DNA of 64,000 bases, taken from contig NZ_CP109131.1 of assembly GCF_035917995.1 (NCBI RefSeq), forward strand, positions 7,998,001 through 8,062,000, in the 5' to 3' direction. The position numbers and the translations under genes were made by a program. Positions 1 to 64,000 of this stretch are shown here, piece by piece. The notes under the pieces are model-generated. The model was not told where the DNA came from. It did not search any database and was given only the letters and a program-made list of their open reading frames with translations. The stretch is from Streptosporangium sp. NBC_01755 (lineage in GTDB: Bacteria; Actinomycetota; Actinomycetes; Streptosporangiales; Streptosporangiaceae). Numbering within the stretch: the stretch's first letter is position 1; each line of letters starts with the position of its first letter.

Positions 1-1
1 C

Positions 2-220
2 TCCATGAAGCATCTCAACCAGACCAAACCCTGGGCGCCCTCACGCGCCTACGGCCTGCTGGCACAGATGGAGCCCGACGGCACCTTCACCCGAAGCTGG
101 CACGCCCGGACGGGGTCGGCCCGCACCGGGATCACCTCCGCCCACGCCGTCGGCGGCCGGATCGTCATGGTCAGTAAAGGAGGGCGGATGGTGCTCGCCG
201 AACAGGAGGAGCCACGATGA
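2..220 (+). CDS. SMP-30 / strictosidine-synthase-like lactonase, C-terminal part
   Basis: The reading frame is open to the left edge, so only the last 72 codons are present. The tail resembles the C-terminal blades of SMP-30/gluconolactonase/strictosidine-synthase beta-propellers: a PSRAYGLL stretch followed by DGTFTRSWHAR, GITSAH and SKGGRM. Family members are calcium-dependent lactone hydrolases or related hydrolases. The stop overlaps the next start (ATGA), so it is translationally coupled to the ABC ATPase, and similar proteins do occur next to sugar-type ABC importers. With a CoA ligase and an ACAD10/11-type kinase downstream, lactone opening is an attractive role, but catalytic residues lie outside the window. 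Family assignment is moderate; substrate is unknown. Confidence 0.6.
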   Translation, partial: SMKHLNQTKPWAPSRAYGLLAQMEPDGTFTRSWHARTGSARTGITSAHAVGGRIVMVSKGGRMVLAEQEEPR

Positions 221-1710
221 CGCCACAACCCCTGCTGGAGATCAGCGCCGGATCCAAGAGCTACGCCGGTGTGCGGGCCATCCAGGACATCGACTTCACC
301 CTCTACCCCGGCGAGGTGCACGCGCTGCTGGGGGAGAACGGCGCGGGCAAATCGACCTTGTGCAAGGTCATCGCGGGCGCCGTCCGGCTCGACGGCGGGC
401 GGCTGGACATCGAGGGCCGCAAGCGGGAGTACACCCATCCCAGCCAGGCCCTGCGCGACGGTGTGGCGATGGTCTATCAGGAGACCAGCCTGGTCCCCAC
501 GATGACCGTGGCCCAGAACCTGCGGCTGGGCGATGAGGCCCTGCTGTCACGCTTTCGTTCGCTCAACATCGAAGGCCGCCAGCTGATGCGGTCGATGAAC
601 TTCCCCGTCCAGGTCACCTCGCTGGTGTCCTCACTGGGCAGCGCGCAAAAGCAGATGGTGGAGATCGCCCGCGCGATCCGCCGACGCGCCAAGATCGTGA
701 TCTTCGATGAGCCGACCGCGACCCTCACCCCCGAAGAGACCGAGCAACTGTTCGGCGCCATCGGCCAGCTCACCCGTTCCGGCGCCGGAGTCATCTTCGT
801 CTCCCACGCCATCGAACAATCCCTGCAGATCGCCGACCGGGTCACCATCCTGCGAGACGGCCGCCACCAGCTCACCACCGCAGCGGCCGACATCGGCCGC
901 GACGAGATCATCCGCCTCATGGTCGGCCGGTCGGTCGAATACGCCCGCCGCCCGCCCGAAGAAGGCACGGTACGCGGCCCCAAGGTGCTGAGCGTGGAGA
1001 ACCTGACCATGGGCACCACGGTCAAGAACATGTCCTTCTCCGCCTACGCCGGCGAGATCGTCGGCATCGCGGGCCTGGTGGGCTCCGGCCGTACCGAAGC
1101 CTGCATGGTGGTGACCGGCGCGCTCAAACGCAACCGCGTCAACGGCGGCAGAGTCCTGCTCGACGGGCGGCCCGTACGCTACCGCGTCCCGCGCCAGGCC
1201 ATCCAGGACGGCATCGTCTACATCACCGAAGACCGCAAGGTCAACGGCTTCTTCGAGACCATGTCCATCGCCGAGAACATCGCGATCGGTGAGGCCGCCT
1301 CGGCCAAGAGACTGGCCCTGCTACGAGGCACGCGCCGGGTCAAGGAGGTCGCGGCCAAGTTCATCAAACGGTTCCAGATCCGCGCCATCAACCCCAACGC
1401 GCGCGTGATCGAACTGTCGGGCGGCAACCAGCAGAAGGTCGTCTTGGCCAAGTCGCTCACCGGCGACCCGCGCGTGGTCATCTTCGACGAACCGACCCGG
1501 GGAGTGGACGTCGGCTCGATCGAGGAGATCCACCAGCTGATCCGCCAGATCGCCGACCAAGGCGTCGCGGTCGTGCTGATCTCGTCCTATCTGCCGGAGA
1601 TCTTCTCCCTGTCCGACCGGATCCTGGTGGCGCGCGGTGGCCGGATCGTGGCCGAGTTCTCCCCGGACACCGCCACCGAGGAATCGGTCATGTTCGCGGC
1701 CGTGCACTGA
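217..1710 (+). CDS. Sugar-type ABC importer ATPase (RbsA/MglA/XylG class)
   Basis: A 497-aa protein with two fused ABC domains, the architecture of carbohydrate-uptake class 2 importers. The first Walker A is GENGAGKST near residue 40 with Walker B IVIFDEPTA; its signature is atypical (LGSAQKQ). The second domain has a degenerate Walker A (GLVGSGRTE), as normal in this class, and a good signature LSGGNQQK followed by VVIFDEPTRG. It would energise import at the membrane, with permease and binding protein presumably encoded left of the window. Start ATG overlaps the preceding stop by 4 bp. The genes downstream act on acyl-CoA, so the imported compound may be an acid, lactone or polyol rather than a plain sugar (inference). 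Confidence 0.92.
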   Translation: MTPQPLLEISAGSKSYAGVRAIQDIDFTLYPGEVHALLGENGAGKSTLCKVIAGAVRLDGGRLDIEGRKREYTHPSQALRDGVAMVYQETSLVPTMTVAQNLRLGDEALLSRFRSLNIEGRQLMRSMNFPVQVTSLVSSLGSAQKQMVEIARAIRRRAKIVIFDEPTATLTPEETEQLFGAIGQLTRSGAGVIFVSHAIEQSLQIADRVTILRDGRHQLTTAAADIGRDEIIRLMVGRSVEYARRPPEEGTVRGPKVLSVENLTMGTTVKNMSFSAYAGEIVGIAGLVGSGRTEACMVVTGALKRNRVNGGRVLLDGRPVRYRVPRQAIQDGIVYITEDRKVNGFFETMSIAENIAIGEAASAKRLALLRGTRRVKEVAAKFIKRFQIRAINPNARVIELSGGNQQKVVLAKSLTGDPRVVIFDEPTRGVDVGSIEEIHQLIRQIADQGVAVVLISSYLPEIFSLSDRILVARGGRIVAEFSPDTATEESVMFAAVH

Positions 1711-1756
1711 GAAACGCGCGGAACAAGACCACGACGCGCCAACGGAAAGGACAACG

Positions 1757-3319
1757 ATGAGCGGCTTCACGATGCGCGGCACACTCGACGTGGGCGCCGC
1801 CCGCTCACCCGACGGGGTGGCCCTGACGTTCGGAGAGCAGCAGATCACCTACCGTGAGCTCGGCACGCGCATCGACCAGGTCGCGGCCGGCCTGGCCGTG
1901 CTCGACTTCCAGCGGGGCGACACCGTCATGGTGGTGCTGCCCAACTGCGTCGAATACGTCGAACTGTTCTATGCGATCGCGACCCTGGGCGGGGTCATCG
2001 TCCCGGTCAACTACCTGCTCAGCGCCGAGGAGGTACGTCACATCCGTGACGACTCCGAGGCCGGCTGGATCGTCGTGGACGCCTCGATGACCGACCGCCT
2101 GGCCGGGATCGAGCAGGCGGAACTGTCACGCATGCGCGTCTTCACGCGGGGCGCGGCCCAGCCCGGATCCGGCCACCAGGACTATGAGGTGCTGCGCGGC
2201 GCGGGCACCCTGGAGCACCGGCCGCTGATCGCCCTCGATGAGGTGCTGCTGCTGCAATACACCTCAGGCACCACCGGCCTGGCCAAGGCCGCGGTGCACA
2301 CCCACAACAGCCTGATGTGGAACATGGTCCAGCAGGTCGTCGACTTCTCCTTGACCGAAAGCGACTCCTACCTGTGCGTCCCCGCATTGTGCTGGGCGGC
2401 CGGGTTCCACGACTTCACCCTGCCGCTGCTGTGGACCGGGGGACGGGTGAGCCTCATGCCCAGCCGCTCCTTCGACCCCGCGGCCTTTTGCGACCTGCTG
2501 GTACGCCACCAGGTCACCATCGTGGTCCTCGTGCCCTCGGTGCTGCGCATGGTGCTGCGCTCAGGCCTGGTCTCGCCCGCCGCCTGCGGCACGATCCGGC
2601 TGCTCATGTCCGGCGGTGAACTGCTGCCGGTGGAACTCATCGAAGAGTTCGAAGCGGCGCTCCCGGGATGCCGGGTGTCGCAATGCTACGGTATGACCGA
2701 GGGGCCGATGATCATGACATTCCTCGATCAGGCCAACGCCGTCCGCAAACGCGGCTCAGCCGGGCGCGCGATGTCGATGACCACGATCCAGATCAGGCGC
2801 CCCGACGGCACCACCGCCGACGTGGGCGAGATCGGCGAGATCGTCGTACAGTCACCCGGATCGATGATCGGCTACCACCGTTCCGAGGTCCAGACCGCGC
2901 AGACCCTGCACGAGGGCTGGATGCACACCGGCGACAACGGCTCCCTGGACGCCGAGGGATATCTCTACGTGGCCGGCCGCGCCAAGGACATGATGATCTC
3001 CGGTGGCCTGAACGTCTATCCCGCCGAGATCGAACGGGTCCTGCTCACCCACCCGGCCGTGCGGGAGGTCGCCGTGGTCGGCGTCCCCGACGAGCGGTTC
3101 GGCGAGGTCGGGCGGGCCCACGTCGTGCTCACCCCCGGCCAGAACGCGACGGCGGCCGACCTGGAAGACCACGTACGGCAAAGCCTGGCGGGCTACAAGG
3201 TGCCCCGAGTGTGGGCGATCGGACCGGAACCGCTGCCGCGGACCACCTCGGGCAAGGTACAGAAGTCGACGCTGCGGAGCATCCCGGCGACGGAGGGGAC
3301 ATCACATGTGGAGCTTTGA
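1757..3319 (+). CDS. Acyl-CoA synthetase (AMP-forming)
   Basis: A 520-aa ANL-superfamily ligase that would activate a carboxylic acid to its CoA thioester through an acyl-adenylate. The P-loop-like motif YTSGTTGLAK, the A5 region CYGMTEGP, the hinge and A7/A8 motifs (HTGDNG, GRAKDMMISGG) and the catalytic lysine context TTSGKVQK at the C-terminus are all present. Start ATG 1757 follows a GGAAAGGA ribosome site; the frame is open further upstream but that part overlaps the ATPase end. It overlaps the acyl-CoA dehydrogenase by 14 bp. Class is certain; substrate cannot be read from sequence. It is probably the entry enzyme of the operon. Confidence 0.93.
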   Translation: MSGFTMRGTLDVGAARSPDGVALTFGEQQITYRELGTRIDQVAAGLAVLDFQRGDTVMVVLPNCVEYVELFYAIATLGGVIVPVNYLLSAEEVRHIRDDSEAGWIVVDASMTDRLAGIEQAELSRMRVFTRGAAQPGSGHQDYEVLRGAGTLEHRPLIALDEVLLLQYTSGTTGLAKAAVHTHNSLMWNMVQQVVDFSLTESDSYLCVPALCWAAGFHDFTLPLLWTGGRVSLMPSRSFDPAAFCDLLVRHQVTIVVLVPSVLRMVLRSGLVSPAACGTIRLLMSGGELLPVELIEEFEAALPGCRVSQCYGMTEGPMIMTFLDQANAVRKRGSAGRAMSMTTIQIRRPDGTTADVGEIGEIVVQSPGSMIGYHRSEVQTAQTLHEGWMHTGDNGSLDAEGYLYVAGRAKDMMISGGLNVYPAEIERVLLTHPAVREVAVVGVPDERFGEVGRAHVVLTPGQNATAADLEDHVRQSLAGYKVPRVWAIGPEPLPRTTSGKVQKSTLRSIPATEGTSHVEL

Positions 3320-4550
3320 GACCGACGCCGAGTTCCAGGCCGAACTCGACTGGATGAAGACCTTCGTCGACGAGAAGATCGTGCCGATCGAGTCCCACCG
3401 GCCCGACCGGCAGGAGTTCGCCGAACTCATCGTCCCGCTGCAAGAGACCGTCAAGCAACGCGGTCTGTGGGCCGCTCACCTTTCCCCCGAGCTCGGCGGG
3501 CGCGGCTTCGGCCAGCTCAAGCTCGGCCTCATGCACGAGATCATCGGCCGCTGCGTCGTGGCGCCCTACGTGTTCGGCAACCAGGCACCCGATTCGGGCA
3601 ACAGCGAGATCCTCGCCCTGCACGCCACCGAGCAACAGCGTGAACAGTGGCTGGTCCCGCTGCTGGACGGGCGCATCCGCTCCAGCTACGCCATGACCGA
3701 ACCCGGCGCCGGAGCCGACCCCACCCTGCTGGCCACCCGGGCGACCCAGGTGGAGGGCGGCTGGCGCCTGGACGGCGAGAAATGGTTCATCACCAACGCC
3801 TCGGCCGCCGACTTCATGATCGTCATGGCGGTCACCGACCCCGACGCCCGGCCCCACGAACGCGCCAGCCAGTTCATCGTTCCCACCACCACCCCAGGCC
3901 TGAAGATCGTCCGGGAGATCGGCACCCTGGAGGACTCACGCCCCGAATGGGGACGCCTGGAAAACCACAGCGAGGTGATCCTGCAGGACGTCCGTGTGGG
4001 CGCCGACGCCATGCTGGGCCCCCGCGGCCAGGGATTCCGCATCGCCCAGGAACGTCTGGGGCCGGGCCGCATCCACCACTGCATGCGTTGGATCGGTCAG
4101 GCCGGCCGGGCGCTGGAACTGCTGTGCGCACGCGCGCTCACCCGCTACAGCCACGGCTCCCTGCTGTCCGACAAGCAGACCGTGCAGAACTGGATCGCCG
4201 AATCCTGGGCCGACCTGCACGCGGCCCGCCTGATGACCCTGCACGCCGCCTGGAAGATCGACAACTACGGTGTCAAGGAGGCCCGCACCGAGATCAGCGC
4301 GATCAAGTTCCGCGGCGCCCAGATGCTGCACGACGTCATCGATCGCGCGATGCAGGTGCACGGCGCGCTGGGCCTGACCACCGACCTGCCCCTGCAGGAC
4401 ATGTACCGCCGCGCCAGGTCGGCCAGGATCTACGACGGCCCCGACGAGGTCCACCGCCAGTCGGTGGCCCGCGCCGTGCTGAAGTCCCATACCGCCACCC
4501 ACCCCGTCCCGTCCGCGACCGTGCCCGAGACCGCGACGAGGGCCCACTGA
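3306..4550 (+). CDS. Acyl-CoA dehydrogenase (ACAD family, FAD)
   Basis: A 414-aa flavoprotein with the ordered ACAD segments: N-terminal helical domain, the FAD/substrate signature YAMTEPGAGADPT near residue 130, KWFITNAS, and the C-terminal Q-V-H-G-A-L-G-L-T-T region ending in GPDEVHRQSVAR. It would oxidise acyl-CoA to enoyl-CoA or, if it is of the ACAD10/11 type, handle 4-phospho-acyl-CoA intermediates. Its length and motifs match bacterial homologues annotated near ACAD-type phosphotransferases, and such a kinase gene lies six genes downstream in this operon. Start ATG lies inside the preceding ligase gene, suggesting coupling. Substrate assignment is inference. Confidence 0.92.
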   Translation: MWSFETDAEFQAELDWMKTFVDEKIVPIESHRPDRQEFAELIVPLQETVKQRGLWAAHLSPELGGRGFGQLKLGLMHEIIGRCVVAPYVFGNQAPDSGNSEILALHATEQQREQWLVPLLDGRIRSSYAMTEPGAGADPTLLATRATQVEGGWRLDGEKWFITNASAADFMIVMAVTDPDARPHERASQFIVPTTTPGLKIVREIGTLEDSRPEWGRLENHSEVILQDVRVGADAMLGPRGQGFRIAQERLGPGRIHHCMRWIGQAGRALELLCARALTRYSHGSLLSDKQTVQNWIAESWADLHAARLMTLHAAWKIDNYGVKEARTEISAIKFRGAQMLHDVIDRAMQVHGALGLTTDLPLQDMYRRARSARIYDGPDEVHRQSVARAVLKSHTATHPVPSATVPETATRAH

Positions 4551-4553
4551 CCG

Positions 4554-5180
4554 ATGACCACCCAGCATCCCGACGAGACGGAGGACGCATCCTTGTCCGG
4601 CCAGCCACCCCAACCCATGGACACCCGCGACCGCATCCTGCAAGCGGCGACCCGGATCTTCGCCCAAAAGGGCTACCACGGGACGGGCATGTCCGAACTC
4701 GGCGAGGCAGCGGGCATTCAACGCGGCGCCCTCTACTACCACATCGGATCCAAGGAAGATCTGCTGTTCGACCTGTGCAAACGCCACGTCGATGAGGCCC
4801 TCGCCCGAGGCCGGGCCGCGGTGGACAGCGCCGACGAGCCGCAGGAACAACTGCGGCGGCTCGTCCACGCCCACCTCAACACCCTGGCCGAACGCCGCGA
4901 CGACGTCATCGTCGCCGAACACGAGATGCGTTCGCTGACCGGGGAGCGCGCCGTACGGCTGCGCGCCCTGCGCCGCGAATACCAGAACCTGTTCGAGGAG
5001 GTCTTCGCACGAGGCACCGACGCCGGTACCTTTCACGCCGCAAGCCCCATCGACGTCATGGGCGTACTCGGCATGCTCAACTACACCTACGTCTGGCTGG
5101 ACCCCAAAGGCCCGACCTCGGTCGATGAGATAGCCGAACGACTGCTGACACTGATCCTCAACGGCATGGCGGGCCGGTAG
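4554..5180 (+). CDS. TetR family transcriptional regulator
   Basis: A 208-aa regulator with an N-terminal TetR helix-turn-helix (DTRDRILQAATRIFAQKGYH, then MSELGEAAGIQRGALYYH) and a helical ligand-binding C-terminus ending in a TetR_C-like segment. It is embedded in the operon, 3 bp after the dehydrogenase and overlapping the SDR start by one base, so it probably senses a CoA ester or acid of the pathway and controls the operon. The first helix is preceded by a roughly 22-residue polar extension; ATG 4617 in front of DTRDR is an alternative start. No operator palindrome could be assigned because the operon promoter is outside the window. Confidence 0.9.
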   Translation: MTTQHPDETEDASLSGQPPQPMDTRDRILQAATRIFAQKGYHGTGMSELGEAAGIQRGALYYHIGSKEDLLFDLCKRHVDEALARGRAAVDSADEPQEQLRRLVHAHLNTLAERRDDVIVAEHEMRSLTGERAVRLRALRREYQNLFEEVFARGTDAGTFHAASPIDVMGVLGMLNYTYVWLDPKGPTSVDEIAERLLTLILNGMAGR

Positions 5181-5914
5181 TGGGCCCCGCACGCCGGCGT
5201 GCTCTGGTGACGGGCGGAGCACGGGGGATCGGCCAGGCGATCGTGGCCGAACTGGCCTCCCGTGGCGTGGACGTCATGTTCACCTACCGGCAGGCCGGCG
5301 CCCAGGCCCAGGCCGTGGCCGACGTCCACGACGGCGACACCGCCACAGTGGTGGCCGAGCCGTACGACCTGCTCGGCGGAGACGCCCAGGCACTGGCCGC
5401 CCGCTGCCAACAGCGGTTGGGCGGGCTGGACATCGTGATCCTCAACGCCGGCATGTGGCAGGGCGGACGCATCGAGACGCTGCCGCCAGAGGAATGGTGG
5501 CGGGTCGTGGAGACCAACCTGCGCGGCAACTATCTGCTGGCCCGTGCCGTACTGCCCCTGCTGCGGCAGTCGGCGGCCGGATCGCTGGTGTTCGTGTCCT
5601 CGGCCGTGGGGATCATCGGCTTCCCCGGCGACAGCGCCTACGCCAGCGCCAAGGCCTCCATGACCGGCCTGGCCCGCGCACTGGCCAAAGAGAACGCCGG
5701 AGGAACCCGGGTCAACGTCCTGGCACCCGGATTCGTCCAGACCGACATGACGGCCGACATCAGCGAACAGGCACGGAACCGGATTCTGGACCGTACCGTG
5801 CTCGGCCGCTTCGGCACGGTCGAGGAGATCGCCCGCGCCGCGGTCTTTCTCGCGGAAGACGCGACGTTTTGCACCGGAACGGTGCTGAGTGCAGATGGTG
5901 GGTGGACATTGTGA
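5180..5914 (+). CDS. Short-chain dehydrogenase/reductase (SDR)
   Basis: A 244-aa classical SDR. The cofactor motif TGGARGIG is near residue 11, NAG near residue 90, a catalytic Ser in FVSSAVG, and YxxxK in YASAKASM; the C-terminal tail has the DVAxxVxFLAS-like stretch and TGTVLSADGGW. It would oxidise or reduce a hydroxyl or keto group of an operon intermediate with NAD(P). Start GTG shares the last base of the regulator's stop, and the stop overlaps the next gene's GTG (GTGA). FabG-like proteins look similar, but the context makes a catabolic 3-hydroxyacyl-CoA or alcohol dehydrogenase more likely. Confidence 0.92.
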   Translation: MGPARRRALVTGGARGIGQAIVAELASRGVDVMFTYRQAGAQAQAVADVHDGDTATVVAEPYDLLGGDAQALAARCQQRLGGLDIVILNAGMWQGGRIETLPPEEWWRVVETNLRGNYLLARAVLPLLRQSAAGSLVFVSSAVGIIGFPGDSAYASAKASMTGLARALAKENAGGTRVNVLAPGFVQTDMTADISEQARNRILDRTVLGRFGTVEEIARAAVFLAEDATFCTGTVLSADGGWTL

Positions 5915-7095
5915 ACGCAGGACCGCTGAGCGGAGTGCGGGTCATCGAGATCGCCGGAATCGGTCCAGGACCGTTCTGCGGGATGATGCTCGCCGACATG
6001 GGCGCCGAGGTGCTGCGCGTGGACCGGCCCGGCTATCACAGCCCGGCCAACCTGCTGCCGCCCCAGGCCGACCTGATGAACCGGGGACGCCGGTCGGTGG
6101 CGATCGACCTCAAATCCCCGCGCGGTGCCCAGACCGTGCTTCGGCTCGTCGAATCGGCCGACATCATCTTCGAAGGCTTTCGCCCCGGCGTCGTGGAACG
6201 TCTCGGCATCGGGCCCAAGGACTGCGCCGCGCGTAACCCCCGCCTCGTCTACGGACGGATGACCGGCTGGGGACAGCACGGCTCGCACGCGCCCATGGCC
6301 GGCCACGACATCAACTACATCGGCCTGACCGGCCTGCTCGACTCCATCGGCACCCCCAAGACCCCCGTGCTTCCGCTCAACGTCGCCGGCGACTTCGGCG
6401 GCGGGGGAATGCTGCTGGCCTTCGGCCTGGTCTGCGCCCTGTACGAGGCCCGCGCCTCCGGCCAGGGCCAGGTGGTGGACGCCTCCATCCTGGACGGCGC
6501 CTCCATCCTGATGACCATGTTCCACGCCATGGCCGGCCAGGGTGTCTGGTCGCCGGCACGCGGCACCAACGTGCTCGACGGTGGCTCCCACTTCTACAAC
6601 GTCTACGAATGCGCCGACGGCCGCCACGTCGCCGCGGGCGCGATCGAGCCGCAGTTCTACCACCGGCTGCTGACCGGCCTCGGACTCGACACCGATCCCG
6701 AGTTCGCCCACGGCCAGCACCGCCAGGACCTGTGGCCGCATCTGCGCGAGCGCATGGCCGAGGTGTTCCGCAGCAGGCCCCAGGCCGAGTGGCTGGCGGT
6801 GTTCGCCGGCACCGACGCCTGCCTGACCGAGGTCGTGCCCCTGGCCGAGGTGGCCGAGCACCCCTTGAGCCTCGAACGGGACTCCTTCGTGCGCGTGGGC
6901 TCGGCCACGCAGCCCGCGCCGGCGCCGCGCTTCAGCCGTACCGTCCCCCAGACGCCCACACCGCCCCCCTCGCCCGGCGAGCACACCGTCTCCGCGCTGA
7001 CCGCCTGGGGACTGACCCAGGCCGAGATCGACGACCTCGCCGGGGACGGAACGATCCACCAGACCACACCCGGCGAAAGCGAGGCGCCCTCATGA
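5911..7095 (+). CDS. CaiB/BaiF class III CoA-transferase / acyl-CoA racemase family
   Basis: A 394-aa family III CoA-transferase (CaiB/BaiF/alpha-methylacyl-CoA racemase). The N-terminus LSGVRVIEIAGIGPGPFCGM, the GAEVLRVDRPG strand, the NRGRRSVAIDLK segment and the G-x-x-L-DGAS-like region are typical. The chosen GTG start (5911) overlaps the SDR stop by 4 bp; the frame remains open upstream but only as a shadow of the SDR gene. It could move CoA between operon acids or invert an alpha-methylacyl-CoA centre. The start GPGPFCGMMLADMGAE resembles racemases (AMACR) slightly more than formyl-CoA transferases; this is not decisive. Confidence 0.9.
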   Translation: MNAGPLSGVRVIEIAGIGPGPFCGMMLADMGAEVLRVDRPGYHSPANLLPPQADLMNRGRRSVAIDLKSPRGAQTVLRLVESADIIFEGFRPGVVERLGIGPKDCAARNPRLVYGRMTGWGQHGSHAPMAGHDINYIGLTGLLDSIGTPKTPVLPLNVAGDFGGGGMLLAFGLVCALYEARASGQGQVVDASILDGASILMTMFHAMAGQGVWSPARGTNVLDGGSHFYNVYECADGRHVAAGAIEPQFYHRLLTGLGLDTDPEFAHGQHRQDLWPHLRERMAEVFRSRPQAEWLAVFAGTDACLTEVVPLAEVAEHPLSLERDSFVRVGSATQPAPAPRFSRTVPQTPTPPPSPGEHTVSALTAWGLTQAEIDDLAGDGTIHQTTPGESEAPS

Positions 7096-9062
7096 ACGAA
7101 TCCCTCCCACGAGCCGAGCTCTACCGGCGCATGCTGCGCATCCGCCGCTTCGAAGAGCGCACCGCGCAGTTCTACCGCGACGGGCAGATCCCCGGCTTCG
7201 TCCACGTCTCAGTCGGGCAGGAAGCGGTCGCGGTCGGCGCCTGCGCACCCCTGAGCACCCACGACATCATCACCTCCACCCACCGAGGCCACGGACACGT
7301 CCTGGCCAAAGGCGCCGACATGGGCCAAATGTTCGCCGAACTGTTCGGCCGCGCCGACGGCAGCTGCCGCGGCCGCGGCGGATCGATGCACATCGCCGAC
7401 CTGGCCGTGGGAGTCTTCGGCGCCAACGGCATCGTCGGCGCCGGCCTCCCCATCGCCGCGGGCGCGGCCACCGCCATGCAGTTGCGCGAGCGCCCCCAGG
7501 TCGCCGTGGCCTTCTTCGGCGATGGCGCGGTGGCCCAAGGCGCCTTCCACGAAGCGGTCAACCTGGCCTCGGTCAAAGACCTCCCGATCGTCTTCCTGTG
7601 CGAGAACAACCACTTCGCCGAGTTCTCCGACGCCAGCATCATCCGCGAGATCTCCCTCAAAGGGCGGGCACGCGGCTATGGCATCGCCTATGCCCACGTG
7701 GACGGCAACGACGTGGAGGCCGTGGCCGCCGTCATGGCCCGCCAGATCGCCCACGCCCGCTCAGGCGCCGGCCCCGTCCTGGTCGAGGCCGAGACCTACC
7801 GCGCGCGCGGCCACTACGAAGGCGACCAGCAAAGATACCGCGCACCTGAGGACCTGGCCGCCCGCGAGACCAACGACCCGCTGGCCATCCTGGCCGCACG
7901 GATCAACGCCGACGGCGACGGCCACCTGCTCACCAAGATCACCGAAGAGGTCGAACGCGAGGTGGAGCAGGCCATCGCCTTCGCCCGCTCCTCCCCGCCG
8001 CCGGCCCCAGAGACCCTGAGCGACCACGTCTACGCCGACCCCGGCCCCAGATCCCCGCTGCCCGTCCCCGCACAGGCGGCCGCACCGACCCCCACCATCA
8101 AGACCAGCCGCGCCATCCGCACCGCCCTGGAAGACGAACTGGCCACCGACCCCACGGTCTTCCTGGCCGGCATCGACGTGGCCGCCGGAGGAAACGTCTT
8201 CGGCCTCACCCGGGGACTGCACGAACGTTTCCCCGGCCGCCTCATCGACACCCCGATCTCCGAGACCGCTGTCATGGGCATGGGCGTGGGAGCGGCCATG
8301 TCCGGCATGCGGCCCATCGTCGAACTCATGTACCTCGACTTCGTCGGGGTCTGCCTGGACCAGATCATGAACCAGGCAGCCAAGATGCGCTTCATGACCG
8401 GAGGCGCCGTCCAGGTGCCCCTCACCATCCGCACCCAGTTCGGCGCCGGACGCTCCTCGGGCAGCCAGCACTCACAGAGCCTGGAAGGCCTGCTCGCGGC
8501 CATCCCCGGCCTCAAAGTCGTCATGCCCTCCACCGCCGCCGACGCCTACGGCCTGCTCCGCGCCGCCGTACGCGACCCCAACCCCGTCGTCTTCATCGAA
8601 AACCGGCTCCTGTACGAAACCTCCGGACCCGCACCCGACCGCCGCCAACACCTCGAACTGGGCCGGGCGCACATCACCCGCCAAGGCGCCGACGTGACCA
8701 TCGTCAGCTACTCGCGGATGGCCCAGGTCTGCCTGGCGGCGGCCGAAGAACTGGCCGGGCGCGGCATCGAATGCGAGGTCGTCGACCTGCGCACGATCAC
8801 CCCCCTGGACTACCAGACGATCATCGACTCGCTGGCCAAGACCTCCCGCCTGCTCATCGCCCACGAGGCCATCACCGACTTCGGCGTCGGCGCCGAGATC
8901 AGCGCCCACATCGGCGAGCACGCCTTCGAACTGCTCGACGCGCCCATCACCCGCGTGGGCGCCACCCGCATGCCCGCACCCTACGCGCCCGGCCTGGAAC
9001 GCCTGTGGCTGCCTGACCAGGCCGCAGTCATCCGCGCCGTCGAACGACTCCTCGCCTACTGA
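7092..9062 (+). CDS. Fused E1 alpha/beta thiamine-dependent 2-oxoacid (acetoin-type) dehydrogenase
   Basis: A 656-aa protein combining both halves of a heterotetrameric E1. The alpha half carries the thiamine diphosphate motif GDGAVAQGAFHEA around residue 143 ending in CENN, and HRGHGHVLAKG. The beta half begins near residue 350 with TSRAIRTALEDELA and contains TPISETAVMGMGVGAA. E1 decarboxylates a 2-oxoacid or cleaves acetoin and passes the acyl group to lipoyl-E2. No E2, E3 or lipoylation gene is nearby, so either partners are encoded elsewhere or the enzyme works with an artificial-acceptor-like mechanism. Start ATG 7092 overlaps the CoA-transferase stop; the long upstream extension is a shadow frame. 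Confidence 0.92.
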   Translation: MNESLPRAELYRRMLRIRRFEERTAQFYRDGQIPGFVHVSVGQEAVAVGACAPLSTHDIITSTHRGHGHVLAKGADMGQMFAELFGRADGSCRGRGGSMHIADLAVGVFGANGIVGAGLPIAAGAATAMQLRERPQVAVAFFGDGAVAQGAFHEAVNLASVKDLPIVFLCENNHFAEFSDASIIREISLKGRARGYGIAYAHVDGNDVEAVAAVMARQIAHARSGAGPVLVEAETYRARGHYEGDQQRYRAPEDLAARETNDPLAILAARINADGDGHLLTKITEEVEREVEQAIAFARSSPPPAPETLSDHVYADPGPRSPLPVPAQAAAPTPTIKTSRAIRTALEDELATDPTVFLAGIDVAAGGNVFGLTRGLHERFPGRLIDTPISETAVMGMGVGAAMSGMRPIVELMYLDFVGVCLDQIMNQAAKMRFMTGGAVQVPLTIRTQFGAGRSSGSQHSQSLEGLLAAIPGLKVVMPSTAADAYGLLRAAVRDPNPVVFIENRLLYETSGPAPDRRQHLELGRAHITRQGADVTIVSYSRMAQVCLAAAEELAGRGIECEVVDLRTITPLDYQTIIDSLAKTSRLLIAHEAITDFGVGAEISAHIGEHAFELLDAPITRVGATRMPAPYAPGLERLWLPDQAAVIRAVERLLAY

Positions 9063-9337
9063 AAAACCACTCCCTGACAACCACTTCGCTGCCCTCGCGC
9101 AGCGCGGGCACCCGCGATCGATTCGTGCCGGCGGATCCGGGCGCCCTCATGACCGCACCGAACATGACGATCGACGACGAGGACGAAGAACCGCCGCAGC
9201 CCGGCGCCTTCGCCGCTCCATCGCCCGGCGGTGGCCCGCGCACACCTCGGCCACCGCTTCACGGCGCGATCACCGCGCTTCGCCCGCACCGGAAAAGAGA
9301 CGAGGGCGTGGCTCAAAGACCAAGAAAGAGGCTGTCC

Positions 9338-10363
9338 GTGAGCGCAACACCGACCGACCAAGCCATCTTCACCGAACGGCTCAGCACGTGGGCACAGACC
9401 CACTACGGGCCACAAGCGGTGGTAGGCGACGTACGCCGGATGCCGGGCAACTCCGGAATCAGCTACGGATTCGACATCACCCACCACGGCGACCGCGAGG
9501 GCCTGGTCGTACGCCTGACCCCACCCGGCGTCGTACGGCAAGGCAACACCGACATCATGCGCCAAGTCCCGCTGCTGCAGGCGCTCAAACGGGCCGGCCT
9601 GCCCGTGCCCGAGGTCCGCTGGTACGACGAGGACGAGTCATGGTTCGGCGTGCCATACCACATGGTCGAGCACATGCGCGGCACCTCCACCCACATGTTC
9701 GACAAGGGACGAGCCGAACAGATCGACGGCACCGGCCTCGAACCGGTATTCGTCGAAGCGATGGGCGTACTCGCCGCCATCCACCAGATCGACTGGCGGC
9801 GTGAGCTCCCCGGCTGGTCCACCCCCAGGGACCTGGAGGCCGAGATCTCCTTCTGGACCCCCAGCCTGCTCAAATCCGACGACCCCCAATGGATCTCCCA
9901 AGGGATGCAGATCCACGACCGGCTCCTGGCCACCAGACCCCACACCCCCCTCATGAGCATCGTCCACGGCGACTTCTACTCCAACAACTGGCTGTTCGCC
10001 GACGGAAGCCTGACCGCCGTCCTGGACTGGGAGATCGCCTCCATCGGATCACCCGGACTCGACATCGGGTGGATCTGCATGATGTACGACCCCAAGAGCT
10101 GGAGCCCGGCCCGCCACCAATGGTCCCAGTGGTCACCCGAACCGGACTTCCTCGTCGATGCCTACCTGGCCGCGGGCGGCCCCGCCGTACCCGACCTGGA
10201 CTGGTTCCGCGCCCTGGCGGGTTTTCGCCTCAGCTGCATCACCGCGATGGGCCTGCGCCTGCACCGCACCGGCCGCCGCCCCGACCCGGCCTGGGAAGTA
10301 CTCGGCGACGCCGCGCCGTACATGATGAACCGCGCCGAGGAACTGCTGGCGGGCCTTCGATGA
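9338..10363 (+). CDS. APH-fold phosphotransferase of the ACAD10/ACAD11 type
   Basis: A 341-aa small-molecule kinase of the aminoglycoside-phosphotransferase fold. The catalytic loop is HGDFYSNN (H210, D212, N217) and the metal-binding aspartate lies in VLDWEIAS (D230). Spacing and the preceding GNSGISYGFDI, RLTPPG and VPEVRW segments resemble the phosphotransferase domain of ACAD10/11 and the LvaA kinase, not antibiotic kinases. Such enzymes phosphorylate the 4-hydroxyl of 4-hydroxyacyl-CoA. GTG 9338 was chosen because AAGAAAGAGG precedes it and it gives family length; the frame is open back to 9125. An isolated 276-bp upstream gap suggests it may have a promoter or attenuation of its own. 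Confidence 0.85.
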   Translation: MSATPTDQAIFTERLSTWAQTHYGPQAVVGDVRRMPGNSGISYGFDITHHGDREGLVVRLTPPGVVRQGNTDIMRQVPLLQALKRAGLPVPEVRWYDEDESWFGVPYHMVEHMRGTSTHMFDKGRAEQIDGTGLEPVFVEAMGVLAAIHQIDWRRELPGWSTPRDLEAEISFWTPSLLKSDDPQWISQGMQIHDRLLATRPHTPLMSIVHGDFYSNNWLFADGSLTAVLDWEIASIGSPGLDIGWICMMYDPKSWSPARHQWSQWSPEPDFLVDAYLAAGGPAVPDLDWFRALAGFRLSCITAMGLRLHRTGRRPDPAWEVLGDAAPYMMNRAEELLAGLR

Positions 10364-11007
10364 GCGCCCCCGGATCACTGCCCGCCGTCCGCATCGACAG
10401 CGACCGGCGCGCCTTCGCCTGGTGCGGCGCCTGCTCCGCCTGCGACAACTGCCGCTCGGGCTGGAGCGCCTGGTGCACCACCGCACCGGCGCCCGGCCAC
10501 TGGCAACCCCTCGCCCCCCACGTGCCCCACCGTCCGCGCATGGAACACGCCCTGGCCGCGGCCCTGGGCTGCCTGGACATCCTCGCCCAGGACACCACGG
10601 CCCATCCCGGCGACACGACACTGCTGGTCCTTGGGCCGGCCCAGGTGCTCACACCCCTGCGTGTGGTCCTGGCACACGCCCGCATCGGCGCGGTACACGT
10701 CGCCGATGAGACCCTCACCGGCGACGACGAGTTCTCCCTCGCGGCGGCGAGGGCCGCGATGGCCGGACAGAGCGGCACCGGCCGCGCCGACACCATCGTC
10801 TCCCTGCGGGGACGGCTCGACCTGGCCTCCCGCTGGGTACGACGAGGCGGACGCGTGGCGAGCCTGACCTGCGCGGGGGAGACCATCATGCCCGCCCTGG
10901 ACACCCTGGTCACCCGCGAAGTGAGCATCGTGTCCCTGCGCGACCCCTGCGGCGCCATCGCCCCGCTCACCGATGCCCTCACCCGTTCAGGAGAACTCCA
11001 TGGCTGA
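10360..11007 (+). CDS. Truncated medium-chain dehydrogenase-like protein with structural zinc lobe only
   Basis: A 215-aa protein that looks like a shortened zinc alcohol dehydrogenase. Residues about 22-39 hold a cysteine cluster CGACSACDNCRSGWSAWC, like the structural-zinc lobe of medium-chain dehydrogenases, followed by a Rossmann-like strand (TTLLVLGPAQVLTPLRVVLA) with a degenerate nucleotide motif. The N-terminal catalytic domain with the GHE zinc ligand is missing. ATG overlaps the kinase stop by 4 bp and its own stop overlaps the next dehydrogenase by 8 bp, so it is translated as part of the operon and is not obviously dead. It may partner the following enzyme. Function is unknown. Confidence 0.7.
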   Translation: MSAPGSLPAVRIDSDRRAFAWCGACSACDNCRSGWSAWCTTAPAPGHWQPLAPHVPHRPRMEHALAAALGCLDILAQDTTAHPGDTTLLVLGPAQVLTPLRVVLAHARIGAVHVADETLTGDDEFSLAAARAAMAGQSGTGRADTIVSLRGRLDLASRWVRRGGRVASLTCAGETIMPALDTLVTREVSIVSLRDPCGAIAPLTDALTRSGELHG

Positions 11008-11989
11008 CCACGGCCCCCGCCGGGCACTGCTGGCCGCCCCCGGCAGGTTCCAGGTCGGCCCCGGCCCCGAAACGCCACTGGGACCCGGCGACGTGCGCCT
11101 TGCCGTACTCGCCACAGGCATCTGCGGCACCGACCTGGCCACCTACCGAAGCGGAGACGCCGACCCCCACCAGGTGCTCGGCCATGAGATCGTCGCGCAC
11201 GTCACCGAGACGGGCGGCGCCACCGACCTGCCCACCGGCACCAGGGTCATGCTGCGCCCCATGCGCTCCTGCCACCGCTGCTGGTATTGCGCCTCCGGCC
11301 ACACCCACCTGTGCGACCACTCCAAAGAACTCACCCTGTCCTTCCAACGCCCCGGAGGCTTCGCCGAGGAGGTGATCCTGCGCGACGCCGAACCCGGCGA
11401 CGCCCTACCCCTGGCCGAGGAAGCCGATATCACCGACGGCATGTGGGCCGAGCCGCTGGCCGTGGCCGTACACAGCCTGAACACCCTGGGCGGCCCGCGC
11501 CCCGCAGACCCGCTCCTGGTGATCGGCGCCGGACCTCTCGGCCTTTGCACCACCGCCGCCGCGGCCGCGCGCGGACTGAAGGTGACCGTCGTCGAACCAC
11601 GAAAGGCCCGCCACGCCACCGCCCACGCCGCCGGCGCCTCGGCGGTCCACCTGCCCCACGACCTCACCGGCCGATACCCCTGGACCGTCATTGCCGCCGG
11701 CACACCCGCCGCCCTGCGCCAGGCCATCGAGTCCACCCGGCCGGGAGGGCGGATCTCCATCACCGCCCTGGGCCCCGCCCCGGTGCCCACCCTTACCCAC
11801 CCGGTGCAGGTGAGCGGCTCGTTCGGCTACAACGACGAGGAGTTCGCCCAGGCCGCCGCGCTCATCAACGACGGCACCGTACGGCTCGGCGGCGCCGTCT
11901 CACGACGCTTCCCCCTGGCTGAGATCAACGCGGCCTTCACCTACGCCACCGAAGACCCCGAAGCGGTCAAGGTGGCCATCACCCCCTGA
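11000..11989 (+). CDS. Zinc-dependent medium-chain alcohol/polyol dehydrogenase
   Basis: A 329-aa MDR enzyme. The catalytic zinc ligands appear in ATGICGTDLATYRSG and LGHEIV; the structural lobe is reduced (MRSCHRCWYCASGHTHLC), and the NAD(P)-binding strand is VIGAGPLGLCTTAAAAARG. It would oxidise an alcohol or sugar-alcohol intermediate or reduce the corresponding ketone. Start ATG 11000 has GGAG upstream and overlaps the previous gene by 8 bp. It is the last gene of the operon, followed by a small tandem duplication of its own 3-prime end and, 450 bp on, a strong bidirectional terminator. Substrate is unknown. Confidence 0.9.
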   Translation: MADHGPRRALLAAPGRFQVGPGPETPLGPGDVRLAVLATGICGTDLATYRSGDADPHQVLGHEIVAHVTETGGATDLPTGTRVMLRPMRSCHRCWYCASGHTHLCDHSKELTLSFQRPGGFAEEVILRDAEPGDALPLAEEADITDGMWAEPLAVAVHSLNTLGGPRPADPLLVIGAGPLGLCTTAAAAARGLKVTVVEPRKARHATAHAAGASAVHLPHDLTGRYPWTVIAAGTPAALRQAIESTRPGGRISITALGPAPVPTLTHPVQVSGSFGYNDEEFAQAAALINDGTVRLGGAVSRRFPLAEINAAFTYATEDPEAVKVAITP

Positions 11990-12033
11990 CTCCGAAGCGG
12001 TCAAGGTGGCCATCACCCCCTGACCCCGAAGCG
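11958..12033 (+). repeat. 34-bp tandem duplication over the 3-prime end of the dehydrogenase gene
   Basis: A 33-bp segment beginning CCGAAGCGGTCAAGG occurs at 11958-11990 and again, unchanged, at 11992-12024, with a third 8-bp start at 12026. The period is 34 bp. The first copy contains the last codons and stop of the dehydrogenase, so the second is non-coding 3-prime sequence with a duplicate stop. Identity implies a recent replication slippage. Confidence 0.95.
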
Positions 12034-12350
12034 TGCGGGCACCTCACGGCGACGATCCGAGGTGCCCGCCCCGCCGTACGGACCCCGGCGACCGGCCCCG
12101 CGCCACCGCCGCACCGACCGCCCTGCCCCGCTCTGCCGTACGGCTCAGCCCACGCGACATTCCAGCACCTGCCCCGGCCGCTCGCCCCTTCCTGCGACGC
12201 CTGGTGATCGGCCCGCGCCACATGAAGCGCGCACCCGCACCACGCCGCCGGGAGGTAATCCCTCATGTGCATGAGATCGGCAGTGAGATCGGCACCAGCG
12301 CCGCCCGCAGGGCCTCTCCGCCTTCCCTGGCTGACACCTCCGGCTTCCTC

Positions 12351-12375
12351 GTACGACCTCGTACGACCTCGTACG
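12351..12375. repeat. Short 10-bp tandem repeat
   Basis: The decamer GTACGACCTC is present twice in tandem with a partial third copy, and CGTACGACCT recurs at 12381-12390. It lies in non-coding sequence and has no evident role. Confidence 0.8.
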
Positions 12376-12439
12376 GGTGGCGTACGACCTTCGCGCGACG
12401 CCCGGCACCGGCGGCGCTCGACCGGGGCCCGGCACGCGG

Positions 12440-12472
12440 AAGGCCTCCCTCGCCACATGCGAGGGAGGCCTT
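12440..12472. terminator. Bidirectional intrinsic terminator
   Basis: A perfect 14-bp stem (AAGGCCTCCCTCGC with its complement) encloses a 5-nt CACAT loop. It sits between the + strand operon ending at 11989 and the - strand TauE/SafE gene ending at 12508. There is no long T-run, as usual in high-GC actinobacteria. Confidence 0.85.
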
Positions 12473-12507
12473 CACGCGGAACCACGGCCGGATTCGCGCC
12501 GCCGGGC

Positions 12508-13452
12508 TCAGCTGGGGGAGCCGGCGGTCTCCTGCTCCTCGGTGCGGCGCCGCTCCTCTGCCTCGAGCGCCTCGGCCATCTCGTTGTCGCGGTCACGGCG
12601 GTACTCACGGAGCGAGTAGGCGATGGCGGCGGCCCAGATGGCGGCGATGGTGATGTAGGCGGCCGCCTGGACGCCGCCGGAGGCGTCGATCCAGTCGCTG
12701 CGCAGCAGGGTCCGCACGTTGGTCAGGACGATGACGCCGCCGACGGCGGAGCCCAGGATGCGCGGCGGGATGTGGCGGACCAGCCAGGCGGCGATGGGGG
12801 CCGCGATGACGCCGCCGAGCAGCAGGACGGCCACCCAGGAGAAGTCGATGTTCTCCGAGCCGATGCCGACGAAGAAGCCGAGGCTGGCGGCGACGGCGAC
12901 CAGGAACTCGCTGGCGTCGATGGAACCGATCACCTTGCGCGGTGCCAGGCGGCCGCTGGCCAGGATCGCCGGGGTGCCGACCGGACCCCAGCCGCCGCCG
13001 CCGGTGGCGTCGACGAATCCGGCCACCAGGCCGAGGGGGGCGAGGAAGCGCTTGCGCAGCGGCTTGCCCAGGTTGCCGCGCGGGAGGCCGAAGGCCGTGA
13101 AGCGGATCAGGACGTAGACGCCCAGCGCGAGCAGGATGATCGACATGACCGGGGCGGCGACCTCGGTGGAGAGGCCGGACAGGAAGGTGGCTCCCACGAA
13201 CGCGCCGACGGCGCCGGGGAGACCGATCTTGGCGACGACCTTCCAGTCGATGTTGTCGAAGCGCCAGTGGGACACGCCGGATGCGAGGGTCGTGCCGATC
13301 TCGGCGAGGTGGATGGTGGCCGAGGCGGCAGCGGGGTTGGTGCCGATGGCCAGGAGTAGCGTCGTCGAGGTGACACCGTAGGCCATGCCGAGGCTGCCGT
13401 CGACGAGCTGCGCCGCGAAGCCGACCAGGCCTAAGAGGATGAGCGCACGCAC
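12508..13452 (-). CDS. TauE/SafE family sulfite/organosulfonate exporter
   Basis: A 314-aa integral membrane protein with about eight hydrophobic segments and the TauE/SafE pattern: an N-terminal GxxxQLVDGSLGMAYG stretch, HLAEIGTTLASGVSHW, and an internal repeat GFVDATGGGGWGPVG. Family members export sulfite, sulfonates or sulfoacetate across the membrane. GTG 13452 is preferred over the upstream ATG because AGGAAGGGGGG precedes it and a TATAAT hexamer lies within the putative longer N-terminus. The C-terminal 30 residues are charged (EAEERRRTEEQE) and cytoplasmic. No sulfur-assimilation genes are adjacent. Substrate is not determined. Confidence 0.9.
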   Translation of the reverse strand: MRALILLGLVGFAAQLVDGSLGMAYGVTSTTLLLAIGTNPAAASATIHLAEIGTTLASGVSHWRFDNIDWKVVAKIGLPGAVGAFVGATFLSGLSTEVAAPVMSIILLALGVYVLIRFTAFGLPRGNLGKPLRKRFLAPLGLVAGFVDATGGGGWGPVGTPAILASGRLAPRKVIGSIDASEFLVAVAASLGFFVGIGSENIDFSWVAVLLLGGVIAAPIAAWLVRHIPPRILGSAVGGVIVLTNVRTLLRSDWIDASGGVQAAAYITIAAIWAAAIAYSLREYRRDRDNEMAEALEAEERRRTEEQETAGSPS

Positions 13453-13491
13453 GACGCCCCCCTTCCTATTTTCCCTACTCTGTTGATAGGA

Positions 13492-13523
13492 ATTATAGTG
13501 ATTGAACTTCAAGGTGCCGTCAA
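13492..13523 (-). promoter_or_regulatory. Probable promoter of the TauE/SafE gene
   Basis: Read on the minus strand, a perfect TATAAT (13492-13497) is preceded by TTGACG (13518-13523). The 20-nt spacer is longer than ideal. Transcription would start near 13485, upstream of the ribosome site for GTG 13452. Confidence 0.5.
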
Positions 13524-13706
13524 GTCACGTTTCGGGTAAGGCGTCTCAACTCGTGGACACCTTTGTCTCACAAGCGCTGTCATCTCGGTTGATATCCGCC
13601 GTCAGGCCCCGCGTCGCCTCACGCCCTCGACCACCGGCGACAGGAGGGTGGCCAGGCTGACGGTGTCGAGCCCCAACACACCTCCACCGGAACCGGCATG
13701 TGAAGT

Positions 13707-14030
13707 GTGATCAATGAGGCGATACCTCGCACAAAACTGCGGCATAAGAGCAGGCTCAACCGGTGGGAGGCCCTGGCCCTGGGCGCCGGGCTCAACGCGC
13801 GAGGCGTCATCGAGGTGGTCGTGGCCATGGTGGGCCTGCGGCTGGGCATTCTCAGCGTCGAGGTCTACACGATCGTGGTGCTGGTGGCGATCGTGACCTC
13901 CCTCATGGCTCCGCCGATCCTGCGCTGGGCCATGGCCAGGGTGGAGCAGACCACCGAGGAGGAGCTGCGCAGGAACGAGCAGCTCGCCTGGTCGAAACAG
14001 TCCCAGACGGGCAGCGCCGACCCGCTTTAG
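13707..14030 (+). pseudogene. Remnant of a CPA2-type cation/proton antiporter
   Basis: About 90 residues match the last membrane helices of CPA2 cation/proton antiporters (WEALALGAGLNARGVIE, LRLGILSVEVYTIVVL, MAPPILRWA). A complete antiporter has some 380 or more residues and these would be its last hundred; no start with a ribosome site or the preceding helices is found on either side. It is therefore a decayed gene fragment. It lies beside the potassium operon, so the ancestral gene may have belonged to a cation-homeostasis locus. The end carries a 21-bp tandem duplication covering the stop. Confidence 0.75.
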
Positions 14031-14062
14031 CGGAACGCCGGCCCGCTTTAGCGGAACGCCGG
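14021..14062 (+). repeat. 21-bp tandem duplication at the antiporter remnant's stop
   Basis: The 21-bp unit CCCGCTTTAGCGGAACGCCG+G occurs at 14021-14041 and again identically at 14042-14062. The TAG stop of the remnant is inside each copy. Confidence 0.95.
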
Positions 14063-14130
14063 CCCGGCCGCGCGGGCCGTCCACCCCGTCCATGCCGGGG
14101 AGGGGCGGCCCTTGGCGACCGGGACGCGGA

Positions 14131-16698
14131 TCACAGGTCCTCCTCGACGAGGTGCGCCCGCGAGTCCGGAGAGACGGGAAGCGTCACGATCATGGTGAGA
14201 CCGCCTCCGGGCGTCTCGTCGGGCAGCAGGGTGCCGGTCATCGCCTCGGCGAACCCCCGGGAGAGTGCGAGGCCCAGGCCGACACCGGTGTGGCTGTCGC
14301 GGTCGCCGAGCCGCTGGAAGGGCATGAAGACCCGGCCGTAGGCCTCGGACGGTATGCCCGTGCCGCGATCGACGACGCGGATCTCCACCTGGTCGCCGTG
14401 CCTGCTGGCCGTGACGAGGACCTTCGTGTCCTCGGGGCTGTAGCGGACGGCGTTGGACATGAGGTTGACCAGGATCCGCTCCAGCAGCACCTGGTCGGCG
14501 ACGACCTCGGGCAGCTCGGCGGAGACGTCCCACTCGATCCGCCGGGACAGGTCGCCGAGGTCGTCGACGGCGCGCGGCACGACCTCCTCCAGTGCGGTCG
14601 CCTCCAGTGTCACCCCGAGCACCCCCGCCTGCAGCCGGCTCATGTCGAGCAGGTTGGCGACCAGGCGGTCCAGCTTGACCAGGGACTCGTCGGCGGTGGC
14701 GAGCAACTCCTCCCTGTCCTCGGGGGACCAGTCGACGTCGGTGGCTCGCAGGCCCTCCACGGCGGCCCTGGCCGAGGCGAGCGGGGTGCGCAGGTCGTGA
14801 CTGACCGCGGCGAGCAGCGCGGTGCGCATCCTGTCGGCCTCGGCCAGCGGCCTGACCTGCTCCGCCTCCTCCTCCAACCGGTCCTGCCGCAGGGCCACTG
14901 CCGCCTCGGCGGCGAACGCCTCCAGCACCCGCCGGTCGGAGGCCTCGAGCAGCCTGCCCCGTATGGCGAGCACGAGCTGCTCGTCGATGACCACGTCGGT
15001 GTCCGCGGCGCCCGGCGAGGTGCAGGGCACGTCGACGCCGGCGGCGGCGACGATCCGCCACGCCTCGGGGTCGGACTGGTCTTCGGGCACCGGCTCTCCG
15101 GTCCGTTCCAGCAGGGTGACCGAGGCCAGGTTGAAGGTCTCCCTCAGCCGGGCGAGCAGCGAGGCGAGCACATGCTCGCCGCGGAGCACGTGTCCTGCCA
15201 GGGTGGAGAGGACCTCCGCGTCGGCACGGGCTCGGGCCGCCTCCCGGGTCCGGCGGGCGGCGAGGTCGACGACGGCGCTCACCATGACGGCCACCAGCAC
15301 GTAGACGCTCAGCGCGAACAGATTTTCCGGGTCGGCGATGGTGAAGCCGTCGAGCGGGTGCGTGAAGAAGTAGTTGAGCAGCAGAAAGCCGAACACGGCC
15401 GCGGTGACGGCCGGCCACATGCCGCCCACCAGGGCGACCAGGATCACCGTGAGCAGGAAGAGCAATATGTCGCTCGGCAGGTTCACATCATTGCGGAAGA
15501 GGTACAGCGCCAGGGTCAGGATCGGCAGCCCGAGCATCGCGAGCGCCCAGCCGGCCAGCCGCCGGGGGCGGGTCAGCGCGGCCTGCGACGGGGCGCGGTC
15601 GCGCCCTCTCCTCACCTCCTCATGTGTGATCATGTGAACGTCGATGGACCCCGACTGCGCGATCGTGGTCACCCCGACCCCCCGGGAGAGGATCTGGGCG
15701 AACCTGCCTCGCCGGGACGCCCCCAGCACCAGCTGGGTGGCGTTGACACCGCGCGCGAAGTCGAGCAGGGCTCGCGGCACGTCGTCACCGACGACCTGGT
15801 GGTAGGTGCCGCCCAGGTCCTCCACCAGCGTGCGCTGGCGGGCCATGCTCGCCGGATCCGCTCCGGCCAGCGCGTCGGCGCGCGTGACGTGCACGGCCAG
15901 CAGGTCGGCTCCCTTGCTCCTGGCCGCGACCCTGGCGGCCCGGCGCACCAGCGTGTCGCCTTCCGGGCCGCCGGTCAGCGCGACCACGACGCGCTCCCGC
16001 GTCTCCCAGGTGCCGGAGATGCCGTGTTCCGCGCGGTAGCGGTCGAGCTGGTCGTCGACCTTGCCGGCGACCCACAGCAGCGCCAGCTCGCGCAGCGCGG
16101 TCAGGTTGCCGACCCTGAAGTAGTTCGACAGCGCCGCGTCGACCTTCTCGGGCGCGTATACGTTGCCGTGCGCCATCCGGCGGCGCAACGCCTCCGGGGC
16201 CATGTCCACCAGCTCCACCTGGTCGGCCCGGCGCACCACCTCGTCGGGCATCGTCTCACGCTGGGCCACCCCGGTGATCTCCTGGACGACGTCGTTGAGC
16301 GACTCCAGGTGCTGGATGTTGACCGTGGAGATGACGTCGATGCCCGCGTCGAGGACCTCCTCGATGTCCTGCCAGCGCTTGGCGTTGCGCGAGCCGGGCA
16401 CGTTGGTGTGCGCCAGCTCGTCGATCAGCGCCACCTTGGGCCTCCTGTCGATGACGGCGTCCACGTCGAGCTCGGTGAACGTGCACCCGCGGTGGGCCAT
16501 GCTCCTGCGTGGGATGATCTCCAGGTCCTTGAGCAGCTCCGCGGTACGGGGACGGTCGTGGGTCTCCACGAGGCCCACGACCACGTCGGTGCCTCTCATG
16601 AGACGGCGGTGGCCCTCGCAGAGCATCATGTAGGTCTTGCCGACCCCCGGGGCGGCTCCGAGATAGATGCGCAGCCGCCCCCTTCTCTTGTTCATCAC
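14131..16698 (-). CDS. kdpD: KdpD potassium/osmotic sensor histidine kinase
   Basis: An 855-aa membrane histidine kinase. The N-terminal KdpD domain has a Walker A GAAPGVGKT near residue 17, then a universal-stress-like domain (about 250-370), four transmembrane helices (about 400-500), a GAF-like region, HisKA with SHDLRTPLASA, and HATPase with NLMSNAVRYSP and DRGTGIPSE. KdpD senses potassium limitation and ionic strength and normally phosphorylates KdpE. It follows kdpC in the same direction (46-bp gap) and would be co-transcribed. No response regulator follows; downstream is only the antiporter remnant, so KdpE must be encoded elsewhere or be lost. Start ATG 16698 has an immediately following second ATG. 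Confidence 0.96.
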   Translation of the reverse strand: MMNKRRGRLRIYLGAAPGVGKTYMMLCEGHRRLMRGTDVVVGLVETHDRPRTAELLKDLEIIPRRSMAHRGCTFTELDVDAVIDRRPKVALIDELAHTNVPGSRNAKRWQDIEEVLDAGIDVISTVNIQHLESLNDVVQEITGVAQRETMPDEVVRRADQVELVDMAPEALRRRMAHGNVYAPEKVDAALSNYFRVGNLTALRELALLWVAGKVDDQLDRYRAEHGISGTWETRERVVVALTGGPEGDTLVRRAARVAARSKGADLLAVHVTRADALAGADPASMARQRTLVEDLGGTYHQVVGDDVPRALLDFARGVNATQLVLGASRRGRFAQILSRGVGVTTIAQSGSIDVHMITHEEVRRGRDRAPSQAALTRPRRLAGWALAMLGLPILTLALYLFRNDVNLPSDILLFLLTVILVALVGGMWPAVTAAVFGFLLLNYFFTHPLDGFTIADPENLFALSVYVLVAVMVSAVVDLAARRTREAARARADAEVLSTLAGHVLRGEHVLASLLARLRETFNLASVTLLERTGEPVPEDQSDPEAWRIVAAAGVDVPCTSPGAADTDVVIDEQLVLAIRGRLLEASDRRVLEAFAAEAAVALRQDRLEEEAEQVRPLAEADRMRTALLAAVSHDLRTPLASARAAVEGLRATDVDWSPEDREELLATADESLVKLDRLVANLLDMSRLQAGVLGVTLEATALEEVVPRAVDDLGDLSRRIEWDVSAELPEVVADQVLLERILVNLMSNAVRYSPEDTKVLVTASRHGDQVEIRVVDRGTGIPSEAYGRVFMPFQRLGDRDSHTGVGLGLALSRGFAEAMTGTLLPDETPGGGLTMIVTLPVSPDSRAHLVEEDL

Positions 16699-16744
16699 AT
16701 CTCCTTGAGCGTGGCGACCTCGGGTCTTCGGCCCGGGGAGGAGG

Positions 16745-17605
16745 TCAACTCCGGTCGAGCGCCAGGTTGAGCGCGAGGACGTTCACCGCCGGTTCGCCCA
16801 TGAAGCCTAGGGAACGGCCCGTGGTGTTCTCCGCGATCAGCTGCCTGACCCTCGCCACGGGGACTCCGCGCTCCCTGGCCACGCGGGCCGCCTGGAGTTC
16901 GGCGTAGGCGACCGAGATGTCCGGGTCGAGGCCGGAGCCACTGGCGGTGACCGCGTCGGCGGGCACGACCGCCAGGGCCGTCGTGCCGCGGACCGGAACG
17001 GTGCGGCCGACCGCGTAGTCTTCGCCGGGTCTACCGCACTCGACCCTGACACCACGGTACTCGGCGACGAACGGGGGCGTGGGGCAGGCCTGGTTGACGC
17101 TGACGGCCCTGGTCGGGGTGCCGACCGCCGGGAAGACCTTCAGCACCGCGCCGACGCCGTCCGGCGTGCAGTACGGCCTGGCCCCGGAGACGCCCTCCAG
17201 TTCCCCGACCGCCTTGGACCGGGCGCAGACCTGGGTGAGCAGGCTCCGCCTGCCCTCGCCGCCCCCGGCACCCGGGACGGGCAGGACGTCCACGATGTCC
17301 TCGGGCCCCAGGTTGCTCCCGGCGGTGGAGAGCATGTCGTAACCGTCACCGGCCACGGACGGCCGGCTCTGGAAGTACCTCCCGACGGGCCTGCCTCCGG
17401 CGTCCGTGAAGTTCTGGCCGACGATCGCGCTGCCCACGTCCCTTCCGTCCTTCTCCACGAGGGAGCCGTTGGCCCCGCCGTTGAAGGCGACCTGGGCGAT
17501 GCCGGTGACCACCAGCGGGTAGAGGGCACCGGTGAGCAGGGTCAGGGCGAGCAGCGCGCGGAGCGCGGCGAGATGCTGGCGCAGCCAGCTGGGCAGGCGT
17601 TCCAT
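16745..17605 (-). CDS. kdpC: KdpC subunit of the potassium-transporting P-type ATPase
   Basis: A 286-aa single-span subunit: membrane helix near residues 14-35 (ALLALTLLTGALYPLVVTGI), then VGQNFTD, GRYFQSRPS, GSNLGPE and the C-terminal ARVRQLIAENT with LGFMGEPAVNVLALNLAL. KdpC is the chaperone-like subunit raising the ATP affinity of KdpB. It is longer than the 190-aa enterobacterial protein owing to an insert at about residues 110-200, seen in other actinobacterial forms. ATG shares one base with the kdpB stop, so translation is coupled. Confidence 0.96.
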   Translation of the reverse strand: MERLPSWLRQHLAALRALLALTLLTGALYPLVVTGIAQVAFNGGANGSLVEKDGRDVGSAIVGQNFTDAGGRPVGRYFQSRPSVAGDGYDMLSTAGSNLGPEDIVDVLPVPGAGGGEGRRSLLTQVCARSKAVGELEGVSGARPYCTPDGVGAVLKVFPAVGTPTRAVSVNQACPTPPFVAEYRGVRVECGRPGEDYAVGRTVPVRGTTALAVVPADAVTASGSGLDPDISVAYAELQAARVARERGVPVARVRQLIAENTTGRSLGFMGEPAVNVLALNLALDRS

Positions 17606-19731
17606 TACGACATCCCCGGAAGGAACTGGATGAGCAGGTCTATCAGCTTGATGCCGATGAACGGCACGATGATGCCGCCCAGACCGTATACGTAGAGGTT
17701 GCGGCTGAGCAGCTTGGAGGCGCTGGAGGGGCGATAGCGCACCCCGCGCAGCGCGAGCGGGATCAGCGCCACGATGATGATCGCGTTGAAGACGACCGCC
17801 GACAGGATCGCCGACTGCGGACTGGACAGGCGCATGACGTTCAGCGCGTCCAGGCCCGGATAGACCGCCGCGAACATCGCCGGAATGATCGCGAAGTACT
17901 TGGCGACGTCGTTGGCGATGGAGAAGGTGGTCAGCGCGCCCCGGGTGATGAGCAGTTGCTTGCCGATCTCCACGATCTCGATGAGCTTGGTCGGGTTGGA
18001 ATCCAGGTCGACCATGTTGCCGGCTTCCTTGGCGGCCGAGGTGCCGGTGTTCATCGCCACCCCGACGTCGGCCTGCGCGAGCGCGGGGGCGTCGTTGGTG
18101 CCGTCGCCGGTCATCGCGACCAGCCGCCCGCCCTCCTGCTCCGACCTGATCAGGGCGAGTTTGTCCTCGGGGGTGGCCTCGGCCAGGAAGTCGTCCACGC
18201 CGGCCTCGTCGGCGATGGCCCTGGCGGTCAGCGGGTTGTCACCGGTGATCATGACGGTGCGGATGCCCATCCGGCGCATCTCGTCGAAGCGCTCGCGCAT
18301 GCCCTGCTTGACGACGTCCTTGAGATGGATCACCCCCAGCACCCGCGCCGTGCCGTCGGCGATCTCGCCGACGACCAGCGGGGTGCCGCCGGAGCCGGAG
18401 ACGGCGTCGACGATGCCGCCGACCGCCTCGACGGAATGGCCGCCGTGGTCGCGGACCCACTTCATCACCGCGGTGGCGGCGCCCTTGCGGACCTGACGGC
18501 CTTCGAGGTCGACGCCGCTCATCCGGGTCTGCGCGGTGAACCCGATCCACTGGGCTCGGGCGAGTTCTCCCGGCAGGCGCTCTCTCAGCCCGTGCTCCTG
18601 CTTGGCGTAGACCACGATGGAGCGGCCCTCGGGGGTCTCGTCGGCGAGGCTGGCCAGCTGTGCGGCCTCTGCCAGCTCGTCGGCGGAGACTCCGGGGGCG
18701 GTCAGGAACGCCGACGCCTGCCGGTTGCCCAGTGTGATGGTGCCGGTCTTGTCCAGCAGCAGGGTGTTGACGTCGCCGGCGGCCTCGACCGCGCGGCCGC
18801 TCATCGCCAGCACGTTGCGCTGGACCAGGCGGTCCATGCCGGCGATGCCGATCGCCGACAGCAGTGCCCCGATGGTTGTCGGAATGAGGCAGACCAGCAG
18901 CGCGACCAGCACGACACCGGTGACGCCGTCCCCGGTCAGGGCCGGTGAGTCCGGCACGCCGGGGTTCTGGGCCTTGGCGTAGATCGCCAGCGGTTGCATG
19001 GTGGCGGTGGCGACCAGGAAGATGATCGTCAGGGCGGCCAGCAGGATGTTGAGCGCGATCTCGTTGGGCGTCTTCTGCCGGTCGGCGCCCTCGACCAGGG
19101 CGATCATCCGGTCGATGAAGCTCTCTCCCGGCTTCTGGGTGATCTGCACGACGATCCGGTCGCTCAGCACCTTGGTGCCGCCGGTCACCGCCGAGCGGTC
19201 GCCGCCGGACTCGCGGATGACCGGGGCGGACTCGCCGGTGATGGCCGACTCGTCCACCGAGGCGATGCCGTCGACCACATCGCCGTCACCGGGGATGATC
19301 TCCCCGGCCTCCACGACGACGAAGTCTCCCCGCAGCAGTTCCTGAGCTTCGACGACGTCCCACTCGGTGGAGTCGCGGCCGCGCAGCCGCCGCGCCGTGG
19401 TGTCGCGCTTGGCGGCGCGCAGCGTGGCCGCCTGTGCCTTACCGCGCCCCTCGGCGACGGCCTCGGCCAGGTTGGCGGAGAGCACGGTCAGCCAGAGCCA
19501 CGCCGCGGTGGCCCAGGCGAAGAACGAGGGGGTCACCACCGCCAGCACCGTGGTGAAGACCGCGCCGATCTCGACGATCAGCATCACCGGGTTGCGCCAG
19601 AGCGTGGCCGGGTTGAGTTTCCTGAGCGCCTCGGGCAGCGATGTGATCAGCTGCCTGGGGTCGAGAAGGGTGCCGCCACTCCCGGGGGTGGGTGCACGGC
19701 CCGGCTTCTGGAGCGTCTGGGCGGACATCAT
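17605..19731 (-). CDS. kdpB: KdpB catalytic subunit of the potassium-transporting P-type ATPase
   Basis: A 708-aa P-type ATPase subunit. The phosphorylated aspartate lies in [10 protein letters not shown] near residue 325, with TGES ([10 protein letters not shown]), the nucleotide-binding region [10 protein letters not shown] and the hinge [17 protein letters not shown]. It hydrolyses ATP to drive potassium uptake through KdpA. Two consecutive ATG codons (19731 and 19728) are possible starts; the first gives a 4-bp overlap with the kdpA stop. The open frame continues upstream only as a shadow of kdpA. Expression is expected under potassium limitation. Confidence 0.97.
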
Positions 19732-21389
19732 CGGAGTCCCTCCGCGAGCGGGCCGAGCGCCAGAGCGGGCAGGAAGGTCAGCCCGACGAGGATCACCGTC
19801 ACGCCGACGACCATGCCGACGAACTGCGGCCGGTAGGTGGGCAGCGTGCCCGCGGAGACGGGCACCGGCGCCTGCACGGCCAGGGAACCGGCCAGGGCGA
19901 GCACGAAGATGATCGGCAGGAACCTGCCGAAGGCCATGCACAGGCCGAGAGCCACGTCGTACCAGGGTGTGTTGGCGGCGAGGCCGGCGAACGCGGAGCC
20001 GTTGTTGTTGGACGCGCTGGTGAAGGCGTACAGCACCTCGGAGAAGCCGTGCGGGCCGCTGTTGAGCATGCCGGCCCGCCGCTCGGCCGAGCCCATCGCC
20101 AGTGCCGTGCCGGTCAGCACCAGCACCGGCGTGACCAGGAAGTACAGCGCGGCGAACTTGATCTCGCGGGAGCCGATCCGCTTGCCCAGGTATTCGGGGG
20201 TACGGCCGACCATGAGCCCGGCCACGAAGACCGTGATCATCGTGAGCACGAGCATGCCGTACAGGCCCGCGCCGGCGCCACCGGGGGCGACCTCGCCCAG
20301 CATCATGTCGAACATCGCGATCATGCCGCCGAGCGCGGTGAACGAGTCGTGGGAGGAGTTCACCGCGCCGGTGGAGGTCAGGGTGGTGGCGGCGGCGAAG
20401 GTGGCGGAGCCGGGCACGCCGAAGCGCACCTCCTTGCCCTCCATCGCGGTGCCCACCGCCTGCGGGACCGTGCCGCCGTGGGCGACCTCCAGCCCGGTCA
20501 GCAGCGCGACGCCGGCCAGCGCCAGGATCCCCATGGTCGCGACGATCGCGTAGCCCTGCCGTCTGTCACCGACCATGCGGCCGAAGGTGCGGGGCAGCGC
20601 GAAGGGGATCAGCAGAATCGCGAAGATCTCCACCCAGTTGGTCCAGCTCGTGGCGTTCTCGAATGGGTGGGCCGAGTTCGTGTTGTAGAACCCGCCGCCG
20701 TTGTTGCCCAGCTCCTTGATGATCTCCTGGCTGGCCACCAGGCCACCGGTGATCGCCTGCGTGCCGCCGGTCAGGGTCGTCACCTCGTGCGGGGAGGCGA
20801 GGTTCTGCACCAGCCCGCCCGCCAGCAGCACGACCGCGCCGACGAGGGCGAGCGGCAGCAGGACGCGGAAGGTGCCGCGGACCAGGTCCACCCAGAAGTT
20901 GCCCAGTTCTTCGGTCTTCCTGCGGGCGAGGCCGCGGACCAGCACGATCGCCACCGCCATGCCCACCGCGGCGGACACGAAGTTCTGCACCGCCAGGCCG
21001 GACATCTGCACCAGGTGGCCCATGGTCGACTCACCGGCGTAGGCCTGCCAGTTGGTGTTGGTGACAAAGCTGACCGCGGTGTTCCACGCGACGTGGTCGG
21101 TCACCGGCGGGAGGCCCAGCGACAGGAACAGCCTGTCCTGCAGCCGCTGCAGCCCGTAGAGGAGCAGGACGGAGACCGCCGAGAACGCCAGCAGGCTGCG
21201 GGCGTAGAGGTCCCACCTCTGCTCGGCGTCCGGCCGGACGCCGACGAACCGGTAGATCACCCGCTCGGGGGCGAGGTGCCCGGTGTCGTGGTAGACGCGG
21301 TACATGTAGTCGCCCAGCGGCCGGTGGACCACCGCGAGAGCGACGACGAGGGATCCGATGAACAGGATTCCGGCTGTGCTCGACGACAT
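19728..21389 (-). CDS. kdpA: KdpA potassium-binding channel-like subunit
   Basis: A 553-aa membrane subunit with ten or so helices and the four pseudo-repeated selectivity regions of KdpA, for example [30 protein letters not shown], and [12 protein letters not shown]. It binds and translocates potassium in the KdpFABC complex. ATG shares one base with the kdpF stop (TAATG) and the stop overlaps the kdpB start, so the three genes are tightly coupled. Length and motifs are normal. Confidence 0.97.
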
Positions 21390-21478
21390 TAGAAGCGCTC
21401 CGGGAAGAGCAGTGCCGCGACCATGAAGACCACCAGAACGACGACCACGGCCAGACCGGCCGCGTTGACGGCGCTCAC
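21389..21478 (-). CDS. kdpF: KdpF small membrane subunit
   Basis: A 29-aa single-helix peptide starting at GTG: hydrophobic residues 8-23 followed by the ALLFPERF ending that is diagnostic for KdpF. It stabilises the KdpABC complex in the membrane. Its start overlaps the stop of the preceding 27-aa ORF and its stop overlaps kdpA. It is too short for ordinary gene callers. Confidence 0.92.
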
Positions 21479-21558
21479 AACCGTTCCACCGCCTTGACGA
21501 CCAGCCCGAGGATCGCGAAGACCGCGATCGTCAGGGCGACGAAGATGACGTCTGCCAT
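21475..21558 (-). CDS. 27-aa single-helix protein at the head of the kdp operon
   Basis: ATG 21558 is preceded by a good ribosome site (GAGGAGTGGGG on the minus strand) and encodes 27 residues, [20 protein letters not shown] and then VKAVERL: one membrane helix with a short charged tail. Its stop overlaps the GTG of kdpF (GTGA). Similar short ORFs beginning MAD-I-F and ending K-x-V-E-R-L precede kdpF in other actinobacteria as I recall, but they are rarely annotated. It may be an accessory subunit of the pump or a translational starter for kdpF. Function is inferred from position only. Confidence 0.8.
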
Positions 21559-21813
21559 CCCCACTCCTCGCATCCGGGATTTGTTCTCACCACCACCCGA
21601 CGGGCGAGGCACATGCAATAAAACCGCTGTTTTCTGTGCTTATTGCGCCTCTTGACGGTTTCCATAAGCCCCAGCACCCAGGCTTGACGCCTCCCCCACA
21701 CAGTGCCCGGCAGACCTTGACGACCGCTTGACACCCGATCACAGGCTCCCGCCGCCGTGCGGGGGTGAGCGGGTATAGGTCCACAGACCCACAGGTCCGC
21801 TCTCCGTGGCGGT

Positions 21814-21836
21814 CGCCGTGTCGCGGTGACACGGCG
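21814..21836 (-). terminator. Hairpin following the tRNA-Pro gene
   Basis: A 9-bp perfect stem (CGCCGTGTC / GACACGGCG) with a 5-nt loop starts 4 bases after the tRNA 3-prime end on the minus strand. It is a likely terminator or processing signal; there is no T-run. Confidence 0.6.
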
Positions 21837-21840
21837 TCGT

Positions 21841-21912
21841 CGGAACGGCAGGGCTCGAACCTGCGGCCTTCCGGTCCCTGGCCGGATGCTCTTCCTGCTG
21901 AGCTACGTCCCG
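21841..21912 (-). tRNA. tRNA-Pro, anticodon AGG, with C33 (atypical)
   Basis: The minus strand folds into a full cloverleaf with regular lengths: 7-bp acceptor (CGGGACG / CGTTCCG, one G-U), TA, 4-bp D stem (GCTC/GAGC) with an 8-nt loop, A26, 5-bp anticodon stem, 7-nt loop CCAGGGA, 5-nt variable loop, 5-bp T stem and loop TTCGAGC. The anticodon is AGG. C1-G72, A73, G35 and G36 match bacterial proline identity elements. Odd points: U33 is replaced by C, adenine is at wobble position 34, which is rare for bacterial proline tRNA, and CCA is not encoded. It could be a functional accessory tRNA or one beginning to decay. Confidence 0.75.
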
Positions 21913-22033
21913 TCACGCGTCCGGGCCGGTTGGCGTGGGCCGTACCGGACGCGCTGCGGGCCTGCCGACCGGGCGGGGGTCGCCACTCCCGTCGCCGAGT
22001 CCCAGTCCCATGGCCCTCTTCTTTCAGGGCGGA

Positions 22034-22104
22034 GCCGCAGCGGGGCCTCGAACCCCGTCCTGCCGGGTGGAAGCCGGCTGCCTTACCTGTTCGGCCTCTG
22101 CGGC
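22034..22104 (-). tRNA. tRNA-Gly, anticodon UCC (divergent body)
   Basis: A second cloverleaf on the minus strand: perfect 7-bp acceptor (GCCGCAG / CTGCGGC), AG, D stem GCCG/AGGC (last pair G-A), 8-nt D loop with GG, A26, 5-bp anticodon stem, loop CTTCCAC with U33 and anticodon UCC, 4-nt variable loop, 5-bp T stem and TTCGAGG loop. C35, C36 and the discriminator U73 match glycine identity. The 3-prime end continues CCG rather than CCA. It lies 121 bp upstream of the tRNA-Pro gene on the same strand. Confidence 0.78.
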
Positions 22105-22267
22105 GTGTCTCCCGGAAGATCCCGGGCGTGAATCCTTTCGCGCCCTTTCGAAGGGAGGCCGAACGGATTCGCGTTCAAAGTGCTGCGCTGTGCAGTTGTC
22201 AATCTCGGAAAACAGCGATCCGGCTTATCGCCGTGAAAGCGGTGGTACCCGGTTGCGGAAATGGAGA

Positions 22268-22289
22268 AGCCGCCTGCGAATGGGCGGCT
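22268..22289 (-). terminator. Terminator of the 31-aa peptide gene
   Basis: A 7-bp stem (AGCCGCC/GGCGGCT, extendable by a wobble) with an 8-nt loop lies 21 bp after the peptide gene's stop, followed on the minus strand by a pyrimidine-rich TTCTCC tract. Confidence 0.6.
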
Positions 22290-22310
22290 CGACGGTTTCT
22301 CTCGCGAAGA

Positions 22311-22406
22311 TTATCCGCCTGACCACCCTGGGGCATGGCCGAAGTTGCCGAACAGGGGGAACTCAAAGAGCTTCTCCTGCCACGCCGGCGATGCGCCGTG
22401 GTTCAC
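22311..22406 (-). CDS. Orphan 31-aa peptide, strong ribosome site
   Basis: GTG 22406 is preceded by AAAAGGAG at 5-nt spacing, one of the best ribosome sites in the window. The 31-residue product starts MNHGASPAWQEKLFEF and ends in the glycine- and aromatic-rich PLFGNFGHAPGWSGG. It has no signal peptide or membrane helix. The gene stands alone: a stable hairpin precedes the ribosome site and a terminator follows the stop. I do not recognise the family. A short peptide with an aromatic/glycine C-terminus could be a signalling or RiPP-like peptide, but no modification enzyme or exporter is adjacent, so no function is assigned. Confidence 0.6.
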   Translation of the reverse strand: MNHGASPAWQEKLFEFPLFGNFGHAPGWSGG

Positions 22407-22423
22407 GGTTACTCCTTTTCCTG

Positions 22424-22445
22424 GGCCGGAACGGGCGTCCCGGCC
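22424..22445 (-). promoter_or_regulatory. Stable leader hairpin before the 31-aa peptide gene
   Basis: A 9-bp stem (GGCCGGGAC with GTTCCGGCC, one G-U) closes a 4-nt loop, ending 4 nt upstream of the AAAAGGAG ribosome site on the minus strand. It could stabilise the mRNA 5-prime end or modulate translation. Confidence 0.5.
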
Positions 22446-22561
22446 TTTGTTCATTGAAGGGCAAAGGCGGCCCCCGGCGCCAATGATTTTCACCGGGGTT
22501 TCTTTCCGGCGGTGGCCGCCGCGGCCGGCATGGAATTCACCTCGCCCGCTCACCGTTCACC

Positions 22562-22816
22562 GCTTCCCCGGCCCCGGCCAGGGCGGCCGACCTGTCGGGG
22601 CTGCCCCCGGCGTACATCGACGTCGGCGAGCTGGAGGTCTTCAGGGACGAGTGCATCGACTATGCCCTGCGGCTGGTCCGGGCGTGCGTCTCCACCGAGT
22701 TCCACCTCTACCCGGGTGCCTTCCACGGCTTCGACGGGATGATTCCGCAGGCGGAGATCAGTCGCCGGGCCGCCGACGAGCGGATGGTCGTGCTGCGCCG
22801 GGCACTGCTTCCCTGA
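22562..22816 (+). pseudogene. C-terminal remnant of an HSL-type alpha/beta-hydrolase (esterase/lipase)
   Basis: An 84-codon open frame matches the C-terminal third of hormone-sensitive-lipase-type esterases: RAADLSGLPPAYIDVGELE, FRDECIDYALRL, the GAFHGFDG segment that carries the catalytic histidine, and a helical end RRAADERMVVLRRALLP. The nucleophile elbow GDSAGG and N-terminal part are absent and no start codon with ribosome site exists, so this is a truncated relic ending at the TGA at 22814. Confidence 0.8.
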
Positions 22817-22905
22817 CGGCCGGACGCAGGCGCACCAGCCGCATGGCCGGGTGCGCCCGGAGCCGGCCCGCGGGATCACCGGCGCCCGGGGCGGAGAGGC
22901 CCCGA

Positions 22906-22931
22906 GGCGGAGCGGTCCCGGCCGCTCCGCC
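22906..22931. terminator. Hairpin between esterase remnant and DUF1918 gene
   Basis: A perfect 10-bp stem (GGCGGAGCGG / CCGCTCCGCC) with a 6-nt loop lies downstream of the convergent DUF1918 gene. Confidence 0.65.
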
Positions 22932-22967
22932 ATAGGAAATTTTCCCCAATCGGGTGTGAAACGCCGC

Positions 22968-23162
22968 CTAGTCCGGCGTCTTGGACACCACATGGGCGTC
23001 AGGCCCCGGGAAGACGAGGCTCTCGTGCTCGTCGCCCTCCCAGCGGACCACGTAGGGCGGGCTCCCGTCCTGGTGATGGAGCTCGACGATGCACCCGACC
23101 TTGCGGGGATCGCCGCTGTGAGTGCCCTCCACGATCAGCTTGTCACCTATGGTTGCCTTCAC
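22968..23162 (-). CDS. DUF1918 domain protein
   Basis: A 64-aa protein covering the whole DUF1918 domain: KATIGDKLIVEGTH, VGCIVELHHQDGSPPYVVRW and the end HESLVFPGPDAHV. It is a small SH3-like barrel predicted to be cytoplasmic and common in actinobacteria; its function is unknown. GTG 23162 has GGAGG at proper distance and gives the normal family length; an upstream extension to 23255 is unlikely. It is divergent from the ArsR gene, sharing a 163-bp intergenic region. Confidence 0.88.
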   Translation of the reverse strand: MKATIGDKLIVEGTHSGDPRKVGCIVELHHQDGSPPYVVRWEGDEHESLVFPGPDAHVVSKTPD

Positions 23163-23325
23163 TGTGGCCTCCTGGATCGCAGGTGCCGGTTCTCCGGGCA
23201 TCCTCTCCTTCCATGGCACCATCCTGTGACGCATACGTCCAGGTGGGGGGCACAATGAGGTCGGCTGGACGGTTTAGTCGGCTCCGGAATTCCCTCAGAT
23301 GAGTTGACGCTGAGATAGTGAGGCC

Positions 23326-23667
23326 ATGCACGCACTCGACGTTCTCGGTGACCCGGTCCGGCGCCGGATCCTGGAGTTGCTCGCCGACGGCGAGCGCGCG
23401 GCCGGCGAGATCAGCGCCGTGGTGCAGGAGGAGTTCGGGATCTCCCAGCCCGGTGTCTCGCAGCACCTGCGCGTGCTCCGAGACAACGGGTTCGCGACCG
23501 TGCGTGCCCAGGGAACAGGGCGTCTGTACGCCGTCGACCCCGCCCCGCTGCGGGAGGTGGACATGTGGCTTGATCGCTACCGGCACTTCTGGACCCAGCA
23601 CCTCGACGCCCTGGGCACCGAGATCGTCCGGGGAAAGCGGGAGCGCCGCGCCGGAGAGGCCCGCTGA
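23326..23667 (+). CDS. ArsR family winged-helix regulator
   Basis: A 113-aa regulator with the ArsR helix-turn-helix: LDVLGDPVRRRILELLADGE, SQPGVSQHLRVLRDNGF, then the wing VRAQGTGRLYAVD. It lacks the CVC metal motif of ArsR/SmtB, so it is probably a non-metal sensor of the SdpR type; such proteins often regulate a neighbouring activator or SRPBCC protein, but none is next to it here. It lies upstream of the dioxygenase promoter in the same direction and is a candidate regulator of it. Start ATG 23326 gives the typical N-terminus. Confidence 0.9.
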   Translation: MHALDVLGDPVRRRILELLADGERAAGEISAVVQEEFGISQPGVSQHLRVLRDNGFATVRAQGTGRLYAVDPAPLREVDMWLDRYRHFWTQHLDALGTEIVRGKRERRAGEAR

Positions 23668-23786
23668 CCCCTCCCCCGCGACCGGAGTCCGCCTGCCCGA
23701 AGCCGTCACCGCCTGGAGGGCCGACGAGGCGCGCAGGCAGCGGTCGACAGCACACAGGCGTAACGGAGGGCGAGACGACATCTCTA

Positions 23787-23816
23787 TTGACGGAACCTCC
23801 GGGACCGGTCTAGCGT
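23787..23816 (+). promoter_or_regulatory. Promoter of the dioxygenase leader transcript
   Basis: TTGACG (23787-23792) and TAGCGT (23811-23816) are separated by 18 nt, a good match to actinobacterial housekeeping promoters. The start would be near 23823, about 26 nt before the leader ORF's ATG. Confidence 0.7.
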
Positions 23817-23848
23817 GGCGGGAGAACCACCAGCCGCAGGAGAGAACC

Positions 23849-23977
23849 ATGACCCAGGTAGCCGTGCCAGGCTCCGGGTCCAGCCTGCCCTGCCGTAGGG
23901 ATCCGATGCGGATCAGCCCGCCGCGCAAGGGCCTGCGCCCAGGTACCGCCGCCGGGGATCCACAGACTCCCTTCTGA
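23849..23977 (+). CDS. 42-aa leader ORF upstream of the dioxygenase gene
   Basis: ATG 23849 is preceded by CAGGAGAG, a strong ribosome site, and encodes 42 residues beginning MTQVAVPGSGSSLPCRRDPM and then rich in proline, arginine and glycine. It is basic, unlike a membrane or secreted peptide. The ORF lies between a good promoter and two overlapping hairpins, 130 bp before the dioxygenase start, the layout of a translated leader. Which residue, if any, would cause ribosome stalling is not obvious; the CRR and PPRK clusters are candidates. Alternatively it is a small independent protein. Confidence 0.6.
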   Translation: MTQVAVPGSGSSLPCRRDPMRISPPRKGLRPGTAAGDPQTPF

Positions 23978-23987
23978 CCCTGGCGTC

Positions 23988-24020
23988 GCGGCGGGTCCGC
24001 CGCACGATCGGTTCGTGCGG
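23988..24020 (+). promoter_or_regulatory. Two mutually exclusive hairpins (attenuator-like)
   Basis: Hairpin A (23988-24003) pairs GCGGCG with CGCCGC around GGTC. Hairpin B (24000-24020) pairs CCGCACGA with TCGTGCGG around a 5-nt loop. They share bases 24000-24003, so only one can form at a time. They begin 11 nt after the leader stop, the classic geometry of transcription attenuation. Confidence 0.55.
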
Positions 24021-24107
24021 CCTCTCCCGTCGCGTTTCCTCCCGGATCACGCGTATATCGCCCCGGCGAGCACTTTCTGAGACGACCCTGAGCACTCGGA
24101 GCGCATC

Positions 24108-25187
24108 ATGACCACAGACCTTTCCCCATCCCCCATCACCGGCCCCTCCGCCTGGCGCGGTGACGAACTGGCCGGATCGACCCAGTGGATCTACCTTCTC
24201 GGTGACGCCGAGCGCGAGGAGCTGGAAACCCTCGGCCGCCGGTTCGTCGAGGACGACCCCGACCTGCGCAACGTGGCCGCCGAGAGCTACCCGCTCGTCG
24301 CCGCGCGCGGCATGATCGAGGAGTGCGCACGGCAGATGGACGCCGGGCGCGGTTTCATCCTGGTCCGAGGCCTGCGCACCGAGGAGTACGGTGACACGCT
24401 GGCCGGCGCGATCTTCTTCCTGATGGGCCTGCACCTCGGCACGCCGATGGAGCAGAACCAGCTCGGCAATGTGCTCGACCACGTCATCGCGACCTCCAAC
24501 AAGACGCTCGACGATCCCGGAGCGCTGCCGTCGCGGGTACGCGACCGGCTGCCCTTCCACTCCGACAGCTCCGACGTGGTCGCGCTGATGTGCCTGCGCG
24601 CGTCGAAGGAGGGCGGCTCCAGCAGTCTGGTGAGCGGCACGACGATCTACAACGAGGTCCTGCGCCGACGCCCCGACCTCGCTCCCCTGCTGTTCGAGCC
24701 CTGGCACTGGGACTGGCGGGGCCAGGACCCCGACTCCCTCGCGGACACCTACGTCTCCCCGATCTGCAGCCACGTCGACGGGATCTTCAGCACCTACGCG
24801 GGCAGCACGATGATCTTCTCCGCCCAGAAGTACCCCGGCGTGCCGCCGCTCACCGAGGCGCAGATCGAGCTGCTGCACCTCTATGACGAGATCACCCAGG
24901 AGCCGGGGCTCGCACTCGACATGGACTTCCAGCCGGGCGACGTCCAGTGGCTGCTGAACTACGCCGCCCTGCACTCGCGGACCGGCTACGTCGACTGGCC
25001 CGAGCCGGAGCGCCGCCGGCACCTGCTGCGCCTGTGGCTCAAGCGCGACGTGGGCCGCCCGCTCGTGGCGGGGTTCGGTAAGAACGTCGTGAAGGCGCGG
25101 GGCGACGAGGAGGACAAGAAGCCGCTGCCGGGCGGCAGTTTCCGCATCTCCGAGGCGGTCGTGCCCAACCAGGACTGGGGCAACTGA
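24108..25187 (+). CDS. TauD/TfdA-type Fe(II)/2-oxoglutarate-dependent dioxygenase
   Basis: A 359-aa oxygenase of the TauD/clavaminate-synthase-like superfamily. The iron ligands are visible as HSDSSD (His-x-Asp) near residue 147 and a distal histidine in ALHSRTGYVDW near residue 288, with the 2-oxoglutarate arginine in RRHLLRLWLKR. Members hydroxylate or desulfonate small acids using 2-oxoglutarate and oxygen. It is a single-gene unit, preceded by promoter, leader ORF and attenuator-like hairpins and followed by a strong terminator. The substrate is unknown; the sequence is not TauD itself, whose length is about 280. Confidence 0.88.
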   Translation: MTTDLSPSPITGPSAWRGDELAGSTQWIYLLGDAEREELETLGRRFVEDDPDLRNVAAESYPLVAARGMIEECARQMDAGRGFILVRGLRTEEYGDTLAGAIFFLMGLHLGTPMEQNQLGNVLDHVIATSNKTLDDPGALPSRVRDRLPFHSDSSDVVALMCLRASKEGGSSSLVSGTTIYNEVLRRRPDLAPLLFEPWHWDWRGQDPDSLADTYVSPICSHVDGIFSTYAGSTMIFSAQKYPGVPPLTEAQIELLHLYDEITQEPGLALDMDFQPGDVQWLLNYAALHSRTGYVDWPEPERRRHLLRLWLKRDVGRPLVAGFGKNVVKARGDEEDKKPLPGGSFRISEAVVPNQDWGN

Positions 25188-25204
25188 CCCGCGCCATACG
25201 GAGG

Positions 25205-25240
25205 AGACGGCCGGTGGGGTTCTTCCCACCGGCCGTCTTT
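25205..25240 (+). terminator. Terminator of the dioxygenase gene
   Basis: A perfect 14-bp stem (AGACGGCCGGTGGG with its complement) closes a 6-nt loop and runs into CTTTCGTT, 17 bp after the stop. Confidence 0.9.
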
Positions 25241-25271
25241 CGTTCAGGGCCTTTTACGACCCCCGGAACCT

Positions 25272-25316
25272 CTCAGGGGGCTGCCGGCGCCTGTTCCGGC
25301 GGGGCAAGCCCCTGAG
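25272..25316 (-). terminator. Compound hairpin at the end of the minus-strand operon
   Basis: An outer 10-bp stem with one bulge (CTCAGGGG-G-CT / AGCCCCTGAG) encloses an inner GCCGG/CCGGC stem. It lies 42 bp beyond the last gene of the ten-gene minus-strand operon. Confidence 0.6.
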
Positions 25317-25357
25317 GCCTCAATAAACCCTCACGGGCGATTTAGGGGCGTTTAGGG

Positions 25358-25768
25358 TTAGGTGTCGAGTTGTCGCCGTACCTCGCCGCTGTCCCAGTAG
25401 TCGATGCGGTGTGCGATCATGCCGTCGGCGTCGACCCGGAACCTGAACACCCCACGTACCCCCACCGGTCTGCCACCCGCCGAGGCCAGCCGGAACGACA
25501 TCCGGTAGGCGAGCGACGCCCGGTCGCCCTCGACGAGGAGGTCCTCGACCTCGTAGCGCAGGTCCACGAAATCGGCCAGGAAACCGGTGAGGTTGGCACG
25601 GTAGCGGTGCCTGCCGGTCACGTTCCGCCCCAGGACCGAGGTGTGCTCGTTGACGAAGTCCTCACTCACGCAGGCCGCGATCGCGTCGGCGTCGTGCGCG
25701 TTGAGCGCCTCGACGTACCGTGCGACCGCGGCCCGGGTGAGCTCTCCGTTCAGGAGGGGTTCGCCCAC
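25358..25768 (-). CDS. SnoaL/NTF2-like protein
   Basis: A protein of about 136 residues with the NTF2/SnoaL cone fold pattern: AVARYVEALNAHDADAIAACV, then VNEHTSVLGRNVTG, and beta strands YRMSFRLASAGG and VFRFRVDADG ending in DYWDSGEV. SnoaL-type proteins are polyketide cyclases, isomerases or ligand binders. It is the last gene of the operon. The start is uncertain: GTG 25768 lies within the VOC gene end, and a CTG at the overlap is also possible; either way translation is coupled to the VOC gene. It probably works on a pathway intermediate. Confidence 0.78.
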   Translation of the reverse strand: MGEPLLNGELTRAAVARYVEALNAHDADAIAACVSEDFVNEHTSVLGRNVTGRHRYRANLTGFLADFVDLRYEVEDLLVEGDRASLAYRMSFRLASAGGRPVGVRGVFRFRVDADGMIAHRIDYWDSGEVRRQLDT

Positions 25769-26202
25769 AGCTTGCGCACCGTGTTGAAGACCTGCTGGTT
25801 GTGGGAGATCTCGATGACGTTGCCGTCGGGGTCCTTCAGCGCGCAGATGTAGCCGACCGGGTCGGGCATGTCGCGCGGCTCCCAGTGCAGGCAGCCCAGC
25901 TCGCGCGCCCGCTCGGCGACACCGTCCACGTCGGTGCGCTCGGGCACCTCGATGCCGATGTGCGCGAACGGCGTCAGCAGCCCCAGCTGCCCGCCCTTGT
26001 CCTTGTTGAACGAGACGAGCACCAGGACCATCGGGGTCTCTACCTGCTTGTCGTTGGAGAGCCAGGCGCTCTCGCCGTCGGCGTCGCGGAAACGCTCGAC
26101 GACCACCAGTGGCGTCAGCGACGTGTAGAACTCGATCGCCTTGTCGAGATCGCCGGTGGGCAGCGCGACGTGGGTCCATCTCGCCTGGGTCAGGTTACTC
26201 AT
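25750..26202 (-). CDS. VOC (glyoxalase/extradiol dioxygenase) family protein
   Basis: A 150-aa vicinal-oxygen-chelate protein with two beta-alpha-beta-beta-beta units: HVALPTGDLDKAIEFYTSLT, FAHIGIEVPE, and the end ICALKDPDGNVIEISHN. Candidate metal ligands are His near residue 11, His in FAHIG and the terminal Glu in VIEIS. It may be a glyoxalase, a ring-cleaving dioxygenase or an isomerase. ATG 26202 is preceded by GGAGG; the upstream TTG is not needed. It follows the permease gene in the operon and is coupled to the SnoaL-like gene. Confidence 0.88.
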   Translation of the reverse strand: MSNLTQARWTHVALPTGDLDKAIEFYTSLTPLVVVERFRDADGESAWLSNDKQVETPMVLVLVSFNKDKGGQLGLLTPFAHIGIEVPERTDVDGVAERARELGCLHWEPRDMPDPVGYICALKDPDGNVIEISHNQQVFNTVRKLWANPS

Positions 26203-26261
26203 TGATTCCTCCAAATATCGGGTGTTTCACTACGGATGGTCATCGGGGCTCGGCCCACTCG

Positions 26262-27176
26262 TCAGGTGGATCCCCGTTCGAAGGGTTGGCCGAGCGCCCT
26301 GGGTTCACGGTTCTGGTTTGCGAAGAGCAGCATCGCCAGCAGCGCGAACAGGTACGGCGCCACCACGAGCAGCTGCGAGTTCATCGTCAGGCCCAGCGCC
26401 GGCAGCGCCAGGCGCATGGCGTCGGCCAGCCCGAAGAGCGCGCAGCCGATCAGGGTCCGCCGTAGCCGCCAGGCACCGAAGATCACCGCCGCGATGACGA
26501 TGTACCCGCGCCCGGCGGTCATGTTCTGGTTGAACGAGCCGACCTCGCCGACCGCCAGGTACGCGCCGCCCAGCCCGGCCAGCGCGCCGCACCACAGCAG
26601 CGCCTGGCGGCGGCGCAGGTTGACCCGGATGCCGGTGACGTCGGCGGCCTGGGGCTGCTCGCCGACCGCCCGCAACTCCAGGCCCCATCTGCTGCGTTCC
26701 ACCAGCCACCAGGTCAGCGGGACGATGACGATCAGCAGGTAGACCGGCCAGCGCTCGACGAACAACGGATGGCCGATCACCGGGATGTCGCGCAGCCAGG
26801 GGATGCTGACCTGCGACACCTGGTGGGAGTCGAAGGAGCTGATCGTGATCAGGTAGCTGGTCAGCCCGAGCACGAGCGCGTTCAGCACCAGGCCGATCAC
26901 AAAGGTGTTGATCTCCAGCCGATGTGAGAGGTTGCCGTGCACGAACCCGATCAGGAGCCCGATCAGCACGCCCGCGACCAGCCCGGTGGTGGCACTGCCG
27001 GTGGCACTGGCCGTGGCGACCGCGCCGAACGCGGCGCCCAGCATCATCGCCTCGACGGAGATGTTCATGGCGCCGGCCCGCTCGGCGAGGTACTCCCCGC
27101 ACGCCGCGAAGGCCAGCGGAACGGTGAGCCTGATCCCGCTGGACAGGATGGTGGAGATGTCGTCTGCGCCGATCAC
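26262..27176 (-). CDS. BMP-type (nucleoside) ABC importer permease 2
   Basis: A 304-aa permease with about eight to ten hydrophobic helices and the branched-chain/RbsC-like fold: GIRLTVPLAFAACGEYLAERAG, ISVEAMMLGAAFGAV, and the coupling region LRAVGEQPQAADVTGI with ALAGLGGAYLAVG. In BMP-type nucleoside importers (RnsD, YufQ, NupC-like) two such permeases pair. GTG 27176 overlaps the stop of the first permease by 4 bp. Confidence 0.9.
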   Translation of the reverse strand: MIGADDISTILSSGIRLTVPLAFAACGEYLAERAGAMNISVEAMMLGAAFGAVATASATGSATTGLVAGVLIGLLIGFVHGNLSHRLEINTFVIGLVLNALVLGLTSYLITISSFDSHQVSQVSIPWLRDIPVIGHPLFVERWPVYLLIVIVPLTWWLVERSRWGLELRAVGEQPQAADVTGIRVNLRRRQALLWCGALAGLGGAYLAVGEVGSFNQNMTAGRGYIVIAAVIFGAWRLRRTLIGCALFGLADAMRLALPALGLTMNSQLLVVAPYLFALLAMLLFANQNREPRALGQPFERGST

Positions 27177-28369
27177 AGGGCGACCCTCTCTGCGACGGGC
27201 GCGGGCCGGGACTCGGCGCGCGCGGTACGGACACCGGCCCTGCGACGCCGGATCATGGCGATGACGACGGGTGGGGCGACGAAGGCCAGCACCAGCAGGG
27301 CCTTGACCACGTCCACGAGGAACGGGGGCACACCGGTCGCGGCGAGGAAGCCTCCGCCGGAACGCAGCACGCCGAAGAGCAGGGCGACGGGTATGGTCAG
27401 CAGCGGCCGGTTGCGGGCGACCAGGGCGACCAGCAGGCCGTCCCAGCCGATGTTCATCGCTATGCCCGGCTGCAGCCGGTTGACTCCCACCGGGCTGGCC
27501 AGCAGCACAGCCCCGGCCAGGCCGGCGAAGGCGCCGGAGATGGCCAGCGCCATACCGCCGAGCGCGTTGACGCGTACCCCCGCGTGCTTGGCGGCGAGCG
27601 GGTTGAGACCGAGCATGGTGAGCCGGAAACCCCACCGGGTGCGGGCGAGCGCCACCGCGACCACCACGGCGCCGACCAGCGCCAGCAGCAGACCCCCGTT
27701 GACCTGAAGGTTGGGGTACTCACCGACCGAGCCGAGCAGCGCGCCGGCCGGCAGCGGGTTGGACTGCGGCGAGACGATGGCGTCCCCGATCCGCGACTCC
27801 TGCAGCAGCCACGGCGTGTTCACCGCGAACGCGACGACCTGCTGAGCGATGAAGATCATCAGCAGTGTGCTGACCACGATGTTGACACCGCGGATCCGGT
27901 ACATCAGCGAGCTGAGGGCCGCCCACGCGCCGCCCGCCAGCGCGGCGGCCACCAGGACGATCACCAGTAGCAGCGGGCCGGGGAGCGCCAGGCGCAGGCC
28001 GACCCAGGCCCCGAAGAGGGCGCCGATCAGCACCTGGCCCTCCTGGCCGATGTTGAACGTGCCCGATCGGGCGCTGACGCAGGCGCCCACGGCGACCAAC
28101 AGCAGCGGCGCCGCGTACAGCAGGGTGGAGGTCCAGGCCGTCCAGGTGGCCATGCTGCCCTCGAAGAGCGCCTGCACCGACGCCAGGGGGGATCCGCCGG
28201 TGACGGCGATCAGCAGCGACGACAGGCCGAGCGCCACGACCACGCCCAGGGTGGTCGCGAGGCCGGTCTGCCAGCCGCCCCCTCTCGGGGTGAGGAAGGC
28301 CAGCAGACGACGCCCGGACGCGTCCGGGCCGGGCTTTCGATCGAGCGATTCCTGGCGGACTTCGTTCAT
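27173..28369 (-). CDS. BMP-type (nucleoside) ABC importer permease 1
   Basis: A 398-aa permease of the same fold, with a 30-residue cytoplasmic N-terminal extension, then LATTLGVVVALGLSSLLIAV, FNIGQEGQVLIGALFGAWV and the conserved coupling segment MLGLNPLAAKHAGVRVNAL. Length and order (ATPase, long permease, short permease) match RnsABCD/YufNOPQ-type purine-nucleoside importers. It overlaps the ATPase stop by 4 bp. Confidence 0.92.
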   Translation of the reverse strand: MNEVRQESLDRKPGPDASGRRLLAFLTPRGGGWQTGLATTLGVVVALGLSSLLIAVTGGSPLASVQALFEGSMATWTAWTSTLLYAAPLLLVAVGACVSARSGTFNIGQEGQVLIGALFGAWVGLRLALPGPLLLVIVLVAAALAGGAWAALSSLMYRIRGVNIVVSTLLMIFIAQQVVAFAVNTPWLLQESRIGDAIVSPQSNPLPAGALLGSVGEYPNLQVNGGLLLALVGAVVVAVALARTRWGFRLTMLGLNPLAAKHAGVRVNALGGMALAISGAFAGLAGAVLLASPVGVNRLQPGIAMNIGWDGLLVALVARNRPLLTIPVALLFGVLRSGGGFLAATGVPPFLVDVVKALLVLAFVAPPVVIAMIRRRRAGVRTARAESRPAPVAERVAL

Positions 28370-29952
28370 GCGGCCACCCCGCCCACCAGCATCCCGAGCC
28401 GTTCGGCCGTGGCCTCACCGGTGGAGAGCACTCCGGTGATCCTCCCGGAGGAGATCACCGCGATCCGGGAGGACAGCGCCATGACCTCCTCCAGTTCGGT
28501 GGATATCAGCAGCACTGCCACCCCTCCTGACGCGACGTCGCGCAATCGCCGGTACATGTCCTCAATGGCGCCCACATCCAGCCCGTGCGTGGGTTGCGCG
28601 GCGACCAGCACCAGCGGTCCCGCCGAGAGCTCGCGGGCGAGCACGACCCGCTGCTGGTTGCCTCCCGACAGGCTGCGCACCGGGGTGTCCATCGACGGGG
28701 TGACGATGTTGAACTCGGCCACCAGGCGGCGGGCCACGGCGTGCGCCTTACTCCGGCTGACGAAGCCGCGGCCGCTCACGGCGTCCAGCGACTTCATGAC
28801 CAGGTTCTCCGCGACGCTCATGTCCAGCACCACCCCGGAGCTGTGCCGGTCCTCCGGCACGATGCCGAGCCCAGCCGCGTGCAGGGCCCCGGGCCGGTTC
28901 AGGTCGACCTGCCTGCCGGAGATCTCGACAGACCCGGAGTCCGGCAGGACGAGCCCGGACAGCACGTTGCCCAGGTTCGACTGGCCGTTGCCCTCGACCC
29001 CGTACAGACCGACGATCTCGCCGGGGGCGACGTCCAGGTCCAGGTCCGACAGGACGCGCACACCGTCGACGGTGACGGTCAGGCCGCGCAGCCGCAGCGC
29101 GGCCGCCTTCTCCGCACCCGGCGCACCGGCCTCGGATTCGCGGGTTTCCGGGGCCTCCACCGGCAGCAGGCCGAGGGCGGCGGCCTCGGTGCCCAGGGAG
29201 ACCTCCCTGCCGACCATCTGGCGGGCCAGTTCCTGCGGACCCGTGTCCGCGGTCGCGCTATGGAAGACGACCTTCCCCTTGCGCAGCACGGTCACCCGGT
29301 CGGTGGCCGCGGTGATCTCCGCCAGCTTGTGGCTGATCAGGATGACCGCGCGGTTCTCCGAGCGGACCACGCGGCGCAGCACGCCGAACAGCTCGGCCGA
29401 CTCCGCCTGGGTCAGCACGGATGTCGGCTCGTCGAGGATGAGCACCGACGGATCCCTGCGCAGGCACTTGATCAGCTCGACCCGCTGCCGCTCGCCGGCG
29501 GAGAGTCTCGCGACCCTGGCCAGCGGGTCGATCGGCAGGCCGTAGCGCCGGGAGACCTCCCGTACCTGGTCGCAGGCGGCCGCCTTGTCGATCTTCCCGG
29601 TGTCGCCCAGGATGACGTTCTCCCAGACGGCCAACGGTTCGATCAGGCTGAAGTGCTGGTGCACCATGCCGATGCCGAGCGCCACGGCCTCCTGCGGGCT
29701 GCCGATCTCGACGGGCCCGTCGTGGTGCAGCACGGTCCCGGCGTCCCGCTGGACGAGGCCCAGCAGGATCTTCATGAGCGTCGACTTGCCGGCCCCGTTC
29801 TCACCGAGCAGACCGTGGATCTCGCCCTGGTGCACGGCGAGATCCACGGCGTCGCAGGCGACGACCGGACCGTAGCTCTTACTGATTCCCCGCAGCCGTA
29901 GCGCGGGCGCCGGTGGCGGGGTGAGCTCCCTCGCCCGTTCGTCCTCTGTCAT
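28366..29952 (-). CDS. BMP-type ABC importer ATPase, two ABC domains
   Basis: A 528-aa double ATPase. Domain 1: Walker A GENGAGKST, signature LSAGERQRVE, Walker B SVLILDEPT. Domain 2: modified Walker A YGVEGNGQSN, signature LSGGNQQRVV and a non-canonical Walker B with AAQPT in place of DEPT, typical of the class-2 importer family. It energises uptake of the ligand delivered by the BMP-type binding protein; the start follows the binding-protein stop with only one base between. The central linker carries an acidic, low-complexity stretch. Confidence 0.93.
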   Translation of the reverse strand: MTEDERARELTPPPAPALRLRGISKSYGPVVACDAVDLAVHQGEIHGLLGENGAGKSTLMKILLGLVQRDAGTVLHHDGPVEIGSPQEAVALGIGMVHQHFSLIEPLAVWENVILGDTGKIDKAAACDQVREVSRRYGLPIDPLARVARLSAGERQRVELIKCLRRDPSVLILDEPTSVLTQAESAELFGVLRRVVRSENRAVILISHKLAEITAATDRVTVLRKGKVVFHSATADTGPQELARQMVGREVSLGTEAAALGLLPVEAPETRESEAGAPGAEKAAALRLRGLTVTVDGVRVLSDLDLDVAPGEIVGLYGVEGNGQSNLGNVLSGLVLPDSGSVEISGRQVDLNRPGALHAAGLGIVPEDRHSSGVVLDMSVAENLVMKSLDAVSGRGFVSRSKAHAVARRLVAEFNIVTPSMDTPVRSLSGGNQQRVVLARELSAGPLVLVAAQPTHGLDVGAIEDMYRRLRDVASGGVAVLLISTELEEVMALSSRIAVISSGRITGVLSTGEATAERLGMLVGGVAA

Positions 29953-29953
29953 C

Positions 29954-31063
29954 TCAGGAGCCGAGCTTCTTCACTGTCGCCTGGGTGTCGATCTTCTTGC
30001 TGCCGACATCGGCCATGAAGGTTTCCAGCTTCTTGTTCTGCTCGGGCGTGCCGTTGCAGATCTTGACGGTCGGGAACGCGTCGACGCCGAGCGTCCAGAC
30101 CTTCTCCACGCCCATCTGCAGCTTCGCGGCGGCGAATTCCTCCAGTGCGGCCTTGAAGTAGTCTCCGGGGCTGAAGAGCACCGAGATGTCGAACTTGGGC
30201 TTGGTGGAGTCGCACCGGTCGGTACCGGGAGTGAGGGTGAGGACGCCGTTGGCGTTGGCGAGTTCCGCCGACGCGTCGGTGGCACCGCCCAGGTAGGGGT
30301 AGATGACCTTGACGCCCTGGCTGATCTGAGCCTGGGTGGCCTCCTTGGCCTTGGCGGAGTCGTTGAGGTCTCCGCTGTAGGTGGTCGTCATCGTGGCCTC
30401 CGGGATCACCAGCCGGATGCCGGCCCTGAACGCGGCGGCCGCGGTGGTGGTGAAGTCGGCCTCGGGGCCGGTCACGAACCCGGCCTTGGTGTCCCCGTTG
30501 TCCTTCATGACCAGGCCCGCCGCGTACCCCGCGGCCAGCATGCTCTGGTCGGCCCGGTCGGTGGAGAGCATGATCTTCGGGGTCTGCAGGATGTTGGCCG
30601 AGGACGGCACGTACCAGGCGGTGTTGGCGCACACCGGCTCCTCCGAGGCCGGGATCGCGTCCCTGAGCTCCGAGGCGCCGAGGGCCACCATGTCGACCTT
30701 CTGCTGGCAGAGCGCCCGCGCGGCGTTGAGCGCCTCGCTGGTGTTGACGCTGCCGCGCTTGATGATCGTCCAGCCCTTCGAGGTGGCGAACTGCTCCGCC
30801 GTGTCGACGAAGCTCTGGTAGTAGCCCTTGTCGTTGATGTCACCGGGGCTCAGCACCCCGATGACGACCTTGCCGTCGCCGTTGATGTCCGGCTGACCGG
30901 CCAGCACGTTGCCGCCGTCGGTCTTCGCGCTCGCGTCGGCCGGGGCGGGTGCCGTGGCCTGGGGCGCGGTGGCGTCGTTGCTCGCGCAGCCGGCGAGCGC
31001 CAGCGCGCTCAGGCAGGCGGTCAGTGCGGCCGTGGCCCGGCCCTTTCGATAGTATGCGGCCAT
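29954..31063 (-). CDS. BMP (basic membrane lipoprotein) family substrate-binding lipoprotein
   Basis: A 369-aa lipoprotein: basic N-terminus, hydrophobic segment and lipobox LALAGC with Cys 26, then a Thr/Ala/Pro linker and the BMP domain (KVVIGVLSPGDINDKGYYQS, MVALGASELRDA, STDRADQSMLAAGYAAGLV). BMP proteins bind purine nucleosides or related heteroaromatic compounds for ABC import, so the operon's substrate is probably nucleoside- or purine-like. ATG 31063 has GAGAGG upstream; the frame to 32080 is a shadow. Confidence 0.92.
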   Translation of the reverse strand: MAAYYRKGRATAALTACLSALALAGCASNDATAPQATAPAPADASAKTDGGNVLAGQPDINGDGKVVIGVLSPGDINDKGYYQSFVDTAEQFATSKGWTIIKRGSVNTSEALNAARALCQQKVDMVALGASELRDAIPASEEPVCANTAWYVPSSANILQTPKIMLSTDRADQSMLAAGYAAGLVMKDNGDTKAGFVTGPEADFTTTAAAAFRAGIRLVIPEATMTTTYSGDLNDSAKAKEATQAQISQGVKVIYPYLGGATDASAELANANGVLTLTPGTDRCDSTKPKFDISVLFSPGDYFKAALEEFAAAKLQMGVEKVWTLGVDAFPTVKICNGTPEQNKKLETFMADVGSKKIDTQATVKKLGS

Positions 31064-31085
31064 GACGATCCTCTCGATCTGAATG

Positions 31086-31111
31086 CTCGCGCACCGCCCA
31101 CGGTGCGCGAG
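31086..31111 (-). promoter_or_regulatory. Strong hairpin in front of the binding-protein gene
   Basis: An 11-bp perfect stem (CTCGCGCACCG / CGGTGCGCGAG) with a 4-nt loop lies 23 bp upstream of the lipoprotein start on the minus strand. Such intra-operon hairpins commonly stabilise the binding-protein part of transporter mRNAs or partially terminate upstream readthrough. Confidence 0.6.
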
Positions 31112-31182
31112 TGGGGGACGAATCTTGATCGCCGGCGGGGGTGCGGGCTTCAGCGGAGCCTCTCCCCTGCCCGCGCGGCAGG

Positions 31183-31851
31183 TCAGGCGAGCACCTCCTC
31201 GCCACCCGGCAGGTCGGCGTAGGCGATGCGATCCTGGCTGAAGGTCGACTCCGACGACGCCGCGACGAACCACGGGAAGCCCATCCTGCCGACCGCGTGC
31301 ACCTTGGTCGGATCGATCCTGGTAGGGGACGCCATGATCGACTCGTCCGCAGTTATGCAGACCACCTCGGCCAGCACGATGTGCACACCGGAGAAGCAGG
31401 AGGACGGATCCCCCCGGTCGATGACCTCGCGCACCCGGCACTCCAGGTGCGCCGGACTGTCGGCCAGCGACGGGGGCCGGACGACCTGCGACGGCACGGT
31501 CCGCCAGCTGACGAGCCCGGCCTCGTCGACGCCGGCAGGATACTCCCTGGCCACCGTCTCGATGTGGTCGGCCAGGGCGGTCGTGGTCACGTTGATCACG
31601 AACTCGCCCGAGGCGTTCAGGTTCACCCAGCTGTCCTTGGGCTCGTCCGTCGCCTCCCTGACCGAGCCCACCGTGACCGCGACGAGCGGGGGCTCCCCGG
31701 AGACCGGCATGTAGTAGCTGAACGGGGCGACGTTCACACCACCCTCGGCGTCCACCGTGGTGATCATCGCGATCGGGCGCGGCACGACGAGCTGGGAGAG
31801 CAGTCCCTGCTTCTGCGCCGGCGTCCTGTCTGCGAGATCGATGATCCTCAT
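31183..31851 (-). CDS. Flavin reductase / flavoredoxin family protein
   Basis: A 222-aa split-barrel FMN protein: LLSQLVVPRPIAMITTVDAEGG, NVAPFSYYMPVSGEPP, then a flavin-binding NASGEFVINVT segment and the helix ETVAREYPAGVDE. Such proteins reduce FMN with NAD(P)H for a monooxygenase or store FMN. Overlap of 4 bp with the amidohydrolase stop implies a common transcript. No separate two-component monooxygenase lies next to it, so it might feed an oxygenase elsewhere or act as a reductase of a pathway intermediate. Confidence 0.9.
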   Translation of the reverse strand: MRIIDLADRTPAQKQGLLSQLVVPRPIAMITTVDAEGGVNVAPFSYYMPVSGEPPLVAVTVGSVREATDEPKDSWVNLNASGEFVINVTTTALADHIETVAREYPAGVDEAGLVSWRTVPSQVVRPPSLADSPAHLECRVREVIDRGDPSSCFSGVHIVLAEVVCITADESIMASPTRIDPTKVHAVGRMGFPWFVAASSESTFSQDRIAYADLPGGEEVLA

Positions 31852-33314
31852 CCGCGTACTCCCTGGAGGTACTCTTCCGCCGACAGAGCCTGCCAGCGGT
31901 GGGGAACGTCGATGCCGGTCCTGCGGAGCAGCGCGGCGGACCGTGCCTCCGCCTCCTCCGACAGGGCTTCGAGATCGACGGTGGTGATCTGGTGGTCGCG
32001 CACGACCACCTGACCGTCGACGAGGACGTCCCGGACCGTGTGGCTCGGGGCGCCCCAGACGAGATGGGTCGCGAGGTCACCGCGCGGGGCCCAGACGGGG
32101 TCCCCGGTGTCCAGGATCACGAGGTCGGCGGCCTTGCCGACCTCGATCGAGCCGACGAGGTCACCCAGGCCCACCGCGGCGGCGCCGTCGATCGTGGCCA
32201 GCGCGAACGCCTGGTCGGCGCGGAGGACGGGCCGCACGTCGCGGTCGCGCTCCAGCGCGGTCAGCAGCCACGCGGCACGCAGCAGATCGGGCACGTCGCC
32301 CGCGTTGTGGGAGTCGCATCCCAGGGCGACCCTGCCGCCTCGGTGTACGAGTTCGGCGTGCCGGCCGGCGCGGGTGTAACCCTGGCCGAGGCGCAGGTAC
32401 GCCCCGGGACAGGATGCCACCGCGGTCCGCGTCTCGACGAGGGCGTCCAGCTCCGCGTCGTCGAGCCAGACGGCGTGGCCGAGCACCAGCCTCGGGCCCA
32501 GCACGCCCAGCTGCTCGAAGTGGAGCACCGGTCGCCTTCCCGCGCGCCGCGCGTAGGCGTGGACGTCCGCCTCGCCCGGCGAGATGTGCCAGGTGAGGCC
32601 GACATCCAGCCGCTCGGCCAGCTCGGCGGCACCGGTGAACAGCTCGTCACTGGCCAGGTCATGCCCCACCAGGGTGACCCAGCCGGTGACGGTCCCGCCC
32701 GGCGGCAGCGCGCGTACCGTCTCCTCCTGTAGTGCCAGGGTCTCCGCCGCGGGCAGCGCGTGGGGGGCGCCTGGCACGTCCCAGCCCCACCTGCCGACCC
32801 GGCCGCGGATGCCGGCTGCCCGAAGCCCCGCCGCCACCCGCAGCGGGTGGGCGACGGTGCCCGGCTCCAGGATGGTGGTGACCCCGCGCAGGAGCGACTC
32901 GACGGCGGTCAGGGTGGCGGACAGCTCGTCGTCGTCGCCGGTGACCTGGCCGTGCAGCGGGACGGCCCAGTCGAAGATCGCCTCCTGGGAGTCGATGTCC
33001 TCCGGGATCATGCTGCGTACCAGCGGGTCGGTGGTGGTGTGCTGGTGGGCATTGATCAGGCCCGGGATGACGACGCAGCCGCTCGCGTCGAGTTCGGCGG
33101 CGCCGGGGAAGTCCTTCCGCAGGGTGACGGCGGGACCGATCGCGGCGATGCGCCCGCCGGTGACGGCGACGGTGGCGCCGGTGACCACCTCCCGGCGCGG
33201 CGACATCGTCACCACGTCCCCGCCGACGATCAGCAGGACGTCGTCGCGACCCGCTCGCTCCGCCTGCTCCGCCTGTTCCACCTGTCCTGCCTGTCCTGCC
33301 TGTCCTGCCGTCAT
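31848..33314 (-). CDS. Amidohydrolase (AtzA/TrzN/guanine-deaminase-like, metal-dependent)
   Basis: A 488-aa metal-dependent hydrolase. The metal motif is GLINAHQHT near residue 85, the second histidine WHISPG near residue 245, the third in VLGHAVWLDD near residue 280 and the aspartate in ALGCDSHNAGD near residue 330; the composite end VEVGKAADLVILD is typical. The family deaminates or dechlorinates N-heterocycles such as triazines, cytosine or guanine derivatives. ATG 33314 overlaps the QOR stop. Residues 2-22 are a Gly/Gln/Ala/Glu repeat arising from 9-bp repeats (tgtcctgcc in the + strand). It is probably the ring-deaminating enzyme of the pathway. Confidence 0.9.
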   Translation of the reverse strand: MTAGQAGQAGQVEQAEQAERAGRDDVLLIVGGDVVTMSPRREVVTGATVAVTGGRIAAIGPAVTLRKDFPGAAELDASGCVVIPGLINAHQHTTTDPLVRSMIPEDIDSQEAIFDWAVPLHGQVTGDDDELSATLTAVESLLRGVTTILEPGTVAHPLRVAAGLRAAGIRGRVGRWGWDVPGAPHALPAAETLALQEETVRALPPGGTVTGWVTLVGHDLASDELFTGAAELAERLDVGLTWHISPGEADVHAYARRAGRRPVLHFEQLGVLGPRLVLGHAVWLDDAELDALVETRTAVASCPGAYLRLGQGYTRAGRHAELVHRGGRVALGCDSHNAGDVPDLLRAAWLLTALERDRDVRPVLRADQAFALATIDGAAAVGLGDLVGSIEVGKAADLVILDTGDPVWAPRGDLATHLVWGAPSHTVRDVLVDGQVVVRDHQITTVDLEALSEEAEARSAALLRRTGIDVPHRWQALSAEEYLQGVRG

Positions 33315-34339
33315 GGCCGCACCAGCACCCTGCCGACCAGATCGCGTGAGCGCTCCAGCCCGAAGCTCTCGTGCAGGTCTCCCAGGCCGCACTCGGCGGC
33401 GCGGAGGGTGCGCATGCCTCCTGCGAAGTACGCGTCGAGCATCGCGGCGAAGTCCGCCGGGGCATAGGCGCCGGCGCCCAGCAGGCGGAGCCCTCGGTGG
33501 TAGATCTCGGCGAGGGAGAGGGCGACCTGGTCGCCGCTGGTGTTGCCGAAGGTCACCAGCCTGCCGCCGATCCGCAGGCAGCTCAGGGATTGCCGCCAGG
33601 TGGCGGCGCCCACGTGGTCGAGGACGACGTCGGCACCCCTGCCGCCCGTGTAGTCGCGGACGGCGTCGGCTATCGGGGCGTCGTTGCGCAGCAGCAGGTC
33701 GGCACCGAGCCCGGCCGCGACGGCGAGCTTCTCGTCGCTGCCGGCCACGGCCACCACCCGGGCACCGGCCCGCCTGGCCAGCTGGACGGCGGCGATGCTG
33801 ACGGAGCCGGCGGCACCCTGGATCACCACACAGTCACCGGCGGCCACCTCCCCGACGGCGTAGGTGGCGTTCCAGGCGGTACTCCACGGGGTGGGCAGGG
33901 CCGCGGCCTCGTCGAGGTCGACGTGGCCCGGCACCGGGTGCGCCAGGTTGGCGGGGACCGCCACGAACTCGGCGTAGCCGCCCGGCACGTTCCCGCCGAT
34001 GACCCGCAGGTGGGCGCAGTGGCCGCGGTCGCCGGCCAGGCAGTGCGAGCACGATCCGCAGCCCATCGTAGGATCGATCACGACCCGGTCACCGACCTGA
34101 CGGTCGGTGACCGCGGATCCGATCGCCGCCACGTGGCCGGCGATGTCCATGCCGGCGATGTGCGGCAGACTGAAGCCGGGGAGCACTCCGGGACCGCGCC
34201 GCTGAAGCAGGTCGAGCCGGTTGAGGGCGCAGGCGCTGACCTTGACGACCACGTCGCGCGGACCGGGCTCGGGGTCGGCGACCTGTTGAACGCTCACCGC
34301 CTCCGGGCCTCCGAAGGCCGTCTGGACAAGTGCTCGCAA
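33311..34339 (-). CDS. Quinone-oxidoreductase-like zinc-binding dehydrogenase
   Basis: A 342-aa MDR protein: CALNRLDLLQRRG, AGMDIAGHVAAIGSAV, cysteine lobe GCGSCSHCLAGDRGHC, NAD(P) motif IQGAAGSVSIAAVQLARRAGA and the GGRLVTFGNTSG loop. It resembles QOR/YhdH-like reductases but retains a structural zinc lobe. It could reduce an enone or oxidise an alcohol of the pathway. ATG 34339 follows a likely operator at 34368-34380, so it heads its transcription unit or is co-transcribed with the upstream aldehyde dehydrogenase. Confidence 0.88.
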   Translation of the reverse strand: MRALVQTAFGGPEAVSVQQVADPEPGPRDVVVKVSACALNRLDLLQRRGPGVLPGFSLPHIAGMDIAGHVAAIGSAVTDRQVGDRVVIDPTMGCGSCSHCLAGDRGHCAHLRVIGGNVPGGYAEFVAVPANLAHPVPGHVDLDEAAALPTPWSTAWNATYAVGEVAAGDCVVIQGAAGSVSIAAVQLARRAGARVVAVAGSDEKLAVAAGLGADLLLRNDAPIADAVRDYTGGRGADVVLDHVGAATWRQSLSCLRIGGRLVTFGNTSGDQVALSLAEIYHRGLRLLGAGAYAPADFAAMLDAYFAGGMRTLRAAECGLGDLHESFGLERSRDLVGRVLVRP

Positions 34340-34367
34340 CTCTACCCCTCCAAGCGATCGTTATTCA

Positions 34368-34380
34368 CGATGGCATCTCG
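34368..34380. promoter_or_regulatory. Operator-like palindrome, site 1
   Basis: CGATGGCATCTCG, with the 9-bp palindrome GATGGCATC, lies 28 bp upstream of the quinone-reductase start. It shares a half-site CGAGATG (complement) with sites at 36059 and 37227. Confidence 0.45.
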
Positions 34381-34555
34381 CATTGTGATTCATCGCCCGT
34401 AACGCGTCGTACTCTGCCGCCGCTCCGATAGGCGTGTCAATGCCCCCGGAGCCAACTGCCCCGCGCGTCACATGCTTGTTACCTGCGTGCCTCGTGGCGT
34501 GAATATGTGCAGGTTGGAACGCTGCCATTTAACAGCCGCCCCGCTGCTGCCATGT

Positions 34556-36025
34556 TCATTCCACAGGTGACCGGTCGAGCAGACGTACCGCGACAGCCTT
34601 CTCCTGCGTGTACTCCCGCATGGCGGCGTACCCGCCGCCACGGCTGAAGCCACTGTCCCTCTGCATGTTGAAGGGGAAGCCGATGACCCCGGCGTCGGCG
34701 AACTGGTTGACCGAGACCTGCCCCGAGCGCACCTCCTGGGCCAGGCGCAGCGCCCGGGAGACGTCGCTCGTCCAGATGCACGCCAGCAGTCCGAAGTCGG
34801 TGTCGTTCATCATCTCCACCGCCTGCCGGGCGCCGGAGAACTCCTGCACGGCGAGCACCGGGCCGAACACCTCCTCCCTGGACAGCCGGGAGCGCGGGTC
34901 CACGCCGTCGAAGAGCGACGGCGGGACGAACCAGCCGCCGTCCGCCCGTTCGGCGGGCCCGCCCCCGGTGACCAGGCGAGCCCCCTCGGCGGGGGCGCCC
35001 TCCAGGAAGCCGAGCACCCGGCGGTACTGCGCCTCGTTGACCAGCGGCCCCATGTCGAGGTCGGCGTCCCACGGGCCGATCCGCACGGCGCGCATCCGCT
35101 CCGCCACCCGCTCCACGACCTCGTCCCTGATGGACGCCTCGACGAGCAGCCTCGACCCCGCGTAGCAGTTCTGCCCGGCGTTCTCGGTGATGGAGCCCAC
35201 GATCGCCGGGATCGCGACGTCGAGATCGGCGTCGGCGAAGAGCACGTTGGGCGACTTGCCACCCAGTTCCAGCTTGACCGGCACCAGGTTCTCCGCCGCG
35301 GCCCGCATGATCGCGCGACCGGTGGTCGTGGAGCCGACGAAACTGATGTGGTTCACCCCTGCGTGGGAGGTGAGCGCGGCACCGGCGTCGGCGCCGACTC
35401 CGGTGAGCACATTGAGCACGCCCGGCGGGAAACCGGCCCGCCGGGCCAGCTCCGCCAGCGCGAACGGCGCCAGCGGCGCCACCTCAGAGGGCTTGAGCAC
35501 CACCGTGTTGCCCGCGGCCAGCGCGGGGGCCACGTTGGCCGCGGTGAGCACTGCCGGAACGTTCCAAGGGATGATGACCGCGCAGACGCCGTACGGCTCC
35601 TGCAGGGTGTACCCAAGATAGTCGGGGGTGCGGGTGGGGAGCGTCACTCCGGTCAGCTTGTCGGCGGCGCCCGCGAAGTACTCGACGATGCCCTGGGTGA
35701 TGAAGATGTTCGTCCGGCCGCCCGACAGCGGCTTGCCGACGTCCCGGGCCTCGAAGCGGGCGAGGTCCTCGACATGCTCACCGATCAGCTCCGACCAGCG
35801 GCGCAGCAGCCTGCCACGCTCGGAGGCCGAGGTCGCGGCCCAGCCGGGGAAGGCCCGCCTGGCGGCCTCCACCGCGTCGTCGACGTCCGCTCGGCCCGCG
35901 CAGGCCACCGTCTGGATGGTCTGGCCGGTGGCGGGGTCGGCGACGTGGAGCTCACCGACGTCATGAGCGGCTGCCCACTCTCCGTCGATCAGTTGCTGGG
36001 CGGAAGGGATCGCAAGTTCGGCCAT
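34556..36025 (-). CDS. NAD(P)-dependent aldehyde dehydrogenase
   Basis: A 489-aa aldehyde dehydrogenase: N-terminal IDGEWAAAHDVGELHVADPAT, PWNVPAVLTAANVAPALAAGN, the glutamate motif LELGGKSPN and the catalytic cysteine in SITENAGQNCYAGSR (Cys), followed by EEVFGPVLAV and the C-terminal EYTQEKAVAV. It oxidises an aldehyde to the acid. ATG 36025 is divergent from the alcohol dehydrogenase at 36101; the two share a 75-bp promoter region with an operator-like palindrome. With the alcohol dehydrogenase opposite, a stepwise alcohol-aldehyde-acid oxidation is plausible. Confidence 0.95.
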   Translation of the reverse strand: MAELAIPSAQQLIDGEWAAAHDVGELHVADPATGQTIQTVACAGRADVDDAVEAARRAFPGWAATSASERGRLLRRWSELIGEHVEDLARFEARDVGKPLSGGRTNIFITQGIVEYFAGAADKLTGVTLPTRTPDYLGYTLQEPYGVCAVIIPWNVPAVLTAANVAPALAAGNTVVLKPSEVAPLAPFALAELARRAGFPPGVLNVLTGVGADAGAALTSHAGVNHISFVGSTTTGRAIMRAAAENLVPVKLELGGKSPNVLFADADLDVAIPAIVGSITENAGQNCYAGSRLLVEASIRDEVVERVAERMRAVRIGPWDADLDMGPLVNEAQYRRVLGFLEGAPAEGARLVTGGGPAERADGGWFVPPSLFDGVDPRSRLSREEVFGPVLAVQEFSGARQAVEMMNDTDFGLLACIWTSDVSRALRLAQEVRSGQVSVNQFADAGVIGFPFNMQRDSGFSRGGGYAAMREYTQEKAVAVRLLDRSPVE

Positions 36026-36058
36026 GCCGGAATCCTTGACCCCCCTCGTTCTGCATGT

Positions 36059-36073
36059 CAAGATGCCATCTCG
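36059..36073. promoter_or_regulatory. Operator-like palindrome, site 2
   Basis: CAAGATGCCATCTCG contains the symmetric core AGATG-C-CATCT and lies midway between the divergent aldehyde and alcohol dehydrogenase genes. It shares the CGAGATG half-site with site 1. Confidence 0.5.
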
Positions 36074-36100
36074 TTTTATGAAAATAGTTGTGGAGGACCC

Positions 36101-37183
36101 GTGCGTATCACCGCCGCCGTTCTGGAGACCGCCGGAGGGTCCTTCTCCCTCCGGGAGACAGAACTCGAAGAGCCCCGCCCCGACGAGGTACTGGTCCGGG
36201 TGAGCAGCACCGGCATCTGCGGCACCGACCTGGAGTTCGCCACGTTCTTCCCCACCCCCGCGGTGCTCGGCCACGAGGGCGCCGGGGTCGTGGAGCGGGT
36301 CGGCCCGCGGGTGACCTCGGTGGCCCCCGGCGACCATGTGGCGATGAGCTTCACCTCCTGCGGGGCCTGCCCCCTCTGCCTGACCGGCTCCCCCGCCTAC
36401 TGCCGGAGTTTCGACGCCCTCAACTTCGGCGGCAGGCGGCCCGACGGCTCCTCGGCGCTCTCCCTGGACGGCGCGCCGGTCAACGGCCACTTCCTCGGGC
36501 AGTCGTCCTTCGCCACACACGTCGTGGCGACCGAGCGCGCCGTCGTTCCCATCGACAAGGGCATCGACCTGACCCATGTCGGCCCGTTCGGCTGCGGCCT
36601 GCAGACCGGAGCGGGCGGGGTGTTCAACGTGCTGCGCCCGTCCCCCGGCTCCTCGATCGCCGTCTTCGGGGCCGGCGCGGTGGGGGTAGCGGCGATCATC
36701 GCGGCGGCGATCAGCGGCTGCTCGATCGTCGCGGCGGTCGACGTCAACCCCGCCAAGCTGGAGGCCGCCCGCTCCTACGGCGCGACGCACACGGTCGACT
36801 CCTCGGCCTCCGGCTCGGCCGAGGCGCTGCGCGAGATCGCACCGCACGGCTTCGACTTCGTCATCGACACCACCGGCCGCCAGGACGTGCTGCGCACCGC
36901 CGTCGAGGCACTCGGCCCGCTCGGCCGGTGCGGCGTGATCGGCGTCGGCCCCAGCGAGGAGATGAGCTTCGACTGGCGCAGCATCCTCAACGGGCGCACC
37001 GTCACCGGGATCATCGGCGGCAGCAGCCTCCCCCAGGTGTTCCTGCCCAAGTTGCTCGATCTGTACGTCGCGGGACGGTTCCCCGTGGACAGGATGATGA
37101 CGTCCTACCCCTTCGAGCAGATCAACGAGGCGATCGCCGACCTGCGCGCCGGCAGGACAGCGAAGGCCGTCCTAACCTTCTGA
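36101..37183 (+). CDS. Zinc alcohol dehydrogenase (benzyl-alcohol-dehydrogenase-like)
   Basis: A 360-aa class III-like zinc alcohol dehydrogenase: SSTGICGTDLEF and LGHEGAGVV for the catalytic zinc, TSCGACPLCLTGSPAYC for the structural zinc, and VFGAGAVGVAAIIAAAISGC as coenzyme motif. It is closest in layout to NAD-dependent benzyl/geranyl alcohol dehydrogenases. GTG 36101 is preceded by GGAGG. Transcribed away from the aldehyde dehydrogenase and towards the P450 fusion. It likely oxidises an alcohol formed by the P450. Confidence 0.92.
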   Translation: MRITAAVLETAGGSFSLRETELEEPRPDEVLVRVSSTGICGTDLEFATFFPTPAVLGHEGAGVVERVGPRVTSVAPGDHVAMSFTSCGACPLCLTGSPAYCRSFDALNFGGRRPDGSSALSLDGAPVNGHFLGQSSFATHVVATERAVVPIDKGIDLTHVGPFGCGLQTGAGGVFNVLRPSPGSSIAVFGAGAVGVAAIIAAAISGCSIVAAVDVNPAKLEAARSYGATHTVDSSASGSAEALREIAPHGFDFVIDTTGRQDVLRTAVEALGPLGRCGVIGVGPSEEMSFDWRSILNGRTVTGIIGGSSLPQVFLPKLLDLYVAGRFPVDRMMTSYPFEQINEAIADLRAGRTAKAVLTF

Positions 37184-37207
37184 CCTCGCGCTCTTCGCCG
37201 GAGACCG

Positions 37208-37243
37208 CGAGACATCGCTGCGATATACGAGACATTGTCTCGT
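37208..37243. promoter_or_regulatory. Operator of the P450 gene (17-bp palindrome plus half-site)
   Basis: ACGAGACATTGTCTCGT (37227-37243) is a perfect 17-bp palindrome. A second copy of the half-site CGAGACAT lies exactly 20 bp upstream at 37208-37215, two helical turns away. It sits in the 155-bp gap before the P450 gene. Sites 1 and 2 have a related pattern. Confidence 0.75.
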
Positions 37244-37338
37244 GATCCGCACGTGAGTAGACTTCCGGCACCCAGACACCCAGTGGCGCGGCTGGGCAAC
37301 ACCGCGCATCGTTCGTATGGATATGGGGCCTGTGCGCC

Positions 37339-39552
37339 ATGACCCAGCAGGTTGACTTCGACCACCACTCCGCGGCGTGCACCGCGGACCCGGTCGCCTA
37401 CTACGACTCCTTCCGCGAGCAGTGCCCGGTGGGCCGGACCTCGGCCCACGGCGGCTTCGTCTACACGACCCGCTACGCCGACGTGACCAGGATCGCCCGC
37501 GACGACGACACCTTCTCCTCCTCCCGGGCCTCCTCCGGCGAGGACCGGGTCGCGATCGTCATCCCCAGCGGGCCGGGCCTGGAGCAGTACCCGATCGAAC
37601 TGGACCCGCCAGAGGCCACCGGGTACCGCGACCTGATCAACCCTCTGCTCACCCCGGACGCCGTCGACCGGCTACGGCCGATGATCGCCAGGCACGCGAC
37701 GCGCGTCGTCGACGCGTTCATCGAACACGGCTCGGCCGACTTCGTCCGTGACCTGACCAACCCGCTGCCCGCCGCGGTCACCCTGGACTGGCTGGGCTTC
37801 CCCGAGGAGGACTGGGCCCGGCTGGCCGGGCCGATCCACGACATCTTCGCCGCGCCCGCCGACAGCGACAGGGCCCGCAAGGGCGCCGAGGGCCTCGCCT
37901 ACATGGAACGGCGGATCCGCGAGATCGTCCGGCTGCGCCGGGCCGAGCCCACCTCGGACGCGACGAGCGTCCTGGCCTCGCAGCACCGTCCCGACGGCAC
38001 CCCGTACGGCGAGGACGAACTGGTGTCGGTGATCGGGCTGCTCATCGCGGGCGGTGTCGACACCACCACGTCGCTGACCGGTTCCGTCCTCGTGCACCTG
38101 AGCCGTAATCCCGGGCAGCGGCGCCGCCTGATCGAGTCGCCCGACCTGCTCGACACGGCCACCGAGGAGTTCCTGCGGGCGTTCGCCCCCTCGCAGTCCA
38201 TGGCGCGCACCGTACGCGCCGACACCGAGATCGGCGGGTGCCCGGTGCGAGCCGGTGAGCGCGTGCTGATCCCGTGGGTCGCCGCCAACCACGACCCGGC
38301 CGTCTTCCCCGACCCGGCCGAGGTGCGCCTGGACCGGGACGCCACCAGGCACCTCAGCTTCGGCATCGGCACGCACCGCTGCGCCGGCGCCCACCTGGCC
38401 CGCGCCATGTTCCGCGAGATGATCACCCAGGTGCTGACCAGGCTGCCGGAATTCCAGGTGCTCGAGGACGGGCTCGTCGCCTACCCCACGCGGGGGAACC
38501 AGTCCGGCTGGGACGCGATCCCCGCGATCTTCCCGCCGGGACCCCGGCTGGGTGCCGGATCCGCGCCCGGCACCCAGTCGGCCTTCACCCCGGCCGCCTC
38601 CTTCGAGGCGGTCGTCACCCGAGCCGAGCCGGTCGCCGACGGTGTGCTGGCGCTGACCCTGGCCAGGGCGGGCGGCGGCGAGCTGCCCGCCTGGGAGCCC
38701 GGCGCGCACCTGGAGTTCCGCCTGCCGTCGGGCCGCGTCCGGCAGTACTCCCTGTGCGGCGACCCCGGGCGGCGAGACAGCTACCGGGTGGCGGTACTGC
38801 GCGAGGAGAACGGCCGCGGCGGCTCGGCCGAGCTGCACGAGATCGCCCGCGAGGGTGTCACCGTCGGTGTGCGGGGACCGCGCAACCACTTCCCCCTGGT
38901 GACCGCCGAGGACTACCTGTTCATCGCCGGAGGCATCGGCATCACGCCGATCCTGGCCATGGCCCGTGCCGTCGCCCGCCGGGGCGGCGCCCTGCGCGCC
39001 GTCTACGGCGGGAGGTCCCGCACGTCCATGGCCTTCGGCGACGAACTGGTGGAGTGCGCGGGCGAGCGCGCCGAACTGGTGCCACAGGACGAGTTCGGCC
39101 TTCCCGACCTGGACGTGATCCTGGCCTCGGCGGGGCCGGCCACCGCGATCTACTGCTGCGGCCCTTCCGGCATGATCGAGGCCGTCGAGCGGGCCTGCGA
39201 GCGGCTGGGCATCGGCGACCGGCTGCACGTCGAGCGCTTCACCGCCGGTGACGCCCCTGAGGTGGTCACAGACCCGGCGGCCAACACCGCCTTCGACGTC
39301 CACCTCGCCAGGACGGGGCAGACCGTACGGGTCGAGTCCGACCAGCGCCTCATCGAGGCGATCCGCGAGGTCGCCCCCGGCCTCTCCTACGACTGCGAGA
39401 AGGGGTACTGCGGCGCCTGCGAGACCCGGGTGCTCGCGGGGACGCCCGAGCACCGCGACTCGCTGCTGACCGCCGAGGAGCGGGAGGCGAGCCGGACGAT
39501 GATGATCTGCGTCGGCCGCTCGTCGTCGCCCAGCCTGGTCCTGGACCTCTGA
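37339..39552 (+). CDS. Self-sufficient cytochrome P450 fused to a phthalate-dioxygenase-type reductase
   Basis: A 737-aa three-part protein. P450 domain (about 1-405): I-helix AGGVDTTTS, ExxR in EEFLR, haem motif FGIGTHRCAG with ligand Cys 348. Reductase domain (about 410-640): FMN-binding RQYSLCGD, NADH-binding GGIGITPILAM, CCGPSGM. C-terminal plant-type ferredoxin with Cys 686, 691, 694 and 724. This is the CYP116B/class VII layout, so NADH electrons pass through FMN and the iron-sulfur cluster to haem without partners. Such enzymes hydroxylate or O/N-demethylate aromatic and heterocyclic compounds. A regulated palindrome precedes it. Confidence 0.96.
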   Translation: MTQQVDFDHHSAACTADPVAYYDSFREQCPVGRTSAHGGFVYTTRYADVTRIARDDDTFSSSRASSGEDRVAIVIPSGPGLEQYPIELDPPEATGYRDLINPLLTPDAVDRLRPMIARHATRVVDAFIEHGSADFVRDLTNPLPAAVTLDWLGFPEEDWARLAGPIHDIFAAPADSDRARKGAEGLAYMERRIREIVRLRRAEPTSDATSVLASQHRPDGTPYGEDELVSVIGLLIAGGVDTTTSLTGSVLVHLSRNPGQRRRLIESPDLLDTATEEFLRAFAPSQSMARTVRADTEIGGCPVRAGERVLIPWVAANHDPAVFPDPAEVRLDRDATRHLSFGIGTHRCAGAHLARAMFREMITQVLTRLPEFQVLEDGLVAYPTRGNQSGWDAIPAIFPPGPRLGAGSAPGTQSAFTPAASFEAVVTRAEPVADGVLALTLARAGGGELPAWEPGAHLEFRLPSGRVRQYSLCGDPGRRDSYRVAVLREENGRGGSAELHEIAREGVTVGVRGPRNHFPLVTAEDYLFIAGGIGITPILAMARAVARRGGALRAVYGGRSRTSMAFGDELVECAGERAELVPQDEFGLPDLDVILASAGPATAIYCCGPSGMIEAVERACERLGIGDRLHVERFTAGDAPEVVTDPAANTAFDVHLARTGQTVRVESDQRLIEAIREVAPGLSYDCEKGYCGACETRVLAGTPEHRDSLLTAEEREASRTMMICVGRSSSPSLVLDL

Positions 39553-39571
39553 CGGCCCGGCGAAATTCGCG

Positions 39572-39632
39572 GGGAGCGGAAAAGGGAGCGGAAAAAGGGA
39601 GCGGGGAAGGGAGCGGGGAAGGGAGCGGGGAA
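39572..39632. repeat. Minisatellite, five 12-13-bp units
   Basis: Five head-to-tail copies of GGGAGCGGRRAA (12, 13, 12, 12 and 12 bp). The last three units are identical (GGGAGCGGGGAA). It begins 19 bp after the P450 stop and is non-coding. Confidence 0.93.
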
Positions 39633-39728
39633 CCGGAGGAGAAACCGCCCGCGGGTGTCCCATCGGCACCCGAGGGCGGTCTCCGCCCTCCCTCGTCACC
39701 TGTACGGCTCGCGCGAACGCGTCGTACG

Positions 39729-40217
39729 ATGCCGCACATGCCGAACATCGGACCAATGGAACTGCTGGTCGTCGCCGTCCTGTTCGCGGTGATCCTGGTG
39801 ATCGTCATCGGGGTCGTCATGGCCGCCAGAAAGGGCAGCCGGGTGCCGATGCCGATGCCGATACCGATGGCGACGCCGCAGGGGCTGCACGAGCTCGTCA
39901 CCGAGCTGACGCGCCGGGGACGCAAGATCGAGGCGATCAAGGAGCTGCGCCACCACACCGGGCTCAGCCTGCGAGAATCAAAGATGATCGTCGACGACGT
40001 GGCCATGGGACACGATCTGTGGAGCCAACCCGCCATGGCCCGGTTCAAGCCCTCCCAGCCCACGGCCCTGCCGCACGCCGGTGCCGCGGTCCCCGACCTG
40101 GCCACCCGCGTGCGCGAGCTCAAGGCCGCCGGCCGCGCAGAGCAGGCGGTCTATCTGGTGCGCGGTGAGACCGGCATGGGCGAGCGCGAGGCCGAGTTGT
40201 TCGTCGAAGCCCTCTGA
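39729..40217 (+). CDS. Membrane-anchored protein with ribosomal L7/L12-like C-terminal motifs
   Basis: A 162-aa protein with one N-terminal membrane helix (MELLVVAVLFAVILVIVIGV) and a Met-Pro repeat linker (VPMPMPIPMATP), then two copies of a helix-turn pattern: KIEAIKELRHHTGLSLRESK and later RAEQAVYLVRGETGMGEREA. This K-x-x-A-I-K-x-L-R...L-x-E-A-K pattern is that of the L7/L12 C-terminal domain. Similar small actinobacterial proteins are annotated as ribosomal L7/L12-like; their role is not known and could be in membrane-bound translation factor or GTPase binding. ATG 39738 is an alternative start. Confidence 0.72.
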   Translation: MPHMPNIGPMELLVVAVLFAVILVIVIGVVMAARKGSRVPMPMPIPMATPQGLHELVTELTRRGRKIEAIKELRHHTGLSLRESKMIVDDVAMGHDLWSQPAMARFKPSQPTALPHAGAAVPDLATRVRELKAAGRAEQAVYLVRGETGMGEREAELFVEAL

Positions 40218-40286
40218 ATCCGGGACTCGCCCCCAAGCGACCACCGGAAGCGGTGACACGGCACGCGCGAGAAAGGGGCCGGTGAC

Positions 40287-40350
40287 CCGTCATCGAGGGA
40301 TGATCTGCCGGTTCACCCCGCCCGCACGCGGGATCCGGCGTCGATGACGG
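40287..40350. terminator. Inverted repeat between convergent genes
   Basis: CCGTCATCGA (40287-40296) and its complement TCGATGACGG (40341-40350) enclose 44 nt holding a further small hairpin. It lies between the L7/L12-like gene and the end of the formaldehyde dehydrogenase gene; a transcription terminator is likely. Confidence 0.55.
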
Positions 40351-40354
40351 ATCG

Positions 40355-41578
40355 CTAGCCCGTCGTGCCAAGCACGCCGTTGGGGTCGAGCACGAACTTG
40401 GACGCGGCGCCCTGGTCGAAGTCCTCGTACCCCTGGGGCGCCCGCTCCAAGGGGATCGGCACCGCGTTGACCGCCTTCGCGATCTGCACCCTGTCGTGCA
40501 GGATCGCCTGCATCAGGTAGTAGTTGTAGCGCATGACGGGGCACTGCCCCGTGCCGAAGGAGAGCGACTTGGCCCAGCCGAGGCCGAGCCGGATGGAGAG
40601 CGATCCCTGCCTCGCCGCCTCGTCATGGGCACCCGGGTCACCGGTCACATACAGGCCGGGGATGCCGAGCGCGCCGCCCGCGCGGGTGATCTCCATGAGC
40701 GAGTTGAGCACGGTGGCCGGGCGTTCCTGTGCCGCGTCGGCGCCGTGGCCGCGCGCCTCGAAGCCGACGGCGTCGACGCCGCAGTCGACCTCCGGCACGC
40801 CGAGGATCTGCTCGATCTGGTCCTTCGGCTCACCCCGCGACACGTCGACGGTCTCGCAGCCGAAGCTGCGAGCCTGCTCCAGGCGGTCCTTGTTCAGGTC
40901 GCCGACGATGACCGCGGCGGCCCCGAGGAGAAACGCCGAGACCGCCGCGGCGAGCCCGACCGGGCCCGCGCCCGCGATGTAGACGGTCGTTCCCGGCTTC
41001 ACCCCGGCGGTGACGCAACCGTGGAAGCCGGTCGGGAAGATGTCGGTGAGCATGGCCAGGTCGAGGATCTTCTCCATCGCCTGGTCCCTGTCCGGGAACT
41101 TGAGCAGGTTCCAGTCCGCATAGGGCACCAGGACGTACTGAGCCTGCCCGCCGACCCAGCCGCCCATGTCGACGTAGCCATACGCCGAGCCAGGCCGGTC
41201 GGGGTTGACGTTCTCACAGATCCCGGTCTTGCCCTCCTTGCAGTTGCGGCAGCGGCCGCAGGCGATGTTGAAGGGCACCGAGACGAGGTCGCCCACCTTC
41301 GTGAACTCCACGTCGCCGCCGATCTCGACGACCTCGCCGGTGATCTCATGGCCGAGGACGAGACCGATGGGCGCGGTGGTACGGCCACGGACCATGTGCT
41401 GGTCGCTGCCGCAGATGTTCGTCGCGACGGTCTTGACGATCGCCCCGTGCGGCACCTTGCGGCCCACGTTGGCCGGGTTGACCCCCGGCCCGTCCTTGAG
41501 GACGAACTCGGGATAGTCGATGTTCTGGACTTCCACCTTGCCCGGTCCCTGGTAGGAGACGGCTTTGTTGCTCGGCAT
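40355..41578 (-). CDS. fdhA: Glutathione-independent formaldehyde dehydrogenase
   Basis: A 407-aa zinc MDR enzyme resembling Pseudomonas putida FdhA: MPSNKAVSYQGPGKVEVQNI, the catalytic-zinc CGSDQHMVRGRT and LGHEITG, the structural zinc lobe CGRCRNCKEGKTGIC, and the NAD motif IAGAGPVGLAAAVSAFLLGA. The enzyme oxidises formaldehyde (dismutation with tightly bound NAD) without glutathione. It has its own ribosome site GGAGGA and is monocistronic on the minus strand. The nearest likely formaldehyde source is the P450 fusion acting as a demethylase 0.8 kb away. Confidence 0.93.
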   Translation of the reverse strand: MPSNKAVSYQGPGKVEVQNIDYPEFVLKDGPGVNPANVGRKVPHGAIVKTVATNICGSDQHMVRGRTTAPIGLVLGHEITGEVVEIGGDVEFTKVGDLVSVPFNIACGRCRNCKEGKTGICENVNPDRPGSAYGYVDMGGWVGGQAQYVLVPYADWNLLKFPDRDQAMEKILDLAMLTDIFPTGFHGCVTAGVKPGTTVYIAGAGPVGLAAAVSAFLLGAAAVIVGDLNKDRLEQARSFGCETVDVSRGEPKDQIEQILGVPEVDCGVDAVGFEARGHGADAAQERPATVLNSLMEITRAGGALGIPGLYVTGDPGAHDEAARQGSLSIRLGLGWAKSLSFGTGQCPVMRYNYYLMQAILHDRVQIAKAVNAVPIPLERAPQGYEDFDQGAASKFVLDPNGVLGTTG

Positions 41579-41818
41579 GACGTCCTCCGTGTTTCCTCGT
41601 GGCGCCCTTCCGCGTGATGCTCGTGGAGCAGCCGGTCGTCGCCCGCGAGGGGACCTGCGAGGGGGCTGTGACGGCCGAGTCCGGACCGGAGACAATGGTT
41701 CTCTGCCCGTTTTCCACCATATACCCGCTGTTTTCGGCGTCACCTCGGGAGCCGTTTTCCGCACGAAGGGTCCGGCAACGCCCGGTCCTACCAACGTGTA
41801 TCTATGTGACCCATGTGA

Positions 41819-42552
41819 CGAGCCGCGATTTACTGCCGGATCAGCCAGGACCGCGAGGGCGCAGGGTTGGGCGTCGCCCGCCAGGAGGCCGAGCACAAGG
41901 CCGAGCGGCAGAGGCGTCAGCGGCGCCAGAGTGCCGAGGCGGGCAAGGTCTCCGGCGGGGGATGCGCCCGTACGGCTACGCCGAGGACCGCGTCACGGTC
42001 ATCGACAAGGAAACCGAGGTGATCCGGGAGGCCGCTCGACGGTTGCTCGCCGGAGAGTCGCTGTCGAGCGTGTGTCGAGACTTCCGCACGCGTGAGATCA
42101 CGACTCCTACCGGGGGTCATTGGATCCCGACGACATTGCATCGGCTGCTGGCGTCGGCGCGGATCAGCGGACGACGCGAGCACACACCCCGCAGCACTTC
42201 CGAGACCACGCGCCCACTGCTGGGGGAGATCGTGGCCGACGCCGTCTGGCCCGCCATCATCAGTGCCACCGATTCGGATCGGCTTAGCAGCCTGTTGAGT
42301 GATCCGGCCCGTGACTTCCGTGCCCAGGCCGCCACCGGGCGGACCTATTTACTGTCCGGGATTCTGCGGTGCGGCCGGTGCGGCCGGCGGATGAACGGCC
42401 GCCCCCGCTCCGGCGTGCCGCGCTACGTGTGCCCGAACGTACCGGGCACCGCGGCCTGCGGCGACCCGCCGCAGGCGGGCGGATGCCAGCCGCGCTGCTG
42501 CTCTTCGGCCGGTCGCGGCCACGCCTCCCACGCGCCGACGTCAACCGAGTAG
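41819..42552 (+). pseudogene. Decayed large serine recombinase
   Basis: A relic of a serine recombinase of the phage/ICE integrase class. The N-terminal AIYCRISQDREGAGLGVARQ remains (41825-41884), but the catalytic domain centre is deleted: sequence jumps from RQEAE to the HKAERQRRQRRQ helix. A 1-bp loss near 41957-41961 in a G-run (SGGG) shifts frame; the recombinase domain continues (RPYGYAEDRVTVIDKE, GHWIPTTLHRLLASARISGR) followed by the zinc ribbon CGRCGRRMNG and YVCPN. It ends early. No attachment core was found nearby. Confidence 0.82.
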
Positions 42553-42743
42553 ACACCCGCGCCCTCGGAGGAGACTTCAGGCAGCCTGGGAGGCGGCCGG
42601 TATAGGCTCACCCCGCTTCCGGTGCTCGGGCCTGGCGGCCCTGCGCTCCCCCTACGGAACCAGGTGGAGTTGATGCGTGCGGTGGCTCGGGCGAGGTTTG
42701 CAGAACCAGTGCATCACCTCAGCCCGATGCCGCCGCCGGAGCG

Positions 42744-43862
42744 TCAGGAACAGCTGCCCTTCTTGGTGAGCTGACCGCCGATGACCTTGTTGTCGCAGGC
42801 AATCGTGTTGCCGCCCACGGTGTCGTTGATGCCGACGCCCCTGCCGCCGGCGAGATCGATGGTGTTCTTGCGGAAGACGTTGCCGGTGCCCCAGCCATCG
42901 ACGATCTCGTGGGTCTGGAAGCCGTCCTGCGGCGTCTTCTTTCCGGTGTTGCCCTCGATCACATAGTTGTTGCCCTTGACGTCGACCCAGGAGTCGTTGA
43001 GCTTGTCCCCGCCGAGTGCCGACCCGTCGAAGACGTTGCCGACGATGTGGCCCCCGCTGGTGCCTTCCTTGATGTCCACGGCCTCAGCCGTGGCCCGGAT
43101 CACATTTCCGCGTACCAGGTTGTTGTCGCTCTTGTCCATCTGCCCGCCGGAATACTTCTTCCAGTTCGACTCTGCCGATCCGAGATAGACGCCCTCGCCG
43201 AACTTCGCACGGCGCAGGCCAGTGTTGTAGATCTTGTTGTATTGCACCATGTTGCCGGTACTGAAATTGCGCAGATGGACGGCCTCGTCGCCGATGTCAT
43301 GCACGGTGAGGCCCTGGATGATCGAGCCGTTGGTCCTGTCCGCCATGACGCCCTTCTGCGCGTTCTGAACGGTGAAGCCCACCAACCGCCAGAAACTCGC
43401 CCTGTCGAGGTGGAAGGCGTAGCCCTTCTTGATGCCGCCGCCCTCCAGAACCGATTGGGCGGTGCCGCACAGAAAGATCGGCTTACCCCGTGTTCCTGAC
43501 CTCTGGGCGACGAACTCGCCCCTGTAGGTGCCCGGGCGCAGTCGAATGACGTCGCCCGCCCGGGCCGACCTGAGCGCCTGCTGGAGCTCATCGGCGCTGC
43601 CGACGGTCTTGGTCGGCTGCGGGCAGCGCACCATGCCGGGGCCGGTCGGCACGGTCATGACCGGTGCGGGAGCGGACACGGACACCATCCTCAAGCCCTT
43701 GAGGTCTCTCGCCTCCTTGTCCCCGCCGTTGTTTCCGTAACCGCCGGTGTCGGCGCCGTTCCCAAGGCCCATGCCCTCGTTGCCGCCGGCCACCAGCCAG
43801 AGCCCCGTGGCCATGACCAGCGGGCCCACCAGCCCGACGACTAACTTGATATCGATCTTCAT
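42744..43862 (-). CDS. Secreted right-handed beta-helix protein
   Basis: A 372-aa exported protein. The N-terminus MKIDIKLVVGLVGPLVMATG has a signal-anchor helix, followed by a disordered Gly/Asn-rich linker (GYGNNGGDKEAR). The core from about residue 80 has the pectate-lyase-like/beta-helix pattern: RLRPGTYRGEFVAQRSGT, GFTVQNAQKGVM, VQYNKIYNTG and VRGNVIRATAEAVDI, GNTGKKT, repeated N-N-x-V ladders. This suggests polysaccharide binding or cleavage outside the cell. No catalytic residues were identified with confidence. It is monocistronic. Confidence 0.85.
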   Translation of the reverse strand: MKIDIKLVVGLVGPLVMATGLWLVAGGNEGMGLGNGADTGGYGNNGGDKEARDLKGLRMVSVSAPAPVMTVPTGPGMVRCPQPTKTVGSADELQQALRSARAGDVIRLRPGTYRGEFVAQRSGTRGKPIFLCGTAQSVLEGGGIKKGYAFHLDRASFWRLVGFTVQNAQKGVMADRTNGSIIQGLTVHDIGDEAVHLRNFSTGNMVQYNKIYNTGLRRAKFGEGVYLGSAESNWKKYSGGQMDKSDNNLVRGNVIRATAEAVDIKEGTSGGHIVGNVFDGSALGGDKLNDSWVDVKGNNYVIEGNTGKKTPQDGFQTHEIVDGWGTGNVFRKNTIDLAGGRGVGINDTVGGNTIACDNKVIGGQLTKKGSCS

Positions 43863-44330
43863 AACTCGTCTCCCTTTCCGGGGGTCGACAGACGATTACT
43901 CCACCAGGAACACAGGACTTGCTTTATTGCGAAAACTCTTGAGGTGACGCTTACTGATGATCAAAGGTCGACGCCACCCGGAACGCGCCTGTCACTGCAG
44001 GTCAGAGGCATGATCGCGTGTCACGTCGAGCTTTCAGGTTCAGTGAAGGCATGTCACCAGGGGCATGGCCATGCGCGCCACGACCGTTCCAACCGATCAC
44101 CCCTCCAGCGGGGCAACACCTTCACAAGGCTTGGTCTTCACAGTCGGTCACTGTCCGACTCGGATCAGTTGCTCGGTTTCGACGTGTCTGACGTTGTGAA
44201 TGATGCGCTTGCGGAATGGCCGGTCTTGTCTGCGCTGAGGCCGACAGGACCGGCCACACCGGCTCCGCCGAGGCCGTAGTGACCGCTGCACTTCGAAAAA
44301 TGTTGCCCACCTGCGGAGAGTCGGTTTTTC

Positions 44331-44444
44331 TCAGACAGCCCTCGGTTCGGCGACCGACTGGACAAGGCCGTTTCTTTCAAGACTGGCCAGCATATCCTCA
44401 ACCGCACCGGGAAGATTCTTTTCAGGAGTCGGCAATCCGGCTCT
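44331..44444 (-). pseudogene. Possible PIN-domain-protein C-terminal relic
   Basis: An open 37-codon segment ends LPGAVEDMLASLERNGLVQS and VAEPRAV. It resembles, over about 25 residues, the C-terminus of the remnant at 45564 (PPEAVDDVLDALEKAGLVES). No start codon or upstream domain is visible. It may be a second degraded copy of the same gene. Confidence 0.4.
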
Positions 44445-44485
44445 TCAATGTTGAGGGGGATGTTCACCCTCAACATCGAAGAGCC
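44439..44485. repeat. 19-bp inverted repeat with 9-nt loop
   Basis: GGCTCTTCAATGTTGAGGG and its complement, with one mismatch, flank GGATGTTCA. It could be a terminator, a MITE-like end or a relic of an insertion. No T-run follows. Confidence 0.85.
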
Positions 44486-44849
44486 CCTAAAGGGATGGTG
44501 GGCGGCGCCGGCTGCGACCGGCCGAAGAACCGCAGCACGGTCGTCGACCGCCTGACGCGCGGCGAGACGCCACAGGCGGAGCGCCTTCAACCCTGTAATG
44601 AAACTCCTCGCCGAAAACGACACCAGTCCCAAATCGACACCGGATGGACCGGGCCGACCTGGGCCAAGTTTCGGCTGTCTTCGCAGGTCTACGCGTCGCC
44701 GGAGGTCGGTCTCGCGGGGCACGCAACCCCGGTCCCATCGAAACCGCGGTAGCCACAAGGTTCGTGCGCGACGAGCACTCCCCAGACCACCCGCGGCGGC
44801 ATCACAGACCTGTCATGACCTGGCTTTGCTTTTCACCCGGTGACGGGCG

Positions 44850-45560
44850 TCAGACCATTACCGACTCCCCACCGGGATAGGCAAAGGACGACCGAGGCGA
44901 GTAAAAGCCCCACACGATCTGCAGCGGCTCGGCGGGGCGGAGAGCATAGACGGGGTGGCTCGGCTCCAGAAACTCCAGTGACACGATCTCGAACGGGTCG
45001 ACCGGTTCCGCCACGAACGGATAGATCCCGCTGAGCTTCTGCCCGCCGACCTCGGTGATGTAGCGCAACTGGCCACGGTTGACCGCCATACCGGTGTCAC
45101 CGACCCGCGCAGTCGTACGGATCACCGGCACACCGTCCGACTCGGTCGTCGCGACCAGATCCCTGCCCTCGACCTCGATCGTGGTACGGCCCGCGGTGGC
45201 GGGCACACCTCGGGCGGCCGCGTACTCACGTACCGCCACACTGGAGTTGAAGTAGTGCGTCCACCAGCGGCCGGGGGTCACACCGTCGGGAGCGTAGGCG
45301 TCCTCCAGGTCCGGCCCAATGTAGGTGAGCGAGTACGCGCCGAAGCCTGAAGTCTGCTCAGGCCGGTCGACGACGTACTGGTTCATGAAGACCTGGCGGT
45401 TGGCCATGGGCTTCAGACCGTCAGGCACCAGGGCCGCAACGGCTTCGGGATCGGCCGGCACCCAGCCAAAGTAGATCATCCGGCTGTTGACGACGAGCTG
45501 GGGAGCCACGATTTCGGACACGACTTCTCCCTGACTATCGACGGTATACAGCCGGAACAT
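44850..45560 (-). CDS. Acetoacetate-decarboxylase-like protein
   Basis: A 236-aa protein of the acetoacetate decarboxylase superfamily: IYFGWVPADPEAVAALVPDG, MNQYVVDRPEQTSGFGAYSL, and a C-terminal domain with GIYPFVAEPVDPFEIVSLEF and RPAEPLQIVWGFYSPRSSFAY. The catalytic Schiff-base lysine of true acetoacetate decarboxylase is not evident in the visible motif positions, so it is probably one of the diverse ADC-like aldolases, dehydratases or cyclases. The neighbouring gene upstream is the PIN remnant (3-bp gap). Confidence 0.8.
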   Translation of the reverse strand: MFRLYTVDSQGEVVSEIVAPQLVVNSRMIYFGWVPADPEAVAALVPDGLKPMANRQVFMNQYVVDRPEQTSGFGAYSLTYIGPDLEDAYAPDGVTPGRWWTHYFNSSVAVREYAAARGVPATAGRTTIEVEGRDLVATTESDGVPVIRTTARVGDTGMAVNRGQLRYITEVGGQKLSGIYPFVAEPVDPFEIVSLEFLEPSHPVYALRPAEPLQIVWGFYSPRSSFAYPGGESVMV

Positions 45561-45563
45561 ACG

Positions 45564-45806
45564 TTACGTACCCACAGAGAACAATGATGGATATGTGATC
45601 CCCTCGATTCCTCGGAAACCGACTGTCACCCCAGCCTCGACGATCCGCCAACCAGCCCGGAGGGCGGCGACCGACTCGACCAGACCTGCTTTCTCCAAAG
45701 CGTCGAGCACATCGTCTACGGCCTCCGGCGGGTTCACCCGCGAGTCCGCGATCTGCTGAACACAGGTCCAGAGCACCCGTCCATCGAGATCGCTCTGGTC
45801 CAGCAC
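45564..45806 (-). pseudogene. Truncated PIN-domain protein (C-terminal part)
   Basis: The 80-aa frame begins LDQSDLDGRVLWTCVQQIAD and continues SRVNPPEAVDDVLDALEKAG, LVESVAALR, the C-terminal pattern of a family of PIN-domain (VapC-like) proteins. The in-frame upstream sequence (LPRHEAKSPDDF) also fits this family but has no start and runs into the end of the membrane-protein gene. The N-terminal ribonuclease half with the acidic metal site is therefore missing. A GTG at 45806 would give an 80-aa product, but expression is unlikely. Confidence 0.5.
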
Positions 45807-45846
45807 GAAGTCATCGGGAGACTTGGCCTCGTGCCGGGGCAGGCGC

Positions 45847-46344
45847 TCAAGAGTAGGCCCCTGGGCGGACGATCATAAGGACCACGACGATCGCCCACAG
45901 CAGGTTGTAGATTCCGGCGAGCATGCTCAAGGTACGCAGCCGCTTGCCGTCGTCGGGGGCGGCGAGGGCATCACGTTGGCGCGGATAGATCTGCAGGGCG
46001 AGCAACCCGCCCGCGGCGGTGGTGAGGACCATGGAGATGTTGATCCAGATCTCGCCCATCCTGCCCTGGACGAAAGCCAGGGCGATCCCCACGACGGGCA
46101 CGACGACAGCGAAGACGCCGTAACCGCGGGTGATGCGGTGCAGCGCGACAGCCACGGCCCGATTGCGGTCTCCCTGGGTCTCCAGCTGCGGGTCGAGGAG
46201 CGCACCCGCCGTGGCCGGGCCGGCCGCGACGCTCGTGGCGACCGGGGCATAGCGGGGGAACAGGCTTGCGGCGACGGCCGATCCTCCGACGAACACAATG
46301 CCGGCCAGTACATGGACCGACAACAACACGCCTTCCACAGGCAC
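45847..46344 (-). CDS. Four-helix membrane protein, DUF2269-like
   Basis: A 165-aa protein with four hydrophobic segments (VLLSVHVLAGIVFVGGSAVA, GVFAVVVPVVGIALAFV, ISMVLTTAAGGLLALQI, MLAGIYNLLWAIVVVLMIV) and two charged loops. The first-helix histidine pattern recalls DUF2269/CopD-like integral membrane proteins. It is transcribed from the marR side with the large double palindrome immediately upstream of its start, so it is the likely MarR target. Function unknown; an efflux or redox membrane component is possible. Confidence 0.72.
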   Translation of the reverse strand: MPVEGVLLSVHVLAGIVFVGGSAVAASLFPRYAPVATSVAAGPATAGALLDPQLETQGDRNRAVAVALHRITRGYGVFAVVVPVVGIALAFVQGRMGEIWINISMVLTTAAGGLLALQIYPRQRDALAAPDDGKRLRTLSMLAGIYNLLWAIVVVLMIVRPGAYS

Positions 46345-46356
46345 CCCTCTCCATTA

Positions 46357-46403
46357 CCTTCAGACAGACTGAAGCCTAACATAGGCTTCAGTCTGTCTGA
46401 AGG
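46357..46403. promoter_or_regulatory. Double MarR-type operator (47-bp perfect palindrome)
   Basis: Two 22-bp arms, CCTTCAGACAGACTGAAGCC+TA and its exact complement, flank ACA. Each arm contains a complete 17-bp palindrome: CTTCAGACAGACTGAAG (46358-46374) and CTTCAGTCTGTCTGAAG (46386-46402), 28 bp apart centre to centre. It lies between marR and the membrane-protein gene. Confidence 0.85.
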
Positions 46404-46452
46404 TTGCAGCGGAGCTGTGCCCCATACCGTCTGGGGCCTCTCACCCATCAGG

Positions 46453-46899
46453 TCAGAGCGGTGAACGGCCCCCGAACGCGGCGCGTACGGCGTCGGCGAT
46501 CTGACGTTGGATCGGATCGGCGTCCGGGCCGAACAGCCGTTCGTCGACCACCGCCACGGCCTTCATCGCCTCCTGCATGAGATGTGCGCCTTCAGGTGTG
46601 ATCTCGATGGCCGAAGCGGACCCCGCACGGGCGGTGTTGTCCCGAACGAGCCCGGCGCCGGACAGCGCCTTCACCGCCGTATGGACGCTCTGCACGGTGA
46701 TTCCGGACATCCGCGCCAAGTCGCTGAACGACGCGCCGGGCACACCGGCGATGTGCCCGAGCAGGCCGAGCCTGCTGACCGTCAGGCCGATCGGCGCGAG
46801 GGCGGCACCGAGCTCGGACTCGATCCGGTGCGCCAGCGTGAGCAGCACGATGGAAGGGCTGGTCTCCGGCGGACCTGGACGGGCGTTCTCGATTGTCAC
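46453..46899 (-). CDS. MarR family transcriptional regulator
   Basis: A 148-aa MarR protein: helix 1 SIVLLTLAHRIESELGAALA, DNA-binding region VSRLGLLGHIAGVPGASFSD, LARMSGITVQSVHTAVKAL and the wing LVRDNTARAGSASAIEITPE. GTG 46899 lies directly behind GGGAGG and the family length is met. It probably binds the double palindrome 50 bp downstream of its stop and represses the DUF2269-like gene; whether it controls the divergent gene at 47099 is unclear. Confidence 0.88.
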   Translation of the reverse strand: MTIENARPGPPETSPSIVLLTLAHRIESELGAALAPIGLTVSRLGLLGHIAGVPGASFSDLARMSGITVQSVHTAVKALSGAGLVRDNTARAGSASAIEITPEGAHLMQEAMKAVAVVDERLFGPDADPIQRQIADAVRAAFGGRSPL

Positions 46900-47098
46900 C
46901 TCCCAAGTCTCCCGCAGTCCCCATCGGCTGCGACGATGTGGACGGCACCTTGCGTAAGCGATCTCACCTGTCGGCACTACGGCGATGCTGCGGATGACCC
47001 CTTCAGGGCATTCGGCGCCTACGAGCTGTTCCACCGCTTCCGCGTCTTCCGAGTGGCCTCGCGGAGGACAGTCAGACCACAGTACGAGGTCCATCGCC

Positions 47099-47728
47099 AT
47101 GACGCGGCTGAGCGGCAGAGTGGTCCGATGGCAGCCGATGCTGGACTCGCTCCTGTTCAGCGGCGTGGTCCTGGCCTGGCCCCATGACGAACCGCTCACG
47201 TGGAAGGGCGCGGTCTGGTCGCTGCGGGTGATCTCCGTTCTGGTCACGCTGGCCGCGGTGTTCGTGCTGGACAACGCGGCGGCCGACGTGCTGGCGCCGA
47301 TGCCGCTGCCGCTGGGGGCGCGGACCGCGCCGCGGGTGGGGTTCACATTGGTCTGGATTGTTCCGGTGTGGGGGGTATCGCTGCTGGTTCTGGCACCGCG
47401 TATGTCGGCGGTGTGGGTCCTGTGGTCGACGGTGGAGCCGGCGGGACTGCTCGCCACAGGGCTGGCAGGCGCCGCAATGCTGGCCGGGAGGCTCGGCATG
47501 CGGGAGCCGGGTGTCGTGGCGGCGCCCGGTGCGGCGGGCGCATGGCTACTGATCTTCATTCTGCCGGGGCCGGTCGCGATGTCCACGCTCCGGCCACAGG
47601 ACTGGGTGGTGGCCCATCTCTATTGGTCACTGCTGCTCGTGGCGGGTCTCGCAGTGCTGGTCCGGATGTCGCGCGATCCGGTTAGGAGGCCGCGCACTTG
47701 GCGGCGTTGTTGGCCCCCTGCCCGGTGA
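47099..47728 (+). CDS. Six-helix membrane protein, unknown
   Basis: A 209-aa integral membrane protein with about six hydrophobic segments, for example MLDSLLFSGVVLAWP, SLRVISVLVTLAAVFVLDNA, FTLVWIVPVWGVSLLVLA, AWLLIFILPGP and LYWSLLLVAGLAVLVRM. ATG 47099 with GAGG upstream was chosen among open frames. The C-terminal 15 residues are Arg/Trp-rich. The pattern is compatible with the membrane partner of an ABC-2 exporter, but no ATPase gene is adjacent. Divergent from marR. Confidence 0.6.
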   Translation: MTRLSGRVVRWQPMLDSLLFSGVVLAWPHDEPLTWKGAVWSLRVISVLVTLAAVFVLDNAAADVLAPMPLPLGARTAPRVGFTLVWIVPVWGVSLLVLAPRMSAVWVLWSTVEPAGLLATGLAGAAMLAGRLGMREPGVVAAPGAAGAWLLIFILPGPVAMSTLRPQDWVVAHLYWSLLLVAGLAVLVRMSRDPVRRPRTWRRCWPPAR

Positions 47729-47845
47729 ACGGAACCGGTGTCCGATGTCGGACAGCTCTGCCACACGATCCCCCCGAAACGGCACAGGATGGTACATACG
47801 ACCCCTGCGCGAAGGTGGCCGAAGGCCGACTGGCAGGATCGGGCC

Positions 47846-48871
47846 GTGAACCATCGCACGCTTGGCCGCACCGGCATCCAGGTCAGCCCGCTCTGTCTCG
47901 GCACGATGATGCTCGGGGCCTGGGGAAACACCGATTACGACGAGTGCGAGCGCATCGTCGGCACCGCGCTCGACGCGGGCATCAACTTCATCGACACCGC
48001 CGACGTGTACGCGTTCGGCGAGAGCGAGACGATCCTGGGCAGGGCCATCAAGGGCCGTAGGGACGAGATCGTGCTGGCGACGAAGTTCCACAACCAGATG
48101 GGCGACTCGCCCAACCGGCGTGGCAACTCCCGCCGCTGGATCATGCAGGCCGTCGAGGACAGCCTGCGCCGCCTGGGCACCGACTGGATCGACCTCTACC
48201 AGGTGCACCGTCCCGATCCGCAGACCGACATCGACGAGACCCTCGGCGCCCTGTCCGACCTCGTGCGCCAGGGCAAGGTGCGGGCGATCGGCACCTCCTC
48301 CTTCCCCGCCGAGGAGATCGTCGAGGCCCAGTGGGTCGCCGACCACCGGCAGCGCGAGCGGTTCTCGACCGAGCAGCCCTCGTACTCGATCCTCGCCCGG
48401 CACGCCGAGGCCGCCGTCCTGCCGGTGGCCGAGCGCCACAACCTGGGGGTGATGGTCTGGAGCCCGCTGAACGGTGGCTGGCTGACCGGCAAGTACCGCC
48501 GGGACGCGCCGCTGCCCGACGGCTCCCGGGCCTCCCGCAACGGCGACCACTTCGACTTCAAGGCCGAGGAGGTCCGCGCCCGCAAGCTCGACGTCACCGA
48601 GAAGCTGGCTGTCCTGGCCGACGAGGCGGGCATCTCGATGATCCACCTGGCCCTGGGCTTCGTGCTCTCCCATCGGGCCGTCACCTCGGCGGTGATCGGC
48701 CCGCGCACGCTGGAGCAGCTCACCAGCCAGCTCGGCGCGGACGAGGTGCGGCTGTCACCGGAGATCCTCAACGCGATCGACGAGCTGGTCCCGCCGGGGA
48801 CGAACATCAGCCCCGACGACGTCGGCTACCTGCCGCCCGCCCTGACCAATCCCGCTCTCCGCCGCCGCTGA
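47846..48871 (+). CDS. Aldo/keto reductase
   Basis: A 341-aa TIM-barrel oxidoreductase: GTMMLGAWGNTDYDECERIV, NFIDTADVYAFGESE (catalytic Asp and Tyr), the lysine in LATKFHNQMG, WIDLYQVHRPDP for the catalytic histidine, and NADPH contacts STEQPSYSIL and VIGPRTLEQL. Reduces aldehydes or ketones with NADPH. GTG 47846 gives the normal N-terminus; no strong ribosome site is seen. It is monocistronic and followed by an 18-bp terminator. Its function in the neighbourhood is not evident. Confidence 0.92.
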   Translation: MNHRTLGRTGIQVSPLCLGTMMLGAWGNTDYDECERIVGTALDAGINFIDTADVYAFGESETILGRAIKGRRDEIVLATKFHNQMGDSPNRRGNSRRWIMQAVEDSLRRLGTDWIDLYQVHRPDPQTDIDETLGALSDLVRQGKVRAIGTSSFPAEEIVEAQWVADHRQRERFSTEQPSYSILARHAEAAVLPVAERHNLGVMVWSPLNGGWLTGKYRRDAPLPDGSRASRNGDHFDFKAEEVRARKLDVTEKLAVLADEAGISMIHLALGFVLSHRAVTSAVIGPRTLEQLTSQLGADEVRLSPEILNAIDELVPPGTNISPDDVGYLPPALTNPALRRR

Positions 48872-48937
48872 CGGAACCCCGGGACCGGGCCGGCGCCACC
48901 TGAGGGTCGCGAACGCCCGGGGCCCGGGCGGGGGGCA

Positions 48938-48985
48938 CGAGGTGGGTCCGAGCAGTGCCGGTACGGCCTGCTCGGACCCACCTCG
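48938..48985 (+). terminator. Terminator of the aldo/keto reductase gene
   Basis: A perfect 18-bp stem (CGAGGTGGGTCCGAGCAG and complement) with a 12-nt loop is followed by CGTTTT. Confidence 0.93.
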
Positions 48986-49149
48986 CGTTTTCGGAAGAAC
49001 GCCGGGTCGGCGGCCGCCACCTGCTCACACCCCGCCGCCTCGGGAACGGGGCCGGTGCGGCACTTTACCCAGGTCCGATGCCCTTTACCAGAGGCCTGGC
49101 GACTACTTGCCGCGTTGGCCGCGAAAGGGGCCGCGGCCGCCGCAGCACA

Positions 49150-49645
49150 GCTACATTGAGCCCACTGTGGAGCTGATACGGACGAGAAGGTCGACATACG
49201 GAACACCACCCACCACCACCCGCCACGGCACCAAATACTCCGGCAACCGCCCCCGCAACCACTCCAGCAACTCCCCCTCCCCCACCCCACCCCACCCCCA
49301 GCAACAAGAACCACATACGACGTCCCGAAGATCTCCCTGAGCCGGGCGACCATCCGTACCACGAGGATGGAGTGACCACCGAGAGCGAAGAAGTCGTCGG
49401 TAACGCCGGGCTCGGCGACGCCGAGCACATCGGCCCAGAGCTCGGCGACGCGCCGCTCAGCGTCGGTGCGCGGGGCGACGTGCTCCGTCGGCCGAGGTCG
49501 CCCGGCTCCGGCAGCGCCTTGCGGTCGACCTTGCCGTTGGCGTTGAGCGGGATCGCGGGCAGCGGTACGTGGTGCGCCGGGACCATGTAGGCGGGCAGTC
49601 GCGCACGGCACCAGGCGTCCAGATCCGGTTCCGCCCCCGTCTCCC
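49150..49645 (-). pseudogene. Fragment of a non-ribosomal peptide synthetase
   Basis: Read on the minus strand it starts with the C-terminal end of an adenylation domain (DLDAWCRARLPAYMVPAHHV, NANGKVDRKALPEPGDL), shifts frame near 49487 by one lost base, and continues with a carrier protein (DAERRVAELWADVLGVAEPG, DDFFALGGHSILVVRM) including the phosphopantetheine serine in GGHS. At about LREIFGT it breaks and, after a gap, another adenylation end appears (ELLEWLRGRLPEYLVPWRVV). No intact module or start exists, so it is a decayed relic of an NRPS gene. Confidence 0.8.
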
Positions 49646-49654
49646 CCTCGCTTC

Positions 49655-50440
49655 TCACTTTCGCATGCGACTCACGGTGTCGGCCATGCCTCCGATGCGG
49701 CGGCTCAGCTCGTGAGCGGTCCGCCCGACCTGGCCCGCGATCTCCTCCCGTTGCGCCGACTCGACATCGCCGACGGGGAAAGTGACCGCTATTCCCGCGA
49801 TCGGGTAGGCCCTGTGGTCCAGTACAGCGGCGGCGACGGAAGAAAAGCCTGTCGTGACCTCCCCTTCCTCTGTCGCATACCCGCGGCGCCGTACGTCGAC
49901 CAGCAGGTGGCGGAGCGCGGACGGTGAGCGTGGTCCGACCTCGGTCCGCATAATGAAAGCCGAGGGATCGGGAAACACCGCCCGCACCTGGGCTTGCGAG
50001 AGACACGCCAGCATGGCCCGGCCGCTGGCGGTCAGGTGCGCCGGTAGCCGTACCCCGACTTCGACGACCAGCGGCGCGCGCCCGGGTGCACGTTCCTCGA
50101 TGATGTAAATGACCTCACGGCCGTGCAGTACGGCGAGGTGCGCGTTGTGCTCGGTGCGATCGACGAGCCCGGCCAGCGGCACCCGGGCCAGCCGCTGGAG
50201 CGGGGCCTGTCGGCTGTATCCGGAACCGAGCTCGAAGGCACTCACGCCCAGGCCGTAGCGCCGTTCCTCGGGCAGATGCACGACGAATCCTTCGCGGGCC
50301 AGCGTATCCAGCAGGTGGTACGTCGTCGAGCGGGGCAGGCGCACGTCACGGCTGATGGCGGCGGCCGACACCGGGCCGGCCTGACCCGCGAGGTAGCGCA
50401 AGATGGCCAGCACCTGGGCGGCGGCGGGAACGACGGACAT
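49655..50440 (-). CDS. IclR family regulator, probable repressor of the hut genes
   Basis: A 261-aa IclR protein: N-terminal winged helix (AQVLAILRYLAGQAGPVSAA, RDVRLPRSTTYHLLDTLARE) and effector domain with AGLVDRTEHNAHLAVLHGRE, LTASGRAMLACL and the C-terminal VAGIAVTFPVGD segment. It is divergent from hutH with 91 bp between starts. IclR-type regulators commonly control the hut operon of actinobacteria, sensing histidine or urocanate; this assignment is by context. ATG 50440 is near the promoter inverted repeat. Confidence 0.88.
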   Translation of the reverse strand: MSVVPAAAQVLAILRYLAGQAGPVSAAAISRDVRLPRSTTYHLLDTLAREGFVVHLPEERRYGLGVSAFELGSGYSRQAPLQRLARVPLAGLVDRTEHNAHLAVLHGREVIYIIEERAPGRAPLVVEVGVRLPAHLTASGRAMLACLSQAQVRAVFPDPSAFIMRTEVGPRSPSALRHLLVDVRRRGYATEEGEVTTGFSSVAAAVLDHRAYPIAGIAVTFPVGDVESAQREEIAGQVGRTAHELSRRIGGMADTVSRMRK

Positions 50441-50443
50441 TTT

Positions 50444-50467
50444 CCAAGAATAACCCTAATGTCTTGG
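50444..50467. promoter_or_regulatory. Inverted repeat between iclR-like gene and hutH
   Basis: CCAAGA (50444-50449) and TCTTGG (50462-50467) with a 12-nt spacer lie directly upstream of the regulator's start and 64 bp before hutH. It is a candidate operator for the divergent pair. Confidence 0.45.
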
Positions 50468-50531
50468 ATCCCAGACAGAGGGTCGATCTCGGCCGTGACA
50501 TCAGGGCTGTGACCTGTCGTTTCATGGACTC

Positions 50532-52070
50532 ATGCCTGAAGTTGTCATAGGAGTCGGCCCTTTGTCCGCCGACGATGTCGTGTCGGTCGCCCGCCACGGC
50601 GCACGAGTGGTTCTGACGCCCGAGGCGGGGGACGAGATCACTCGTAGCCGTAATGTGATTGAGAGGCTCGCCGAGGATGCCAAGCCGCACTATGGCGTCT
50701 CGACCGGCTTCGGGGCCTTGGCTACCCGGCAAATTCCGGCGGAGCTGCGCGCTCAGCTGCAGCGCAGCCTGGTACGGTCGCACGCCGCGGGCTCTGGGCC
50801 CGAAGTGGAACGCGAGGTCGTGCGGGCGTTGATGCTGCTGCGGCTGTCGACTCTGGCGACCGGAAGAACCGGGGTTCGGCTGGAGACCGCCTGCGCCTAC
50901 GCCGACCTGATCAACGCCGGCATCACCCCGGTGGTGCGCGAGTACGGCTCACTCGGCTGCTCCGGCGATCTGGCCCCGCTCGCGCACTGCGCGCTCGCGC
51001 TCACCGGGGAGGGCGAGGTACGCGATGCCGACGGCGTGCTGCGCCCGGCCGGAGAGGCCCTCGCCGCTGCGGGCCTGAAGCCGGTCACCTTGCGGGAAAA
51101 GGAGGGCCTCGCCCTCATCAACGGCACGGACGGCATGCTCGGCATGCTGGTGCTGGCCTGCCACGACCTGCGGAAGCTGCTGCGAACCGCCGATATCAGC
51201 GCGGCCATGAGTGTCGAAGCGCAGCTGGGCACCGACGCGGTGTTCGCCGCCGATCTGCAGGCGCTGCGCCCGCACCCGGGCCAGGCCGCCAGCGCGGCCA
51301 ATCTGCGCGCCCTGCTGGCTGGTTCGGCGATCGTGGCCAGCCACCGCGGCCCGGAGTGCACCCGGGTGCAGGACGCGTATTCGCTGCGCTGCTCGCCGCA
51401 GGTGCACGGCGCGGCCCGGGACACCCTGACGCACGCTGAACTGGTGGCGTCCCGGGAACTGGCCAGCGCCATTGACAACCCGGTGGTGACCCTGGACGGC
51501 CGGGTGGAGAGCAACGGCAATTTCCACGGCGCCCCGGTGGCCTACGTCCTGGACTTCCTCGCGATCTCGGCCGCCGACGTCGCCTCCATCGCGGAGCGGC
51601 GTACCGACCGGTTCCTCGACGTGGCGCGCAACCATGGGTTGAACGCCTTCTTGGCCGATGATCCGGGAGTGGACTCCGGGTACATGATCGCCCAGTACAC
51701 CCAGGCCGCCATCGTCTCCGAACTCAAGCGCCTGGCGGTACCGGCATCGGCCGACTCGATTCCCTCCAGCGGAATGCAGGAGGACCACGTGTCGATGGGG
51801 TGGTCCGCGGCGCGCAAGCTGCGTCGTGCCGTGGACGGGCTCACCCAGGTGATCGCGGTGGAGCTGCTCACCGCCGCCCGCGCCCTCGACCTGCGCGCGT
51901 CCCTGGCTCCCGCGCCGGCCACGGCGGCGGTGCGTGCCGGACTTCGGCAGCACGTGCCTGGGCCCGGCACCGACCGCTATCTCGCTCCCGAAATCGAATC
52001 GACCGTGGGCTACGTGGCCTCCGGCCAGGCGCTCGCCGCGGCCGAGTCGGTCACCGGACCGCTGCACTGA
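50532..52070 (+). CDS. hutH: Histidine ammonia-lyase
   Basis: A 512-aa enzyme that deaminates histidine to urocanate. The MIO prosthetic group forms from residues 143-145, here Cys-Ser-Gly in [14 protein letters not shown]; the first residue is Cys instead of the usual Ala, as I recall also in other actinobacterial enzymes. Other signatures are [11 protein letters not shown] near residue 53, [13 protein letters not shown] and the [12 protein letters not shown] segment. ATG 50532 is used. It is divergent from the IclR gene and starts the hut cluster. Confidence 0.96.
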
Positions 52071-52083
52071 AAACTCTTTCGAC

Positions 52084-52128
52084 TTCAGACAGGGAAGACA
52101 CTATGAAAGTTCAGACAGGGAAGACACT

Positions 52129-52135
<7 letters not shown>
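52084..52135 (+). repeat. 26-bp tandem duplication of the hutU ribosome site and start codon
   Basis: The 26-bp unit TTCAGACAGGGAAGACACTA+TGAAAG occurs at 52084-52109 and 52110-52135 without mismatch. Each copy contains GGGAAG and an ATG. The first ATG (52103) opens a 9-codon [12 protein letters not shown], whose TGA overlaps the second ATG (52129), the hutU start. Confidence 0.97.
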
Positions 52136-53783
<1,648 letters not shown>

Positions 53784-53784
<1 letters not shown>

Positions 53785-55007
53785 TGTCCGCCACGTTCCA
53801 CCAGATGTGGGCGGAGCTGCTGCCGATCGGCCGCGGTTCCGCCTCCGGCGGGTACCGCCGCTTCGCCTGGACGGCGGCCGACGCGGACTGCCGCGCCTGG
53901 TTTCAAGCCCAGGCGCAGGCGCGCGGGCTCACCTACGAGGTCGACCACAACGGCAATCAGTGGGCGTGGCTTGGCGACCCCGCAGCCGGCGACGCGGTCG
54001 TGACCGGCTCCCACCTGGACTCGGTGCCGGACGGTGGCGCGTTCGACGGTCCGCTCGGCGTCGTGTCCGCATTCGCCGCGCTCGATGAGCTGCGCCTGCG
54101 CGGGGCCATGCTCAACCGGCCGCTGGCGGTCGTCAACTTCGGGGACGAAGAGGGCGCCCGTTTCGGTCTCGCCTGCGTCGGCTCGCGACTCACGGCCGGA
54201 CAGCTCACCCCCGAGCAGGCGCGAAAGCTGCGGGACGACGACGAAGTCACGCTCGCCCAGGCGATGGAGCGCGCGGGCTACGACCCCGACGCCATCGGCC
54301 CGGACCCCGAACGGCTCTCCCGCATCGGCGCATTCGTCGAGCTCCATATCGAGCAGGGTCGCTACCTCGCGGAGACGCCCTCACCGGTCGGTGTCGCGTC
54401 CGCGATCTGGCCGCATGGGCGTTGGCGGTTCGACTTCCGCGGTGAGGCGAACCATGCCGGAACCACTCGGATCGAAGACCGGCGCGATCCGATGCTGACC
54501 TACGCCAACACCGTCCTCGCCGCCCGGGCCCAGGCCCGGGCGGCGAGGGCGCTGGCCACCTTTGGCAAGGTGTCCGTCGAGCCCAACGGCGTCAACGCCA
54601 TCCCGAGTCTGGTGCGTGGCTGGCTCGACTCCCGCGCCGCCGATGAGGAGACCCTGGCCGCCGTCGTCGCCGGGATCGAGCGTGCAGCGCTGGAATGGGG
54701 TGAGCGGGACGGGATCGATGTGGCGGTCACCCGCGAGTCGTTCACGCCCCTCGTGGAGTTCGCACACAGGCTGCGGGACGAAGTCGCCGGACTACTGGCC
54801 GAGCGCCGGCCGTACCAGGTGCCGGTCCTGCCCACGGGCGCCGGACACGACGCGGGAATCCTGTCCGCGGCCATCCCCACCACCATGCTGTTCGTGCGCA
54901 ATCCCACCGGGATCTCCCATTCCCCGGCAGAGAGCGCACTGGAGGATGACTGTCTCGCCGGGGTCGCCGCACTCGCCGACGTGTTGGAGGGCCTCGCATG
55001 CGGGTGA
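53784..55007 (+). CDS. M20 amidohydrolase (allantoate-amidohydrolase-like) of the hut cluster
   Basis: A 407-aa M20/peptidase-like enzyme with the two-metal motif: GSHLDSVPDGG (His and Asp), NFGDEEGARFG (Glu-Glu pair), ELHIEQGR and the terminal GAGHDAG (His). The family cleaves N-carbamoyl or allantoate amide bonds. Within the hut order it lies between hutU and hutF; hutF produces N-formyl-glutamate and no hutG is present, so this enzyme probably serves as N-formylglutamate deformylase. The same order is known from other actinobacterial hut loci. Specificity is inferred. Confidence 0.88.
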
Positions 55008-56335
55008 CGTACTTCGCCGAGCACGCATGGGTCGGCGCCGCCGTCGAATCCGGTGTCGTCATCGAGGTCGCCGACGGTCGCGTCACCACCGTGCGCAAGG
55101 GCGTCGCGGCGCCGCCGCCCGGTGCCGTCGTCCTGCGCGGCCTGACTGTCCCCGGTCTCGCCAACGCGCACTCGCACGCGTTCCACCGCGCTCTGCGCGG
55201 CACCGCGCAGGGGCGTTCCGGCACGTTCTGGACCTGGCGCGAGATCATGTACGGCGTGGCAAGCCGTCTCGACCCGGAAGGTTACCTAACCCTGGCCCGC
55301 GCGGTCTACGCCGAGATGGCGCTCGCCGGCATCACCTGCGTAGGGGAGTTCCACTATCTCCACCACGCGCCGGGAGGCATGCCGTACGCCGACCCGAACG
55401 CGATGGGCGAGGTGTTGATCGAGGCCGCCGCCCAGGCCGGCATCCGGATCACGCTCCTTGACACGTGCTACCTGTCCTCGGGCTTCGGTGCCGCGCCGAA
55501 CGAGCATCAGCTCCGGTTCAGTGACGGCGACGCGGAGAGCTGGGCAGCGCGCGCATCAACACTCAAGGGGCGCGAGCACGCTCGGGTCGGCGCGGCGATC
55601 CACTCGGTGCGCGCTGTGCCCGCGAGCCAATTGGCCACGATAACCCGGTGGGCCGGCGACCGCGACGCCCCGTTGCACATTCACCTCTCCGAGCAGACCG
55701 CCGAGAACGAAGCCTGCCTCGAAGCCTACGGCTGCACACCGACGCGGCTTCTGGAGGACCACGGGGTGCTCGGACCCCGCACCTCGGCCGTCCACGCCAC
55801 GCACCTCACCGACGAGGACGTCCGCATGCTCGGCGAGTCCTCCACCACTGTCTGCATGTGCCCGACAACAGAGCGGGACCTTGCGGACGGGATAGGATCG
55901 GCTGCCGCCCTCGCCCATGCGGGATCGCCGCTCAGCCTGGGCAGCGACAGCCACGCGGTTATCGACCTCTTCGAAGAGGCGCGGGCGGTGGAGCTGAACG
56001 AACGGCTGCGCATACGGCGCCGCGGCCATTGGACCGCTGCCCAGCTCCTGCGGGCCGCCACCGAGGATGGGCACGCCTCCCTGGGCTGGAACGAAGCCGG
56101 CCGACTCGAACCGGGCGCGCTCGCCGACTTCACCACCATCGCCCTCGACTCGGTACGCACCGCCGGCCCGCCGCCCGGACTCGGTGCGGAGATCGCCATC
56201 TTCGCCGCGTCCGCTGCCGACGTGCGCCACGTCGTGGTGGGCGGTCGCACCATCGTCCGCGACGGCATCCACCAGCTCGTCGAAAACGTCCCCGCTGCCC
56301 TGGCTGACGCGATCGCCCAAGCCTGCCGCGGATGA
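54998..56335 (+). CDS. hutF: Formimidoylglutamate deiminase
   Basis: A 445-aa amidohydrolase that converts N-formimidoyl-L-glutamate to N-formyl-L-glutamate and ammonia. Metal ligands: [11 protein letters not shown] near residue 50, the histidine HIHLSEQ near residue 228, [12 protein letters not shown] near residue 265 and [17 protein letters not shown] near residue 310. ATG 54998 overlaps the end of the preceding gene by 10 bp. Confidence 0.94.
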
Positions 56336-56349
56336 ACGGAGACCTGCCC

Positions 56350-57501
56350 ATGGCCACCGCCATCACCAACATTGGCAGCCTGCTCACCAACGATCCTTCA
56401 TTGGGCACGATTGAGAACGCCGCAGTCGTCATCGACGGTGAGTTCATCGCATGGGTCGGCCCGACGGCCCATGCCCCGGCCTCCGACGACCACGTCGACG
56501 CCGACGGCCGCGCCGTCATTCCCGGCTTCGTCGACTCTCACGCGCATCTGGTCTTCGCGGGCGACCGCACCGCTGAGTTCACCGCCCGAATGTCCGGCCG
56601 TCCCTACAGCGCGGGCGGCATCCGCTCCACCGTCGCCGCCACGCGCGCCGCGACCGACGCGGAACTGGACGCCAACGTCGCCCGTTACGTCGCCGAAGCG
56701 CTGCGCCAGGGAACGACGACCATCGAGTGCAAGTCCGGCTACGGCCTCACGGTCGAGGACGAGGCACGTGCTCTGCGCATCGCTGCCGCTCACACCGAAG
56801 AGCTCACCTATCTCGGCGCGCACATCGTCGCTCCCGAGTACGCGGACGACCCGGCCGCCTACGTGGACCTGGTGACCGGCCCGATGCTGGACGCCTGCGC
56901 GCCGCACGCCCGCTGGGCCGATGTCTTCTGTGAGGATGGCGCTTTCGACGGTGACCAGGCCCGGGCCATCCTCAGGGCCGCAACCGGCCGCGGGCTCATG
57001 CCGAGGATCCACGCCAACCAGCTGTCCTATGGTCCCGGCATCCAACTCGCCGTCGAACTCGGGGCGGCCGCCGCCGACCACTGCACCCACCTCGCCGATG
57101 CCGACGTCGACGCCCTTGCGCAGGGCGACACCGTCGCAACGCTCCTTCCCGGAGCGGAGTTCTCCACGCGTGCGCGGTATCCGGATGCGCGTCGTCTCCT
57201 CGACGCGGGCGTCACCGTCGCCCTGTCCACCGACTGCAACCCGGGCTCGTCGTTCACCAGCTCCATGCACTTTTGCATAGCCCTGGCGGTACGGGAGATG
57301 GGCATGACTCCGGACGAGGCGGTCTGGTCGGCGACCGCCGGTGGTGCCGCGGCCCTACGCCGTACCGATGTTGGCCGTATCACCTCCGGCGCCCGCGCCG
57401 ACATCGTCCTGTTGGACGCCCCGTCCCACGTCCACCTCGCCTACCGCCCCGGCGTCCCCCTCGTCGCCGCCGTCTGGCGGGCCGGGCAGCGCCGTATCTG
57501 A
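56350..57501 (+). CDS. hutI: Imidazolonepropionase
   Basis: A 383-aa amidohydrolase that opens imidazolone propionate to formimidoylglutamate. Signatures: [67 protein letters not shown] and the metal aspartate in [16 protein letters not shown] 56350 has CGGAG at good spacing; ATG 56332, which overlaps the hutF stop, is possible. It is the last gene of the hut cluster, ending just before an insertion-sequence relic. Confidence 0.95.
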
Positions 57502-57510
57502 GGCGGCGGG

Positions 57511-57790
57511 GGCAGGTAACGGTCTTGACGCTCCGGCTGTCCAGGATGCCCGCGCCGACCAGGTCGGCGGCACAGCCCGCCAGGCGACGCCGTACCGCCG
57601 TGTAGTCCCAGGTCGAGGAGGTGATGAACTACTGCAGCCGCCGGTGATCCCCCCAGCCGCTCAGCCATCGGCACCATTGACTTGCGCCGGCCATCCAGGA
57701 TCAGACCAAGCAGGTACAACCCGCCGTTGGCCCGCCGGTCGCGACGGGTGAACGCGGTGAACGCTTCGCCTGCGAAGTCCTTGAGACGGC
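57511..57790 (-). mobile_element. IS701-family transposase remnant
   Basis: On the minus strand the N-terminal part of an IS701-type transposase is recognisable in several frames: FAGEAFTAFTRRDRRANGGL, YLLGLILDGRRKSMVPMAER, the broken FITSSTWDYTAVRRRLA and LVGAGILDSRSVKTV. A stop and at least one frameshift interrupt it and the C-terminal two thirds with the DDE residues are absent. No terminal inverted repeats could be delimited. Confidence 0.8.
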
Positions 57791-57833
57791 CACGCGCCTC
57801 AGTCGACTCAGCCGGAGCCGCCCGGAGATCGTC

Positions 57834-58892
57834 TCACCTGAGACCTCCAACTGACAAAGTCCTGATAGCCGCGCGGAGGCGGTCCATTCCCCGCGGCGTC
57901 GGGACCGATATCCGGAGGTGGCCGGGAACGCCCAATGCGGTGCCGGGTCTGACCTGGACCCCGTGGCTGCCCAGGTGGGCCGCTGCGGCGCTCTCGTCCG
58001 GAACCGGTACCAAGACGAAGTTCGCCTGGGAGAGGTAGGGCTGGAGGCCAATGGCCCGGAGTTCGTCGACGAGTTCCAGACGCGCCTTGATCGCATGCTC
58101 GCGCACTCGGGTGAAGTGCGCCCTATCCCGCAGCGCGGCCAGAGCACCTGCCTGCGCCAGGCTGTTGACAGAGAACGGCGTGCGTACGCGCCGCAGGATC
58201 GAGATCACCTCGGTCGGCGCGATCAGGTAGCCGATTCGCAGACCGGCCAGGCCGTACACCTTGGAGAAGGTACGCAGCACGGCGAAGCCGCCGAGATCCA
58301 GCAGACCTACCGCCGAGGCACTCTCGGGCTCGTCGCAGAAGTCGATGTATGCCTCGTCGACGATCGTGAACGTAGAGCGTGCCGCTCGCAGGAAGTTCTC
58401 GATCTCCGGTCGTTGGTGAGCGGTTCCGGTCGGGTTGTGCGGGTTGACCACATAGGCGATGTCGGCCTCCACTTTGGCCATCGCGTCGAGGTCGTGCACC
58501 CCGTTGACCAGGGGCACGCCGGTCACCGTGCCGGCAACCAGCCTGGCGCTGATCTCGTCGATCCGGTAAGCAGGATCTGCGGTCACCACGTGCCCACCCT
58601 GAGCGAGATACGCCGTGGCGACGAGCACGATCAGTTCGTCGGAGCCGTTGCCGACCAGGATCTGCTCGGGGTCGACGCGATGGTAGTCGGCCAATGCCGA
58701 CCTGAGTTCGCTTGCCAATGGGTCGGGATAGCGGTGGATTCGACGGATCGCTCGAGCGATCGACGTGCCCACCTCGGGTGAGGCGCCGAGGGGGGATTCG
58801 TTGGAGGCCAACGAGCCTTCCTCGTCCCTCGCGGGGCGGCCGGGCACGTACGCCGGCACGTCGAAGATCCAGGGGCGCGGAGCTAGGGTCAT
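57834..58892 (-). CDS. HisC-like class I/II aminotransferase
   Basis: A 352-aa PLP enzyme: LASNESPLGASPEV, the PLP-lysine TFSKVYGLAGLRIGYL, NPHNPTGTAHQ, VDEAYIDFCD and the C-terminal RISVPTPRGMDRL. It resembles histidinol-phosphate/aromatic aminotransferases. A hisC gene next to hisBH is expected in biosynthesis; here it is in an importer/amidase operon right after hut, so a catabolic transamination of a histidine-related or aromatic amino acid is likely. ATG overlaps the amidase stop by 4 bp. Specificity is unknown. Confidence 0.88.
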   Translation of the reverse strand: MTLAPRPWIFDVPAYVPGRPARDEEGSLASNESPLGASPEVGTSIARAIRRIHRYPDPLASELRSALADYHRVDPEQILVGNGSDELIVLVATAYLAQGGHVVTADPAYRIDEISARLVAGTVTGVPLVNGVHDLDAMAKVEADIAYVVNPHNPTGTAHQRPEIENFLRAARSTFTIVDEAYIDFCDEPESASAVGLLDLGGFAVLRTFSKVYGLAGLRIGYLIAPTEVISILRRVRTPFSVNSLAQAGALAALRDRAHFTRVREHAIKARLELVDELRAIGLQPYLSQANFVLVPVPDESAAAAHLGSHGVQVRPGTALGVPGHLRISVPTPRGMDRLRAAIRTLSVGGLR

Positions 58893-60157
58893 CGGCGTGC
58901 CATCCTCGGATCACGTTCCATCCATGCCCGTGCGAAGGCGAGCAGGTGTTCATCCCGGTCGGGAGCGGCGACGAACTGTACGCCGATCGGCAGTCCCGCG
59001 CTTCCGACAGCCAGGGGGAGGGAGATGGCCGGGAACCCGAAGGCGGACCAGGGCTGGCAGAAGATCGGATCGCCTGTCCAGGTCAGCCCGCGGGGAGCCT
59101 CACCGACGACGCAGGGCGTGACTACCACGTCGCACTCCCCGAGTCGGTCGGCGACTGTGGTGGCGAGATCTCTCAGCGTCCGTCGCGCGCCTTCAAGCAC
59201 TCGCCGGTCGATCGCGGCACCGAGGTCAACGACCTGCCGCAGCTCCGGACTCAGCAGCTCAGGCTGTGCTCGGGCGACCGCCCCCATCTGCCGGGCGATG
59301 CCGCTGCGCACCACGTCCCAATGAGCGGGGATGACGGCGACAAGCTCGGCGTCCAGATCCACTTGCCGCAGTTGGGCGCCGGTCTCGGCCAGCGCGTCGC
59401 AGGTGTCGTCGACAGCAGCCCTGGAGCTGGGCTCCGCATGGTGCCACCAGGGGGTCCGCAGCACACCGACCACTGGGTGTCGTGGCATCGGTGACACATC
59501 CCGCACTGAGTCGGCTACCGCGCTGAAGAGTGCCGATACCAAGGTGGCATCCGCCCCTAGCAGCCCAATGGTGTCGACCTCTGGGCTCATTGACAAGGCT
59601 CCGTCGATCGGGACTCGGCCATGGGTCGGCTTGAATCCGACGACGCCGCAGAACGACGCCGGACGAAGAGTCGAAGCGATTGTCTGGGTGCCGAGCGCGA
59701 GTGGAACCATGCCGGCCGCGATAGCCGCGGCAGAACCACTGGAAGAGCCGCCGGGTGTCCGGGCGGAGTCATGCGGGTTGGTGGTCGGGCCAGGGAAAGT
59801 GACCGCGAGCTCGGTGGTGACGGTCTTGCCGGCGATCAGCGCGCCGGCGGCGCGCGCACGGCGCACAACCTCCGCGTCATGTTCCGGGCGTCGGCCGGCG
59901 AAGGCGGCAGAGCCGCGCTCGGCGGGCATCGAGGCGACGTCGATGGTGTCCTTGACACCCAGAGGGAGGCCGCGAAGCAGTCCTTGCTCGGCCGATGGCT
60001 GGTTGTCCTGGCCGAGGCGATCGGCCTGCGCGAGGAGCCCGGAACGGTCCAGGTGCGCCCACGCGCTGACCCGGTCCTCGAGGTGCTCCACCGCCGCCAA
60101 CGTGCGGCGTACGTTCGCCTGATGGTCACCATGGATCCAGCCGTTGCTCTCGGTCAT
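58889..60157 (-). CDS. Amidase-signature hydrolase
   Basis: A 422-aa amidase-signature protein. The catalytic lysine is K69 in GLPLGVKDTID; the glycine/serine motif TPGGSSSGSAAAIAAG (cis-Ser about 138-140) and the nucleophile S162 in GTQTIASTLRPASFCG. The usual GTDTGGS around the nucleophile is changed to GTQTIAS, keeping the serine. It would hydrolyse an amide or carbamoyl bond of the imported compound. It lies between the substrate-binding-like gene and the aminotransferase with 4-bp overlaps on both sides. Confidence 0.9.
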   Translation of the reverse strand: MTESNGWIHGDHQANVRRTLAAVEHLEDRVSAWAHLDRSGLLAQADRLGQDNQPSAEQGLLRGLPLGVKDTIDVASMPAERGSAAFAGRRPEHDAEVVRRARAAGALIAGKTVTTELAVTFPGPTTNPHDSARTPGGSSSGSAAAIAAGMVPLALGTQTIASTLRPASFCGVVGFKPTHGRVPIDGALSMSPEVDTIGLLGADATLVSALFSAVADSVRDVSPMPRHPVVGVLRTPWWHHAEPSSRAAVDDTCDALAETGAQLRQVDLDAELVAVIPAHWDVVRSGIARQMGAVARAQPELLSPELRQVVDLGAAIDRRVLEGARRTLRDLATTVADRLGECDVVVTPCVVGEAPRGLTWTGDPIFCQPWSAFGFPAISLPLAVGSAGLPIGVQFVAAPDRDEHLLAFARAWMERDPRMARR

Positions 60158-61143
60158 ACCCGGTGCTTCTCAAGCAGCGCCGGGCTGAACAGTTCTTCGA
60201 TGTCGCAGATCCGCTGGGAGAGGCCCTGCTCGTAGGAGTACCGTACGGCGGCCTCGAGGGTCGCCCGGTTGGCCTCGACGCCGTAGGGCCAGTAGTCCTC
60301 GCCGAACTCGCGGAGCGTCCGCTCGTGCTCGAGCTGGTAGAACGGCAGGATGTTCGAGGATGCTCCGTGATCGCGGCTCTCCTGGTAGGCCAGGTCGCGG
60401 GCCTGTGCGAAGGCGGTGACCAGGTTGCCCGGCACCCAGGGTGCCCGCTCGACCACGTCTCGGCGGACGGTGACCATGTGCATGATCGGGAAGATCCCGG
60501 TACGGTGATACGCCTCGACCTCGGCGGCCCGCGGGTCCGCGAAGAGCCTGGTGACCGCTGGGTTCCCGGCCAGCCAGCTCGGTGGGGGAGATGCGGTGAT
60601 CAACGCGTCGATGGCGCCGTCGACGAGCATCTCGTCGAGACCGCGGTCGGGCTCGTGCCGCAGTGAGATCGACGCGGGCAGGTTCAGCTCGATCCGCTCA
60701 AGCCGTCCGGGAACCTCCTGGCCGCCCTGCACCCACTGGACCTGCTCGGCGCGGACACCATGGTCGTCGCTGAGGAAGCCGCGGATGAACAGGGCTGCGG
60801 TCATGTGATATTCCGGGACGCCGATGGTCTTGCCGGCGAGGTCTTCGGGGCGGGTGATCCCGGCGTCGGCGTGCAGGAAGACGTAGGCGCGGCGGAAGAC
60901 TCGCGAAGGGAAGACAGGCAGCCCGACGAACGGCGAGGTGCCGTTCGCGGTGGCCATGATGTGCGCCGAAAGGGACATCTCGGCTATCTCGAACTCCAGA
61001 TGGCGCAGTTGCCGCCAGAACAGTTCGACCGGGCCGATTTCCATCGAGTTCAGGTCGATTCCATGCACCGGCACTCGGCCGTCGCGCAGGGCGCGAGTGC
61101 GGTCGTAGGAGCCGCAGGCGAATGACAAGGGCAGAGCGGACAC
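60154..61143 (-). CDS. Substrate-binding-like protein related to 4,5-dihydroxyphthalate decarboxylase
   Basis: A 329-aa periplasmic-binding-fold protein without signal peptide: SFACGSYDRTRALRDGRVPV, GPVELFWRQLRHLEFEIAEM, SRVFRRAYVFLHADAGI, AGKTIGVPEYHMTAALFIRG. The pattern matches Pht5-type 4,5-dihydroxyphthalate decarboxylases and related uncharacterised NitT-like proteins. Lacking a lipobox, it may be a cytoplasmic decarboxylase that uses a binding-protein fold rather than a transporter part. It overlaps the amidase start by 4 bp. Confidence 0.78.
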   Translation of the reverse strand: MSALPLSFACGSYDRTRALRDGRVPVHGIDLNSMEIGPVELFWRQLRHLEFEIAEMSLSAHIMATANGTSPFVGLPVFPSRVFRRAYVFLHADAGITRPEDLAGKTIGVPEYHMTAALFIRGFLSDDHGVRAEQVQWVQGGQEVPGRLERIELNLPASISLRHEPDRGLDEMLVDGAIDALITASPPPSWLAGNPAVTRLFADPRAAEVEAYHRTGIFPIMHMVTVRRDVVERAPWVPGNLVTAFAQARDLAYQESRDHGASSNILPFYQLEHERTLREFGEDYWPYGVEANRATLEAAVRYSYEQGLSQRICDIEELFSPALLEKHRV

Positions 61144-61205
61144 GGGTTCCTCCCAGGGAACGGGCCGGATGGTGGATAAGTCCGGCGGAAGTCGGAAGGC
61201 CGGGG

Positions 61206-62207
61206 CTAGGAGACGAAGTCGTCGGTGAAGTACTGATCAGTCGGCTTCGGCGCCTTGATCACTCCGGCGTCTTTGAGACTGGCCAGCATCGCGGTCCACT
61301 CAGCCGCGTCCTGGGCGCCGGTAAAGGGCTTCGGTGCCCCCTTGACGTACAGCGTCCATTGGGTCATGGCCGCGTCGCGGCTGAGCACCTTGGTGCGCTT
61401 GAGGAGGGCGTCGATGGCCGCATCCGGGTCGGCGATCGCCTCGTTGAACGCCTTCATCGTGGCTCGGTTGAATGCCTTGACGGCGTCGGGATGGTCCTTG
61501 GCGAACTCGGTGGTGGTGATCAAGCCGGTCCCTAGCAGGGTCAGGCCGTAGTCGGTGAAGGTGATCATGTTCAGCTCGTCGAGTGGAGCGATGCTCACCG
61601 CGGAGTAGTCCACGAAGCTGATCGCGTCGACCTTGCCCGCGGCGAGGAACTGGGCCTTCTGGCTGGCAGCGAGATTCTCGATCTTGACCTCGTCCAGGGA
61701 GATGCCGTTCTGCTTCAAGAACGCCGGCAAGATGCCCGATTCGCTACTGCCCAAGGTAATGCCGATCGTCTTGCCGCGCAGGTCCGCCGGAGTCTTGATG
61801 CCCCGGTCCTTGTTGGAGACGATCGCCAACCCGTTGGAGGTCTTGAGGCCGGCCACCGAAACCAGGTTGCCCACCTCTGTCGCCTGGATCGACATGGCCG
61901 CGCGCTCGGCCTCGACGATCTGGTTGGCGCCGCCGAGAAGCGACTGGATGGCCGCGCCGGAGCCCTGGCCCTCGCGAATCTCCACGTCCAGGCCTTCGTC
62001 GCTGTAGTAGCCCTTGTCCAGCGCCAGGAAGAACGGGGCGTCCCAAGCGTTGTACAAGAAGCTGGTCTGGAAGCCGATCTTGGTGGCGCCTTCGCTGTTC
62101 CCGCTGCCGCAGGCGGTGAGGGCGAGCGCCAACACTGCGGTGAGGAGGGTCCTGAGCAGCGTCGTGCCACGCCGCACCGGTCCCTGGGTAGACCCAATGA
62201 TGTTCAT
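61206..62207 (-). CDS. NitT/TauT-type ABC substrate-binding lipoprotein
   Basis: A 333-aa lipoprotein: positively charged N-terminus, hydrophobic segment LLTAVLALALTAC with lipobox Cys 33, then the NMT1/THI5-like domain (WDAPFFLALDKGYYSDEGLD, VEIREGQGSGAAIQSLLGGA, LRGKTIGITLGSSESGILPA). Such proteins bind sulfonates, nitrate, pyrimidines or aromatic acids. It is followed in transcription by the decarboxylase-like gene and preceded by the permease and ATPase genes. The specificity cannot be derived. Confidence 0.9.
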   Translation of the reverse strand: MNIIGSTQGPVRRGTTLLRTLLTAVLALALTACGSGNSEGATKIGFQTSFLYNAWDAPFFLALDKGYYSDEGLDVEIREGQGSGAAIQSLLGGANQIVEAERAAMSIQATEVGNLVSVAGLKTSNGLAIVSNKDRGIKTPADLRGKTIGITLGSSESGILPAFLKQNGISLDEVKIENLAASQKAQFLAAGKVDAISFVDYSAVSIAPLDELNMITFTDYGLTLLGTGLITTTEFAKDHPDAVKAFNRATMKAFNEAIADPDAAIDALLKRTKVLSRDAAMTQWTLYVKGAPKPFTGAQDAAEWTAMLASLKDAGVIKAPKPTDQYFTDDFVS

Positions 62208-62227
62208 GTGTGCCTTTCTTGTGCGAC

Positions 62228-63016
62228 TCAGCGCTTACGGGTGCGCAGGATGATTGACTCGAGGACCTCGATCACCATGTAGAGAGCTACGCCCAGCACA
62301 GTGAGCGCGACGATGGTGGCGAAGAACAACGAGGTCTGCAGGGTGCTGTTGGCCTGCAGGAGCAGGTACCCGAGGCCCTGGGAGGACTGGACGAATTCGG
62401 CGACGATCGCGCCGATGATGGCCAGCGCCATCGCGAGTTTCAGACCGACGAAGAGGTTCGGGAGAGCGAATGGGAACGAGATCTTCCAGAACGCCCGCCA
62501 GCGGCTGGCGCCCATCGAGCGGTTCAGCATCCGCAGTTCCAACGGGATGGAGGTCAAGCCGAGAGCCATGTCCACCACGACAGGGAAGAAGGCGATCAGC
62601 ACCACCATGATGATCTTCGAGGTGTAGCCGAAGCCGAACCAGATCACGAACAACGGAGCCACGGCGATCTTTGGCACCACCAGGGAGCCGACCAGGAGTG
62701 GGTAGATGGTCTTGTGAATAGCCGGTACGGAGGTGATGGCGACCGCGACGATGATGCCCAGCACGGCCGCGATCACGAAGCCGGCAACGGTCTCGATCAG
62801 AGTCGGCCAGGTGTGCTCGAGGATCAGGGACCGGTTCTCCCAACCCGCCGAGACGATGTCGCTGGGAACCGGCAGAATCGCCGGTTTGACGTTGAAGGCG
62901 GGTACCAGGATCTGCCACAGCACCAGCAGGACGAGGCAGAGCGCGGTGGGATAGCCCGTAGTCGAGAGAAGATTGATGATCTTGGCGCGTCTGCGCAGGC
63001 GGGCTTCCTCGGTCAT
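62228..63016 (-). CDS. SsuC/TauC-type ABC permease
   Basis: A 262-aa permease with six predicted helices (ALCLVLLVLWQILVPAF at the N-terminus; AGFVIAAVLGIIVAVAI; ALYMVIEVLESIIL at the end) and the EAA-like coupling segment MGASRWRAFWKISFPFALPN. ATG 63016 overlaps the ATPase stop by 4 bp. It pairs with the ATPase as a homodimeric permease of the sulfonate/nitrate type. Confidence 0.92.
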   Translation of the reverse strand: MTEEARLRRRAKIINLLSTTGYPTALCLVLLVLWQILVPAFNVKPAILPVPSDIVSAGWENRSLILEHTWPTLIETVAGFVIAAVLGIIVAVAITSVPAIHKTIYPLLVGSLVVPKIAVAPLFVIWFGFGYTSKIIMVVLIAFFPVVVDMALGLTSIPLELRMLNRSMGASRWRAFWKISFPFALPNLFVGLKLAMALAIIGAIVAEFVQSSQGLGYLLLQANSTLQTSLFFATIVALTVLGVALYMVIEVLESIILRTRKR

Positions 63017-63879
63017 GCCGTGTTTCCTTCGGGCTGCTCGGTCTTGGCCTGACGGAAGACCCCGACTCGGGTGAAGGTCTCGCGAATGTGCGCGGCGTAC
63101 TGAGCCTGCTTCTCGCGCCCGGTGTCTTCGAGGCGACGCGGCCGGGGAAGGTCGATGTCGATGATCTCGGCGATCATGCCCGGCCGGGGGGTCATCACCA
63201 GCACCCTGTCGCCGAGGAAGACCGCCTCTTCGATGTGGTGGGTGATGAACAGCACCGTCAGGTCGCGGCCGCGCTCCACGCATACCTGTTGCAGGTCCAT
63301 CGAGAGCTGGTCGCGGGTGAGGGCGTCCACCGCTGAGAACGGCTCGTCCATCAGCAGTAGCTGAGGATCATGGATCAGGGCGCGGGCGATGCTGACCCGC
63401 TGCTTCATTCCGCCCGAGAGCTCGCGCGGGTAGAGCCGCGCCGAGCCCTCCAGGCCGAGGGAGTCCAACAAGGCCATTGCCTTGTCCCGATGCGGCGCCG
63501 GGTCGATGCCGCGCATCTCGAATTGGAGCAGGACGTTGTCCAGGACCGAGCGCCACTCCAGGAGCACGGAGGTCTGGAAGGCGATCCCGCACTGGTGGTA
63601 GGGCTTGTCGATGAGCCGACCATCGATACGGACCTCGCCGGAGCTCGGTGGCACCAGACCGGAGATCATCGTAAGCAAGGTGGACTTGCCGCATCCTGAG
63701 GGGCCCACGACCGACAAGAACTCGCCGCGGCGAATGTTCAGTGTCGTCGGCGACAGGGCGTGAGTGATGCCGGTCGCCGTCCGGTAGGTCTTCGACACCT
63801 CCGACAGGGTCACGATGTCGTCTGCGACCTCGACGTGCTTGCCGTCGTCGGTGCCACCGACTCCGGTTACCGCATTCAT
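63013..63879 (-). CDS. SsuB/TauB-type ABC ATPase
   Basis: A 288-aa ATPase of the NitT/TauT type: Walker A GPSGCGKST, Q-loop GIAFQTSVLLEW, signature LSGGMKQRVS, Walker B LLLMDEPF and the switch FITHHIEEAV. It powers the importer encoded by the next two genes. ATG 63879 has GAGAGGAAG upstream; an in-frame ATG at 63915 is less likely. It is the first gene of the operon, preceded by AT-rich symmetric sites at 63899-63938. Confidence 0.93.
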   Translation of the reverse strand: MNAVTGVGGTDDGKHVEVADDIVTLSEVSKTYRTATGITHALSPTTLNIRRGEFLSVVGPSGCGKSTLLTMISGLVPPSSGEVRIDGRLIDKPYHQCGIAFQTSVLLEWRSVLDNVLLQFEMRGIDPAPHRDKAMALLDSLGLEGSARLYPRELSGGMKQRVSIARALIHDPQLLLMDEPFSAVDALTRDQLSMDLQQVCVERGRDLTVLFITHHIEEAVFLGDRVLVMTPRPGMIAEIIDIDLPRPRRLEDTGREKQAQYAAHIRETFTRVGVFRQAKTEQPEGNTA

Positions 63880-63898
63880 GGACTTCCTCTCCAAAAGA

Positions 63899-63938
63899 TC
63901 TGAAATATCAGACATATAAGCACAAAAATAGACTTATA
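63899..63938. promoter_or_regulatory. AT-rich symmetric elements before the importer operon
   Basis: TCTGAAATATCAGA (63899-63912) and TATAAG-N12-CTTATA (63915-63938) lie 20-60 bp upstream of the ATPase start, in unusually AT-rich DNA for this genome. They are candidate operator and promoter elements. Confidence 0.5.
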
Positions 63939-64000
63939 GGATTTTCTGTGCCAACGTGCGTCGGACGCACGGAGCTAGGCCGGGTCGATGCCAAGCACGG

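Follow-up and report, generated by a model that had tools for sequence, protein, structure and literature searches.

The window analysed here is a stretch of 64,000 nucleotides (positions 7,998,001-8,062,000) of the 8.15 Mb one-contig genome of Streptosporangium sp. NBC_01755. On its minus strand lies a compact operon in the order promoter, upstream open reading frame (uORF), terminator, tRNA-Gly(UCC), structured RNA and, as the last gene, tRNA-Pro(AGG), with tRNA-Gly(UCC) located 118 nt upstream of tRNA-Pro(AGG) on the same strand. The parts, in window positions, are as follows.

22453-22491, minus strand: WhiB7/WblC-like promoter (GAAAAT 22491-22486, 3 nt, TGGCGC 22482-22477, 18 nt, TTCAAT 22458-22453)
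22311-22406, minus strand: uORF for a leader peptide, 31 codons with a GTG start (VNHGASPAWQEKLFEFPLFGNFGHAPGWSGG, then stop), with the ribosome site AAAAGGAG ahead
22282-22328, minus strand: candidate antiterminator, formed by the uORF end GGGUGGU (22328-22322) and GCCGCCC (22288-22282)
22266-22290, minus strand: terminator-like hairpin, AGCCGCC..GGCGGCUUCUCC
22031-22104, minus strand: tRNA-Gly(UCC) of the array type, atypical in sequence (55.2 bits, Rfam tRNA model)
21917-22033, minus strand: structured RNA of ~117 nt (101 bits with model R1), with hairpins H1 (22030-22013), H2 (21999-21969) and H3 (21952-21917) and a possible loop-loop pairing of UGGCG (21985-21981) with CGCCA (21935-21931)
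21839-21912, minus strand: tRNA-Pro(AGG) with C33 (ARAGORN and Rfam tRNA model)
21814-21836, minus strand: hairpin CGCCGUGUC-ACCGC-GACACGGCG 3' of the last tRNA, seen in the sequence, a possible operon end without a U run

The operon is flanked by kdp genes, a TauD-type dioxygenase, SnoaL and an ABC transporter. Directly downstream on the same strand come kdpA and a gene for a P-type ATPase that is probably kdpB (17605-21389, minus strand); we saw no sign of a link between these genes and the tRNA operon.

An earlier note on this DNA had described a complete tRNA-Pro(AGG) with proline identity elements, an unusual C33 and a place outside the usual tRNA complement, and our analysis bears out this description. 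The adjacent tRNA-Gly, the intervening RNA, the uORF and the attenuator are additions to what the note described. ARAGORN called the gene, and the Rfam tRNA model scored it at 59.6 bits against a gathering score of 29. C1-G72, G35-G36, G37 and A73 are all present, and every stem is intact. The anticodon loop reads C32-C33-A34-G35-G36-G37-A38 (CCAGGGA); the near-invariant U33 is absent, with C33 shared by the window, a second Streptosporangium (G013) and S. amethystogenes (G002). Pro(TGG), Pro(CGG) and Pro(GGG) occur elsewhere among the 63 tRNA matches of the genome, and the AGG gene is therefore an extra. Conservation in relatives, which the note had named as a check, was found in G013, where the tRNA-Pro is identical at 69/69 aligned bases, the first five bases differ only in ways that keep the acceptor pairing, and a tRNA-Leu(CAG) follows.

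The S. amethystogenes copy is interrupted in its T arm by an inserted element whose transposase, recognised by eye from its sequence, is of the IS110 type, and in two further genomes of the genus (G007 and G014) the gene is absent, only tRNA-Gly and the spacer being kept. Judged from these genomes, tRNA-Pro(AGG) is dispensable in Streptosporangium. Beyond the genus, Thermocatellispora carries a tRNA-Pro directly behind the structured RNA, as the window does, with the anticodon GGG and C33, and the Pro(GGG) of a 30-tRNA array in Planobispora (G100) also combines C33 with a closely similar acceptor stem. From the presence of C33 in these array tRNAs, we take it to mark the array lineage and A34 to be a change in Streptosporangium; on this comparison C33 is older than A34. 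Incipient pseudogenisation, which the note had raised, agrees with the dispensability of the gene in the genus, but C33 is common to the array tRNA-Pro of two other genera, and decay leaves the intact, conserved stems unexplained. The gene looks like a spare tRNA with an inherited oddity.

The published WblC/WhiB7 promoter layout is GAAAWY, 3 nt, TKGMNN, 16 to 19 nt, TANNNT (PMC7157823). GAAAAT-CAT-TGGCGC in the window is an exact fit to the box and -35 of this consensus, and the -10, 18 nt from the -35, is TTCAAT as against TANNNT. GAAAWYNNNTKGM matched only here within the 64-kb window (0.30 expected). A -10 of TACCGT is found in G007, G014 and most Nonomuraea loci, and the form across relatives is an AT-rich 6-mer, 3 nt, TGGCNN, 17-18 nt and TACCGT; the layout is present in 5/5 Streptosporangium and most Nonomuraea loci, and a relaxed pattern gave 12 matches in 15.4 kb upstream of the structured RNA versus 5 in 1.57 Mb elsewhere. 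The genome holds ten WhiB matches, one of which ends in the AT-hook RGRPRK and is hence WhiB7-like. In Streptomyces coelicolor, the WblC translation-stress regulon includes six tRNAs among 22 noncoding RNAs, and wblC is itself controlled by uORF attenuation (PMC7157823). The window operon resembles this regulon in promoter layout and in its predicted uORF attenuation; it differs in having leaders that match the downstream tRNAs, which we did not find reported, and its WhiB7 site is putative.

The window uORF has a strong ribosome site, and its DNA is 77% identical in S. amethystogenes, in the same frame. uORFs with strong ribosome sites number 30 in Nonomuraea and one per array elsewhere. In G013 the frame continues past the expected stop, and no clear uORF was found in G007 and G014. 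A 62-nt piece of the window folds at -26.5 kcal/mol and joins GGGUGGU, from the uORF end, to GCCGCCC in the terminator 5' arm; antiterminator and terminator compete for this arm. Similarly, the Nonomuraea uORF end CGGCUUUCCGG pairs with CCGGAAAGCCG, the 3' part of which is the terminator 5' arm; pairing holds in 97.6% of cells for the terminator and 89% for the alternative, helices that rest mostly on conserved pairing with modest covariation. The layout promoter-uORF-terminator-tRNAs-RNA recurs in Streptosporangium, Nonomuraea, Planobispora, Planomonospora, Thermocatellispora and other genera, and combines a short uORF and its ribosome site with mutually exclusive hairpins over the uORF end, as in leader-peptide attenuators.

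We compared the amino acids of the leaders with the tRNAs encoded downstream. In tests run after the pattern was noticed, and on leaders that are partly related and so not independent, the matched score of 10 leaders with 10 tRNA sets exceeded all 300,000 permutations, the own tRNA set ranked first for 8/10 leaders, and among six groups the matched leader/tRNA assignment was the best of 720. The other two reading frames of the leaders gave less or no enrichment, mostly near 1. Taken alone, the window leader has a weak excess of Gly and Pro (9/30, p 0.04), while across the relatives the leaders show the amino-acid enrichment of an attenuator uORF. For example, Nonomuraea leaders, which precede Pro and Leu tRNAs, contain 18.9% Pro and 18.7% Leu when the last five residues are excluded, compared with 6.0% and 10.3% in nearby proteins. 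The Ala/Gly-rich leader GSTAETGGLAAARALALPGAGRPSG of genome G026 stands before Ala and Gly tRNAs, that of Thermocatellispora (ESGRMQRSQPAWPVPMRIPGVPAPIGAEAGSRFQAAG) before Trp, Met, Pro, Gly, Gln and Ile tRNAs, and that of G162 (MTYEPGAEAAKCPCASPSGSSEPERTSG) before Ala, Pro, Gly, Lys, Ser, Glu and Cys tRNAs. A second spare cluster of the same genome, Met-Arg(GCG) at 8,079,960-8,080,109, has the leader MRRNHGRSRRVMRARRRMRMPREARV (L009 4819-4899), in which Met and Arg make up 15/25 residues (p 6e-9); in relatives, the Met/Arg/His-rich MLRHHHCRRRGHRVHRRMRMRFDTHM precedes Met-Arg-His and MRGHRMHGSSLSGLGSHRGT precedes Ser-Met-Arg-His. The Met-Arg leaders of this genome and its relatives use the Arg codons CGC/CGA/CGT in 78/83 cases, versus 145/260 in the background.

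The correspondence reaches an extreme on Micrococcales plasmids with arrays of 27-40 tRNAs, where 6/7 leaders (43-52 residues; Pseudarthrobacter (two), Paenarthrobacter, Arthrobacter zg-Y1110 and two Curtobacterium) contain all 20 amino acids, loci L316 and L328 being included in these counts. Random peptides of the family's composition contained all 20 kinds in 0.1-0.4% of simulated cases, and those of E. coli-like composition in 0.8-3%. The remaining leader, from A. caoxuetaonis, has 19 amino acids and lacks Cys, with tRNA-Cys outside the array. We rejected this absence as a perfect match: the plasmid carries tRNA-Cys ~9.5 kb beyond the array, so the leader is only a hint. Two other large arrays, L107 and L310 (a full tRNA array on a plasmid), have leaders with 15 kinds of amino acid, which is not exceptional; the leader of the Miltoncostaea array is ambiguous, and none was recognised before the Mycolicibacterium, Tsukamurella and Bifidobacterium arrays.

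tRNA arrays of mycobacteria, phages and plasmids have been described as divergent, redundant tRNA clusters, plasmid-borne or chromosomal, sometimes with structured RNA or tmRNA, and an anti-defence role has been suggested (PMC5966550, PMC12803027). The window operon shares with them its divergent, redundant tRNAs and the accompanying structured RNA. Arrays are dense and hold about 20 or more tRNAs, as on the plasmids (27-40), whereas the window has only two and the Planobispora/Planomonospora clusters about 5-8; the mycobacterial arrays we examined also differ from the window operon in having no recognisable leader. Leader control of arrays was not found in these two papers, nor did the literature searched, of incomplete coverage, yield tRNA arrays or operons with leader peptides.

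The structured RNA between the two tRNAs was detected by BLAST and then covariance models in 73/338 genomes and 11/68 genera of the family, the named genera being Streptosporangium, Nonomuraea, Planomonospora, Planobispora and Thermocatellispora. It was not found outside Streptosporangiaceae in order and class searches (297 genomes of the class). Across 49 distinct sequences, 94% of cells pair and 19/28 pairs have changes on both sides; in this alignment, which was fitted to the model, there are 105 compensatory cells versus 3-15 when the structure is slid, and an unfitted alignment gives lower counts (9 pairs, 68 compensatory cells versus 0-2 slid). The H2 and H3 loops UGGCG and CGCCA can pair in 29/29 sequences, a pairing that is not proven because the loop letters are almost invariant. 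Only the tRNAs exceeded a gathering score in Rfam, which had no match at the structured RNA. Planobispora and Planomonospora have the structured RNA within arrays of the order Ala-Pro-Gly-[RNA]-Gln-Gly-Leu; in Nonomuraea it is bracketed by Pro(UGG) and Leu(CAG) and follows one conserved gene block. Some Nonomuraea keep RNA and promoter without a tRNA, in some cases with the promoter fused straight to H2-H3, and this persistence suggests that the RNA is a product in its own right. It resembles GOLLD and ROOL in being a noncoding RNA beside or within tRNA arrays. Those RNAs are many hundreds of nucleotides long; the window-type RNA, by contrast, has ~117 nt and no Rfam match, is chromosomal, belongs to one bacterial family and did not turn up in the phage and viral sets that we searched. 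We regard it as a putative undescribed family, found in some of the spare-tRNA operons. A phage origin was considered and rejected, with no match in 50,697 phage records nor by pattern in IMG/VR; among the matches listed, phage matches to the whole operon reflect generic tRNA-Pro similarity. A protein partner was likewise discarded, no gene family being common to all arrays.

With its conserved RNA, uORF, alternative hairpins, promoter match and a leader/tRNA match that recurs across relatives, the locus suggests that tRNA-Pro(AGG) is probably a spare proline tRNA in a stress-inducible, leader-controlled operon descended from an actinobacterial tRNA array. We infer transcription, ribosome stalling, WhiB7 binding and use of the tRNAs in translation as its working parts. 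Under translation stress, the WhiB7/WblC-type promoter would switch the operon on, and the start of the transcript would encode a short peptide, its codons requiring the amino acids that the downstream tRNAs carry. When cognate tRNAs are plentiful, the ribosome would reach the stop codon and cover the segment able to pair with the terminator 5' arm, so that the terminator forms and transcription ends. If they run short, through being uncharged, cleaved or blocked, an early stall of the ribosome would let the uORF end pair with the terminator 5' arm, and read-through into tRNA-Gly(UCC), the structured RNA and tRNA-Pro(AGG) would supply the scarce tRNA, with WhiB7 as an added gate for translation stress. 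The suggestion in the earlier note of a tRNA for a starved codon comes close to this scheme, in that the leader looks as if it monitors how Gly and Pro codons are translated. A divergent anticodon arm (C33, A34) would be tolerable in a spare tRNA and may protect it from a nuclease or a modification fault to which the normal tRNA is subject.

Other readings of the locus account for part of these data. One is that the operon exists for the structured RNA, with the tRNAs as processing partners or passengers; the RNA does outlive the tRNAs in several Nonomuraea and related loci, some with the promoter joined to H2-H3, but the leader peptides track the tRNAs, and leaders of this type also head the Met-Arg(-His) operons and the plasmid arrays, in which this RNA was not found. 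We consider this account unlikely. We also think it rather unlikely that the operon is a decaying remnant of a mobile tRNA array from a plasmid or phage, with C33 and A34 as drift. Full arrays do occur on plasmids (L310), the unit is missing from most Streptosporangium genomes, and the S. amethystogenes copy is interrupted by the IS110-type element; nevertheless, identity between species is 93-98% for tRNA-Gly, the structured RNA and tRNA-Pro, compared with 67-80% for the leader and the leader-to-tRNA-Gly stretch, C33 is common to three genera, promoter, uORF and RNA persist, and Nonomuraea retains the unit behind one conserved gene block.

A leader responding to ribosome-targeting antibiotics generally, like those of whiB7 and other resistance genes, with incidental amino-acid content, would fit the WhiB7-like promoter and the uORF attenuation known for wblC/whiB7 (PMC7157823). 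It would leave unexplained why peptide composition fits the downstream tRNAs, including the rare Trp, Met, His and Cys, and we judge it improbable. Gly and some other tRNAs have non-translational uses elsewhere, and with the unusual anticodon loop in mind the note had also proposed a non-translational tRNA; we considered one that would feed a biosynthetic or cell-wall enzyme. This found no support: neither a tRNA-dependent biosynthetic gene nearby nor an adjoining aminoacyl-tRNA-using gene was found, the tRNA set differs between genera, and such a role seems very remote.

The stalling-dependent read-through in our preferred reading, a leader-controlled backup tRNA operon, is carried over by analogy from trp-type attenuation, in which fast uORF translation favours the terminator and a ribosome stalled for want of tRNA shifts the balance to the alternative pairing and read-through. 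These operons resemble the trp, his, leu, ilv and pheST attenuators: the uORF is short and enriched in the amino acids to be sensed (weakly so in the window leader), its end lies inside alternative hairpins, and a terminator stands ahead of the regulated genes. Here, however, the regulated genes are tRNAs and an RNA, the peptide mirrors the tRNA set, up to all 20 amino acids, and the layout has three segments, not four. The novelty lies in the combination: tRNA genes headed by cognate leader peptides, a promoter of the stress type and an RNA not described before. On balance, we lean towards widespread actinobacterial stress-induced backup tRNA operons with tRNA-reading leaders, extending to a 20-amino-acid sensor on plasmids, together with a new RNA family. 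The purpose of tRNA arrays has been open since they were described, and they have been called a putative anti-defence system without known control. A composition-matched leader gives a codon-by-codon test of what switches such an operon on (tRNA cleavage, uncharging or antibiotics), and leader control would explain the retention of divergent tRNAs such as the C33/A34 type. These findings may also add a new use of attenuation and a new structured RNA family for study.

Several further observations were made on these genomes. RNA ligase genes lie near plasmid arrays in Curtobacterium (L328 20172-21233) and Bifidobacterium (L329 9935-10972), which would fit repair of cleaved tRNAs. At the IS110-type element of S. 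amethystogenes (contig 53; L093 ~10300-12900), 2 nt (AG/CT) at the junction belong to both gene halves, an overlap that resembles the core dinucleotide of IS110 elements. Nonomuraea basaltis has two structured-RNA copies on one contig (L184 and L200), one without a tRNA, and cobalamin riboswitches (L225 3232-3439 and L226 16356-16563) lie a few kb upstream of the Nonomuraea RNA, ahead of the conserved gene block. Similarity also brought up tandem tRNA-like genes whose anticodon loops have 7-9 nt (L094-L103 and L106), which were set aside as another family; those at L094, L095, L099-L103 and L106 have the anticodons CGG, CTTT, CTTA and CTGG on a common body and occur in many genera of the family. 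In the genome of the window (G000), a partial spare tRNA-Arg(GCG) copy (8,087,730-8,087,777, L309; 92% over 48 nt) lies 7.6 kb from the Met-Arg operon. Its tRNA-Leu(UAA), (UAG) and (CAA) (L042, L044 and L051) have a short variable arm (74-76 nt), whereas Leu(GAG) and Leu(CAG) are long-armed.
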